Shown: positions 1-64,000 of the stretch, piece after piece
Layout of the letters: every line of letters starts with the position of its first letter
How positions within the stretch are numbered: position 1 is the stretch's first letter
Assembly (NCBI RefSeq): GCF_000341285.1
Contig: NW_005178469.1
Location: forward strand, 186,001 to 250,000
Source of the DNA: Galdieria sulphuraria
Taxonomy: Eukaryota; Rhodophyta; Bangiophyceae; Galdieriales; Galdieriaceae
Direction of reading: 5' to 3'
DNA: 64,000 nt
Made by a program: the position numbers and the translations under genes
The notes under the pieces: generated by a model
The model's database searches: none
Told to the model about the DNA's origin: nothing
What the model saw: the letters and a program-made list of their open reading frames with translations, nothing else

Positions 1-392
1 TATTGTGATTTTGGGATATTTCATTGAAGTTTTTTTCGCGTTAGCAATAGCTACTAGTGTCATATATCTTAGTTTCTAGAAGAAATATCTCGGAGCCACA
101 AACAAGAAAAAGATATTGTAATCATTAGATACTGCAATTTCCTATGAAAAGCATTAACAAGTTGTTTACTATTTTGCCCATCATTTTTGTGTCCTTGTCA
201 AAGGTCCTTTTGATTTTCACCTTGTTAGTTCTATATTCACCTAAAAATGATAGAATTACGGTCATCAGTCTTGAATATCTTTTGTTCGCCAGACTGTATA
301 AGGATTCGTCCCAGTTTTGTTTTGTAGAAAGTTCATGCGTGCTGCGAGATTTTTTGATTTTGTAAATTTTCACTGCTGCCGCACCCAAGAGA
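1..392. other. Intergenic, left edge
   Basis: No gene is supported here. The short open frames on both strands show no recognisable domain or splice structure. It may hold the promoter of the PPR gene that follows. Confidence 0.4.
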
Positions 393-2573
393 ATGAAAAA
401 CCTATCAACAAAGCTTACGGCGTGCTTTCTGGCTAGCACCTGTAAGAAGGACTTTCCTGTTTTGTATAGTCAAAGGAAGACGCAGCTGAAGCTTTGTTGT
501 CCAAGACTTTGTGCAAAGACTGGACTGTTTGGATGCAGGCATTTCTCCTTGCTGCCAGGGAAAGCAATCAAACTGGCTATAGACGAAAGATACCCAACTT
601 ATTTATATTTCGTAAAAGAACTGTACCATCGTACAAACATGAGTCTAAAACTAAGAAACTTTGAAGCACAGATAAATATCTCACAGAGAAGAGACGGTAA
701 AAGAAACTCTGGCAGGCTGTTTGTACTCAGCGACCAAATCTATGAGTTTGTGAAGGAAGTTATACGGAAAGAAAATTTTGTATTCGAAGAAAAGGGTACT
801 TTGAAAGAGTTGAGAGGAACTCAAGTCTCTCAGAGTATCTCTAGTGTCAAAGAATCAGTGTGGAAGCTAGAACAACTCTTCACTCTCGGTCGTTTACAAG
901 AGCTATCACGAGAAGATGCGCAATTTTTATTGAGGGAAGCTGCTAGTCGAGGAGATACAAATACTGTACTTTGTATCATTTCGAAGCTCGAGGAGTTGCC
1001 TACCAAACCAGATTACCCAGAATACAACTTTCTGATTGTTTCTCTTCTTGTTGAAAGAGATCTAGAAGGTATTCGAAGAGTTTTTCGGGATTGGATTTCT
1101 TCGAACAAGTGCAATTTAGACGGAAATAGAGTGCATAGCTTAATAGATTCTTGTTTTCGTCTAGTGAATGACTGTGCTGTGCCTGACATATTGCAGGTTG
1201 TGGAAGATATCTATGCAGTTGGCGGAAGAGCGACAACACAAACCTGGAACCGCATTATTGGAGTAGTTGGTAAACGTGATTTGGAACAAGTTCTAAGTGT
1301 TTATCGGAAAATGCTGAGTCTAGACCGAAGAGCGTTGAGTCAGACAACATTCAATCTGCTTATTAGTATTTTCAAGTATTCCCAAAGTTGGAACAAATCG
1401 GTAAAGGCTTGTGTTTATTTGCTTGAAGTTAGTTTTGAAACATGTTGTAGGCCGCATGGGTTGGCGCAATGTTCTACAACGGATTGAAACCAGACGCATA
1501 CACATGTAATAATCTTTTAGATGTTTGTTTATATGTTAGAGAATATTTTCGCGCAAGTAAGGTCGAGATAATTTTGCCAGCTCCTTATTGAACGAATCTC
1601 AAGAATCTATTATTGCATTTATGAAACGTCATCAGATAGCTCCTGATATCTGTACCTACACTCAGTTGTTGAGGCTTAGTGGTCGCACCCGCTTATTTGA
1701 TGACGTTGGTGTAAATACGACGTATACAGAAATAAGCAGTAGTAAAGCAATTCGTCACATATGGAAGTTGGTTCATAGCAAGTTAAATCCAGACTTGACT
1801 TTTTACAACGCATTGATCGACGCTTTTGTTCGGATGGGTGATATTCATAGTGCTCAGGAAGCATTTGATAGCTTAGCATCCCATTCTTTGGAACCTGACG
1901 TGATCAGTTACAATTCGTTGATGCATGGTTACGCTCGTAATGGTGATCTATCCAGTAAGATGTTGTTCGAATATAATCGTGTCTCCTAAATGTCATTTCG
2001 TAGGTTGCCTGACTTTAATGCAAAAGATGCGGGAGGCTGGGGTTCGAATGGATGAAAGGACTTATTGTATAGGAATTGTGGCGTGCAAAAATGCTGGAGA
2101 TCCAGACCATGCTATGGTAAGTAGAAAGCCGTCAATGAGCCGTTTTATATATTAAGTAATGAACAGAAAATATACTTTGACGCGTATGAAAATGGACGAG
2201 CACAAGGTGAAGTATTACATCACGCTGTGTATACGGCTTGTGGCCCAAAGTTTGAAAATGCCAGGCGCATTTGGAAGGCAATGACTGCAGTTTATCAACC
2301 TGGTCTGTCAGTTTGCTCAATATAGTGTTCGGAACGGTAACTTCTGATAGGTTTTGCAAGCTACAAAGGTTTCCTAGGTTGCTGTGGCGCTGCAGGACGT
2401 ATTGATATTGCTCTGGATACTGTGCGAGAAATGAAGCAAAGAGGAATCATGCCAACAAGAGAATTATTTGTGGCCTTTCTAAATGCTTCGAAAAGATATA
2501 AGAAACTCTATAAGGGAATTGAATCTCGGTATTATAACATGTTGAGACAAGAATGTGGTATTATTCTTTTATA
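393..2573 (+). CDS. Pentatricopeptide repeat (PPR) protein, probably organellar
   Basis: PPR proteins bind organellar RNA and guide its processing, stability or translation. The first exon starts at the ATG at 393 and gives a basic N-terminus with few acidic residues, consistent with an organelle-targeting peptide, then degenerate helical repeats. Typical PPR signatures follow, such as KPDAYTCNNLL, APDICTYTQLL, NPDLTFYNALI and EPDVISYNSLMHGYARNG, spaced about 35 residues apart. Probable introns are 1401-1450, about 1954-2004 and about 2116-2165; a further one near 2310-2380 is needed. The last exon (about 2380-2573) ends after a repeat containing RGIMPTRELFVAFLNA. One frame change around 1545-1590 has no convincing intron of the usual size, so either the splice was missed or the gene is damaged. 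RNA target and organelle cannot be told from the sequence. Confidence 0.72.
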
Positions 2574-3006
2574 AAATGGCAATATTGTTTGGAAGAAATC
2601 GTTATTCAATGACAACTATCTTATTCGTGGATTGGATGCATCCACGTGGCTGCCTGAGCTAATTTCGGAAGTGTCGCTTCAAACCCAATCGTCACGGATT
2701 GGCGATTGGAATACGATAACCAATCATTGACGTTGAACACACCAGCGGAAGTGTGGTAATTCTAAAGCCAGACTGTCAACACCAAAATCCGACGTTGCCA
2801 CGTTGCAATCATACCAAAAAAAGAATCGAAAACGTTTATCAAATTGTACGTCTTTGATAACTTGTTCCCCGTTGAAATGACAAGATGTCACGTCGCTGAG
2901 CAAGCCAAGTAGTAAGATATCCTACAAGCCGTTGTTACTATCAACTCGCTGGATATTCTGTTAGTTTGAATAGCAGTCAGTTCAACCGACTGAATCAGCA
3001 TGAATT
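2574..3006. other. Intergenic between PPR and bZIP genes
   Basis: About 430 bases without a supported coding region. Both flanking genes point rightwards, so it holds the 3' end of the PPR transcript and the promoter of the bZIP gene. No repeat, tRNA or long open frame was seen. Confidence 0.5.
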
Positions 3007-4182
3007 ATGTCACAGCTCCCAAAGACAAAACAAAGTAAGAAGGAGGAACCTGATTTCTCCATAGAACAAGCTCAGAAAGTTGAGAGATCCTTCCCAACAC
3101 GATTACCTCCTTTAAGAACGCTCTTTGAAGGCAAGATTTTGAAAGTAGTTGACTTTCTATACTATGACAGCTTTGTTAGGTACGACTGGTATTCCAAGGA
3201 GAAAACAAAACTACACAGAATTTGAAAGTGAAAAACAACCTGGTTATTCTTCTTCCGCAGGACCTTCTATTCCTCTTATAACCCAGTCACCCTCTTCACA
3301 AGCAACTCCAGGTAGGGGACGATCTCCTTACGAGCAGTTGCAAGTTACAGCCGAAGAGCCATATGCTGAAGCTTCTCACCGTACATCAGCTTATTCCAAG
3401 ACGAGACAGCTTCCTCTGTTACCTGACCTTGGGATATCCAGCTCAAAGGGATACTCTGTTAGTTTGTCTACAAACGACCAAGAAGAAAAAGCGATCAAGA
3501 ATAAGGGGGCCAACAAAAGGAGCTATCCTTTTCCTATATTCCATGAACAAAAGTTCGGTAGGTGGTTGCTTGGTTCAACTTGTACGTTCTGATCGAGTCT
3601 AATGTGTGCAATTTATATTGAAGAAAATAAGTCACACAGAGAACAACGCCATGTCACTTCTCCTGTTGACAAACATGAGGAATATGAACCTGAGATGACC
3701 TATTCTCATTATTCTGAAACAAGGATACCCGCCTTACGAACAACACAGGCTGAAGCCTCCTCTGAATCTAGAACAGAGTTGCAACCATCAGTCTTATCTT
3801 CGAGACTACATCGTCGATATGAAGAAGAAGAAGAAGAAGAAGAAGAAGAAAGCAGTCAGGTCCGAGCTCAACAAATGCATCTTCTTCTCAAGTTCTAGAA
3901 CTGTTACAGTCGAAGGGAAAGAAGAATCTCTCAGAGGAAGAAAGGAAAACCTTGAAAATTTTAAGAAATAGGTTATCCGCAGAGAAATCCAGACTGCGAC
4001 AAAGACAACGAATGACTGAAATGGCCAAACAGATTCAGGAATATGAGGAAGTTTTGAATACTATACGTAGTGAAGCAAATGCATTGCTGAGATATGTTGA
4101 GCGTCTTGAAGCATTTTGCAGACTAACTGGAATTCCAGATTCTGAATTACGACGACCTATTTTAAAGTTTTTACCTCCTTAG
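3007..4182 (+). CDS. bZIP transcription factor
   Basis: The last exon (about 3855-4182) carries a basic leucine zipper: the basic region NRLSAEKSR fits the N-x7-R DNA-contact rule and is followed by a heptad-patterned helix with QIQEYEEVLNTI and LLRYVERLEAFC. The basic part contacts DNA and the zipper dimerises. The N-terminal two thirds is low-complexity, rich in Ser, Pro and Gln, with an acidic run of Glu encoded by a GAA microsatellite; such regions often act as activation domains. An intron of about 65 bases starting at GTAGGTGG near 3558 and ending near 3624 is clear. The junctions near 3145-3200 and within the GAA run are uncertain because the frame changes there without a good intron. 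ATG 3007 was taken because it is the first in the opening frame; ATG 2999 in another frame is possible. Confidence 0.75.
3821..3850 (+). repeat. (GAA)n microsatellite in bZIP coding region
   Basis: Ten uninterrupted GAA units encode a poly-Glu run in one frame. The reading frame before the run differs from the frame of the downstream bZIP exon, so a splice site must lie in or next to the repeat. Unit-length changes would keep the frame. Confidence 0.9.
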
Positions 4183-4612
4183 AGAGTTACTATGATAGGA
4201 ATAATTTCAAAGTGCATACGCAATGCATTTAAGTATACATTTCTTTGTAACATAACTCTCCAACAGTTAGAAAATGGCAAAATCTCATATTCTTCTTTCT
4301 AGAGGAAGGATCAATAATATAGTTCACTTTCTCTCTTTCTCTCTCTCTTTATGTTAATTTTTAAAACAAAAAATGAAATCACCGAAGTAAAAGCTAAAAC
4401 GTAATGGTTATAAAATAATATCATTCTATAAACGGGTGTTGATAGACAAGTCAATATGTCAGCCGTCTCAAAACAGCGTATGCCAAAAAAACCCTCTTCT
4501 GCAACGTAGTTCATTCAGATCTTCGACAAATATGAAAACTACGTGATGATTGAAACTATAAGAATAAATATATTCAACTGTTGTACAAAGAGAAAGATAC
4601 CAATCATCCCAT
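4183..4612. other. Intergenic between converging genes
   Basis: Region between the stop codons of the bZIP and RWP-RK genes, so it holds two 3' ends. It contains a CT-rich stretch at 4327-4350. No coding sequence was found. Confidence 0.5.
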
Positions 4613-5896
4613 CTAACTCTGACTTAAATTAGTATTATTTTGACTGGCAACTAGACTGCTGAGGACCTCATTTTGAAATTTCAATATCATGCATTCTCTC
4701 TCCAAATCTTCTATTCTTCCTTTCAACAAACGAATATTGTATAGTGTATCTTCCATATCCTCGTACGTCTGACAACCAAAACATGACGAACGTGTGGTTT
4801 CCTCATAATATTGTTGTGCAAGTTGAACAATAAGCTCAGGACCCAATGCTTGAACTCCTTGCGGTCCCAAGTTCATTAGAAATTTAGCAAAATTTTGACT
4901 TGGATTTAGATAACTAAGACGGGAGGAGTCAGTCATCTCTGTGTAAACTTCTTCTTGCGTGACACTTTCTGAACGTGCACTGGACGCTGAAGATCGCAAC
5001 GGCTGTTGCAATTCTCCCACAGTTCCTCTTCTTATTTCTGCATTATCCCTTTCAAATTCATTAGCGGAAGATCCACTTATGACCTTGTCTTCGTTACGCA
5101 AACTTTCTGATGGAGCCCAAAGATGTTCATATGAATAACTAGAGCCACTTCGAGCTGTTGATGATTGTGTCCCCTCTTCTAGTCCTACTGTGAGGCCCTT
5201 CATTTGGAAGTCTGCCAAGGAAGTATCCGCCAAGTAATGTGAAGAATACGGATGAAAATGTTCATTCGCCATGAAACATTTACCGTGTTGATTATCCTTG
5301 ATTTCATTGAGGTCAGTGACTGGTGCGGAAGTGTGATAGAACGGTTCTCCTTGGAAACCCGAAGACTGTTCCGCTGTTCTTCTGATAATCTCTTCTTCAG
5401 GCACATCTACTGTTTGAAAAGAACCAAGAAACAGTTGTTGTGTTTCCTCTATAGTTTTGGATTTCTCTTGAGCATCGAAGCTGCCAAGGCTCTCACTGCT
5501 CGGATATTCTAGTTTCGTCTCAGTTAGCATTTTATCCGGTTCGCTATCTTCTAGCTCTTCGTCACCCATCTCTTGTCCACTCGCACTCTCAGGAAAAGCT
5601 TGAACACGGTCTTTCTGTCTTTGAAGGCGCCTCAGTTCATTAATTACCCTTCTCTTTTTTTCGTCTCCCAAAAACTTCTCTCCTTTCGAGTCTTCACGCA
5701 GTTGCTGTTCTAAGTATTCGATGAGTCTATTAATGCTCTGAATTTTTCGATATGGCCACCTTCTAATTCCATATTGTCTGCAAACGTTTTTGATTACTGT
5801 CGAACAAACCCCTAGCTCCTTGGCAGCTTCCTCCAGTGTTCGACCGAAGTAATTCTTAAGGCAGTCAAGTGTTAACGACTTCCTTTGTTTTGGCAT
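4613..5896 (-). CDS. RWP-RK domain transcription factor
   Basis: Single exon of 427 aa. Residues about 6-56 form an RWP-RK DNA-binding domain: a helix-turn-helix with TLEEAAKELGVCSTVIKNVC followed by the signature GIRRWPYRK. In plants and algae this family (NIN/NLP, RKD, and NIT2 or MID of green algae) controls nitrogen response or gamete identity. No GAF or PB1 domain is present, so this resembles the short RKD-like class rather than NLPs. The rest is Ser- and Glu-rich, with a C-terminal helical segment (about residues 385-420, IRLLKGRIEDLERECMILKF) that looks like a short coiled coil. Its start ATG at 5896 opens the domain directly. Target genes cannot be inferred. Confidence 0.9.
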   Translation of the reverse strand: MPKQRKSLTLDCLKNYFGRTLEEAAKELGVCSTVIKNVCRQYGIRRWPYRKIQSINRLIEYLEQQLREDSKGEKFLGDEKKRRVINELRRLQRQKDRVQAFPESASGQEMGDEELEDSEPDKMLTETKLEYPSSESLGSFDAQEKSKTIEETQQLFLGSFQTVDVPEEEIIRRTAEQSSGFQGEPFYHTSAPVTDLNEIKDNQHGKCFMANEHFHPYSSHYLADTSLADFQMKGLTVGLEEGTQSSTARSGSSYSYEHLWAPSESLRNEDKVISGSSANEFERDNAEIRRGTVGELQQPLRSSASSARSESVTQEEVYTEMTDSSRLSYLNPSQNFAKFLMNLGPQGVQALGPELIVQLAQQYYEETTRSSCFGCQTYEDMEDTLYNIRLLKGRIEDLERECMILKFQNEVLSSLVASQNNTNLSQS

Positions 5897-6104
5897 CTAT
5901 TCTAGCTATTTAAGTTTTCAACCATAAAATGCTGTAAAAGACTAAAATAAACGGGCATGGTTCTAGTTGAACAATATGGAGTAATCTTGCCTTAAGGTCT
6001 AGCTTGTTTTAACACTACACAACTACTCCCAATCTTCCCTCAAGGACGCCCGTAGAAGCTTGCTTTTCGTGTTAACGACCTAAATCTACGTTTCTAACGC
6101 TTCT

Positions 6105-6733
6105 ATGAAAGTTCACAACAATCTTAGCTGTCTTTCTCTTCCGAACGCAACCTTTCCAAAAGGTATGAACGAAGGGATGGAAACGTCGAAATTTCTGATA
6201 ATGCGAGTCGCCTATTCGATGTGGACGTGGAACCTCAAACAGAATCCGTCTTTACTAAGCGCCCTCGAACTGGTGAGATTTAATATTTCAAAGAAACTTT
6301 CCGCCTTGTCGCGTAGACTGCTGTGGACCTTTCTCTTCCTGTCCCTTGTTTCAGGCATTTACACCTCTTCGAAGGAGTACGGAAGAACATATTCTTATGT
6401 CACGAACTTCAACTTGCATTACAAATATGTGTGGTACATATTTTACTCTAGATTGTTCCTTCTTCTTGGAAAGATAATAATACTGCAAGTCTCTTGCTTC
6501 GAATACTTGTGAGATTGTATATCAACAAGTGGGACAGTTTTTAAGAACGTGAAAATGCTTGGTCAAGCAGTTTAATCCCACTGTGCCTGTGAATGTTATT
6601 CTATTATGCATATAATGCTCGCTTCGTCGATGTAACCCAACTATCTTCTTTGGAGTACAAACGCTTTATAGGTTTCAAGGTTCCAGCTGCTCCCATTATT
6701 CAAGTTCCTCCGACGTCATTGACAAACACTTGA
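6105..6733 (+). CDS. Uncertain membrane protein, probably spliced
   Basis: An open frame from ATG 6105 to 6512 contains two hydrophobic segments, around RRLLWTFLFLSLVSGIYTS and around YIFYSRLFLLLGKIIILQV, with basic flanks. A second stretch at about 6600-6733 reads YYAYNARFVDVTQLSSLEYK and then FKVPAAPIIQVPP before a stop, and looks coding in another frame, so one intron of about 100-170 bases probably joins them. Upstream in the first exon a good internal splice is also possible. No family was recognised. The gene would end 31 bases from the stop codon of the converging proteasome gene. Confidence 0.35.
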
Positions 6734-6764
6734 AAAACTCTACCGAGTAAATAGCTCAAACTCT

Positions 6765-7441
6765 TTATTCAAAATTTATCTGGCGAACACCATCCTTATC
6801 GACTACCTTCATTATAAAATTCCTTTGATTGATGACGAATCGTTTACCAAGCTGCTGAATACAACGTTTCATCAATTCTATTCCTTGTTCCAACGTGATA
6901 CTAGGATATTTAGAGCTCTCTACACAAAAATGTTGTTCACTTACTCCTTTTGATAATATCGATCCAAAGTACCAAGTATAAAGAAAGAAGCATATCCTTG
7001 AGCAGTATAGTCAAGTTTTTCCAGAGTACCAAGATAGTCGATGTAATACAAACAAGGACCAGATACTTCATCAAAGCCTCCTAAAAGCAGATTCGCTAAA
7101 ACTGGGGCTTCCCTAAAAAACGTTTAGCAAAGTGTGAAAAAAACGACAGCAAAGCAAGCCCACCGAATAAGTCTAGCAAGTTCACCACGGATGAAATTCG
7201 CAACTGCGTGAGTACTCAACTGCAGTCCTGTCTGGAATTCGTAAAGGTGAAGATTCTTTTGTATGTATTCCGTAAACTGAACAAAGTCTCCAGGTTCCCC
7301 ACCCATCGCCAGGGTCTTGTGACTATCAAGTTCCATTATTTTGTCAACATCATCTTTCATTACTATAACAGAACGTGCGTTTGAAGTATCAGCGGCTGAC
7401 AACACAAAGTCTTTGCCGACTAGAGCAATCACCGAATCCAT
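6765..7441 (-). CDS. PSMB2: 20S proteasome subunit beta type-2 (beta-4 position)
   Basis: A non-catalytic beta subunit of the 20S proteasome core, which degrades ubiquitin-tagged proteins in cytosol and nucleus. The protein opens MDSVIALVGKDFVLSAADTS and continues with SHKTLAMGGEPGDFVQFTEYI, GGFDEVSGPCLYYIDYLG and LDRYYQKDITLEQGIELMKRC, which aligns without gaps to animal PSMB2 and yeast Pre1. It lacks a propeptide with the catalytic Thr, as expected for this subunit. Three exons: introns 7113-7163 (51 bases) and 6901-6944 (44 bases). A nearer acceptor in the second intron would bring in a stop, so the distal one is right. The in-frame GTG just upstream of ATG 7441 was rejected as start. Confidence 0.92.
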
Positions 7442-7519
7442 CACTATACAAAAAATTAAACCGAATGAAATTGATTTTACTGTAAGGAATGATTATTTCC
7501 ATTCTCTTGGGCTTACAAA

Positions 7520-8683
7520 CTAATTTTTGGCACTGTGCACATTATTTATCTGAAACTCTTTCATTTTTTCAACCATGGCCGCTCCAATAGCTGCTGGAGA
7601 TCGAACAACTGTCGCACCAGCACTTTCTAGGGCACTTATCTTTGAAGCAGCTGTTCCTTTTCCTCCAGAAATAATGGCACCTACAATAAAGTTAGAGTGA
7701 ACTTACTACTACTATTTACGAACCTGCATGCCCCATCCGTCTCCCTGGAGGTGCGGTAACACCTGCTATGAAAGATACAACTGGTTTCTTTATGATAGAT
7801 TGCTTTAATAGTTCCGCAGTTTCTTCTTCTTCACTGCCACCTACATTAATAACGCGAATAAGTTTCGTTCAAAATGTTAATGTTACGACCGTCACGTACC
7901 TATCTCACCGATCATAACGATACCTTTAGTATTCGAATCTTTCAAAAACATATCAAAACAATCCATAAAGGTTGTTCCATGAAAAGGATCGCCACCTATT
8001 CCAACAACAATGCTTTGACCCAGACTGTATTTTGTCGTTTGATCCACAGCTTCGTACGTGAGCGTACCAGAACGAGAAACAACTCCGATACAACCTTGTG
8101 AGTGAATGTAACCCGGCATTATGCCAATTTTACACTCGTTGGGTTTCAAAATGCCAGGACAATTGGGACCAATCAAGCGAGATTTCGTGCTCTCATTCAA
8201 AAGGGTTTTAACTCTAACCATGTCCTTCTGAGGAATTCCTTCCGTAATACATACAATAATTCCAACTTCTGCTTTGATTGCTTCTTCGATGGCTCCAGCG
8301 GCACCTGGAGGGGGCACAAAAATAACCGAAGCGTCCGCCTTTGTTTCCTTCACAGCCTAGATCAGGTCAGAACACGTCGTGACGCTAACCCACACATGAA
8401 ACTATCTTACCTCTTCCACAGTAGAAAATACTGGGCGTCCGAGGTGCATAGTGCCTGCTTTCTTAGGGCTAACGCCTCCAACAATTTTGGTTCCATATTC
8501 AATGGACTGTTGACTGTGAAACGTTCCCTGACGGCCAGTAAAACCTTGGACAATAACTTTGGTGTTCTTATCCACATAGGGCTGGGGCCTGTTCGACGCA
8601 CTGGAGGATGAGAAAAGTCTATGACTGGAGCAGGCAAGACTCCTCCAGGCTCTTTGCAGAGAACCAAATGATGCACAAGACAT
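7520..8683 (-). CDS. SUCLG1: Succinyl-CoA ligase subunit alpha, mitochondrial
   Basis: Catalyses the nucleotide-forming step of the citric acid cycle, succinyl-CoA to succinate, together with a beta subunit. The N-terminus ([20 protein letters not shown]) is a typical mitochondrial presequence. The CoA-binding domain shows [15 protein letters not shown] and [17 protein letters not shown]; the ligase domain shows [10 protein letters not shown] and [13 protein letters not shown], whose His carries the phosphate during catalysis. The C-terminal part reads [25 protein letters not shown]. Four exons; introns lie near 8357-8410, 7845-7903 and 7682-7725. The length, about 325 aa, fits the family. 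Its start codon faces that of DPH3 across 88 bases. Confidence 0.95.
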
Positions 8684-8771
8684 GGAACAACTTGGACTAT
8701 CTCTTCAAGTCTCTCTTGCCCCAATAGAAAATCGAATATAATTCCTTTGTTTAGGCAGGCCACTTTCCACA
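8684..8771. promoter_or_regulatory. Divergent promoter, SUCLG1 / DPH3
   Basis: The 88 bases between opposing start codons must hold both 5' leaders and the core promoter(s). No TATA-like box was evident. Confidence 0.5.
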
Positions 8772-9108
8772 ATGGTAAGCTACGACTTTAGGTCTAACCT
8801 TTTGTTGAAAAATTCCAAAAGAGTGTTTATGATGAAGTTGAAATTGAAGATATGATATGGAACGAAGATTTAGAAGCCTACACTTACCAGTGTCCCTGTG
8901 GCGACTTGTTTCAAATTACACTTGTAAGTCCACCCTATTGAGTTAGAGAGAGTCTTACGAGAAGGTTCAGGAAGAATTACGTTTAGGAGAAGAAATAGCG
9001 CATTGTCCAAGTTGTTCACTTGTTATAAGGGTAGTCTATAATCCTGCCGACTTCCAGTCCTCAACTGGTGAAACAGGGAACGGAACTTGTGTTGTTGCCG
9101 CTGCTTGA
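8772..9108 (+). CDS. DPH3: Diphthamide biosynthesis protein 3 (CSL zinc finger)
   Basis: Small electron-donor protein needed for the first step of diphthamide formation on elongation factor 2, and for Elongator-dependent tRNA modification. After splicing it gives about 80 aa: [17 protein letters not shown], then the zinc/iron ligand pairs YQCPCGDLF and [13 protein letters not shown], matching the CSL family throughout. The first coding exon is only the ATG (8772-8774); intron 1 is 8775-8821 and carries TCTAAC as a likely branch site; exon 2 is 8822-8923; intron 2 is 8924-8970; exon 3 is 8971-9108. Every frame joins exactly. The family is short (about 80 aa), so the gene is complete. Confidence 0.93.
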
Positions 9109-9914
9109 GTTTTATTTTCTTGTAGGAAGTTAGAAATAAAACTGCTTGTTGTGAGAAAGACTAGAGACGTTTCGACATTTATACTGGTTCCATTTCATTG
9201 TAGCTAAAGTTTTCGAGTCGACTGTTCTGCTATCATATGAATATCTTCACGGAACACAATGTTTTTATAACGATAGTTTCCTTCTGAACGTACAGCAACT
9301 ACTATATTTTAGTAAACAGAAAACCCTTAAGCCAAAGAACTTGGTTTAAGATCTGCAATTGAGGTCCACAAGAAAGTTGCAGTCGAAATCAAGGATCGTG
9401 CTAGTATTGTTGAAGAAACCACTCTCGTTGGCAGGCGTCGAGGATAGACCAGAGACATAAAAGGAACGGTTCAAAGTTTCAATACTGTGAAGTGGAAATT
9501 TATTTAAAAATAGAGTGGCCTTCTATGTTTTTTGAGGGGGCCCATATAATACAAGAAAAGAAAAATATGCAACTTTCGTTTCTTTACAAACTTCAACAGA
9601 GCAAGTAGAAAGTATTTAGAAATTCATAGCTCAAGGCTGCGTTATGATAATATTATCAAAATAACCTTTCAACCTTAGATTGAATTCCTTCGATGAGAGG
9701 AGTTGCACAGACTCTTGAAGCATCTCAGAAGTTTGATGGCTTCAGTCGTCCCAACAAAACTATCGAAGCTTCAATTTGTCAATATTGAAAATCGAGGATC
9801 CTTTGGATGACTCTATAAGCATATTTTATTAACGGAAAATAAACTATAAACAACGCACGAAAGAAAAGGTTCTCTGAAACCAATCCAATCACTTCACTGT
9901 GGTTCAGGAGAGGC
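9109..9914. other. Intergenic between converging genes
   Basis: About 800 bases between the stop codons of DPH3 and the DUF1664 gene. No open frame with spliced continuity, tRNA fold or tandem repeat was seen. An unusually long spacer for this window; an unrecognised non-coding RNA cannot be excluded. Confidence 0.45.
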
Positions 9915-11006
9915 CTATCTTCCAAGTTTCCAGTTTCTTCTGTTCTCACCTTGTAAGAAATTCATTGATTTCGAATTCTTGGAAAAGTCTCCAACATTCT
10001 CTAACTTCTCCCTTTCCGGGCAACTTGAAGTCTCCAAGTTGGCTTCGTTAGAGTCAGTCGTGCAAAAGTTACTCTTTTCCAAGTCTGCCAAGGCACTACC
10101 TAGTCCCAAAAGAGCACCTTTGTCCAAGTGACCCGGCAAAGTGGGCTTGTATGCAAGGCCCAACTTCTCTACTACTGCCGAATTCGCAAACTCTTTTAAT
10201 TCTTCCCGTGCCGGATTCAGTCCGGAGGCAAACTCAACGGTAGTATTTTCCGGAAGTCGTGAAACGACGGTGCATAGAAGATATATTCCGCGATTGGCAA
10301 AACGTAACTTATTTTGCAGCTCTTCTAATTGTTGCTCCACGTTTCCAACTATGCTGCGAACTTCTGCAACATCACCGCCAACGGTGTAGATATCGCGGCG
10401 AGTTTCCTCCATTTCATCTTGTAGTTTTTGTTCCAAACAAATATTTGACTCAACAACTTTATCCTCCACTTGTTTGATTTTAACAGACAACTCCTTCTGT
10501 ACTTGACTTAAAGCACCAGAAACTCTAGTTACGGCGCCCTTCAAAGTCTCAAACGCTTGATTGAAACGTCTACTCGAAACATACGCGAGATCCCAAATTT
10601 GAAAACCAAAAAATCTCTTCGCTACTATAGCCACGACGACAACTGAACCACAAACGGACAAGGTAAAGACAAACCCACTACTTCCGAGGCGACCGGGGCC
10701 ATTTCCAACAAACGTAACCAAGGGTTGTCTAGATGAACTTTCTTGAACAGCCGCAAGGGACTTCGACACTTCTCTTGAAAGGCGAGTGATTTGTTCTGCT
10801 AGTGACTGTAGTTCTTCTGAATTGCCTTGACCTGAAGACGACGTACTTGCTTTGGTGGGTTTCGTAAGGCTGTGAATTGCAGCTCTAGAAACCTCCTTAA
10901 AAAAAGAAGTAACTCCATCCATGTGATTGTACAAAGTTGCTCCACTAATACCCGCCCCTATCATAAGAACTAGAAGGCGAGAAGTGGAGACCGAAGCAAG
11001 CGCCAT
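9915..11006 (-). CDS. DUF1664 family organelle-membrane protein
   Basis: Single exon, 363 aa from the ATG at 11006; an in-frame GTG seven codons upstream was not used. The N-terminus, MALASVSTSRLLVLMIGAGISG, matches the hydrophobic start of plant DUF1664 proteins, which are often mislabelled as bZIP factors. A second hydrophobic segment (FVFTLSVCGSVVVVAIVAKRFFG, about residues 115-140) precedes a long helical region with SQVQKELSVKIKQVEDKVVESN and QLEELQNKL that should form a coiled coil. Function in plants is unknown; mitochondrial or plastid membrane location is inferred from the N-terminus. The start codon lies 33 bases from that of RTF1 on the other strand. Confidence 0.8.
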   Translation of the reverse strand: MALASVSTSRLLVLMIGAGISGATLYNHMDGVTSFFKEVSRAAIHSLTKPTKASTSSSGQGNSEELQSLAEQITRLSREVSKSLAAVQESSSRQPLVTFVGNGPGRLGSSGFVFTLSVCGSVVVVAIVAKRFFGFQIWDLAYVSSRRFNQAFETLKGAVTRVSGALSQVQKELSVKIKQVEDKVVESNICLEQKLQDEMEETRRDIYTVGGDVAEVRSIVGNVEQQLEELQNKLRFANRGIYLLCTVVSRLPENTTVEFASGLNPAREELKEFANSAVVEKLGLAYKPTLPGHLDKGALLGLGSALADLEKSNFCTTDSNEANLETSSCPEREKLENVGDFSKNSKSMNFLQGENRRNWKLGR

Positions 11007-11039
11007 TCTCCAAACTAATCGAATCACTAATTTTGGTTT
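11007..11039. promoter_or_regulatory. Divergent promoter, DUF1664 / RTF1
   Basis: Only 33 bases separate the opposing ATG codons, so 5' leaders are very short or the transcripts overlap the neighbouring coding sequence. Confidence 0.5.
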
Positions 11040-12958
11040 ATGGAAGACGATTTAGAGGCCGAACTTTTGGCTGTCACTTCAAATCCTACAAACCAGAATA
11101 CTCAAGAATACGAGGAGGAACTCTCTGAAAACTTTTATTCTGGAGACTCAGAAAGTGACGTTGGTGAGTTAGAAGAATATGAGGAAAAATTTGAGGAAAA
11201 CCACGAAGAGGCTGAGAGAGACTCAGACGACGAATTCGTACCAAACAAAAGTTCAAAAAGGAAGAACTCTACTGGGAAAGGTAAAAAGCGTGGAAAAGAC
11301 AGTAAACAAGATAGATTTTCCCCAAGTACTTCGCCTTCGTTGAAACGGCCTAGACCACCTTCCCACTTGAAAAAGTCGAGTAGGAGAAGCCGTCACGTAG
11401 AAGAACAAAGAATCTTTTATGAAGACGGCTATGACGAATATGGATTCGGTGATGACAAAGATGTTTCAAGACTTATGGGCCTTAGTGAGGTTGAAAGAGA
11501 AGCAATTTTGGCAGAAAGACTGGAAAGAAGAGAGCAGCTCAAACTTGAGAAGGATATTAAGAGAAGAATCGGAGAACAAGCAGAGGATACGTCTCCTACT
11601 GCGGAGCATTCTCAGTTATCTGAACGTCCAAGAAGGGAGAGCGAAAAATCCAGGAAGAAGAGAGCTGCTTTGGAGTCACTCGCAATACAGAAGGGAAAAC
11701 AGCGCGGGCTTCATAGCTATTATCAGGATCTCTCCTTCAGTGAAGAAAGTTCGTTATCAGGGGATATTTCAGAGGGAGAAGAAGTATCACAGCATACAAT
11801 GGACAGGCGACAGTTGAAAAAGGATTTTGAGGAAAGACGTAGACCGATTATGTACAGCGATATCGTCAGTGAAGCTGGTAGAACGACTCCAATGTTTTTC
11901 AGGAGACAAATGTTGGAAATGTTCTTAAGCAAACCATTTTTTGACAAAATGATAGTTGGCATGTTTGCACGTCTATCAGTCGGAACTGCACCGGATAACC
12001 CGAACATCCCAGTTTATAGACTCGTTCGTATTGCAGGGATTCATGAAAGAGAACCTCGTTATGTAAGCATGTCGAAATTTTTGATTATGCATGCTAACTT
12101 TATGTACCCTTAGAAAGTCGGTGGTCAATATACCAACAAGCGGATTATTTGCCTATTTGGTTCGGTGAAAGGTGAATTTTCCATTGAGAGATTTTCAAAC
12201 AAACATCCAACGGAGGCAGAGTTTGATCGTTGGTTTAAACAAATGATGAATGATCGAGAAACTATACCGACCAAGGACGACGTGAATTACCTTATATCTT
12301 TGTCATTAGATTACAGGAAAGGAAATATTCAAGTTAGCGATGAAGAATTACAAAAGCATATTGAGAAATTTGAAAAGTTGAATCCAGAGCGTGTCAATTA
12401 CGTAGCGAAGAAGAATGAGATATTAACACAGATTACTTTTTTACGGGATAATGGTGCAAGTGCTGCAGAAATTGCTGATTATGAAAGGAAACTGGTTGAA
12501 ATAGAAAGATTGGAAGCCAAGTATCATCGTAGGCGACTGGAAGATATGGTAAGTCTTATGTCATAATTGCTTTTTGTTGAATTTACATTCGTGAAAAGGT
12601 CGACGATAGGATGAAATCTCTTGCCAGGAAGTCGAAAGAAGAGAATGCAAGGATGGATTCAGAGAGAATTGAGAAGCAAATATCGAAAGATCGACTTCCT
12701 TCCGAGCTGAATCCTTTTTCGAGAAGAACTTCTCGTGGTAACACTTCTTACTTTACTATAGATAGAAAGGGAAGTGAATTGGACTTGTCGCAGTCTTTAC
12801 AAAATAAGGAAGAAGACTTTAAAGAAAATGCTGCTATAGAGGCAGCTCTAAAGATGGTGGATCATCCGAAGGAAGACGCCGTTGACTCTGTGAATCCTGT
12901 CGAAATTGCAGAAACTGTAAATGTGAGCTTGGACGATTTGTTTGATGATACATTTTAG
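11040..12958 (+). CDS. RTF1: RTF1, Paf1 complex subunit (Plus3 domain)
   Basis: RNA polymerase II elongation factor that joins the Paf1 complex to Spt5 and promotes H2B ubiquitination. The N-terminus is very acidic with basic nuclear-signal clusters (KGKKRGKDSK, SRRSRH). The Plus3 domain begins near YSDIVSEAGRTT and runs through PFFDKMIVGMFARLSVG, YRLVRIAGIHEREPRY and YTNKRIICLFG. A helical charged C-terminal half follows, ending VSLDDLFDDTF. Three exons; introns 12063-12113, with TGCTAAC as a branch site, and 12550-12599. A long unmistakable family match; about 605 aa. Confidence 0.92.
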
Positions 12959-13101
12959 TGTCGGGTTGAGGAAGAGTTTATTCTTGTTGGATATGTAAAA
13001 TTGGGCAGAGTGCGAAGTAGAATAGCTATTCATCATTATTTAGCATATCAGTCAGGGAGATATAATTTCTGCTAATGTGTGACTGAAGCAACCGAATGTC
13101 T

Positions 13102-15587
<2,486 letters not shown>

Positions 15588-15624
15588 GTTGTGTTTACTT
15601 TTGGACGGCGGTAGAATACAAGTT

Positions 15625-17117
15625 TTAGGTTCCAAAATAACGATCAGCAAATTCTCCTAAACCCGGTACGACTCGACTTTGGGATACATGCAAATGGTCT
15701 ACGGCACTGGTTACTAATTTTAATTGTGGAAAGTGTTCAAAACAAAAGCGAACTCCTTCCGAACTTGTAACTAAAGAAAGAATAATGATTTGGCTCTCTA
15801 TACAGCCTCTTCTAAGCAACTCCTCGACAGCCTTTACTGCAGTCTTTCCTGTTCCTAAAATAGGGTCCAACAGAAATACATGTTTTCGAGATAACTCGGA
15901 AGGTAATTTACAATAAATCACTTTGCGTTCGGAACTTGGATCAAGAGGATCCTTTGCAATGAGCATCTTTCCAATGCTAATATTCTTGCAAACTGCTCTT
16001 AAACCAGCTTCCATCGCATCTCCACCTCTCATTATACTTACGCTTGCCAATTCTGCAGAATACTTAAACCCATGGTACACATCTCCGGTGGGTGTATATA
16101 CAAAACTCTGCTGAAATGGTAGCAAACTTAAACCTTCTTCAGCAATGAGTCTTATCAATCGGTCAGCATGGAAAATAAAATCCTCAATAACCATCATTCC
16201 ACTGACAATATGTTATTTCTCTCACTTACCTCTCTCGAAGCTTCTCTATCTCGAAATACTGAGTGAAGGCCTTGTATCTGTGGATTATCTCCCATAATTA
16301 CCAGATTGGGATATAATCGACGCAAATCAGGTTGCGAAAGTTTCAAAGCAATATGCTTAATAACAAGATCAATAGCAACCAGATTTTCAGCTCCTCTTGG
16401 TACAATAATATCTGCATATCGTTTCGTTGGAGCGATAAACTCTTCATAAGAGGGCTTTACAAATTTTTCATATTGAGCCAACACACTTTCTATGGTTCTT
16501 CCTCGGCTTGAAACATCTCTTCGAATACGACGACAAAGACAAGTATCTGGATCCTCATCTACAAATATCTTCAAGTGAAGCATGCTACGGATATCTATAG
16601 GATAAAAAGTAAGGATCCCTTCAATAATTACTACTTCTCCAGGAGAAATCAACCTCTTCACAGGCAAACGCTTATGAGTAGAAAAGTCATAGCAAGGTAC
16701 TTCAGTGGATTGTCCTCGAATCAACATTTCAAGACACAACGACAATAGTTCAAAGTCTAAAGAATCTGGGTGATCGAAGTTGTAACTACTTGCGTCCTGT
16801 TCGTCCTCCAGTCCCTTGTAGAACCAATCCAACGCAATCATAACACATCGACGGTCTCCAAGTCCTTGTATAATTTTATTACAAACAGTCGTCTTCCCAG
16901 AGGCGCTTCCACCGGCAACGCCAATAAGAAAAGGTCCAACACTCTGAGACTCCTCTGACTCTCCAGTCCAGTTTATGAGGCCAGAGCTTTCCAAGTCCAC
17001 TCCTGTTAATCTCTTAGCACATGTGAAGGCTAGACGAGTAATACAACTCTGACAAGTAGCAGAGTCTGCCTTGGCTATCTCTGTTAGATCGACACTTTCA
17101 TCATAATCTGTGCTCAT
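15625..17117 (-). CDS. UKL: Uridine kinase - uracil phosphoribosyltransferase
   Basis: Two-domain pyrimidine salvage enzyme. The uridine kinase half has Walker A GVAGGSASGKTT, the YNFDHPDSLDFELL substrate loop, EVVIIEGILTFY and RRIRRDVSSRGR. The UPRT half has EDFIFHADRLIRLIAEEGL, the PRPP loop (LLDPILGTGKTAVKA) and the C-terminal GLGEFADRYFGT. The shared intron is 47 bases from GTAAGTGAGAG to ATTGAG (about 16179-16225); a nearer AG gives the wrong frame. In many plants the UPRT half is thought to be weak or inactive in such fusions; the active-site residues look intact here. A 25-residue Cys-containing stretch precedes the kinase and could be regulatory. Its start codon faces the hemerythrin gene across 30 bases. 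Confidence 0.93.
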
Positions 17118-17147
17118 ATTCTCTTCTTCAACGATTTGGTTTTGAGA
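17118..17147. promoter_or_regulatory. Divergent promoter, UK-UPRT / hemerythrin-like gene
   Basis: Thirty bases between opposing ATG codons; both genes must use a shared or overlapping promoter. Confidence 0.5.
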
Positions 17148-19141
17148 ATGAACTCTTCAAGAAACTTTTCCTGGGAAGTTTGTGAGGGAACTGTTATAAG
17201 CTCTGTTGACGGACGAAAAAAGGATGTTTTACTATCGAATGACTGGAAAAAGAAGAATACAACTTCTCAGACTGACTTTTCTATGGATGGTTTTCGAATG
17301 ACTCTAACTCGAGATTTTCTTTATGACTCAGTTAAGAAGGAGTTTCGTTGGCATAAAACTTGGTGTTTGCCTCTAATCCAGATACATATGCCGACTTATC
17401 AGCAACACGGTGGAAAATTGTTGGTGAGAATCCATTGTGTGATACCTGGAGGTTCACGTGGTCAGTTTGAAGACGTCGGTCTAAAAGGACAAACTTCGCA
17501 GCAACTGGTAAATGGGGAGTGTACTTTTTCTAGACTGAGATTCGTTTCTACTAGCAACTTACATGGGGGTAAAAAGTTTCATCTAATATTATCCGTTTGG
17601 TGTGAGTCTGTATGTCTTTTGGCATACGTGTCAAGCGGCATCTCAGTTTACTCAAGGAAGGATGCGGATAAAAAAAGAAAGAAAGCAAAAGATGTTCTTG
17701 AAGAAAGAACGGTTGATACAGCTTTTCGAGTGTTCTCTCCAAGTTTATTTGACAGAGATTTCGTTAAAAAAGTGAGTTGAATGTAACATTCTGAATTTGC
17801 TTATCTACTTTTATAGGTGAACGACCACAAGGGGCATACCATTTGTGAAAAGATAGACAATTCTTTAGTAGGTTTGGTTAACTATTTTCAGGCTCCAAAT
17901 ATTCGTGCCAAATGTCGACATCCTGTGTTTTTGCTATGCAAGTTCAACAATGTGTTGTCACTGGCGAGAAACGTTAATCTATTTCCAGAAGAAACAAAAG
18001 AAATGTTTTACTGCTTCTTATCGGACTTGGGAATAGGTAGTAATAACTTTCAGGATCATTCACAATATAAGGATACTCTTTCCACGACTTATCCTCGTTG
18101 GTTCATAATTCTAAAAGAGAACAACTCACTGACAGAGGAAGCAAAGCGAAGAATATCTGAAAACATGAAATATATAGAATGCAGAGTCATTGGCTTTGTA
18201 CAGTCTCCGTTATTCCTTCCAGAGCACTATCGTCCTGTTCAAAATGTTGTTCTATTAAGGCAATTGTATGAAAGATGCTACTCGTCGTTTCTTTTATCTT
18301 CGGATACCAATGTTGTGAATGATATAGAGATTCAGGAGAAGTGGGATCCAGTTGAAAGTTCCCAATGGGAAGATATTGTGAATAACATTGAAACAGTTTC
18401 TTATTCTAGTCACGACTCTTGTAATATTTCCTTTGAAAGCTATACAACTGAGACTTTGGCTGGTGAGAATATTTGTACAAACTGGACTCGAGATTCATTT
18501 ATTGAAACAAAGTCATTTCTAGAACATTATTTTCGCATTCACCACAAAATTCGTCAACTTTTGTTTCAGTTAACTGATGGAGCTACTCAGTGTATGAGAG
18601 AACAGTCTCAGGAACTTGTGGATAAGCTGAAAATAGTGTATCGAAGTTTTTTTCGGTTATTAAGTGCACATGCTCACGCAGAGGATACAATCATATTTCC
18701 TCAGTTGGCTAAAAAGATTCCAGGAATAACCGAAGCTTATCACGTAAGTATTCATAATCACTTAAAGAATGGTTATAATACTTTTTGTAAAAGTTGGACC
18801 ATTTCATGGAAGGACGTGAGTTAGCTTCACTTGGAGATATGATCGAGAATTTTGTTCCGGAAATAGCGAACGATGTTTTTCGTAAAGTTACCAGTTTCAG
18901 CGCAAGATTTTTGCAGCACATGGAAAAGGAAGAAGAGCATCTCATTCCATATTTGGTTCATGTCTTTAGTGACCATGAAATTGCCATTTTGAAGGAACGC
19001 GTGATTTTAGAGACAAACAATGTTTTAGTAGACAGTGAGAAAGGGGAGACAGAATCGTTGATTGAAGTTGCTTGGACAGCAGACACTTCCGATTTATCCA
19101 CATGCCGCTATTTTGTTGAGGATTCAGGTCCAAGCAAATAG
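17148..19141 (+). CDS. Ig-like (Runt/CSL/RHD-like) domain plus hemerythrin domain protein
   Basis: About 632 aa in three exons (introns 17772-17816 and 18744-18793); ATG 17148 chosen over an in-frame TTG upstream. The C-terminal 180 residues form a hemerythrin-like HHE helical bundle: FRIHHKIRQLLFQL, HAHAEDTIIFPQL, EAYHLDHFMEGRE and MEKEEEHLIPYL give the spaced His and Glu ligands of a di-iron site that can sense oxygen or iron. The N-terminal 200 residues contain GKLLVRIHCVIPGG, CTFSRLRFVSTS and GGKKFHLILSVW followed by a Lys/Arg-rich tail. This order resembles the F-x2-LRFV...GKxFxLxxxV core of Runt and the matching part of CSL, both DNA-binding Ig folds; homology is my inference. A middle block has YFQAPNIRAKCRHPVFLLCKF. 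An iron- or oxygen-responsive DNA-binding regulator is a reasonable but untested reading. Confidence 0.75.
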
Positions 19142-19305
19142 TTGTGAGGTAACAAAGATAACGAGCAAGAACCACTCCAGTATCCTGTTTAGTATCCTGT
19201 CTTCAGAAAACTGAATGGAAATGTATTCGAAAAGGTAGCGAACTGCAGCGAAATCTTTTTAACATATGTCTATGAAACTGAACCGACGACAATGTTTGGT
19301 TCAGT

Positions 19306-20024
19306 TTATTGTCCAAACCGCTTACTTTCATCCTGCAGAAACTGTTTCTCCTCTTCAGTAGTTTCTCTTCCGAAATATTCATTCCTATGTGGGAAACGGC
19401 CGAACCGTTCAATGATATCATAGTGAAGCTTTGCATATGAAAAAAGCTTATCAGCAAACGCTATGAAGTGGCTCTTGGTTGCTTCATCAGAGATATTCGA
19501 AGCTTCCGCTTTCAAGTCTTCAAAGAGTCTTAGTGACTCAGACTGACTTTGAAGATTTTCCTGGTGTTCAAAAGGCAGATAAGCAAAGACACGTTCTATG
19601 GGACGGAGCTTCTTGTCTAGAGAAGAAGAAACAAGTTGTTTTGAAAGCGCGAATGCTTTGGCATCCCAAGCGAAGGCTTTTGCGTCTTTACGAAACATGT
19701 TTCTTGGGAACTGATCCCATAAGATGATAAGGGCTAGACGATAACGGGGGTTCGGGTCATCTAAAAGACTAGCATATTCTTCCCTATCTGCACGTACCAG
19801 GTCTTGTCCAAATTTTTCTCTTATCTCCTTGTCTACTTCGTCCCCTCCGCGAAACCACATTGGTTGCCTATCTTCACAAAGATCATAGTATAAAAGTTGT
19901 TCCTCTGTCTTGCCAAACCAAAAGTCTAAAATTGCCTAGGCGTCTTGAGAACCGGAACGTTTTTAGTATGCTCTTAACGGACCTTTGCACGTTGCACAGC
20001 AAACTCTTGTAAATATTTCGACAT
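19306..20024 (-). CDS. DUF924 family protein
   Basis: About 220 aa, all-helical family of unknown function found in bacteria, fungi and algae. The first exon codes MSKYLQEFAVQRAK, then an intron of about 46 bases ending CCTAG joins to AILDFWFGKTEEQ. Diagnostic blocks are MWFRGGDEVDKEIREKFG, LALIILWDQFPRNMFRKDAKAFAWD, FAYLPFEHQE and ERFGRFPHRNEYFGRETTEEEKQFL. All are typical of DUF924, including the WDQFPRN core. It converges on the hemerythrin gene. No catalytic role can be assigned. Confidence 0.88.
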
Positions 20025-20201
20025 TGCTAAAAATCAAAAATTTAACAAAAAGAATGTTTAGGTTATGGATAATGGTTTCTCCTATAAACTGTATGTATTC
20101 AACAGTGTTATTCCTGACGTTTTAGGTCTTATTTTCTCGATAATATTTCCAAAATTCTACTCATAATATTTTATTGAAAATATAATTCTCGCGGTTCTTA
20201 C

Positions 20202-20563
20202 TCATAGTGACATGATTGGAGTAGTTGTGACTTGAACAAGTATGAAATCTAAGGTATTTGCTGAAATGGCCAAATAATACTGTTCTTTGGAGATGGTTCC
20301 GTGCAGGCTAACTAAGATATTCCAGTACAATCGTGTTTCTGTATTGGAAACAAAAAAGAGGATGTCTAGATAGTGAATAATATAATGTTGCCAATCGATA
20401 TGCACCACCGTCCGTTTCCTTTTCGATAATGAATATAGTGAAAGATAACAAAGCCTCCACTTCCTAAATCTCTCAAAAGATATTGGCGCCCTCCCTCCGT
20501 TAAGGCGGGCTGGGCATTTATCGCTTTTATAAAGAGAATGTGATGGGTTCCTTCATCTGCCAT
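20202..20563 (-). CDS. Small unknown protein, splicing unresolved
   Basis: From ATG 20563 the first segment reads MADEGTHHILFIKAINAQPA and continues LTEGGRQYLLRDLGSGG. Downstream, a segment with RLATLYYSLSRHPLF is open in another frame, and a later one ends TTPIMSL at 20202; a plausible intron of about 50 bases (GTTAGCC to TTTCAG) joins the last two. The first junction would need an intron of only about 31 bases, so it is unsure. Product of about 100 aa, no family recognised. Its ATG lies 19 bases from that of the Siva-like gene, which supports a real divergent pair. Confidence 0.4.
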
Positions 20564-20582
20564 AGTAACTTTGTAGTTTGGA
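20564..20582. promoter_or_regulatory. Divergent start region, unknown gene / Siva-like gene
   Basis: Nineteen bases between opposing start codons, the shortest spacing in the window, if both starts are right. Confidence 0.35.
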
Positions 20583-20978
20583 ATGGATCTTAGCACTAAC
20601 TATTTTCAAGTGCGACGCAAAACACCCTTTGGTATTCCCAACTCGATAAGTGCCCAATCAGTCAAACACTGTATACTGACAGGTTTTGAGTCGAATGAAA
20701 GCTTGGATATCGGCGCTTTGGTTAAGGAGAACCACAATGGCGAAGAACTACACTGTCAATCTCAAAAGGGAAACTGTATCGAGGTTGCACGAGCGCAATG
20801 CGCTTTTTGTAAAAGCTATCTATGCAAGTTTTGCACTAGAATTTGTAGCTATTGCACAGCAGTCTTTTGCCAAACTTGTCAAAGAAAATACGAACAGTAC
20901 AAACAAGCCGACGCTTCTGCAAATTGCTTATGGTGTATACCAAATAATGAAAGCATCATATTTCAAGGATTCCTCTAG
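20583..20978 (+). CDS. Siva-like cysteine-rich protein
   Basis: Single exon, 131 aa. The C-terminal half holds CAFCKSYLCKFCTRICSYC followed by TAVFCQTC and a final CLWC. The spacing C-x2-C-x3-C-x2-C-x4-C-x2-C equals that of the zinc-binding C-terminal domain of animal Siva, a regulator of apoptosis and p53/MDM2 turnover. The N-terminal YFQVRRKTPFGIPNSISAQSVK is basic; Siva-like N-termini also carry short basic motifs. Zinc binding is expected from the pattern; a role like animal Siva is not implied. Tail to tail with TRM11. Confidence 0.7.
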   Translation: MDLSTNYFQVRRKTPFGIPNSISAQSVKHCILTGFESNESLDIGALVKENHNGEELHCQSQKGNCIEVARAQCAFCKSYLCKFCTRICSYCTAVFCQTCQRKYEQYKQADASANCLWCIPNNESIIFQGFL

Positions 20979-21081
20979 TCTTTCGTTCATCAAATGGTAC
21001 AACTTCCAAACTCAGTTGTTCTCAACTCAAGATATTAACATAAGACGAATGTGACTGAGATCGAGTCGTTGACTCTCCCAT

Positions 21082-22542
21082 TTATTCTATACGATGCCAT
21101 TGACCTTTCCTCCAAAGAGCATCTTCAGTTCTTTTCTCTTCCCGGAAAAGTTTGGCTGCAAAATCTTTGTAAAACGGCCCTTGATGAAGAAATGCGCCAG
21201 ACATATCACTGTCATACAGCTTATCATCTTCCCACGCTTTTCTTTCAAAAACAAACAAAACGCGATGAAAACGACAAGTAAGGATTTGTCTACATGCAGC
21301 AATAGATATAAAGGACGGATGGCATATTTCAGTCTTGTCACGTTCAGAAAATTCGTCAGTGCAAGGCAGCCAAAACACCAAACGACCTCCTCCAACTAAA
21401 GAAGAAGTTGCAAAGTCAAAAAGAGATGAAACCAAATTGTCTAAGCCGACGCGTGAGGTCTTTGGAATATGGTTCAAAACAAATCTGGAATGCAGTTTCT
21501 CGCCAACAAATTCCCTCGAACTTTCCCTTACTCCGTATGGTAAGTCGGCAACGATTGCATCCAACCACCCATGACACTTGAAGGATGTGAAACTCGACAT
21601 TATTGACTCATGGCGCCAAGGATTGTGTAAAATATCACATCGGACGATACCCAATGGCTGTTGTAACTTATACTGGCGAAAATTGGATACAATATTTTCT
21701 TCTTTGTTTTTGCCTTTAAGAACGGTGAAACTCAAATCCGAGCCGAGAGTCTCAGCTCCAAATGCAGCAGATGATATAAGAATGCTTGCGGTTCCAACAA
21801 AAGGGTCGAGAATCAGTTTCAAGTTATCTGCCAAAGCAAAATTCGCCATGATAAAAGCTAATTCCGCGTCCATAGAAGTTGTTCCGATAAAGTTTCGCTT
21901 CTTCAGAGTATACTTTTGAACTTGTTTGACGCACCCTTCTGCAATGAGAAGTCCGGCATACACGTGATTAGGAATGTCAATTCTACTGGGTTCGTTCGTA
22001 TGGCCAGCCTTGGGAAACGAGTCTTCAACTATCCATATTTCGTGCTTGAAATTCTGCAAGTTGACTTTCCCAGGAAACTGTTGAAGAATCGAGGAATAAA
22101 AGTTGATTCTATTCACAGTCTCACTCTGCGAGTACTTTCTTCCGTATGAAAATAGTCTGCAACGGAAAGACTCCTTCTCAGATAGGAGTAGTTCCTTGAA
22201 AACATCTTTTCCTAAACTTTGTAACTGTTTCAAACAAAGCTCATGGCTACGGGCATGACTCCAAAGACGAATGATAGCACGCACCAGGACGCAACGCGAG
22301 CCAACCAGAAAGGCCTCTTGATCACTTTGAAAGTTTGCGAAATAAAAGACACCTCGGATTTTCTTTGTGTCCGTTTCTAAGTCGCAAGAGGCTGAACGGA
22401 TAGTCTTTGCAAAAAAGTCTTCTTGTAGTTTCGGCTTCACAATATCTTTTTGTCTTCTGATGACAAGAGAATAGACAGACAACAGCTCTGGAACGGAAAA
22501 CTCCTTGTGAATATCTCTAAAAATTACAAGGTACTTGTGCAT
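21082..22542 (-). CDS. TRMT11: tRNA (guanine(10)-N2)-methyltransferase Trm11
   Basis: Makes N2-methylguanosine at tRNA position 10 with the partner Trm112. Single exon, 486 aa, as long as the family. The N-terminal THUMP-like region begins MHKYLVIFRDIHKEFSVPEL; the SAM-binding Rossmann domain has LKLILDPFVGTASILISSA; the catalytic loop reads IVADLPYGVRE where most relatives have DPPYG. The final third contains GGGRLVFWLPC. ATG 22542 fits the family start. No introns despite its size. Confidence 0.9.
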   Translation of the reverse strand: MHKYLVIFRDIHKEFSVPELLSVYSLVIRRQKDIVKPKLQEDFFAKTIRSASCDLETDTKKIRGVFYFANFQSDQEAFLVGSRCVLVRAIIRLWSHARSHELCLKQLQSLGKDVFKELLLSEKESFRCRLFSYGRKYSQSETVNRINFYSSILQQFPGKVNLQNFKHEIWIVEDSFPKAGHTNEPSRIDIPNHVYAGLLIAEGCVKQVQKYTLKKRNFIGTTSMDAELAFIMANFALADNLKLILDPFVGTASILISSAAFGAETLGSDLSFTVLKGKNKEENIVSNFRQYKLQQPLGIVRCDILHNPWRHESIMSSFTSFKCHGWLDAIVADLPYGVRESSREFVGEKLHSRFVLNHIPKTSRVGLDNLVSSLFDFATSSLVGGGRLVFWLPCTDEFSERDKTEICHPSFISIAACRQILTCRFHRVLFVFERKAWEDDKLYDSDMSGAFLHQGPFYKDFAAKLFREEKRTEDALWRKGQWHRIE

Positions 22543-23013
22543 TGTTAAGTCAAACTATTCTGGCTAAACTGAAAATGATATGAAGTCCAATATACACTCT
22601 AAACTGACATGTAAAAACGAGGTTCAAGTCCTTGGCAATTGTGTTTCTCGGCCATCATTTCCGTCAGCATCCGATGTTAGAGTAGGACATTTGGGTAGTC
22701 GGTTCTCTCTCAAAGGCTTTCAGAACGTAGTCTCTCTGAATTTGAAAAATTTTTATTTGCAATCAACAATTTCTTCCTATACAAGATATATAATAACACT
22801 ATGACGATTCAATCCACTGACAACGTTCCGTGTGAATAAAGTAAGTTTGCTTAGTTGAGATCCATTTGAAAGGTCATCATATCCAAAGCGTCGAAAATTT
22901 TCCCTCAACGCAAATGCACAATACTTGTAACTGATCTCAGGTTTTCGAATTTCTACTCTTCGTTTATATATCAAGGAACAAAATTATTTTTGCCAACATA
23001 TTTGCTATCCACA
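22543..23013. other. Intergenic between TRM11 and glycolate oxidase
   Basis: About 470 bases between divergent genes. An ATG-led frame at 22580-22804 (+, 74 aa) looks like a transit peptide but has no downstream partner, and a minus-strand frame at about 22777-22974 has PEISYKYCAFALRENFRRFGYDD, which may be coding. Neither is supported enough to call a gene. Confidence 0.35.
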
Positions 23014-24286
23014 ATGGATGAAAAGCAATTCACTCCCGTTAACACATATGAGTACCAAGCTTTGGCAAAAAGCAAGTTGCCCAAAATGGTATGTCTTTGT
23101 ATGCGATAGACTTTTATTTTCATATCTATTACTAGATCTACGATTATTATGCTTCAGGAGCAGATGATCAGTACACACTAGAAGATAACATGGCAGGTTT
23201 TCGAAGAATACGCTTGCGGCCGCGAGTTCTGGTGGATATTTCAGTACAAGATATCTCAACCACTCTATTAGGTATATCGAGCAGCTTTCCACTTATAATT
23301 GCACCTGCTGCAATGCAGAAAATGGTATCTGTTTCCTTTCTCTTAGATATCGTAGTTTAACTATTCTCTTCCAGGCTCATCCTCAAGGAGAGATAGCAGT
23401 AGCTCGATCAGCAGCAAAAAACAAAGTGATAATGACATTGTCGTCTTTATCAACTTACAGCTTGGAAGAAGTCGCAGAATCTTCGCCAACAGGTCCAAAA
23501 TGGTTCCAACTTTACATATATAAAGATCGCCTTGTAACCAGGAAATTGGTAGAAAGGGCAGAAAAGGCAGGATACAAGGCTCTGGTATTGACCGTTGACG
23601 CCCAGAGACTGGGAAGACGTGAAGCTGATATCCATAATAAATTCACGTTGCCACAACACTTGACGTTTGGAAACTTCAAGAACTGGACAGCAAGCGATGA
23701 TAAAATTCGAACAAAGAAAAGCCAAGGTTCCGGTATAGAATCCTATTTTGCAACGTTGATGGATCCTTCTGTTACTTGGAAAGATATTGCATGGCTTAAG
23801 ACAATAACAAAACTCCCTATAATACTCAAAGGAATAACAACGGCCGAAGATGCAGCAAAGGCAGTTGAAAGTGGAGTTGCTGCAATTATTGTGAGCAACC
23901 ACGGAGCTCGTCAGCTAGACGGGATGTTGGCAACCATAGACTGTGTTGAAGAAGTAGTTGGAGCAGTTCGTTCTCTAATACCAGTATTCATGGATTCCGG
24001 AGTTAGGAGAGGCACCGATATTATCAAAGCTCTGGCACTTGGAGCACAGGCTGTTTGTGTAGGAAGACCCATACTCTGGGGATTGGCTGTAAGTGGAGAA
24101 GATGGAGTAGACGATGTTATAAATCTCCTTCGCAACGAATTTCACTTGGGAATGGGTTTAGTTGGATGTCGTTCGGTGAACGAAATCCACCGTCGTATGG
24201 TTAAACGTCAAAATGATTCTTGTTTAGGAGTCTCAAGGTCACCCAAATACGACGAACGGCTTTCTCAACCAATTGCCCGTCTCTAA
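23014..24286 (+). CDS. GOX: Peroxisomal (S)-2-hydroxy-acid oxidase (glycolate oxidase)
   Basis: FMN enzyme oxidising glycolate to glyoxylate with release of hydrogen peroxide, in photorespiration. Active-site motifs are all present: IYDYYASGADDQYTL (Tyr24 region), IIAPAAMQKM, QLYIYKDR (Tyr129), PIILKGI (Lys230) and VSNHGARQLDG (His254, Arg257), then DSGVRRGTDIIKALALGA for FMN phosphate. The C-terminus is ARL, a canonical type-1 peroxisome signal. Three exons: intron 1 is about 23089-23138 and intron 2 about 23324-23373; exon 1 codes MDEKQFTPVNTYEYQALAK. About 370 aa, full length. Glycolate rather than lactate as substrate is inferred from plant resemblance. The matching catalase lies in the same window. 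Confidence 0.95.
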
Positions 24287-24445
24287 AGAAAGTCCATACA
24301 CAGAGAAAACTTGCCAATAAAACTAGAATTATCCTACTCAATATCCTATCAGCAACTTTTTATAGAGAAAAGACAAGTTGCATACTTCTACTTGGGCAAC
24401 ACTCTTGGATGATGAAGGATAACTAGAACTAGTTCTAGAGTTCAC

Positions 24446-24726
24446 TTGCAAGAAAATACACGTGCGAAGGTTACAGGCCATTCACTGCTGTCACCGACCA
24501 ATGGAAACAAGAAAGTAACAAGCGTTACAACAAGAAGAAATACTTTCGACTGGCAATCCAAAGGAACGAATGTTTATACGAATAAAGTAAATTTTAAAAC
24601 TCTCCAACTTCTTTGTTTCTTTTTATGTAGAATGCTCGACGTAAAAATAAGAACCAAATTCTTGACTTCAACCGAAAGAAGAAACTACAAAATAACAAAG
24701 GACCCAGTACTCCTTCAGCTGAATAG
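24446..24726 (+). CDS. Putative small basic protein, two exons
   Basis: A reading frame containing TRRNTFDWQSKGTNVYTNK meets a well-formed intron (about 24588-24631, starting GTAAAT and ending TTTTTATGTAG with a long pyrimidine tract), then continues NARRKNKNQILDFNRKKK to a stop at 24726. The splice is convincing, but the frame start has no ATG near 24446, so an upstream exon is probably missing. Very basic; no family recognised. The remaining bases of 24287-24986 show nothing. Confidence 0.3.
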
Positions 24727-24986
24727 AAATCAAATCATACTAGTCACCAGTTTTTAGGTCCAAAATAGAAAAAATAGCTGTCGGCCGTCCGATGTAAAAG
24801 CGAACCCAAGAAGAAGATGCGACAGAGAACAAAACCAGTAGCAAACCTCCGGTACACAACTGGAACCGTTCGTGAAAACTTCAAACTTGCAACTCGAAAT
24901 TTTCGAAACTACGGAGCGCGGGGAATAATTAAGAGTGGCGCACAGCAAACGAAGTAGTCAAAGACAAGTTATCTTCAAAGAACAGT

Positions 24987-25616
24987 CTATGTTGTCGCCC
25001 AAGCTCTAGCCTTTTCTAGCTCCTCTTCAATTCTTCTCAGCTCCTCTAAAAGTTTTTGGTGTTCTTCTGTAGAAGCCTTTTCTGCAACGGCTCCTGATTC
25101 TTGGCCTGTCCTTTGCGGGTAATAACAAACCTGTCGACCCTTTGCAGAAGACTGCGTCGATGCTTCAACCGCGGTATTACACTCTGACGAGTCTTCTGAA
25201 AGAGCACAATGGCTACGAGCAACCGTATTGTCCTTAAGCGACTGTTCTTGGGCCAATCCGTTCTTTTCAAAGTAGTCCGAACGTTTAGGGGCCATCTTTC
25301 CGTTCTCACCGGCAAGATGACCACTTTCGTGTGACTCCGAAAGTGCCTCGTCATGAAAATCTTTAACTCTTCTCCGTCTTTTTCTCTCATAATCTTTGGA
25401 TTCGGAGACAGAAACTGCAGTTTCATCGTCCAGAGAAGGACGTTCAAGAGTGGTCTCAAAACGACGACTTGTGAACTTTCTATGGTCTCTGTCACTTTGT
25501 TCTAGTTCGAAGTTGTTGTCTTCCCAGCTTCTTCCTTGACTTGAAGCTTTCCCTTCTGTTCTCTTCTTCCTTTGTCGATGAAGCTGCAACGCTTTAAGCC
25601 AAGGATCCATTTGCAT
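24987..25616 (-). CDS. Highly charged protein of unknown function
   Basis: Single exon, about 209 aa. It starts MQMDPWLKALQLHRQRKKR, is rich in Arg, Lys, Glu and Ser, has a nuclear-signal-like YERKRRRRVKDF, and ends in a helix EEHQKLLEELRRIEEELEKAR. The composition suggests a nuclear RNA- or chromatin-associated protein, but no domain is identified. ATG 25616 or 25610 is the start; the upstream TTG was rejected. Divergent from the next gene with 53 bases between ATG codons. Confidence 0.6.
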   Translation of the reverse strand: MQMDPWLKALQLHRQRKKRTEGKASSQGRSWEDNNFELEQSDRDHRKFTSRRFETTLERPSLDDETAVSVSESKDYERKRRRRVKDFHDEALSESHESGHLAGENGKMAPKRSDYFEKNGLAQEQSLKDNTVARSHCALSEDSSECNTAVEASTQSSAKGRQVCYYPQRTGQESGAVAEKASTEEHQKLLEELRRIEEELEKARAWATT

Positions 25617-25669
25617 AATCAAATAATGGAATAATGGGAATCAGCAATTGTGTCAAAAATGGCGGGATA

Positions 25670-27095
25670 ATGACTTGTTTGACAAAAGTTGATATTATTT
25701 TGTTTTCGTTGGTGCTTCTCTTAAGCTTTAGAGTGGCTCTATCGAGGTATTATTTTAATAGTTAGAAAAGCATGCGAATTCTGATTATCTAGTCAACAAA
25801 GGACTGTGGACGAACTGGAAGACTCCGTTGAGGCCTTGGAAAAAGAATATCTTCAAAGATTGAAAACGGTTCAAGACTTGAAAGTTGAAAGAGATTTACT
25901 AGAAAAGAAAATTTCTTATAGAAACGAGGAAACAAAAGAATTGGCACGGGATAGATTGCAAGTAGTGGAGGAAAAGAAACAGAGGGAACGGTCCATAGAA
26001 GATTTGAAGTTTCGTTTAGAGGTTGAAGACAACGGCGAAGTCGAAGAACTTGAGAAAACATTTGAAAAACTCTCTCATACATTGGAAGAAACAGAAATCG
26101 AATACAGAGTATATTGATACTTTTACGTTAGTTTCTAACGATAACATTCCATAGAACACTTTATTGCTCTTGGAGAAACTGAAAGAATCGGTGGAGAGTG
26201 ACAGCGATAGAAAGTTACTGCGATTGTTGGTTGTTATCTTATTGAATACTTTTGAACAAAGTGTATTGAACTGTCGTTTTAGGAGGGTTTATCACCTTGT
26301 TGTTTTAGCTTGGCACCTTCGATTTCGAATATTATACTTTCTTTCCGAGTGTTGTTTAATGGTATGCTTGCATTATATCCCTTTCAGTTTTCTTACATTT
26401 GCTAGTATGTGAAGAAATATCCCGCATATTGACCAGGTTCCTTGGTTTCTTCATATGGCAGCTGAACTGGTTAAATTTCCTTGAAGCCCTTTTCACTTTG
26501 TGGCTGATTTCTTTTCTTTGTATTCTACATATTTTGTTTATGAGATGGTGTCTTAAGAAACTTGCTAATGATACAATCTTTATTCTTGGCTCTGAGTTGC
26601 TTGTAATTTTGACCATTTCTGATTGGTTTGCAGCTCTTGTGAAAGTTCACATTTCTAAAACGCTGCTTTCCATCACTCCTATTAGTTGGTCAATCTTTTT
26701 TTGGCTCTTGTTGGGATTTTTCAATGGCATACAAAAGTTTTCTTACAGCACAAGTTTCGAAGGGCGTTGCACGGCATTTTTCAGTATGATTGGACGTTTT
26801 ACTCTGCTTTCTTCATTTATATACTCTTGTGGACGATTTCCTGCAGAAAGTATGTGTGTTGTTTTTAGTTGCTGATTAACAAGTAACTGTGAACCTTTTA
26901 GCTTACTCGAAGATTTCGTGGACAGCTCTTTTACTATTTGAAGTTAAAGACAATGATCCGAGAATTTTCACTAGCCTTTGTAACTTTATCAGAGTTATAT
27001 TTTTACGTATAGAATCTTCGTCGAACAGCAATATGCATTTGCGAACATTTTTCAAGCAATACTGGCTTGGCGCTCTGTACAAACGACGTCTCTAA
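25670..27095 (+). CDS. Signal-anchored coiled-coil multipass membrane protein
   Basis: Exon 1 (25670-25746) encodes a signal peptide or anchor, MTCLTKVDIILFSLVLLLSF. Intron 25747-25792 joins in frame to a strongly heptad-patterned coiled coil (VDELEDSVEALEKEYLQ to ETKELARDRL and LEKTFEKLSHTLEETE, about 115 residues). A second intron (about 26107-26154, with TTTCTAAC) leads to LLLEKLKESVESDSDRKLL. Beyond 26210 several hydrophobic segments follow, for example ALFTLWLISFLCILHILF, LLVILTISDWFAAL and WTFYSAFFIYILLW; the exon choices there are uncertain. The last exon (about 26901-27095) ends TFFKQYWLGALYKRRL. No family was recognised; a lumenal coiled coil before membrane spans is the main feature. 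Confidence 0.55.
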
Positions 27096-27284
27096 ATAAC
27101 GTTTTTCAGTCTCTTGAGAAACAAATTTTTTTATTCCTGTATTGGAATTATTGTTTTGAGAAGATCTTTAATGGAAATATTTGGAGAGAATACTCAGCAT
27201 TGAACCTCACTTCGCATCCCATTTACTTCAAATCAACAAGTGATCCAATGGAAACTAAACATCCGGATTTCATTTATTGCATAT

Positions 27285-30200
27285 CTATTGTGCAATTGAA
27301 CCCATACAATTTTGTTCCGGAACGTAGTAGGTGACATAACCCATATTATCTACTAATCGTTGTAACTTTGAAATTCTGCCATCCTTTTCCAGCCATTCAA
27401 TCATGGTACGAACTGAAGCAAGTGGCACTTCTGACTCTCGCAATATGTTCCATAAATAATTCTCTTCAATGCCAGGGTGACTCATAATGACATATAGAAT
27501 CCAATACTGAAGCTCCATTAAAAAATTCGTATCTGTAACTCCTGCAAGGTTTGTCCAGGGAAATGGAATCGTTTGTTGACTTGATGTTTCCGTTTCTTCA
27601 TCGCCTTTGGGAAGGAGAAAACGTTTCGCGAATCTTTGACTCAGAAATCTCACTTCGTCTCCGTGAATGAAAGAGACATAAACGATTCGAAAATGTACAA
27701 GTCCTTGCAAAACTTGGTGTACTTGCAGTTTAGTCCATTTAGGATTATGGTCCATTATTTCATTCATTGTCATTCCATTCTCTTCCGAGGAATGGATTTG
27801 CTCCACAAGTACCTGAATTTCCTCAATCTTCACTTCACTGTAGTTGGCCACAACAGAAATGGAAAACTCGGTATCATGTTCTTCGCTGTCGTCAAAAGAG
27901 CAAAATGGCAAATCAAGCCTCTCCTCTGAGTTGCAATCATCATGAGACAAAAAGACTTCAAGGATATCTAATGGAATCAAGTTTATGTTCCAATGTGGAA
28001 TATCGTCTCGGGAGGATACACGAGACAGACTTATTGTATCGGAATACTGCTTCAAATGAAATCCTATTCCACCAGAACCAACGCTCTTAGAAAGACCTTT
28101 CGCTTTAATAGTCTCAAAATATGTCTTATCTACATTTGGATACAAAAGAAAGTTACCGGTTGATGCAAGAGATAATATAGCAGCAATCGAACCACTTTGC
28201 TGACTATCTTTATCGATAACAATTTCCTAGCAATACTTCCTAAGATTACTCCCATTATAATATCTCTCTTACCTTATCCAAGGCTGCTTTATCAACAAGA
28301 CTCTTTCTTGCACTAGAATATTCTTCCTGAAACGAATCCCCAAAGGAGTTTTCGCTCGTAATCTTTAAAATCTTCCACGACACACTGTATTCTCGATTAT
28401 GCCGATCAGCTCTCTGACTGACGACTGTTCCTCTTTGGCGAAGATCATCCAATGCTACCTTAAGCTCTTCCTCTGTAAACCGATTCAAAATAGACATTCC
28501 TCTTTCTGGAACATATGTGTCCTCAGATTCACGTAGTACCAACTTTATTAGTTCTTCTATAGCAACCATCTTAGGAGCTAAGGAACCCACATTGGTTGCT
28601 TCATGTCCATGATGTTCTTGTTTATTCTCCTTTCCTCCTGTCAATGAACTCGTTCTTGTGCCATGTAAGGTATCGATATCGTATTGCATCATGAGCTCTT
28701 CGACAGAATTTGGAATATCTTCTATTTCAGACAGGTTCAAAGGATCAATTTTGGGAGTTACTTCCACAGAGTTCTTCAAAGGAAGCAAGCTTTCCACTAC
28801 AGATCTGTTCTGAAATTTTCTTAGGCTGTTATTCCTCCAAGATTCTACAATATATTGACAGAGCTGAGAAATAATCTCATTATAAGGAAAAGTCCTATAT
28901 AAAGTGAGGAAGCGCCTCTTGCATGCTTGTCCATTGTGTCCGAGATTCAAACCAACTGCATCCCAACTTCGCACTTTTGCGTGTAAAACCGAATATACAT
29001 CTCGCTTTCCTAAAACTTCCACAGATTTTTCTATTTCGGATATTTTTTGATCAAAAACATAAATGATAAGCTCTTTGTCTTGATTATCGGTCCATGATGT
29101 CCTGACAGATCTTTTCTTTCGTTGAGTTCTTCCATCTATCGAGGAATCCTTAGAAGCTTGGGACGTCGACACTTTCTCCTTAGAAAATGCTCTCTTCGAT
29201 AGTTTGGCATTCGGCCAATCCGAAGAAGATTTTCTCTTTCTTCGTGCAAAGGAATCTATTTCCTCATCTTTTCTTTCTAAACAGAAATTTTCTTCACTCA
29301 TCGACTGTGGTGAATGACTGTTGTCATGTAACGAATCCTTTCGGATAGGATTGATACGTTCCTTACTTCTATTAGATTCACGAATTGCTTCTGTAAAAAT
29401 TTCGCAAATATCCAGTTGAAAATATTCGGACAACTACGACATTTTAAAGTTCTATGAACTTTGCTCGAACGATATGCATACCTCACAAAGAGACTCATGG
29501 GTTATATTGCCTTGGATTGCAAGCAACTGAGCTTTCACTGAAGCGCTCAACTCTGAACGAGAATTTTTAGGTAGTTTCCAAATTTTGTCGCACCACTGCT
29601 TTCGATTATATGCTTCTGGAAAAAGATTATGCAAACACAATTTTTGGGTTTCATCTTCGCCTTCGTATGTTTTATGATGTCCTAGCATTCTTCTCTTTTT
29701 TGAGGAGAATAGCAAGCAGTTGCTTTGCAAATAGAACCAAAATTTATCAACATCGGCAATGTCACGAAAAGTAAACTACAGAATTAAAACACTAAAGCTG
29801 AACAATTCATTTTTACTATCCATACCTTGGTAGTAGTGTCATCCCAACCACAGACAAGAATCTCTGTAGATAGAATACACCGAAAATTCGGAAGTTTAGA
29901 TAACAGAAGCAGCCTAAGGCGATGTTCATGTTTGAGATCAACTTCAAATAACTACTTACCTTTCCAGGAGGTCAACAAGTAAGCTCAACTTTCTGTTAAT
30001 TGGACGGGAACGAAACAATTTTGCGGCGATATTCTCCGGAAGAGCACTTATCGGAAAATGTCTTGCGTCTGATGGTACCCAATGCATACAAGAAGAATCA
30101 CCAAATAACTCCAAAAAGTCCTCTGTTTTCATAGTTTTTATAACAACATCTAATTGCATCGTTCCTGGTGAGTCGTTGAAACTCGGTCGATTCTTCAAAA

Positions 30201-32347
30201 AATATCGGAACAAATGCAAATGCAGCCTTCTTCCATGCAACATCTTTCCTAAACCGAGAAAAATCTTTGACGATTCTTGCCCATCTGTTGGTGTATTGGT
30301 TTGATGTCTTGAGGAAAGCGTAACAATGTTCTTCGTAGTATTCGTTGCACTGCCTGTTTCTATCGACAGTATCAGATATTTCAAAAAAATACCAAGTCAA
30401 GTAGGATACAACCTTCTTTTGTCGTGCTTGTAAACATTTTCCATCCCGCTGAAGAACTCCATTGACGAAGAAATTCTTCAATCTAGAAGTTCTTTGAACA
30501 ACTTCAAATATCATATAGTGGAAATGATGCAAACCTCTGAGGAATTTTCACCTAGTTCAGGCAACGTAACAAGTCGAATCTGCTGAGGTGACTCTCTTTC
30601 CAATATGTGAGGCATGTCCACAGACATTGTCTGAAACAAGAATAAAACAACCAACCGAGTTTTCAAATTCAATTCTTACCTTCACCAAACCAGCTTCTTC
30701 TAAACGTTGAACAAGTCTCCGAACCGTCTTCTTATCTACACGTGAAAATGATGCTCCTTCCCACGTTGCCAAGAAATGTCCAAGATCACTCAAATTCAGT
30801 ACTTTCTCTTCTCTGATGTGTTCCAGTAGATTCTTGGTTCGCAATTCGTTCTGTAAATTCGTAACTTGCTGAGTTCTGGAGCACAGATGAGAATTCTCAT
30901 AAAATCTTTTCATTTCCACAAAGTTCGCGTTGTTCAAGTCGAGATATCGGAAATGCTCAGGAGAAACATAGTAATGGACAGCTTGCTTTCCTTCCTGTAA
31001 ACTCTTCGCCTTGAACCCCAAGTTGGTCAACAAACCTCTACAAACAGAAGAGATGACTTTTCTCGATGCCTTCGAAAGCTGTAAGTATCCAACTCGTGTT
31101 AAAATAAATTCCAAACCTTGCATCCGAGTCTGCCAAGTAGTTCTCTCTGGCTTATGCCTTTTTCACCAGACTCAACAATTAAGGCTAAAACCTGAAACTC
31201 CAAAGTCCTTTCCCATAAAAGGCGATGTTGCAATACACTCCTTTCTTCCGACCTTAGAGAACGGTCATTAGTCGCTTCAAACCTTGCAAGAAAGTCATGA
31301 TGAATTCAGATATTCGCTTAAGCACACTTACATTTTTAAACGAACATATTCGACCTCTTCAGAAATCTCCTCATCATTTGCATTCAAAATAAATCTCTCA
31401 ATCATGTTCCTTTCCTCTAACTTGTTAATCGCATTTCTCCAGTAGCGCAATGCCTTGCCTCGCATGCTATACTCCTTACTTTCTGAAAATGTCTCTTCTA
31501 GCTCTTTAAGAAATTCTTCTTTCAAACTATTGAGAGCCATCGTATATCCGTCTTTCTCGAAAAGAGTTTCTAGAATGTTTCTCAGATGTGTAGTATAGTC
31601 GAATACAACTTCTGTATCTGAGGTATTTAGGTCTGCGCTATCATTGCTTTTCAACGTAGTGCTTTGTGAGTATTTTAAGGTTTCCTGTTTTACTCCATGA
31701 CATTCTGAGTCGTCTCCCAATGATCCGTTTGATTTGAAACGAAAAGAATTCAGACAGATTTTGTACGTTCTCATTGGTTTGTTGTTGTCCCCAGAGTTCC
31801 GAATTTCTCTCTTTCTGGTTATCAGTCTCATGTTTCTAAGGACTCTGATGTGGTGATGTAACGTATGAGGGTCCACAGAAGCAAGTTTAGCCAAATAACT
31901 TTGGCGAATTCCACCTTGGTGAGAATACTTGGCAATAATAGTCAATATTCGAAAACTTTCCGAGGAAATTTGTGCTTGCTCCAGTTCTGAGAAACCACAT
32001 ACTCTAAGAAATACTGTTTCCGAGCAACTCCAAGAACAGTTCAACAGTGATTGACGTACAGCCTGCTCTTCTACCTGTTCTGCATCGAAAGCTTTCGCTA
32101 AGTGGCTACGATAATCCGACGTAAAATTATCACTCCGTATATGAAAACTTTCGGGTAGTTGGCAACCACCTTCAAGTTGAAACTCCTTTCTTGTCAACAA
32201 TTCCTCCACAAGATGACTAAGGGTATTATATTGGAGAGGCGGCACATATCCAGTGTACTCGCTAACCCTACTTACTGCTTCTTCCAGTTTCAACCCATCC
32301 TTTGATAGAGCCAATTCCTTCTTCACTAGAGAAATAAACAGATCCAT
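27285..32347 (-). CDS. GTF3C1: Transcription factor TFIIIC B-block binding subunit
   Basis: Largest subunit of TFIIIC, which binds the internal B block of tRNA genes and recruits TFIIIB for RNA polymerase III. The N-terminal exon (32347 to about 31328) has MDLFISLVKKELALSKDG and a winged-helix B-block domain, ISSESFRILTIIAKYSHQGG...SYLAKLASVDPHTLHHHI. More winged helices follow, including GISQRELLGRLGC joined by a 41-base intron to LSKASRKVISSVCRGLL. A Myb/SANT-like block, SWTDNQDKELIIYVFDQKI...ACKRRFLTLYRTF, matches the plant-type subunit. The last exon (28145-27285) has further winged-helix segments and ends NCMGSIAQ. At least seven introns, roughly 1,500 aa; individual junctions not all fixed. 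Confidence 0.85.
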
Positions 32348-32441
32348 ACTACTATTTGCGCATCCTGGGCAATCGTAAATATTGAAAATTGGCTCACGAT
32401 TGCGTTGATTTCAAACGCATAGCTTTACAAAGAAAAATTCT

Positions 32442-35400
32442 ATGACTGACAATCAGAGTTTTCGTGTGGACAGTTCTGGAGACAGGAATAACTTGATATT
32501 CGAATCACTGTACAAGGCGGATATTCCAGAGTACACAAACCAGGGAACGATATGTCATCCAAACTACAGAAGGACGCTTGGAGCAAAGTTCACGTCGGTA
32601 TCGCTTATGGACTCTTGTATGTAACTCTGCAATTGCTTTGTTTCAACTTGACACTAGTTTCTAGCGTCAAACCGTTTTTGTGACTCTAAAGTACAACGCC
32701 AACTGAAAAAGTCCTCTGGTATGCGAGTTTTGAAGAATTCTTCAAACAACCGAAAATTTCAAGAATTCGAACCCCTCTGTAATACTTCGCAAAACGGTAT
32801 GTTTGTGGTTTTAAGACTTTGTTGTTGATATCTGATTGTTTGGAAAGTTGAAAAACTTCAAGAACAAGTTGTTTCGCAAGCTACTCGCCTCAACTCTGAA
32901 CTTGACAAGGATTTATGCAACGAACAATTGTGGTATGTTCTTTAAAATCTTGAAAAAAGTTTCAGGTGAATAATTGTCTAGGTTGCAACTTGTGGACTTA
33001 CAAAACCGTTATTATGACTTGGGTCTATTGAATAAGAAAAGTATGGTCGACAAGAAATTGTCTATTATTATAAAGGCTTTGGAGAGTATCCCAAACTCTG
33101 AAGATTTGTTGCTTCTATACATAAGTATTATGGCTGGTCTTTGTGATAATGAAACGATGTTTAGTTTATTTCGAAGAGCATTGCAGTGTTCTCCTACAAG
33201 TTTGAAAATTCACTTATTAAGGTGTAGATTTGTGTTATCTTCTCTAGAATCATTTTCACTCTACTCTATGGAGAATATCTGTAGAGAAGCATTTGACTGC
33301 CTTTGTGCCAGTAACTTTGTTCATGGTCTGTATTTTGTTATTACATTTATTCGAATTCTCTTTGAGTCTGGTTGGAAGCAAAAGGCAGTTGGAATTTGCC
33401 AGGCTCTTGTTGAATTCTTTTGTTTTCGTATAGATAATCGGACTGACTTACCTACTGAGTCTGGCCGAATTCGAAAGTTTGAAGAGAGAAATTTATTTAT
33501 TCTTTTTTGGAAGAGTTTCGCTCCTCGTATTGGCGAAATGCCTCGACACAACTGGACTGATTGGCTAGTTATATTTTTAGGAGCAGTTGAGAAACACTAT
33601 GACCTAATAAGAAAATTGGAACAAGATGATTCCGAAGACTCAGACAGTGAGTCTTCATCATCATCTTCCTTGGAAGAGTTTGGAATTCCAGCAAAACTGC
33701 CATCCATCGAAGAAAAGGAAGAAGATGAACAAGAATGGATGGATTCTGACGCATCCTTCTCAAGTCCGGAGCTCTCGGAAACCTCGTCGATTTGTGATCG
33801 AAGGGAAGGAGAGCTTAATTTGTTGTTGACTAGTCGTCTTGTCGGAAATGAGTTTACGGAATGGATACTTGAAGAAGAACGAGATGCTATGGAAAATTCT
33901 TTCGAATGTAGTCTTGAACATCTTTTGCAATTTGAGAATGATAGTTTGAACACTCTATTTGGTATGTTTATGACTTTAAGTTTATAGTAACTTTGATTTG
34001 AAGGGTTTAAGGGAGTTCCGCTGAATATTATTGTCTCCCCAGGGATATAACTCATTTCATACCGCAGAATTGTAATATCGATCGAAGCATTTGTTATCAG
34101 ATGGTAAGTTTTGTAACGTGTCGTGACAGAATTATGATGTTTAATTTTACTCAGGTGATAGAGCTATTGTTGTCTTTGAGAGGCTGGCCGTTCCTTGACT
34201 CAATAGCCAGTTTGATTCCTTTTGATTTACAGAATATTCAATTGAAAGAGGAAACCGTGTCAAACTCCTTTTCATTGTGTCATCCAAGAGATGTAGAAAT
34301 GCCATCATACTCTTCAAAGATGTTATTATTTCGCCTATTCGATCAGATCTGGCCAAGTCTTAGTGATATGAATAGGCTTCTTTCTGAATGGTTGTTGGGA
34401 AGTGGATATTGCCGTGTATTGAAGGGTACCACTTTGAAAGAGAATGTACCGATTTCTTTTATATCGAATGTATATGATTCCCTCCTTTTCAGTAAGGCTT
34501 CTATTTTTCATCTTGGTCATTTGGAAGAGAGAGATTCTTATTCTCTACGGATTGCAGAAGCTTTTATATTTTTTGAAGGTGCAGTTGGTGGATTTTCAAA
34601 AGGTAGATCCACAGCCAAGAGATTGTTGAAGACTTGCGAGAGTTTTTCTCTTTATACGACTTTTGCAGAGTTGCTAATTCATGAAGACTTGTTAGAAGAG
34701 AGTAAAAGCGTATACTATTCTTGTTTGAATCGTCTAAATGACTCTAGTTGGAAAGGGACAGATTGCTGTCGTGTGATACTAAGTTTTCTATTTTACCTGT
34801 TGAATCATGTTAGCGAAGATTGGAGAACGAAGAAGACGAAATGTCATAGTATTTTCAGAGTTTTCATAGGAAAATTTGGTGGAATTGAAGAATCTTTAAG
34901 CTTGACAGAAACGATGATGATAAAGAACAAGTTGCAGAAATTGAGTAATGAAAGGATGTCTGTATCTTGGAGTCTTGGTGAAGAAATGCATCATTTCTCA
35001 GTTTTAGCTTGTCAGCTTATGTTTGAATGGCTCCTTGGTGGCGTACACAGAGCTAGAGATGTATTGCACAAGATAGAAAATGACCTGGCATTCACAATAC
35101 AACGAAATGAGAGGAATGAAGAAGTATATTCTATTGTTCTTGTCAAGTTGAGACAGTTACTATGCCTATTTACCTTTCTCGACTGGCAATACTCTGGGGA
35201 GTCCAATATAAGAACTATTCGAAGTTATATGGAAGAGGCACTTGAAAAATTTCCGGCGGATGAGTTACTTCTTTTCATGTATACGTTTCTTTTTCGCTTC
35301 TACGCTAATCACTCAATGGAGTCTTCTCTTCAGTTTTTGTTCAGTCGTGTAAATCATAGGTCAAATGCGTCAGCTATGACTGTTATTGCTCAGATTGTTG

Positions 35401-35774
35401 CTGAGGGTATTTCTTTAAGTGAACAAGGGAAACTCCCTTTGAAAGACGGGAATCTATCCACTTGGAGAAGAGTTAATAGTCTACTGACAAGAAGCCTATA
35501 TGAAACAGGTCTTGCTTGTTCTTCTATTATGTGGATAGAATTCCTCACAATGCTCTATGCTCAACGAAACTCTGGTGGAATTCCCAGCGAAGATCTGAAG
35601 AAAACCTTTTATAGAGCGTTAACACACGTCCCTTACTCGAAGGAGCTCGTACTGAAGTCTTTCAAGTTTCTTAGTGACAGTTTGTGTATACGAGAAGCTA
35701 AGGACATCTGGAGTATTACTCGTGAGAAAGGTCTCTTATTTAAAACGCGCTTTCCTTATGAAAGCGATGAGTAA
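32442..35774 (+). CDS. NRDE2: NRDE2-family nuclear protein
   Basis: NRDE2 is a helical-repeat nuclear protein; in animals it limits the exosome cofactor MTR4, and in worms it acts in nuclear RNAi. The N-terminal exons are short and disordered; the conserved part starts LQLVDLQNRYYDLG and runs through KLSIIIKALESIPNSEDLLLLYIS, typical of the family's HAT-like repeats. An acidic Ser-rich linker follows (DDSEDSDSESSSSSSLEEF), then long repeats to SKELVLKSFKFLSDSLCIREAKDIW near the C-terminus. Introns lie near 32620-32665, 32796-32847, 32933-32981, about 33962-34004 and about 34104-34154. About 990 aa, similar to relatives. ATG 32442 is 94 bases from the TFIIIC start codon. Confidence 0.78.
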
Positions 35775-35785
35775 CAAGTTAAAAC

Positions 35786-36282
35786 TCAACATTCTGGTGC
35801 AGTTTCAGCTGATGCTTCCTCAGCAGCAGGGGACGAGTCTTGGTCTCTTCTCCGTTTCTTTTCCAGCTCTAACCTCTTTTGACTATCGATTGACCACATT
35901 TCTCTCCATAGTCCTTTCGCTTTTCTTTGTATCTAGACAAGGTTGCATGGTAGCTGAACTCTCCGTATTTAGTCCTACTTACCCCAGAGAAGATATGTTC
36001 TTCAGTAATTTCACTGTAATCCGCAAAAACACAGGCTATGCCAGCCCCGGTGGTGACAATTATTTTTAACAAACGCAAAGTTCTCCTAGAAAGAAAAGCA
36101 AAAGGAGGATCTTCGTCGTCCTGTTCCTCTTTTATGGAACTGGAAACTGAAGAGTTTTGGCTTTTGGACTGTTCCAAAGAACGAGTGCAAGCTGTCTGAC
36201 TAAAGCTTCTTCTAGCTAGCCAGAAGTACCTCGCTCGTCTCAGCCACTGGTTGTTTGTTGTACAAACTTTCGTAAAATTCAT
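35786..36282 (-). CDS. Small mitochondrial-type single-span membrane protein
   Basis: Two exons joined by intron 35933-35982 (50 bases, GTAAGT to TTGTCTAG) with exact frame. The N-terminus, NNQWLRRARYFWLARRSFSQ, looks like a mitochondrial presequence with an RSFSQ cleavage-like site. A hydrophobic span, LRLLKIIVTTGAGIACVFADY, is followed by EEHIFSGIQRKAKGLWREMW and a charged tail RLELEKKRRRDQD ending AETAPEC. About 148 aa, not assigned to a family. Its stop lies 11 bases from the stop of NRDE2 on the other strand. Confidence 0.65.
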
Positions 36283-36637
36283 GGATTGCTAATGTCCCAA
36301 TTGAGAATATTCAAAGTATTTGTCTTTTTCATTGTACGAAAGGTATTTTGACAATTTTAGAGAATACTCATTACTACACTATGAAAAGCTTGTCATCTTT
36401 TGACTGTTGACTACAAAGAACCTTCCTAATAAGAGATATTAAATAGGGAAGTACTGCAAGGGAAGGAGCTTAACCAGTTGAGAGGAAGATTGACCAGACA
36501 GTTTCTCGTAAATATCATTCACTATTCATAAATACTAAGAATAATAGCTTCCTCAACCATTTAGCATGTACATACACTATCCTAAGGCTTAAGATACGCA
36601 TTCAAAATATCGAGGGTAATTGAAAAATTGGAAAACA
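36283..36637. other. Intergenic between divergent genes
   Basis: About 355 bases between the start codons of the small mitochondrial-type protein and APC5. AT-rich, no coding signal or repeat; presumably two promoters. Confidence 0.5.
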
Positions 36638-39066
36638 ATGGAACGCCAAATTGCCATGGCATACCTTAGCAAAAGAAGAATACTTAACGCCTTGAAGATA
36701 CTGAGTCTTTGTACTAAGGACCGAAATACCCTCAATTTGGAAGCTTGGAAACTTGCAGCTCATTGTAATCGTTATCCTGAGGCGTTTGACTCTTATTTGG
36801 ATCCATCCTTTCTTATAAGTGACTGTTTGGACAAAGTGCTTCAAGCCTCACAAGAGTGTTTCCTTCAGCCTTTTGTTGACAAGTTGGAACACATAGAAAC
36901 AGTAGACGAACTCTTAGATTTTGTTGAGCAACTAAAGCTATTAACAGCTTCAGAAGCAACAACCGAAGACAATTGTGGTCGCTTCGTTCACTTGGAAGGA
37001 CCTATAGGACAGTTTTTGCGGAGAGTAGTGATAGCCTTGGAGAGCCTCTCCTTTGAAGACATTTGTTTGCTGTTAGATTCCTGGCAATCTGTTGATGTGT
37101 CTAAAGAAGATTTTCAGAACTCAAGTCGCTATGCTTGGGACTTTGAAGTTCCCTGTAGCTTGTTACCGCAAAATGACCATGAAGCTCATCGATTACTAGA
37201 GGGTTTTAGTTGTGGCATTATACCGATTGATGAACAAATATCCGAATTTTTAACCATTTCAACAAATGACAACCGTACAACAAAGGCTGAACTTGTTAGG
37301 TTTATTCAGTCCATCGAAAGCGCAGACATTGTTTCTGCCATTTCATCATTGCACCGTTATTTTGACATGGAACTGTGTTCTCTGGATTGCGGTCCTCAAC
37401 AGGCTTCGTTGTTGTTGGCATCTGCGTATTTTACCTTGGGCATTCAGCCAATGTCAATTGTGAACTTACATGAAACGGTAATGGAGATGAATCCAACTTG
37501 TAAGCTGACCAAGTGCCTTTTTAGATTAAAGTTTCGCAGCAAGCAGGAGATAAGCACTGTCAATTACAAGCACTTTTGTGGCTTTGTCTGGCAGATATGA
37601 ATAAGAAGCATTTATTGATGGAAAGAGTGAAGGAGCTTGCAAAGGAACCCAGTTATAACTTACTTGCCGCAGTAAAGCTTGCGGAATGGAGAATATCTGG
37701 CAAGGGAGTGCTATCTTCAGCTGCGTGGAACGAATCACAACACGAAGAGCAAGTATCGTTACTCATTAGAGACTATATAGAGAGCTATCACTCGTCTCCA
37801 GGTATAGTGCAAACAAATAACTAAGGTTGCTTCCTTTGTTGAAACTTAAATACAGGTTCCTCAAACGTGTCACGAATTGCTTTTTGTCTATTAGAAGCCG
37901 AGATGTGGCGACTGAAAGGCTTTCTTGACATCAGCTACAATATTTTGGAAGAATGTTGTTCTCGTGAAGCTAATTGTTTGTTTTCCTATTCCTTCTTGCA
38001 GTGTATATGTGTACTGAGTTTTCTTGACTTGGAACGAGGAAATTTTGAACGTGCATTAGAACGATTTGAACCTGCCATTCGGTATCTTTCATCCACAGAA
38101 AGCGATAGAGCACAACGAAACTTGGACAAGGATCTCATTAGGATACATGTCCTATATGTGTTATTTTGGAGGTATTTTTTTAGAAATTTATATAATTTTC
38201 AGTTTGTCATTCTTTCTTAGGTCCGTTTATCGGCAAGAAAGACATCCAGCACGAATTGTATTAGAAAGAATAGAAAGTATGGTTTCTTCAGTAGACTATA
38301 GCAGTAGCATAGAATACGCACCTATGGTCCACAAGGCAAAATGTGCTTTGGCTCGGTTGGAAGGAGACCATCAACTTGCACTAAAGATATGTAGTGATTG
38401 GGAAAAACTTTCTATTTCGAGAGGTACGTGAACTTCAAGTCGTATGTTCCAAAGTAAACAAGGCATTTCTTAGAAAAACCGCTCGATTATTTGGAAGCCA
38501 AAATTTGTGAAGCAGAAATATTTCTACATGTTAGCGCTCCTGTTAAGGCCTTGTTACCAGCATTGCAAGTAGCCAAGATTTCTGAAATGAACAACATTGA
38601 ATATTATAGATTGATTGCTAGTCTTATCGTTATTGAAGCTCAGTGCCAGATGCATCAATTTGAAACTGCAGAAAGTACTCTCGAAAAGATTGAGCCTTTG
38701 TTAGCTAACGGAATTCCTCCTTTATATCAGGGCAAGGCATATTTACTTAGAGTACATATCAAATTCGCTTGTTATTCACAGAATGAGTCAGTTGCTACTA
38801 CTTTTACTGAGACAAATAAGTTTTTGTCTGCCATTTTGAAGGATATACAACTTGCGCTTGATTGCTTTCAAAAACTGCAGGCTTTTTCTTATATAAGGGA
38901 ATGTCACTTCTTATATGAAACAATACAAGAAATAAGACAATGTAAAGATAAAAGTCTAAGAAGTGGAGTTCCTTCTTTCGATAAAGGGGACTGGTTGCCA
39001 ACTGATAACAAGTGCAATGAGCAAGTTGTATATTGTCGAGTTTTGGAGAAACTCAATAAACTGTAG
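36638..39066 (+). CDS. APC5: Anaphase-promoting complex subunit 5
   Basis: Scaffold subunit of the APC/C ubiquitin ligase that drives mitotic exit. The TPR-rich C-terminal half is the best match: LLPALQVAKISEMNNIEYYRL, LIVIEAQCQMHQFETAESTL, EKIEPLLANG and ALDCFQKLQAFSYIRE follow human APC5 in order. The N-terminal part is helical (MERQIAMAYLSKRRILNALK). Introns: 37500-37543 (44 bases, GTAAGC to GCAGCAAG), about 37802-37855, about 38172-38220 and about 38425-38474. About 760 aa. The start at ATG 36638 is preferred to a TTG six codons upstream. Confidence 0.82.
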
Positions 39067-39230
39067 CCAAACATTTGATGATCGAAACACTGTACATTAT
39101 CCTTTGTCATTCCAACAGTTCTCCAAACGATAGAAACCAACCATCTTTTCCACATCTCTTCGTCGCAAAGTGAACTATGAAATGAACACTAGCATCGATT
39201 TCTCATATGAATAAAAGAAGTATGTATAGC

Positions 39231-40244
39231 TTATTCCCTTTCTGATCCTTCTTCTACAGAAACATCGGAGACAGTAAAATCATTTGGACAACAGGTTGAA
39301 TATTGTGTCGAGGAAGATTGTCTCTCTTCGTGAAAAACAGCATTGAAGAATTCGTCAGGATATTCTAGAAATGCACAGTGGTCTGATCCACGAATAACTG
39401 TAAAATGACAGTCAGAAATGATAACCTTCAACAACTCATACAAGTGCTTCACTTCAGAAACTTTAACAACTGGATCCAAGTCTCCACAAACTAGATGAAC
39501 AGGAACTCTCAACCTTTCAATACATTCAACCAAGGGAAACAAACATTGTGCATTTGAGAAACCTCTCAAAGAAACAAGAGGAACTACAGCAGCGTCTCCT
39601 GACGGTTTTGGTTGTGCATTCAACTGATACGCTAATTTTCGAAGTCCTGGCGCCACAAAACCGGGTTGTCGAGGATATCGAGCAATAAAACCCAGATATC
39701 CCAAGAGACCTCCTCTTCTCACTAGAAGCTGAGGTGTAAAGGCAAAGTACAGCGCACGAATAGGAGAAACTTTTCTTTCTATTCCTGCAGGAGATATAAG
39801 AATTAGTCTCGTCACTGAAGTTGGATTCTTCAAGGTATATTGAACAGCAACGTAAGCACCAAGGCTATGACCCAAAAGGGCAAACTGTCTCAAGTCTACG
39901 CTCTGTAAACAAAGTTGCAAGCTGTCCACATAGTACGCAATCGATTCTTCTGCTGTTCTTCCTTTAAATTCTGGACGGTCAGATCTTCCCCAACCTAGGA
40001 GGTCGATAGCATAAGCACAGTAACCTATCGAAACCAATTGTTCCAAGTTTCGATAAAAGAAAGCTGCACTCATGGAATGCCCGTGTAGGAGTACAATAGT
40101 TTTACGGTTTCCTCTTCCAGCTACTATAACGTGCATCATATAATTCCCAGCCCGAACAAATTCATGCTCTATGGACACTTTGACCCGTTCTAGCACTTTT
40201 CGTTCCGCTTCCTTCAACCTTTCTGGGGAAGTGGGCATAATCAT
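39231..40244 (-). CDS. Alpha/beta hydrolase, ABHD4/5-like
   Basis: Single exon, 337 aa. The hydrolase fold shows the oxyanion strand IVLLHGHSMSAAFF, DLLGWGRSDRP, the nucleophile elbow LLGHSLGAYVAV (Ser), the acid in VCGDLDPVVKV and the histidine in GSDHCAFLEYP. The triad looks complete, so an active esterase, lipase or lysophospholipase is likely; animal ABHD5 lacks the Ser, so activity differs from that protein. Substrate unknown. No transit peptide or membrane span evident. It converges on APC5. Confidence 0.82.
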   Translation of the reverse strand: MIMPTSPERLKEAERKVLERVKVSIEHEFVRAGNYMMHVIVAGRGNRKTIVLLHGHSMSAAFFYRNLEQLVSIGYCAYAIDLLGWGRSDRPEFKGRTAEESIAYYVDSLQLCLQSVDLRQFALLGHSLGAYVAVQYTLKNPTSVTRLILISPAGIERKVSPIRALYFAFTPQLLVRRGGLLGYLGFIARYPRQPGFVAPGLRKLAYQLNAQPKPSGDAAVVPLVSLRGFSNAQCLFPLVECIERLRVPVHLVCGDLDPVVKVSEVKHLYELLKVIISDCHFTVIRGSDHCAFLEYPDEFFNAVFHEERQSSSTQYSTCCPNDFTVSDVSVEEGSERE

Positions 40245-41000
40245 CCTTCCCAGTAGACGTTGGAACTCAAAAACAAGGATAACCCAAGAGGTTTTCCTAA
40301 GAAAACCTTTGACGAGATGTGATAGCCCTATTTTGCTAGCTGACTGGCTAAGCCTTCTTCAAGAGAATGGATGGAGCATTTTCCTTGAATTCAATTTCAG
40401 CGCTTGTCTTCCTTCACTTTGAATAATGGCTCAAATGAAATATTCGTTTGAAGACTCCTACAGACAACTGCATTTATTCATTCTGCATCTCTTGAAGATA
40501 TCATGTCATGCTTAGGAAATATCAAGAACATAACCAAGTCGACTTTATCTTTTTCATATAAACTTGTCATGAAAGTAGACGCAAATGATGACTCGAAGCA
40601 TAATAGGAATGTCGAAAGTGTTACAAGAAAGAAGACGAAACCATTTCTTTCCGAAAGATATTTCAAACAACAAACGTAAAGTTAACAAAGACGCAATGAA
40701 AACTTACGCGGACTGCAAACACTGCAGATTCATATCAGCTGTTCAAAAGAAGATTCTTGTTCATTTATGATGTTCATTCTATATCTCATAGGAGAGTATG
40801 TTTTTTCCATTTGCTTAACATTTAAGTACACATCCAACTATGTACTGTTCGTTTGCAACGAATAGAACGCATTACAATTCTTTTAACTTTCAGCAGTATT
40901 TCCTAAGAAGCTTTTAAAATAGTCGAAAGGTTTCCTAAATCAGATGTGTAATGAAGAAGACTAACTCTATTTCCCATGAAGTAAATCGGCCCATTGGACG
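40245..41000. other. Intergenic between divergent genes
   Basis: About 750 bases upstream of both the hydrolase and the PhzF gene. A frame from ATG near 40504 (MSCLGNIKNITKSTLS...) could splice through GTAAAG...CTGCAG near 40677-40728 to a short end near 40770, but nothing supports it beyond open frame and fitting ends. No repeat or RNA gene was seen. Confidence 0.35.
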
Positions 41001-41904
41001 ATGATGTTAGGCTTTATTGTCGATGCTTTTGTAACTGAAAGACCCTTTAGTGGCAACCCTGCTGGAGTCTGCTTAATACCAAGCGATAAAACTCTTTCGG
41101 ATGACTTGATGCAAAACATTGCGAATGAACTGAAGCATTCAGAAACAGCTTTTATTCAGATCTTGTCAAGTGAAGATGGAGAACTTTCTTGTTCTCTTCG
41201 TTGGTTCACACCTACTGTGGAAGTTGAGCTTTGTGGCCACGCCACATTGGCTAGTGCAGCTGCCTTGTCTTTTTCTAAATACTGGAACCCTGCAACTCTC
41301 ACAACAGTAAAGTTTCACACTCTTTATTCCGGTGACTTGATCGTTCAAGCCTTAGATGCTAATTTCTTTCAAATGGACTTTCCTCTTTTACCTGTTGAAC
41401 AGGTTACGGAAAGTATGAATGAAGAATTACTAGCTGCACTTGGATTGCGTAGAGAACAAGTTGTATACTATGGCAAGAGCAAATTCGATGTCTTCATCCA
41501 TGTCCAGAACCAAAGTTTGGTAGAGAAACTTACGCCAGCTTTTGAGAAGCTTTTACGCATACCACAAGTTGGTAGAGGTGTTATCGTAACTAGCTTGGCG
41601 GATAATAGAGAAGAAGCCCATTTCTGCTCTCGCTTCTTTGCACCGTGGACAGGTGTCAATGAGGATCCTGTTACAGTAGGTTATTTTGATTGACGTTCCA
41701 TATTTGTAGTTACTTGTTTAGGGTAGTGCACATTGTTCTTTAGGTTACTACTGGAACCTCCAGTTGGGAAAGTCCGACTTGTATGGTATTCAACTGTCTT
41801 CAAGAGGAGGTCGTGTGTCCCTAAAGTTGGATAACGACACTAATCGAGTTAAACTTGGAGGTGAAACCAGAGTAATGTTCAGTGGGAGTTTTCCATTTTT
41901 GTAG
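41001..41904 (+). CDS. PhzF-family isomerase-like enzyme
   Basis: Member of the phenazine-biosynthesis-like (PhzF/epimerase) fold, usually metabolic isomerases of unknown substrate in eukaryotes. It starts FIVDAFVTERPFSGNPAGV and has the catalytic Glu in LKHSETAFI, the fold signatures RWFTPTVEVELCGHATLA and FFAPWTGVNEDPVTGSAHCSL. Intron 41676-41721 (46 bases) falls inside DPVT|GSAH and joins exactly. About 285 aa, full length. Its stop is 26 bases from the stop of the PfkB gene. Confidence 0.9.
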
Positions 41905-41930
41905 AACATACGAAAAGAAGAATAAATTGT

Positions 41931-43183
41931 TTAAGTATTCCTCTCTTTGACATTAGTGGCGATCCAAGATTCCAAATGATCAATATACACAAGTCCCTTT
42001 CGAGCTCCTAGAGCAGAAAGTTTCTCAGCTGCTACTCGAGAGGCAAAGTATAACATATGTTCTTGATCAAAATGATGCAATATTGCGTAAATAATACCTC
42101 CAATAAAGGCATCTCCGGCTCCTGTTGTGTCGACTACACGTTCAACAGGCCAACAAGGACAATCTATTAGTCGATACTTTGGTAAACATTCTCTGCAAGG
42201 AGTAGGCAAAGGAAACGTTGTTTTGACAGCCATTATAGGAAAATGTGATAAGTTTGCTGTTTTCTCTTCCCTATCCGAGTCCAAACGGCTCATCATTACA
42301 CAACCTTCTTTTCCTAAAGTAGATATAACCCATCGGGCAGGATAAGCATCAAGTAGCTTTTCCAAGCCATTCAATCTATTTAGTTGACCAAAATACTAAC
42401 CACATGTAAATAATATCAACAATACATTCAACCAAATATACCTCCGAAGGAAATTCTGCATTGGTAATAATATAATCCGCCAAGCACAACAGATTTTCTA
42501 AGCCTTCCCTACGACGCTCCACATCAAGAACAATCGGTATGCCTTTATCCCTCGCGTGTTGAGCGATCTGAACAAGTTTCGGTCTGTGCTGACTGGCAAA
42601 GAAAACGACAAACCTTCAATGCTGCAGAAGGATGTCTACCATCCAAGTGTAATAAACTTGCGCCATTTAAACAACTTACATTCACTTCTTCGCTTGTTAA
42701 CTCTGCCTTTGAGGGCGTATGGATACAGGTCCTGGTCGAAGTACTCACATCAACAATCACATATGTGAAAGCTGATTGTGTTTCTTCTTGTCTTATAATG
42801 AAACTTGTATCCATACCTTCACGCTCAAACTCTTCCAGAATTGATTGACCAGAGATATCATCTCCAATCTTGGTTACTAGAATGACCTCGATACCCAATC
42901 TACGCAAGCATGTCAAAGTATTTGCAGCATTTCCGCCTCCTTGAATACTAGAGTCTAGTGTTCTCAATTTCTGATCAGGTTCTGGAAATGTTGCCACTTT
43001 GGCAATAAAGTCTAAGCCAGCCATACCAACCCCAACTACTTTCTTGTCTTTACTTACAGGAACAACTTTCCTTTGGTTCTGGATATTTCCTGAGCAGATT
43101 GCAAACATTACTCTTTTAGAGTGGACCTTTAACTTTTGCAACCCACAATGACTTGGTAGAGAAAAGTTATTATGGAGAAACAT
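41931..43183 (-). CDS. PfkB-family sugar/nucleoside kinase
   Basis: Ribokinase-type kinase. The N-terminus, MFLHNNFSLPSHCGLQKLKV, could be a plastid or mitochondrial transit peptide. Then VGVGMAGLDFIAKVATFPEPD, the first PfkB motif GGGNAANTLTCLRRLG, IGDDISGQSILEEFEREG and the C-terminal PfkB motif VDTTGAGDAFIGG, whose Asp is the catalytic base. Two or three introns lie between about 42375 and 42570. Similar plant proteins are generic PfkB sugar kinases; the substrate cannot be read from sequence. Start codon faces the ARID/LSD1-like gene. Confidence 0.88.
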
Positions 43184-43219
43184 GAAATCACCAAATGCCT
43201 ATTTTTTGTATTGATACGT

Positions 43220-45785
43220 ATGCCTTGTTCGGATGATCCACTTGCACGTCTTTATGGCAGAAACGCCTTGGAAGATACATTAGAACTGTTGTGGAAGAAG
43301 CAAGGTAAGCCTGGTAAAAGAAGACCGCGTTGTGGCAATCGAGAGTTAGGTAATTGCCAAGAATTCACTTAGTCTTTGAGCTAGTTGACAACTTGTTTAG
43401 ACCTTTATGTATTCTTTGAAAGCGTTCGCTCTTTTGGCGGCATTTCGAAAGTGAGTGTTTAATCTACAATTATCTCTTTCTATAGGATATCTTTCTAGGT
43501 TCACCAGAATCGTTTAATGCAACCTATTGCAGAGTTATTACGATTGTCGTTGACAGCAACAAGTTCCGGTTATTCTTTACGTCTTATTTACCTGAAGTGG
43601 CTGAAACCCTATGAAAAGGAACTTGAGCAAGCAATTGATGAAAGTTATAGAAAGATAAATATTGCTTGCGAAAGCGGTAGACAATGGCCAGAGTGCATTT
43701 GGTCGAAAGATGCAAGATTGCCAAGAAAAAGGTCTCGTTGGAAGCAGAGTGGAATGAGAGTTTGTTCAGAAGATGTGCAGCAAGTAAGCTTCTTAGAAGT
43801 TTTCCAAATTATTGACTCACTTTCTTGAGGAAAATTTGACCGAAGCAGAGAAGGCTGCAGTCTTTTCTAGGCTTTCAGTCAATGAAATGGAACCAGAAGA
43901 GCAAGTAGAGTTTGCCTCTCTATTGGATTTGCCAGATTTGTTCTTAGATATTCGAAATCACATTCTTCGACTTTGGTATAGAGACGTGTCACATAGAACA
44001 AGTTGTTCCGATGTCCTATCTACCGTTCCTAAGAGGTACGGTCTTTTTGTTATTTCGTCTTCAATATATGAAGGAAATGTTTAGATATCATGATTTGACG
44101 AAAGATATCTTTATCTATCTTGTCCGACAAGGTTTGATCAATTTTGGCTTTTTAGGAAAGAATCAGTTTCCTATTCTTTCTGGAGAGCAAATGGAAAAGG
44201 TACCACATGTAGTTATAGTAGGAGCAGGTATTGCTGGTCTCGCTGCTGCAAGGCAACTTTGCTCCCTCGGAGTTAAAGTATCTATTTTTGAAGCTCGCGA
44301 TAGATTAGGAGGCCGTATTTACACAAGGATGAGTCTTAACAATACACCTATAGAATTGGGCGCTATGCTTGTCACTGGTGTTCAGCAGAATCCTTTGAAT
44401 ACACTTTGTAGGCAGTTGAATCTAATATTGGAAGTCGTTCAAGAAGACTGTCCTTTATATGATGTAAACGGTTGCTTGGTTCCTAAAGAGTTGGATATTT
44501 TAGCAGAAGATATATTCAACGACGCTCTTGAAGAGACATCTAAAATGAGAAACGTGAGTATTTATTTATGGATTGTTTGTTGGATGATAAGATTAGGCTA
44601 GTTGTACAAAAACCAAAGACATGTTTCTCTGGGTTCCATATTGAAAAAGTTGCTCGAGGAAAAGTTGATGATATTTAGACAGACTTTGGAGGCAAATGAT
44701 TGTATGAAGTTAACTACTTTGAGACGATTGGTGCAATGGCATATAGCTAACTTAGAATATGCCTGCGCTGCTGATTTAGAAAATGTGTCCTTATTTGATT
44801 GGGATCAAGACGATCCATGGGCTTTAGAAGGTGAACATGCTATTGTCCAGGGTGGATTTTCTCAACTAGTGGAAGGTTTAGCAAGAGGCTTTGAGAAAAT
44901 AGGACATGATATGGACAATAGGAGTCGCAATCCTTGTATATTTTTAAGGCATGAAGTGAAGGTAATCAAGTGGTCCTCCAAAAAGAAAAGTGTTGATAGA
45001 GGGACAAAGTCAGTTTCAAAGAAAGATTCTGTGATAGTCAAAGTGCAAACTCCTCGTGCAAGTATGAAAGAAGTTTCATGTGATTGTGTTCTTATTACTG
45101 TGCCTTTGGGAGTCTTAAAGGAACGATCCATTTCTTTCTATCCTGATTTACCGATTTGGAAACAAGAGGCCATTGACAGTTTAGGTTTTGGTGGGTTAAA
45201 CAAAGTTTGTCTCGTCTTTGAAGAACTTTTTTGGAAACATTCTATATTTGGTGCATTGACCGATTCTTCCAATCAAAGAGGAGAATTTTATATTTTTTGG
45301 GACATGACAAAGTGTTCAGGACAAACTCCTGTTTTGGTTACTATGATATGTGAGCCTTTTGTGGGACGAAATGAAATTGCTGATAATCATATTTGTGTAC
45401 AACGTGCTATGAATATACTTCGACGAATTTTCCCCAATGCACCGGAACCCAAGGTTAGTAGAGCCTGATCAAGTATCCAATGAGCTGAAAATCTTAAAAG
45501 GAATCCTTCGTAACTCGGTGGTCTGGCGATAAGTATGCAGGAGGTGCATATTCCTACATAGGTGTAAATTCTACCAGCAAAACTTACGACCTAATGGCCG
45601 AGAATGTTGGTGACGTCTTATATTTTGCCGGAGAAGCAACTAACGGAAGATATCCAACAACTTGTGCTGGGGCTTTTTTTAGTGGACTACGAGAAGCAGG
45701 GAAGATAATGAAACACTTGCAGTTGGATATCTTACAACTGGAAAACACTCAGAAGAGAAGAAAAGTTTCCATTTTTGGTCGTTGA
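43220..45785 (+). CDS. ARID-SWIRM-amine oxidase, LSD1-like histone demethylase
   Basis: Flavin enzyme predicted to remove methyl groups from histone lysines. Domains in order: an ARID DNA-binding domain across three exons (ELDLYVFFESVRSFGGISK|VHQN, IAELLRLSLTATSSGYSLR, YLKWLKPYEKELE); a SWIRM domain (LPDLFLDIRNHILRLWYRD, DIFIYLVRQGLINFGFLG); and the amine oxidase domain with FAD motif VVIVGAGIAGLAAARQL, FEARDRLGGRIYT, the catalytic Lys in GFGGLNKVCLVFEE and C-terminal FAGEATNGRYPTTCAGAFFSGL. The Tower insertion that binds CoREST in animals is missing: only about 25 residues lie between VSLGSILKKLL and QWHIANLEYACA. Seven exons, all joins in frame. ATG 43220 was chosen; the ATG at 43172 would overlap the PfkB start on the other strand. 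Confidence 0.88.
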
Positions 45786-45861
45786 TAATCACATTTCTCT
45801 TAGAGGAAACTTTACAAAGCTAAAGTTATTTTGAAACTGGCGAAGGAAGATTCCAGTCGGA

Positions 45862-48333
45862 CTATTTTACGTTTCGTCGAGAAGGAATATCAGGTCCTCC
45901 TAATAAAGCACTCCAATCATCGTCTTCTTCTTTCTCTTTCGGTTGCTTTCTTCTGGAGCGACTAGACTCGCTTACTATCTGGTCCAATGAGCTCCCTATT
46001 GGACGAAGTCTTGTGGTGTTGTTGAATGTTGTCGTAGCCGGTTTGATATTACAAGTTGAAACTCTTACACTTGAAGTACTTGAGTTGGGTTTGCTTCCGA
46101 TGATATTTTTTGTTTTCTGCAAGTCACTTGTGTTTCCAGTACTCTCATTATGATAAGGAAGTGGTTCAGAAAAGTCTATTAGAAGATCCCAATTATCTGA
46201 TTCTTCATTCTGGCTGCTTCTTGTTTCCTTTTCTCTCGATAAAATAGGTGGAGAGGAACCTTCTGCCTGTACAGCTCGTGTCATTTCTTGCTCGTGTTGT
46301 TCGAAACTTGTTTGATAATACTTGTTATAAGTGGATGGTTGCTGTGTAGCATGTGCGTCTACAATGCTTTCGGAAAGTTGCATTGCTAACGACGCAGCCA
46401 AAGATGTGAAATTCCATCCGGAACTTTTTGTGGATTCTGAAGCTGGCTTGGCTTTGTCCATATCATTGCGCGTATTCGTCTCAGTGGCAGTCGAATTCGC
46501 AGTTCCTCTTAACATTTGCTCGTGAAGTTGCCGAATCTTCTCTACAAAAAATTCTAAACACTCAAATGCTTGCGTTCTAGTCTCATTGTCGTCATCTACA
46601 AGACAAGGAACTACTGCTGGTAGAATTCTCGTCGCCATATCTGCTGGTTGGTAATTCTGTGCTGTTTTGATTAAAGAAACGAGGCCTGCAACTCGTGCTG
46701 GTGGAAAAGGATCCTTCAAAGATCTCGTAAAGGCCGGAATTAAGACTTTTTTCTTAGTTGACTCTGACAAATGATTAGCAATTTTCCCAAGACAAACTGT
46801 TGTATTGGCCCTTATAGCTGGTTCACGATCTAACTGTCATCCACTTGTCAACAGAGTAAACCTAGGAATCCTAATCTACTTACTTGAACTTTTGCAAGAT
46901 GACCCATAAGCACGGAATTCAACTGTTTGCCATCTAATACGTCAACAATATGTATAACCGCTTTTATAGAGTTATCTCGAAGGGCTGGTGAACCAAGATC
47001 CTTTAAATTTTGACAAATGAATGGAAAAACGATCTTGTTAACGCTTTCTCTATCCATGAAAGGTGCAAACAACTCCATCTTATTCACCAAATCAGTCCGA
47101 ACAACTCGATTTTCCAGTTTTACGTTCGCAAACCACTTGACAACGTGTTGACGGACTAACTCTTGTTTGCAGTTGTCGTCAGCTATTCGATTAAATATTG
47201 CAGATATACAGTTCAGAACCGAAGTTCCTCCACTTCCACATTCCATACTTGTGCAAAGTACTGGTAAAAGCTTAAACCGAAGATAATTACTCGGAACCTG
47301 TTCAACCATATCCATGATCTTCTGCAGGAAATTATTCTTTTCTAAAGATTCCTCAAGTTCAAAGTTTTCGAGAAACAAATTCATATTCACAAAAGAGTTA
47401 CTCTGCAAGCACTTGTTTTCCAACAACTTTCCTGGTGCGAGTCTAGAGGAAGGATTCGAAGATAATAGTTTCTGATAATCAAAAACTAAATCCTTGGGTA
47501 TGACGTCCACTTTCTTCAACTGTTCCGCAGAACGCAAAGTTCCGCTGAAAATTTCTTGAATAAAGCAACCAAAAGCCCATGAGTCTACAGAATATAGTGG
47601 GGCTTTGCTTAAAACGTTCCATTGTTGCTTAAGAAGCTACAAAGAATTTAACTTGAAATGGGAAAATGACACAACTTACTTCTGGTGAACAATACTTCTC
47701 ATCTCGAAGAAACACAGTCTCCCGTAACAACGATAGATCACTAACTGAAGCTTCAAACGATCCCAGCTTCCAGTCTCCACCCGGTGTTATAAAGATAGAA
47801 GCTGGGGATATGTTTCCATGGACGAGTTTACAGTCGCTGTGAATAAACTCCAACGCTCTAGCCAAACAAAAGACACCCCAACATAAAGTATCTATGGACA
47901 TTGGTCCGTAACGTTGAATATATTCATAGAAAGGAAAAGCTTCTTCAGTAGCAAACGAAATGCTATTTTCCGACTCAACAGCGTTGTAAAACTTCAAGAT
48001 ATTTGGATGTCTAAGAGTTTTAAGCCTCTGCAAACCATTCTTTGCCAAGCTTCGCAAAGACTTGTTACCATTCTTTACAATGTTTACAATTTTCTGCAAA
48101 AATGAGTAAGCTCACAAACCTCTTTTGCGACTTGGTGCACAAATACAAGAGCTGCTTCTTTGGTCTCCTTGTTCTTGCCACGATAAAGTTTCCAAATAAA
48201 AGTTTTGTCACCACTTGATAAAGAAGCTTCCAGAGAATATCCTAGGTTCTGAAAAGTATTCTAAGAGAAAAGACAACAACTGAAACTCGCTTACGTTTTG
48301 GTCTTTTCCTATAAGCTTTTCAAAAAATTGCAT
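45862..48333 (-). CDS. SCYL1: SCY1-like pseudokinase (SCYL1 type)
   Basis: Scaffold in Golgi-ER traffic and tRNA export in other eukaryotes. The N-terminal pseudokinase has LKTLRHPNILKFYNAVES, the catalytic loop degenerated to HGNISPASIFI (HRD lost) and the metal loop to LGSFEAS (DFG lost), so no phosphotransfer is expected. HEAT-like repeats follow: LRFKLLPVLCTSME, KIVFPFICQNLKDLGSPALRDNSIKAV, RVAGLVSLIKTAQNYQ and ILPAVVPCLVDDDNETRTQAFECLEFF. The tail is disordered and ends DDDWSALLGGPDIPSRRNVK, like the Trp-acidic C-terminus of SCYL1. ATG 48333 opens MQFFEKLIGKDQN just before the first intron. About five introns. Confidence 0.9.
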
Positions 48334-48432
48334 TACACCGCAATACGATTTATGTAACAAATCATCAATGCATTCATGCAAATTTTATTTCGAAGATCAA
48401 CGATCCTTTCTACTGTTCGTTCAGCAACACAA

Positions 48433-50002
48433 CTACAAAGAACTAGTCTTCACTAGCTGAGCTAATCTACTTCCAAGATTTGCATCACATTGCGACCAGT
48501 AGTTTAACCAAATGCTACGAACTTCTGGGCTACACTTCCTCTCATTTAAGCGTTCAGCAACACGCTTAATAAACCTCTCCTGTCTGGCAGGATCCCACGA
48601 ACGGAACCGGTCGCCAGGTTGTTTAAAGTTATTTTCCTTCAGAATACAACCCTTCGTACGAGAACCTGAGATTGTCGCTTTTGGAAAGTGATAGTTTGCA
48701 ACAGTCTTCACACGATCATAGGTTGAAGGAAGATAGTTAATCTCACTTTGCCTGTGCATAAAGTTCATAAAGCCATCATGATGATTATTATGATAGGAAC
48801 ACTTGGGTGAGTTGATAGGAAGCATCAAATAGTTGGGTCCTAAACGATGTCTTTGAGTATCTGAATATGAGAACATACGAGTCTGCAGCATCTTGTCATC
48901 GGAAGCATATATACCAGGCACCATTACTCCTGGACAGAAAGCAATCTGTTCACTCTCTAAGAAAAAGTTATCCACATTCTTATTCAAGATAAGACGACCG
49001 ACAGGTCTCTTTGGAAACATATCTTCAGGCCAAATCTTAGTATCATCTAAAGGATCGAAATCATAGTCATTTTCTGCAGCTGGATCCATAGTCTGAATAC
49101 ACAACGTATATTCGGGATAATCACCAGCATCTATGGATTCTATCAAATCATGTGTTGCATGTGAAAAGTCCTTTCCTCCTACTATTTCTGCTTCATCATC
49201 AAGTAAGCTTTGTTCCCCAAGCTTAGGTACCCAATGGAACTTCACATATGTGTCTTTCCCTTCTTTATTGATCAACCTAAATGTATTGACACCAGAGCCT
49301 ATCATAGTTCGATAATTCTTTTGGAGAACATCAGAAAACTCAACACATAAGGAGCTAACTTACTTTAGGGATTCCAACATCATCCAGGTGAAATGTTAGC
49401 ACATGACAAGACTCCGGATGGTGAGAGAGGAAGTCAAAAATACGCCACCATTCTTGTCTTTCAGTGCGAGGATTGGGTTTGAAAGCATGAATAAGGTCTG
49501 GGAACTTTATGCCGTCTCTGATAAAGAACACAGGGAAATTGTTCCCAACAAGGTCCCAGTTTCCTATACTTGTATTCAACACTCTGTATCTCATATACGA
49601 GATGAACCTACCTTCTCTAGTGTAAAATTTAGTGGCAAAGCCTCTTGGGTCTCTTAGAGTCTCTGGGGAGTGTCTTGAGTGAGTAACAGTAGAGAAACGA
49701 ACAGCCACTGGAGTCCTCACCCCAACTGCACGGAACAAGTCCGCACAGGTGAGGTCAGTAATATCATCCGTCACTTCAAAGTATCCTTTGGATACTATCC
49801 CTCGTGCGTGAACAACTCTTTCTGGAATCCTTTCACGGTCAAATTGTGCCAACTTCTCGATGAAATGATAGTCTTCCAAAAGAACAGGACCTCTGGGACC
49901 CACTGTCAGCGACTCCTGGTTATTATACACTGGAGCTCCATTGTTTGTAGTAAGATAGGGTGAGTCAAAGGTTTCCCTGGGTCTATAACGAGTAGGATCC
50001 AT
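48433..50002 (-). CDS. CAT: Catalase (haem), small-subunit type
   Basis: Breaks down hydrogen peroxide. Key residues: the distal His in [11 protein letters not shown], Asn in [29 protein letters not shown], and the haem-ligand Tyr in [17 protein letters not shown]. Three exons. Intron 49564-49611 (48 bases) interrupts KFYTREG|NWDL; it has no stop and is a multiple of three, so it reads through as an insertion if retained. The second intron lies near 49319-49366 after VGIPK. About 490 aa ending KTSSL; SSL is a weak peroxisome-signal variant. ATG 50002 starts [12 protein letters not shown]; the frame upstream has no better start. It likely consumes the peroxide made by the glycolate oxidase at 23 kb. 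Confidence 0.93.
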
Positions 50003-50351
50003 AGCAACCAATGAAAACGAGGAAATCAAGAAAAACTGAATTCGAGAAATTCATGTTTTTGGCCTCCTGAAAAGTTTACAAATAAGTGTCTCGTAGACAA
50101 ACTATTTCAAATGAAGCTCCAGAAAGATGCCCTCGTGACATTTCTTCATTCGACACTTTTTCTATCCTTGTCTTTGGTTATTCAAAAGGTAATATTTTCT
50201 TCATCAGAGATGCTTCCATGGATTTTATGGAAGAGTTGGTTATGTGTAGCAAACTTCATATTGTCACAACTTTATATATTCGATTGTCCAGTTCATTACG
50301 AAATAACTTAAACTTTTCATTCATAGAAATAAACTTTTCTGAAAAGTAAGA

Positions 50352-50468
50352 ATGGTTCGTATTTTCAATAAACAACTTGTAGTTTTAAGTCTATCCATTC
50401 TCTTTCTTGTAATAATTTCCTATGAAATCGACCAATATGTGATGAAGTTACCATTCATTATTCAATAA
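50352..50468 (+). CDS. Possible 38-residue membrane micropeptide
   Basis: A short frame in the 495-base spacer between catalase and the ubiquitin protease: starts MVRIFNKQLVVLSLSILFLV and ends MKLPFIIQ, with one clear hydrophobic span and a basic start. It may instead be a chance frame in AT-rich leader sequence or an upstream ORF of the protease gene. Longer frames at 50086-50349 lack any recognisable feature. Confidence 0.25.
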   Translation: MVRIFNKQLVVLSLSILFLVIISYEIDQYVMKLPFIIQ

Positions 50469-50497
50469 GCAAATTTTGGGCGTTGAGTCGGTGTTAT

Positions 50498-53400
50498 ATG
50501 TTGGACCCCAGCGAAGAAGCAGCAGCTGTGAGAGCTGCAGCAGAAGAAAGCGTATATAGGGGACCTATTAAAGGAACAAAATGGTACCTTGTTAGTTCGA
50601 AATGGTACCGGCATTGGTGTATGTATACAGAAACAACGGATTTAGTGTCCACATCCCCCACTCGTTTTAGAACTGGTTTGCATACTTTCAAGTGCGATGT
50701 ATCGGACGACTCGGATGATGAAAGCCAGTCGTTTTCGTCGTACAAGAAGACTCAACGTCCTGGTCCTATCGACAATGCTTACCTCGTGAAAAGTATAGAG
50801 GAAGTCGATCAATCCTCGGAACAAGTCGAGTTAAAGCCAAATTTGCTAGAACAGGTTGATTTTGTTTTAGTTCCTAAAGCTGTTTGGGAGCTTTTATTTT
50901 CCTGGTATGGTGGAGGACCAGAAATATCACGTCCAGTGGTTTTAGGCCCTTCCGGCGAGTGCTTCGTGGAGATTTATCCTGTCGAACTTAATATCTCATT
51001 TATTTGTCCATCGAAGACTGTTGAGACAACAATTCATCTCAGCAAAACAACCAAGATAAAGGAGCTGAAGAACAAGGTTTTACTTAAGCTGAATATCAAT
51101 AACGTCACTGTTTCGGACTTGGAGGTTTGGAATATGTTGGATGATGTTCCTCCTGTTCTTTTAGATAATGATGAGGAGACTGTTGCAGAAGCTGTGCTTG
51201 TATCTGGTCAAAAAGTCCAAATACGAGTCAATCCTCAGAATTCAAATTCTCACTTTTCAGACTTGAAGCAAGAAACTCATCTTGACGATGACAATACTTC
51301 ATGTAGCCAAGGGAAGTTGACCAACACAAACACGACTAATAAAACTGTTATTCGTAGTGTGAAAAGGGCACTATTGAAGGAAAAGATTGCATCCAATGGA
51401 GAAAGTGAACATACTAGCTGTATGAAGGATATTTCTAGTCACCGTCTATTTTTCTTGCCACCAATGAACTCCAGTGCATTTAAAAAAGCTGGCCTATGTG
51501 GTTTAGTGAATCTTGGGAATACTTGTTTTATGAATGCTGCATTGCAGTGCCTTAGCAATGCAGCAAAATTGACAGAATATTTCTTATCAGAGAAATACAA
51601 GTCGGACATAAACAAACGAAATCCTTTAGGAATGAAAGGTGTCTTGGCCGAAGAATATTTTAGACTGCTTTCTCATATTTGGAGTGGAAACGAGAGCAGT
51701 TTTGCTCCACGGCAGCTCAAGTTTCAAATTGCTCTTCATGCTCCTCAATTCACGGGATATCAACAACAAGACTCGCAAGAATTGATGGCATTTCTACTTG
51801 ATGGGCTTCATGAGGTAATGTTGTTTACATTACTGTGCGACTGTTTCAAATATTTAGTTTGAAATAGGACTTGAACAGGATCAGAAACAAGCCGTATATT
51901 GAAGTCATTGAGGGTGGTGACAGACCTGATGATGAAGTGGCTTCTATTGCTTGGAAGCAACATTTGCAGCGAAATAATTCTATCGTTGTGGACCTCTTTC
52001 AAGGACAATACAAGTCAACTGTTATCTGTCCGGACTGTGGAAAAGTTAGTGTTACATTTGACCCATTTATGTATCTGTCATTGCCTGTTCCAAGCAAGAG
52101 TGAAAGAATGATAGAAATTCTTGTATTTCTCCGAAGAGCTGAACGGGACAAACTTTATTGTCACGAATTTCAGTCACGTCCTGTTAGATATGCCATAAGA
52201 GTTAATAGGAAAGGGAGAATCGGTGAAGTTCGTGATAGAGTTTCAGGTAAGGAAAAATTCCTATACTCGATGAAGATTTATCAAAATTTTTCCTAGCATT
52301 GACAGGGGTTCCAAGTAGCCGCCTTATTTGTGCGATACTCTTTCTAAACCGATTCTATCAAGTGCCCGTCCCAGACTGGAATCGAGTAGACGAGATTATA
52401 AATTTAGCTGGCCAAGAAAGATTTGTCATTTACGAAGTTGAATATGATTGGATATCAGGAAGAAAGCTGCAACATGGTGGAGTGGATACTGGAAGAGTAA
52501 GTATATCATATTCCCGTTTCCGTTATGTTGTATTTATTGTTATTATAGAGTTCCAGTATAAAGGAAAAAGAAATTCTACTTAAGATAGTTCACACGGAAA
52601 AGAATAGCGACCGTGTTATAGCAGTCCCTACACTTTTTACCTTAAACAGGTATGAACTTACTGGAAACCGAGTTCTTAAGGAGATCATGTTTGTCTGTCG
52701 TCGCTTTTTTGATTATGACAAGTTTCTGGAGCTTGGGAAGATTGGTAAAGAAGAAGGTGACGATCAAGAATGGAATGGGCAAGTACTTGAGCATGACTTG
52801 CACAGCGAGGAAGCAGTAGAGCTACCAGTTGCCGATGACTCTGCGACTGCATCGCACTTAGTCGTTCCTGGCAATAGTAGAATTGGGAGAAAACGCAAAT
52901 CTCGTTCAAAGTTCCCTTTTGAAGCGAAAATATCCTTTGAGAGAACTCAAGGTTCAGGTCATACCTTTGATAGCATTGTTATCGACTGCGACTCAACTCA
53001 TATCATTGACCTCCCAGACTGTTCAACGGTATATATCCATATTTCTCTCTTTCTTCATGAATAACGTTTGTTTCTAGGCAACAGTTGTAGTGGAATGGAC
53101 CCTTGAAGGTATCTGCAAACAACTATTTGATATGGAAGAAGCAAGTTTTCGAGCCTATGTTCTGGATCATTCCATATCACAAAGCACACAAGAGAATTCA
53201 GATGCGTATCCTACTATTGAAGATTGTCTTCGCAGATGGAGTGAAAAGGAAATTCTGTCTCAAGACAATGCCTGGTTCTGTCCAGTGTGCAAAGATCATA
53301 AACAAGCAAGTAAACATCTACAGTTATGGAGCACTCCCGAAATTCTAATCATTCATTTGAAACGCTTTTCGTATTCCATTTGGAGTAGGACCAAAGTAGA

Positions 53401-53770
53401 AACTTTTGTAAAGTATCCATTGAATGGACTCAACTTGGCGCCATATATAGTGGGTAAGGGAGATATAGGCGCACCACAGCCTCTTTATGACCTCTATGCA
53501 GTTTGTAACCATTTTGGTGGTTTGGGAGGAGGTCATTATACTGCATACTCTGTTAGTCCTTGGAAAGTCTCTGATGATGAGAGTGACCCGTACTTTGAGA
53601 GTAACGATGGCTATCTAAATGGTTCTTGGTATAATTTTGACGACTCTTCTGTGCTCAAAATGGCAAATTCAAGCCAAGCAGTTTCCGATAGCGCCTATGT
53701 TTTGTTTTATCGACGCCGAAAGTACGGAGGAAGTCAAAAGAGCGGAAATATGTCCAGCAGCAAGAAGTAA
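50498..53770 (+). CDS. Ubiquitin carboxyl-terminal hydrolase, USP4/11/15 type
   Basis: Cysteine protease that removes ubiquitin. The N-terminal DUSP domain shows GTKWYLVSSKWYRHWCMY and VDFVLVPKAVWELLFSWYGGGP; a ubiquitin-like domain follows (TIHLSKTTKIKELKNKVLLKLN). The catalytic Cys box is GLVNLGNTCFMNAALQCLSN; QQQDSQELMAFLLDGLHE is the QQD box; the His box is HFGGLGGGHYTAYS with the final Asn/Asp region WYNFDDSSV. Zinc-ligand pairs CPDCG and CPVCK flank a long insertion within the catalytic domain, as in the USP4/11/15 group. Introns near 51815-51867, 52244-52295, 52496-52551, 52602-52649 and 53028-53077. About 1,000 aa. ATG 50498 chosen. Confidence 0.92.
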
Positions 53771-53818
53771 ACATAGTTTTGTTGAGGATATGCAAACAGC
53801 AAAGGTTGGTCTTACATC

Positions 53819-56168
<2,350 letters not shown>

Positions 56169-56341
56169 TTTAGTTGTATTTTCTTGTCATTACTTTTGTC
56201 AATAAAGCAAACTTTTTCGATGAGAGCAAGGATATCGAGATTGCTCTTCATTTTGTTTCTATTGGCTACAGTAGTAGTTGTAGAATGCTTTATATGATAG
56301 CTGGTGACCCTACTGTAGTAGTGCAGTGGTTGAGAACAGGA

Positions 56342-56431
56342 TCCGCTGTAGTCTATACATTGCAAGTGACTCAGTGGTTAGGATGCCTGGTTTTCACCCA
56401 GGAGACCCGGGATCAAGCCCCGGCAGCGGAA
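56342..56431 (+). tRNA. trnE-UUC: tRNA-Glu(UUC), D-loop interrupted
   Basis: The acceptor stem TCCGCTG/CAGCGGA pairs perfectly over 7 bp, the anticodon stem CCTGG/CCAGG encloses loop TTTTCAC with anticodon TTC, and the T stem is CCGGG/CCCGG. The gene is about 90 bases instead of 72-73. The extra 17-18 bases (about 56356-56373, TACATTGCAAGTGACTCA) sit in the D-loop between GTCTA and GTGGTTAGGAT, the two halves of a normal Glu D-arm. This is where Cyanidioschyzon tRNA genes are known to carry extra introns. The T-loop is ATCAAGC instead of the usual TTCAANN. A 7-T Pol III terminator follows. Confidence 0.88.
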
Positions 56432-56448
56432 ATTGTGGATTCTCTTCA

Positions 56449-56455
56449 TTTTTTT
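56449..56455 (+). terminator. RNA polymerase III terminator of tRNA-Glu
   Basis: Seven T residues begin 18 bases after the tRNA 3' end, the usual Pol III stop signal. Confidence 0.75.
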
Positions 56456-57160
56456 CAGCCAACAACAAGTGTAGAATGCATGATTCTTAGCAGACCCTGT
56501 ATTTTTTAGCTACTTTTGGTGCTATTTTTTAAACTTTTAAATAGATATTCTTTGTTATCAGAAGCGCTGGAAAATCTCTAACTTAACTTTGAAGGCTTTG
56601 ATGGAAAGATTGTTTTTTGGAAACCGCTCGTTCATTGCATTGTAAACCCTCTCGGTTATATTGACTTACGATTAGCTACAAAAAAGCAATGAAACAAATT
56701 TTCAAGCAAGTATAGTATATTGCAAATATATGTTTTCGCTAGACAGTAAATGACTCTTTCTGAAAGTACTCTCGAGAAGAAAGGTCAGTATGTCCGTTTA
56801 TTCTTGTCACGAATGTTAAAGTAGAAAGTGGGCATTCACAATACATCAACTATAGTGAAAACTGCTGTATTGCAACTTTGTATAAACGCCAGAGCCATTA
56901 TCAAACGCACGAGTACAATGCTGCTGTGACCAACCTAATATCGTATAGTGTTTCTAAATAGAAGGCCACTAAGTGAGTTTCAAATTGCGGTCCTGGCCTA
57001 CTTGTTATTGCTGTACAGTTTTGAGTCTCCGAGTTGTACAATTCTGTTTCCAAATCTGCTCAACACTATTCCGAGTTGTATAGGATATACAATAGCCAAA
57101 GAATATCCAACAACAGTTGCTGCCACATAAACATCTCCGAATTTTATTTTTCATTTGTCA
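56456..57160. other. Intergenic
   Basis: About 700 bases between the tRNA and the SAP gene. Short hydrophobic frames near 56948-57130 are not supported as genes. The last part should hold the SAP-gene promoter. Confidence 0.45.
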
Positions 57161-57685
57161 ATGGAACCTTCAAAATTGAAAGTGGAAGAGCTTCGAAAGG
57201 AACTGCGAAGCCGCAACCTAGACACTACTGGCTTAAAACAAGCTTTGGTAGAACGTTTAGAGAAGGCCCTTACAGAGGAGAGAAAGCGTGATAATGTTCG
57301 AGCCGCACAGCCAGACACTTCTTCGGAAGTGAATGAGCCTCACAAACAAAGAGAGCTTGAAATAAACAGTGGGGTTGTGGATAATTCTATAGGTAGACTT
57401 CCAACGGACGAGGAGTTGACAGCACTAGAAGAGAAACGAAGAAAACGTGCAGAACGTTTTGGTGTGCCTTACGTACCTAGCAAGGAGTTTCTGGAGCATA
57501 AAAAGTTGTCAAGAGCTCGTCGTTTTGGAGAGGAACTTGTAGAACCTGAGGACTCTAGCAAGATTGAAGAGAAGAAACGGAAGCGAGCGGAAAGATTTGG
57601 TCTCTCTTCTCAAGCTGTACCGGACAAACTAAGCAAGCAAGTGACTCAAATCAATCAAACTTTGCAGACGGTAGGCACACTTTGA
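57161..57685 (+). CDS. SAP-domain mRNA export protein, SARNP/Tho1-like
   Basis: Single exon, 174 aa. The SAP domain, KLKVEELRKELRSRNLDTTG and KQALVERLEKAL (residues 3-40), binds nucleic acid. The rest carries the Tho1/MOS11/SARNP signature in repeats: KRAERFGVPY, RARRFGEEL and KRAERFGLSS. These proteins bind UAP56/Sub2 in the TREX complex that couples transcription to mRNA export. ATG 57161 is the first codon in frame after a stop; a TTG two codons upstream was rejected. Confidence 0.88.
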   Translation: MEPSKLKVEELRKELRSRNLDTTGLKQALVERLEKALTEERKRDNVRAAQPDTSSEVNEPHKQRELEINSGVVDNSIGRLPTDEELTALEEKRRKRAERFGVPYVPSKEFLEHKKLSRARRFGEELVEPEDSSKIEEKKRKRAERFGLSSQAVPDKLSKQVTQINQTLQTVGTL

Positions 57686-57911
57686 TTTTCTCAAAGTCGT
57701 TTATTCATATTGTGACTGAAAGGCCAAAAATTCTCAAAAGCATATCTTATGAACGAACAGTTGTTTTTTATTGTTCATGCTTCTAAATAATACTGTGGTG
57801 GTAGCGCTCGAGTAGAAGGCGGAGTTACTCTAGTAGGGTATACAAGATTGGGGCAGTTTATTCAAATTCTAATCAACTACGTCACTATCCAAAAGGAAAG
57901 TGAAAAAATAT

Positions 57912-59351
57912 CTAATATAGAATTCTTGTTCGCAAACTCGGTTTTAGTGATGCTATGGCCTCTTTAACTTCTTCTGAAGTTTCTTTGTCCACATCAACAA
58001 TAAGATAACCTATGTCAGCTGTCGTACCCAGTACTTGTGCTTTCACATTAGTATCTCTTGATGCAAATATATTATTAATATCCTAAAGACCAGACACATT
58101 TTGTTTAAAACTGCTCTTTCTGTTCTATTAAGTTCCTTACCCTCAAGACTCCTGGTACGTTCCTATGAACGTTGAGAATCCGATGACTGGATGAGGTAAA
58201 TGGTACTTCGAGATTCGGGAAATTCACAGCATTCACAGTAGAGCCACTTCTAACAAGTTTTATCAACGCGGTTGCAACTTCTTCCCCAATCATTTGTTGT
58301 GCCTCTTCTGTAGAACCTCCAATGTGAGGAGTAAGAATTGTATTGGGACAATTCTGAAGTGGTGTTTCAAAACCGGAACCGTTGGCCTTGGGCTCTTTTG
58401 GATATACATCTATTGCAGCACCACCAAGATGACCCGACCTAAGAGAGTCCGCCAGTGCCTTCAGATCTACTACTGTGCCACGGGACGCATTCAAAAGATA
58501 AGCACCTTTCTTCATCAACTTGATTTGCTTCTCGCCAATCATGTTCTCCGTCTGAGGAGACTTGGGTACATGCAGTGTAACAAAGTCGGAATTCGAAAGC
58601 ACTTCTTCCAGTGATTTACAAGGTGTGCTATTTCCAAGAGGGAGTACTGGAATGATATCATAAAATATAACATTCATGCCCTGTGACTCTGCAAGAACAG
58701 AAAGTTGAGAGCCGATATGACCATAACCAACGATTCCTAAAGTTTTCCCACGAATTTCATGACAACCAACAGCCGACTTGAACCATTGACCTTCGTGACA
58801 ACCTTTTGAAACGTCAAATAGTTTTCTACTCAAACACACAATCTCTGCTATGATTAGTTCCGCTACTGACCGAGTATTTGCAAAAGGAGAATTGAACACT
58901 GGTATGCCCAAACGCTCCGCGGCTTCAAGGTCAACTTGATCAGTTCCAATGCAGAAACAGCCAATTGCTAGCAACTTGGAAGCGTTCTCCAAGACTCGCT
59001 TTGTAATTTTGGTCTTGCTGCGAATACCGATGACGTGCACGTCTTTAATTTTCTCCATCAATTCTTCCTCTGTAAGTGAAGTTTTCAAAAGCTCAACCTT
59101 ATTTCGTTTGAGCGTTATCCTTGAAACCAAAACCACGGTTTTACCTGAAATCCTTCCTTTTCAAATAACAATACACCTGTTTGATGAACATTTTCTAAAA
59201 GTAAAATTTTCACCGGATGTCTTGGAGGCGGAATACGCTCCAAGTGTTGAAGCTCCATTTCAGCATATTTGGGAGGAGAAGAACATATTGGAGACCTCGA
59301 TTGAGGAGAACTTCTCCCACTATTCATATTGTGATAATCCCAATCGGCCAT
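57912..59351 (-). CDS. SER3: D-3-phosphoglycerate dehydrogenase
   Basis: First step of the phosphorylated serine pathway. The N-terminal segment HPVKILLLENVHQTGVLLFEK, NAD-binding GKTLGIVGYGHIGSQLSVLA, catalytic Arg in LLNASRGTVVDL, Glu in AAIDVYPKEP and His in ILTPHIGGSTEEAQQMIG are all present. The C-terminal exon (about 58083-57912) has an ACT-type end, DTNVKAQVLG...IGYLIVDVDKE, likely serine-sensing. The type resembles yeast Ser3/Ser33 and E. coli SerA (HQTG start, single ACT) rather than plastid-plant enzymes. First exon is 59351 to about 59144; the intron there is about 45-50 bases. About 430 aa. Confidence 0.92.
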
Positions 59352-59602
59352 CGTCGGTAGAAGAGGAATTTTAAGGTAACAACATTTCAACCTTTCAATT
59401 CCTATTGGTGGATTTGGGACAATTTCGTCCTTCTGGAATAGCTCAAAGGGCTTCGAGAATCTAACGACTCTTTGTAAATTACATGGATAACAAGTATGTT
59501 TTTAGTTTTATATAGATAAGCAACCAACAAACAAATAATATGAACGAACAACAAACAAATGGAAGACTTTTCTTGAGGGCTAGTGGGTAACTGAAAAATG
59601 AC

Positions 59603-60742
59603 TTAGTCGTTCGGATGAATTACAACCTTGGTATAACCCTCAACTCGCTTATCGAATTTTTCGTATGCAACAGGTGCTTCATCCAACTTGATTTCATGTG
59701 AAACCACAAAGCTAGGTTTAGCTCTACCAGAAATAATCATATCTCGAAGGTATCTATTATATTTCTTTACGTTGCACTGACCTGTCCCCATAGTGAGACC
59801 CTTTTCGAAGAATTTGCCAAAGGGAAACATCAAGTGTCCCTTCTTGGCAGCTTCATCGGGTGCTCCTGGGTCAGAAGGAACGTAAAGTCCGGGAATACCA
59901 ACTCCACCGGTTGGCCGTACTACTCGTACTAGGGACTCTAATACAGCATTTGGCTTTTCCGTATTACCTCCCTTTTCAACAGCTTGATATCCAACTGCAT
60001 CAACTGCGCGATCGACTTCCTTGCCTTTGCGCCGACGAATAATCTGTTCGACTGCGTCTCCGTCATCGAAGTTGATAGGAATCGCTCCAATACCTTTGGC
60101 CTTATCCAAACGTTCCTTTATTCTGTCAACAACATATACTTCTGAAGCTCCTCGCAAGACTGCGCTATACGCTGCCATAAGTCCAACTGGACCACCACCA
60201 AAGACCACTATGCTCTCTCCAGGTTGGAAACCAGAGAGTGAAACACCATGCCAGCCTGTTGGAAAGATATCTGCCAACAAAACAAAATCACTTTCATGCT
60301 CTCTGCCAGGAGGTAACTTTAGAGCATTGAAATCTGCAAATGGCACACGAAGAAACTGTGCTTGGCCACCCATATATGGGCCCATCGCAACATATCCATA
60401 TGCTCCTCCTGCAAAACCTGGATTAACCTCCGTACAGAAAGCAGACTTTTGCTCCTCGCAGTTTTGACAATGACCACATCCTACGTTGAACGGCATAACT
60501 ATTCGATCTCCAACTTTAAGTCGTGAGACTCCAGCACCAACTTCTTGAATAACACCCATGTTCTCGTGACCAAAGACTATCCCGGGAGTTGCTGCCGTTC
60601 TTCCTTCATACATGTGTAAGTCTGATCCACATATTGCTGTGGAAGTAACTTTCACTATCACATCGTTGGGGTGTTGTATTTTGGGCTGCTGAACCTGCTT
60701 CACTGAAACCTTGAAAGGACCATCATAAACAACTGCCTTCAT
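59603..60742 (-). CDS. Zinc alcohol dehydrogenase, glutathione-independent formaldehyde dehydrogenase-like
   Basis: Single exon, 379 aa, bacterial-type medium-chain dehydrogenase. Zinc and fold motifs: TAICGSDLHMYEGRT, GHENMGVIQEVG, VMPFNVGCGHCQNCEEQKSAFC (structural zinc cysteines) and VVFGGGPVGLMAAYSAVLRG for NAD. The LKLPPGREHESDFVLLADIFPTGWHG block and PGLYVPSDPGAPDEAAK are typical of the glutathione-independent formaldehyde dehydrogenase (FdhA) group of Pseudomonas and other bacteria, most of which keep bound NAD. No transit peptide. The bacterial flavour and absence of introns suggest horizontal transfer, though some native genes here also lack introns. Confidence 0.9.
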   Translation of the reverse strand: MKAVVYDGPFKVSVKQVQQPKIQHPNDVIVKVTSTAICGSDLHMYEGRTAATPGIVFGHENMGVIQEVGAGVSRLKVGDRIVMPFNVGCGHCQNCEEQKSAFCTEVNPGFAGGAYGYVAMGPYMGGQAQFLRVPFADFNALKLPPGREHESDFVLLADIFPTGWHGVSLSGFQPGESIVVFGGGPVGLMAAYSAVLRGASEVYVVDRIKERLDKAKGIGAIPINFDDGDAVEQIIRRRKGKEVDRAVDAVGYQAVEKGGNTEKPNAVLESLVRVVRPTGGVGIPGLYVPSDPGAPDEAAKKGHLMFPFGKFFEKGLTMGTGQCNVKKYNRYLRDMIISGRAKPSFVVSHEIKLDEAPVAYEKFDKRVEGYTKVVIHPND

Positions 60743-61441
60743 GCTTGCTAACGTTTCTCAAATCTCCAATCAACAGAAAAAAAACAAACGCTCCTTTAAG
60801 AAGAAACTTGCCATCCTTTTCTTCTTTGATGACATTTCTACGCAATCTTTCGGATCGGAGAAAATCCTACAGGATCTAATGGCATTGGTGAATTTCTTGT
60901 CATTTGTGTCATATTGTTTGTATCTATTCGAAACAGTTTTGTAAGTTGCAAAGAGACGTTCGAGGTGATTTGTGTTTAAGAAATTCAAAGTGATAAGAAG
61001 CCAGTTGTTACTATCTTGAGATTCAGTTACATTCAGAAGGACGGAGCTGCCATTTTCGAGTGCAGTGTCTGGCAGATTCGAAATGGCCTGCTTGTTTCAC
61101 TTTCTTTGGTGTGATCATTGAGCCTACTTCCTGTTTGGAAGCGTTTGAAGCATGGTAACTGTCAAAATATAAGTTGGAGCCCACTAGTTAAGCTCTCGTT
61201 TTATTCATATCGTTTGTCTGTGCAAATACTATTGATATCACCTTTATTAGAAGTGAGGTTTAATAGACTGGCCTGAAAACAAATAAAAGGCATAAAATGT
61301 ATCTCCTAGTCTCACGAAGAAGGGATTTCAAGTATTATAACCAAAGACGTCGTTAGTTGATGTGGATTTTAAATCTCAATTCTTCGTTGCTCTCTAGCCC
61401 GCCCCATTTATTCCGTTAAAAAGTTGGTAGCCCTCCCTTTC
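60743..61441. other. Intergenic between divergent genes
   Basis: Nearly 700 bases. No gene, tRNA or tandem array seen. Short frames at 60741-60988 on both strands are composition artefacts of A/T-rich DNA. Confidence 0.45.
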
Positions 61442-61498
61442 AAACCCTTAGGGTTCTTCCAATTGAGCACTTTTAGGGTTTATTAGGGTTTTGACCCT
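61442..61498 (+). promoter_or_regulatory. Telomere-like repeat cluster (telobox) upstream of TRF-like gene
   Basis: Within 57 bases, ending 15 bases before the start codon, there are AAACCCT (61442-61448), AGGGTT (61450-61455), AGGGTTT (61475-61481 and 61485-61491, 10 bases apart) and ACCCT. Together they form one inverted and two direct copies. These match the plant telobox AAACCCTA and TTTAGGG-type telomere sequence. Confidence 0.75.
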
Positions 61499-61512
61499 CA
61501 CATTTCCTGTAG

Positions 61513-63134
61513 ATGGCTTCAGAAGAAACAACTCACCGCTCCTCTCAAGAAAAGGGTATAGATATATTAGCTGACAAACTCTCTCTAGCTGCTGCTGTAG
61601 ACCGCCTTTTGGAGGAAGCATCTTTTGTAGAAGCTCTATATTCCAATGAAAGCCTTCAAACACTATTGAACGAAGTGGAACGTATGCAAGCTTTTTCCGA
61701 AATTCTCCACGTGCACCAAAGAAACGTATTATCGTTTCTCAAGCTTGCTGTTGATTCCGAAGATTCGCAACCTGCTATGGTAAGTTTTTTATTGACCTCT
61801 AGACTCCATTTTCTGTTGTCCTAGAAAGGTTTGGAACTACGTTGCTGAACAATTACTATCAGTAATCTCCGATGACCTGGTGAATGAAGATTCCTGTGCA
61901 AAAGTTGTTGCTGAACTCAAAGGCCTTGCTGTTGTATTAGATGCTTCTCGATATGAAGGCAGCCAACGTCTTACTTTATTGAAGGAGTCAATGAATCAGA
62001 TCTTTGAGATAAGGGAAGATTTTAGTGAAACAGTTATCAACTACCTCTCTTTGAAAAGTCACGAAGTGCATCAACTCTTCAAGGATGCAACCAATGCCAA
62101 GAAGTTTAAAACAGCCATATCAAAGTATGCTGCTCTTTTGTAACTCTGTGCTAGTTATTTCATTAATCATCTCTAGATATCTGAAAAAACATCAACAGGA
62201 GACACTGAATCATTTAAAACTCATAATTGCTGAACTTGAAAGAGGTTATGGAGAACCTTGGTTGTACAAAATGTGCAAACAGCTATATGGACTATTACCT
62301 AATAGAACAAAAATACGCAAACAACGAAGGCGTTTAAGTGAACCACCTGCTGTTGAAAAATTGAGTGGACTTCATCTCGACGTTAGCGAAGTCAAGAAGG
62401 TTTTAGAAAGTCACTACTCAAACGTCAATCAGACAGTTGATGAAAAAGATGGCTCAGAGAAGCGTTACTTGCGCATGCTTCCTAGCACCGCGATGCCTTT
62501 GTTGAATTATTCTATTTTGAAGAAGGACACAGGAGGCCCTGTATCAACGGCTCAAAAAGTAAGTAGTTTCCTGAGTGAACTGTATTTTTTTCTGATTTTG
62601 GTTCCTTAGGAAACTTTGTCCTCAGAACCCATGGAACCTGTTTCTTCAGAACCCAAAGCTGATAAGAAACAAACCCCAGAAAAGGGCAAAAGCCACAGTT
62701 TAACGGAACCACAATCGAATGCAAGAGAGGTTTCATGGGACTCACTTCCTAATACTGAGCGAGATAGAACTGACGGAGACAGTGAGAAGGCATCAGAGGA
62801 CAAATATGATCAGCAAACGACATCATTGGCTCCATTACGAAGAGTCGAGAAACGTAAAATGTCTCCGATTAATAAAGAAGCAAGTCCAAGTAGCGCAAAA
62901 AGAGCATTGAAGAAAAAGAAGTAAGTTAAATTTTTGGACCTTTTGCATTTCTGAAACTGTTTCAGTTCGTATCATCGATGGGATGATCATCAGGACTATT
63001 TGCTCAAGAAAGGAATTGAGAAACATGGACTTGGAGAGTGGAAAGCTATACTGGATGACCCGGAACTGGATTGGCCTTCTTACCGTACAAATGTTCAGCT
63101 GAAGGATCGTGCACGTACTCTTAAGATCGTTTGA
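61513..63134 (+). CDS. TRF-like protein with C-terminal Myb telobox domain
   Basis: The C-terminal 55 residues form a Myb/SANT domain, YHRWDDHQDYLLKKGIEKHGLGEWKAIL, closing with RTNVQLKDRARTLK. This is the telobox form of the third helix (V-x-LKD-x-x-RT) found in human TRF1/TRF2 and plant telomere-binding TRFL proteins. The long N-terminal part is helical (LADKLSLAAAVDRLLEEASF, VWNYVAEQLLSVIS, FKTAISKYLKKHQQETLNHL) and could be a dimerisation domain, though TRFH homology is not shown. A basic, Ser-rich linker (VEKRKMSPINKE) sits between. Five exons; introns include 61780-61828, about 62126-62176, about 62560-62610 and about 62922-62965, all frames fitting. About 430 aa. Confidence 0.82.
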
Positions 63135-63394
63135 CGATCATTTTTCCGTTGCTTGAAAATTGAGTAATAAATGAGTGTTTATTTGCACTAGAAACAGTTC
63201 CATGTCATTTCATTGCATTCTAGAAACATCAAAAGCTTGGAAAAGAACAAATCTCGTACAATCATGTCGCATTCGAATTTGTTCGAATTTGTCAACGAAT
63301 TTTCTAGAATTGGAAATCTGAAGGGCTTAAATACAAAACGACCCTCTTCAATAGAATCCAAGAGAGTTTTACGGACGTGGCGATTTTTGAACGG

Positions 63395-64000
63395 ATGTTT
63401 CTACAAAACTTTAAAGTCGAGTCACCTAATGTTTTCTATGGCGACGACTATATTGAGTCACAGTATGACTATAATACTACAGAAGTTGTAGCATCTCAAG
63501 GTACAGCAAAGGCAATTCCAAAGTCCCAAGCGTTTCATTTCAGGACCAAGACGAAAGTGCCCAAGGTAAGTTGTATTAGGCGCTTCATTCTGTTTTGTTT
63601 TCTCAATGGAGGAGTGTAGTTGGGTTTGTTGTTGGTTGGTTGGGGAGGCAATAATGGATCAACAGTCACGGGTGGAATAATAGCAAACAGAGAAGGTATT
63701 TCTTGGCGTACGAAGAAAGGCGTCCAGGAACCCAATTATTTTGGATCTATCACCCAGTCATCAACCATAAGACTTGGAAGCTGTAACGGAGAGGACGTTT
63801 ATGTTCCTCTGAAGTCTCTGTTGCCTATGGTTAATCCTAACGATATCGAGATTGGAGGTTGGGATATCAACTCGGCTGACCTTGCTAACGCAATGAAGAG
63901 AGCTCAAGTTTTTGACTATGACCTTCAGAGGCAATTGGAACCTTACATGAGCAAACTGAAGCCTATGCCTTCTATATATTATGAAGATTTTATTGCAGCA
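63395..64000 (+). CDS. INO1: Inositol-3-phosphate synthase, 3' end beyond window
   Basis: Converts glucose 6-phosphate to inositol 3-phosphate, the first step of inositol synthesis. It starts [22 protein letters not shown], matching the plant enzymes ([15 protein letters not shown]). Exon 1 runs to about 63565; an intron of about 54 bases (GTAAGT to GAGTGTAG) leads to [20 protein letters not shown], the NAD site, then [45 protein letters not shown] and [13 protein letters not shown] at the window end. About 190 of roughly 510 residues are visible. The start is inferred from plant homologues. Confidence 0.93.

Follow-up and report, generated by a model that had tools for sequence, protein, structure and literature searches.

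Ectopic bulge-helix-bulge (BHB) introns in nuclear tRNA genes are reportedly known from the alga Cyanidioschyzon merolae through the studies of Soma et al. 2007 and 2013. Introns away from position 37/38 are rare among eukaryotes at large (PMC4090602), and in C. merolae introns interrupt more than 62% of the nuclear tRNA genes, up to three per gene, with BHB introns in the D arm among them (PMC9602550). The preliminary description of the locus reported here had likewise pointed to this rarity and to C. merolae. D- and T-arm introns in tRNA genes of red-algal descent are also found in the nucleomorph of Guillardia theta, where introns of 3 to 24 nt were shown to be removed by RT-PCR (Kawach et al. 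2005, cited by PMC4090602 and PMC3978253). Crenarchaeal non-canonical introns are likewise BHB introns, strict or relaxed, and turn up throughout the cloverleaf (PMC3978253), the archaeal endonucleases being of different subunit make-up.

The tRNA-Glu(UUC) gene of Galdieria sulphuraria described here resembles those of C. merolae in being a cyanidiophycean nuclear tRNA gene, from a set in which introns occur in the D, anticodon and T arms, some genes have more than one intron, and BHB motifs recur. It differs from them in belonging to another genus, and it differs from the Guillardia genes in residing in a free nucleus rather than a nucleomorph. Permuted tRNA genes are known in C. merolae, whereas the tRNA halves of this gene stand in normal order. 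Unlike C. merolae, for which PMC3978253 reports no Sen15 homolog and no identified homologs of TFC1 and TFC3, Galdieria appears to possess both a Sen15 and a TFIIIC B-block protein. Among the papers listed by a literature search, judged largely by title, none dealt with Galdieria tRNA introns, a result that does not establish absence from print; PMC9812998 has no occurrence of tRNA, and one paper that mentions permuted tRNA does no more than cite Soma 2007.

The interrupted tRNA-Glu(UUC) gene and its second copy

The window is the whole stretch of DNA that was analysed, 64,000 nt long (C7:186001-250000) and most likely nuclear, from a genome of 12.05 Mb in 102 contigs. The preliminary description had recognised in it a tRNA-Glu(UUC) gene with a D-loop intron of 17-18 bases and perfect pairing in all other arms, and each of these claims stands. 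The anticodon is TTC (Table 1), and pairing is complete in the acceptor stem (TCCGCTG/CAGCGGA, 7/7), the anticodon arm (CCTGG-TTTTCAC-CCAGG, 5/5), the T stem (CCGGG/CCCGG, 5/5) and, counting two G-U pairs, the D stem (GUCU/GGAU, 4/4). The insert is placed between A14 and G15, a position other than 37/38; moving it by one base (56355-56372) leaves the mature tRNA unchanged, and its removal yields a canonical 72-nt tRNA-Glu(UUC) with all arms paired. A scan of the window with ARAGORN reported no tRNA, and the Rfam match in the window extends only over 56366-56424, at 31.5 bits (cut-off 29). The absence of T54, also noted at the outset, is real, as the T-loop begins AUC and A54 is present in both Glu(UUC) copies, but it is nothing special here, because all 3 Ala genes among the 34 tRNA loci examined (a T-loop was obtained for 33) also have A54.

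Table 1. Features of the tRNA-Glu(UUC) locus in window coordinates; the arrow marks a putative cut site
Feature	Position	Strand	Basis or remark
tRNA-Glu(UUC) gene, T1 to discriminator base	56342..56431	+	90 nt = 72 + 18
5' exon, tRNA positions 1-14	56342..56355	+	letters read; same 14 bases in second copy
Intron TACATTGCAAGTGACTCA, 18 nt, position 14/15	56356..56373	+	BHB register; one-base slide possible
3' exon, position 15 to discriminator base	56374..56431	+	one base unlike second copy
Anticodon TTC	56393-56395	+	letters read
Exon strand of central 4-bp helix, A9-C12 (AGUC)	56350..56353	+	
Intron strand of central helix (GACU)	56368..56371	+	GACTCA common to both copies
5' bulge UA↓U, putative cut after 56355	56354..56356	+	
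3' bulge CA↓G, putative cut after 56373	56372..56374	+	
Intron-side helix, 2 bp: AC (56357-56358) with GU (56366-56367)	56357..56367	+	weak alone
A-box-like upstream sequence GTAGTGCAGTGGTT	56318..56331	+	putative promoter role, post hoc
Run of 7 T, which we take to be a likely RNA polymerase III terminator	56449..56455	+	letters read; role presumed

With the gene as query, the genome returned the gene itself and one other place, a second Glu(UUC) copy about 24 kb away on the minus strand (C7:266220-266309, 89% identical). The exons of the two copies are identical at 71/72 positions, and both are interrupted at the same place by 18 nt, TACATTGCAAGTGACTCA in the window and CGTGAATAAAACGACTCA in the second copy. 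Divergence within the inserts is uneven: only 2/12 of the first bases agree and 6/6 of the last (hypergeometric 0.0015), and the exons differ from the first 12 insert bases in conservation at a Fisher value of 2.6e-10, the 12/6 division having been picked after inspection of the sequences. T runs lie downstream of both copies. A chance resemblance to a tRNA is rejected, because a second gene with near-identical exons carries an 18-nt insert at the same place.

The preliminary description would have counted a better tRNA-Glu(UUC) gene without interruption as evidence against its reading. Pattern searches and ARAGORN found no such gene outside contig C36; this 158-kb contig, which is probably the plastid, has an uninterrupted tRNA-Glu(UUC) called by ARAGORN. 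The anticodon arm, allowed up to 3 mismatches, matched the genome at five places (reversed control, 3), namely the two Glu copies and near-matches on C9, C19 and C43, with 3 mismatches each, which were set aside by eye as having no tRNA context. With up to 2 mismatches allowed, the pattern for a D arm without intron matched the genome twice, in Glu(CUC) and Val(CAC) (control, 2). The interrupted pattern GTCTA-N{6,36}-GACTCAGNGG matched at four places, the two Glu copies, Pro(AGG) and C2:179204 (reversed control, 0), the last of which was dropped as a tRNA candidate for want of tRNA arms by eye. An exact scan of prokaryote and virus contig collections with 31 exon bases gave 0 matches, as expected there. 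The two interrupted copies would presumably be needed, since these searches revealed no further cytosolic tRNA-Glu(UUC).

Elsewhere in the window lie a Trm11-like protein (21082-22551, minus strand), whose best matches after itself are at 82% in Galdieria partita, 75% in another protein and 57% in one labelled Galdieria phlegrea, and an NRDE-2 family protein (32974-33987, plus strand; PF08424, 88.4 bits).

Predicted splice-site geometry of the D-arm introns

Removal of the insert, it had been argued at the outset, would call for a BHB-like fold at its ends, and such a fold can be drawn for all nine D-arm introns seen among 45 tRNA loci outside C36, those of both Glu copies included. In each Glu copy the GACU of the insert pairs with exon bases A9-C12 to give a 4-bp helix between 3-nt bulges, UA↓N and CA↓G, and this predicted arrangement is the bulge-helix-bulge geometry of the tRNA-splicing endonuclease. 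Cuts after the second base of each bulge would leave GUCUA + GUGGUUAGGAU. Two registers yield the canonical mature Glu sequence, of which only one has the 4-bp helix, and shuffled introns reach that helix in the canonical register in 5.2% of trials for the window copy and 3.4% for the second copy (20,000 trials each). Of the outer helices that the strict form has on both sides, the intron side has 2 bp (AC:GU in the window copy, GU:AC in the second), and because no exon-exon helix is evident beside the 3' bulge the motif is relaxed, a form that reviews accept as belonging to this class of intron (PMC3978253).

Unconstrained folding was mostly uninformative. The centroid fold of the second copy contains the exact central helix together with the 5' bulge and the 2-bp helix on the intron side, and that of the window copy lacks the BHB helix; in minimum-energy folds no cloverleaf appeared, whether for the two precursors or after splicing, and the window copy showed no BHB. 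With the structures set by hand, the BHB form came to -27.7 and -28.2 kcal/mol, as against -25.9 kcal/mol for the form whose closed D stem encloses the intron, a gain of 1.8 and 2.3.

The genome gave 62 Rfam tRNA matches, 20 on C36 and 42 at loci outside it, to which further queries added three (the second Glu copy, Pro(AGG) and Gln(CUG)) for 45 loci outside C36; these counts are lower bounds, because the genome search scores best candidates only, and it missed, for example, the Glu(UUC) of C36 that ARAGORN found. D-arm introns occur at 9/45 of these loci, so that the rarity of introns off 37/38 asserted in the preliminary description holds for eukaryotes at large, as reviews have it, but not for this genome. 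They fall at 14/15 in Glu (two copies) and Pro(AGG), at 22/23 in eMet (two copies), Gln(UUG), Gln(CUG) and Arg(UCU), and immediately before A21 in Val(UAC).

In the register used, all nine share the 4-bp helix, the 3-nt bulges and an intron end in CA↓. Shuffle frequencies for single genes range from 1.4% to 9.1%, so that a helix taken singly is weak, and their product over one gene per family (Glu, Pro, eMet, Gln) is 5e-6 to 3e-5, depending on the eMet copy; these four were chosen because their register is independent of the motif, the registers of Val and Arg having been picked with its help and copies within one family not being independent. Val, Arg and Gln(CUG) have rival registers with an equal or better helix, but these give no canonical tRNA. 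The eMet copies differ by C/U in the exon, and the difference is matched by G/A in the intron strand of the helix (C-G versus U-A). Pro(AGG) shares with Glu both the 14/15 position and GACUCA↓G, with an intron helix of 5 bp. Divergence of the intron with the helix kept is seen between the two Glu, the two eMet and the two Gln copies, all within the same genome.

Pro(AGG) (L075, C41:99618-99721) has ectopic introns at two places, 14/15 and 55/56, each with a 4-bp BHB helix, and the Gln genes with introns at 22/23 are L035 and L082. ARAGORN calls the Gln(UUG) locus L035 a tRNA-Trp by misreading the anticodon loop, and misses both eMet copies, Arg(UCU) and both Glu copies. At Lys(UUU) (L053, C9:152738-152811 and downstream) the 3' strand of the acceptor is displaced downstream by about 18 nt, which would fit a T-loop insert, and no register gave it a canonical T-loop. 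ARAGORN and inspection by eye revealed no initiator Met, Tyr, Ser(UGA), Ser(GCU), Leu(CAA), Leu(CAG), Gly(GCC), Gly(CCC) or Pro(UGG); among these, dedicated queries covered only initiator Met, Gly and Pro, with 0 genome matches for the anticodon-arm pattern of initiator tRNA-Met and only its own two copies for Gly(UCC) as query. The unseen tRNAs may be absent, split or permuted.

Splicing machinery and competing readings

We regard the locus as a working nuclear tRNA-Glu(UUC) gene whose 18-nt BHB intron at 14/15 is removed by the Sen endonuclease and a ligase, with a probability of about 0.88; transcription, cleavage, ligation and the exact cut sites of the precursor are what we infer from the letters. 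In the precursor, the intron GACU would pair with A9-C12 to form a 4-bp helix flanked on its two sides by the UA↓U and CA↓G bulges. Cleavage by the Sen endonuclease would follow the second base of both bulges, and a putative ligase would then join A14 to G15, restoring the D arm GUCUAGUGGUUAGGAU.

Two open frames of the genome have the catalytic domain PF01974 (74 and 47.1 bits, cut-off 27), with Sen34 (8.3e-17) and Sen2 (2.2e-12) as their closest solved chains, and the catalytic subunits Sen2 and Sen34 are thereby encoded. A Sen15-like gene with a short intron (L073, C62:14658-15002) matches PF09631 at 25.2 bits (cut-off 22) in the genome, over a stretch with stops inside it; the first exon alone scores 13 bits and the exons joined by eye 32.9 bits, and the PDB match is weak (E 0.0023). 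If this assignment holds, Sen15 would be encoded as well. Sen54 is marginal, with a PF12928 match of 24.2 bits (cut-off 24) that contains two stops, and no match for the 38-residue piece alone. In C. merolae the odd set of Sen subunits has been suggested to be possibly linked to its odd tRNA genes (PMC4090602).

Several other readings of the insert can be weighed against this one. The insert might be removed at other cut sites, for instance one base to the left, or by an enzyme other than the Sen complex: the one-base-left register gives the same mature tRNA, the motif is relaxed, and in the Guillardia theta nucleomorph many of the ectopic introns are removed although they lack a defined BHB (PMC3978253 and PMC4090602). 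Register 0, on the other hand, is the only one with a 4-bp helix in each of the nine D-arm genes, and we consider this reading improbable. It is more improbable still that the mature tRNA retains the insert and so has an enlarged D-loop. At 18 nt it is short enough for this to be conceivable, but 10/12 insert positions have diverged freely between the copies against 1/72 in the exons, removal restores a D arm like that of Glu(CUC), and the same geometry recurs in other isoacceptors. We give least credence of all to the view that both copies are pseudogenes and that GAA is read by means of a gene missing from the assembly or an imported tRNA. The assembly, in 102 contigs, is possibly incomplete, some isoacceptors were unseen and the searches set lower bounds; against this stand the 71/72 exon positions kept, the full pairing of the acceptor, anticodon and T stems, and the T runs after both copies.

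The split A box

The Glu intron splits the A box, and its end together with the next exon bases, TGACTCA↓GTGGT, itself resembles one (13.0). The GACTCA that ends the insert could on these grounds owe its conservation to a role as displaced A box (TGACTCA↓GTGG) rather than to splicing, the insert being an intron all the same; this explanation, which we think unlikely though less so than the preceding ones, may be compatible with removal by the Sen endonuclease and competes with it solely over the reason for conservation. By a weight matrix derived from 41 other genes, TGACTCAGTGGT scores 13.0 in the window copy, inside the range of the internal A boxes of those 41 (minimum 9.0, median 15.2); the corresponding site reaches 10.1 in Pro(AGG) and 7.7 in the second Glu copy. 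The last of these values, however, is under the minimum of the 41, and where a D-arm intron leaves the A box intact, the pairing and the CA↓ ending are preserved with a different sequence.

A second A-box-like sequence lies upstream of the gene and is identical at 12/14 positions to the gene's own mature positions 7-20, the A-box region. The idea of upstream A boxes arose from inspecting these genes, and all its statistics are accordingly post hoc. The same matrix of 41 other genes was run over the 80 nt upstream of 44/45 loci (L047 was left out), and ranked Pro(AGG) highest (17.4 at -24), followed by the window gene (13.9 at -23) and an eMet copy (8.4 at -36), so that two of the three genes with a split A box have A-box-like sites 23-24 nt upstream, the best two of 44. 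Long loci hold 14 sites of at least 13.9 in 128,718 positions, a background that includes the tRNA genes' own A boxes, and the expectation is accordingly 0.0075 for each upstream region. The second Glu copy, the third 14/15 gene, has no upstream A box (-4.4). In a test for a copy of each gene's own A box the window gene and Pro ranked 1 and 2 of 44 (P 0.003 and 0.06). With a plain consensus over 43 loci, the strict form matched upstream of two, Pro and an eMet copy, as against 0.19 expected by shuffling, and found no match for the window gene; the loose form matched at 6 of 43 loci (2.1 expected).

Exons resembling the largest TFIIIC subunit are found in the window at 30557-32410, on the minus strand, with a B-block (PF04182, 31.1 bits, cut-off 22) and a GTF3C1 winged helix (PF24101, 42.9 bits, cut-off 30), GTF3C1 being, as we take it, the counterpart of TFC3. 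From these domain matches, the largest TFIIIC subunit looks to be encoded here. It is tentatively suggested, as a possibility that we hold to be doubtful, that introns splitting the A box come with promoter rescue, by an external A box lying some 23 nt in front of the window Glu gene and of Pro(AGG), and by an intron 3' end that would serve as both splice helix and displaced A box; because Galdieria kept TFIIIC, unlike C. merolae, it would have had to restore internal promoters.

The Glu intron is a well-supported further example, in another genus, of the D-arm BHB introns known from C. merolae, and the presence of Sen15 and of a TFIIIC B-block protein, together with the upstream A-box-like sites, may be the newer observations. 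D-arm introns of this kind need not go with a missing Sen15, provided that the Sen15 assignment holds. D-arm BHB introns of nuclear tRNA genes are extended from Cyanidioschyzon to Galdieria, where the intron strikes an isoacceptor with no uninterrupted nuclear copy found, and at this locus one could test how a gene driven by an internal polymerase III promoter manages when an intron splits its A box.
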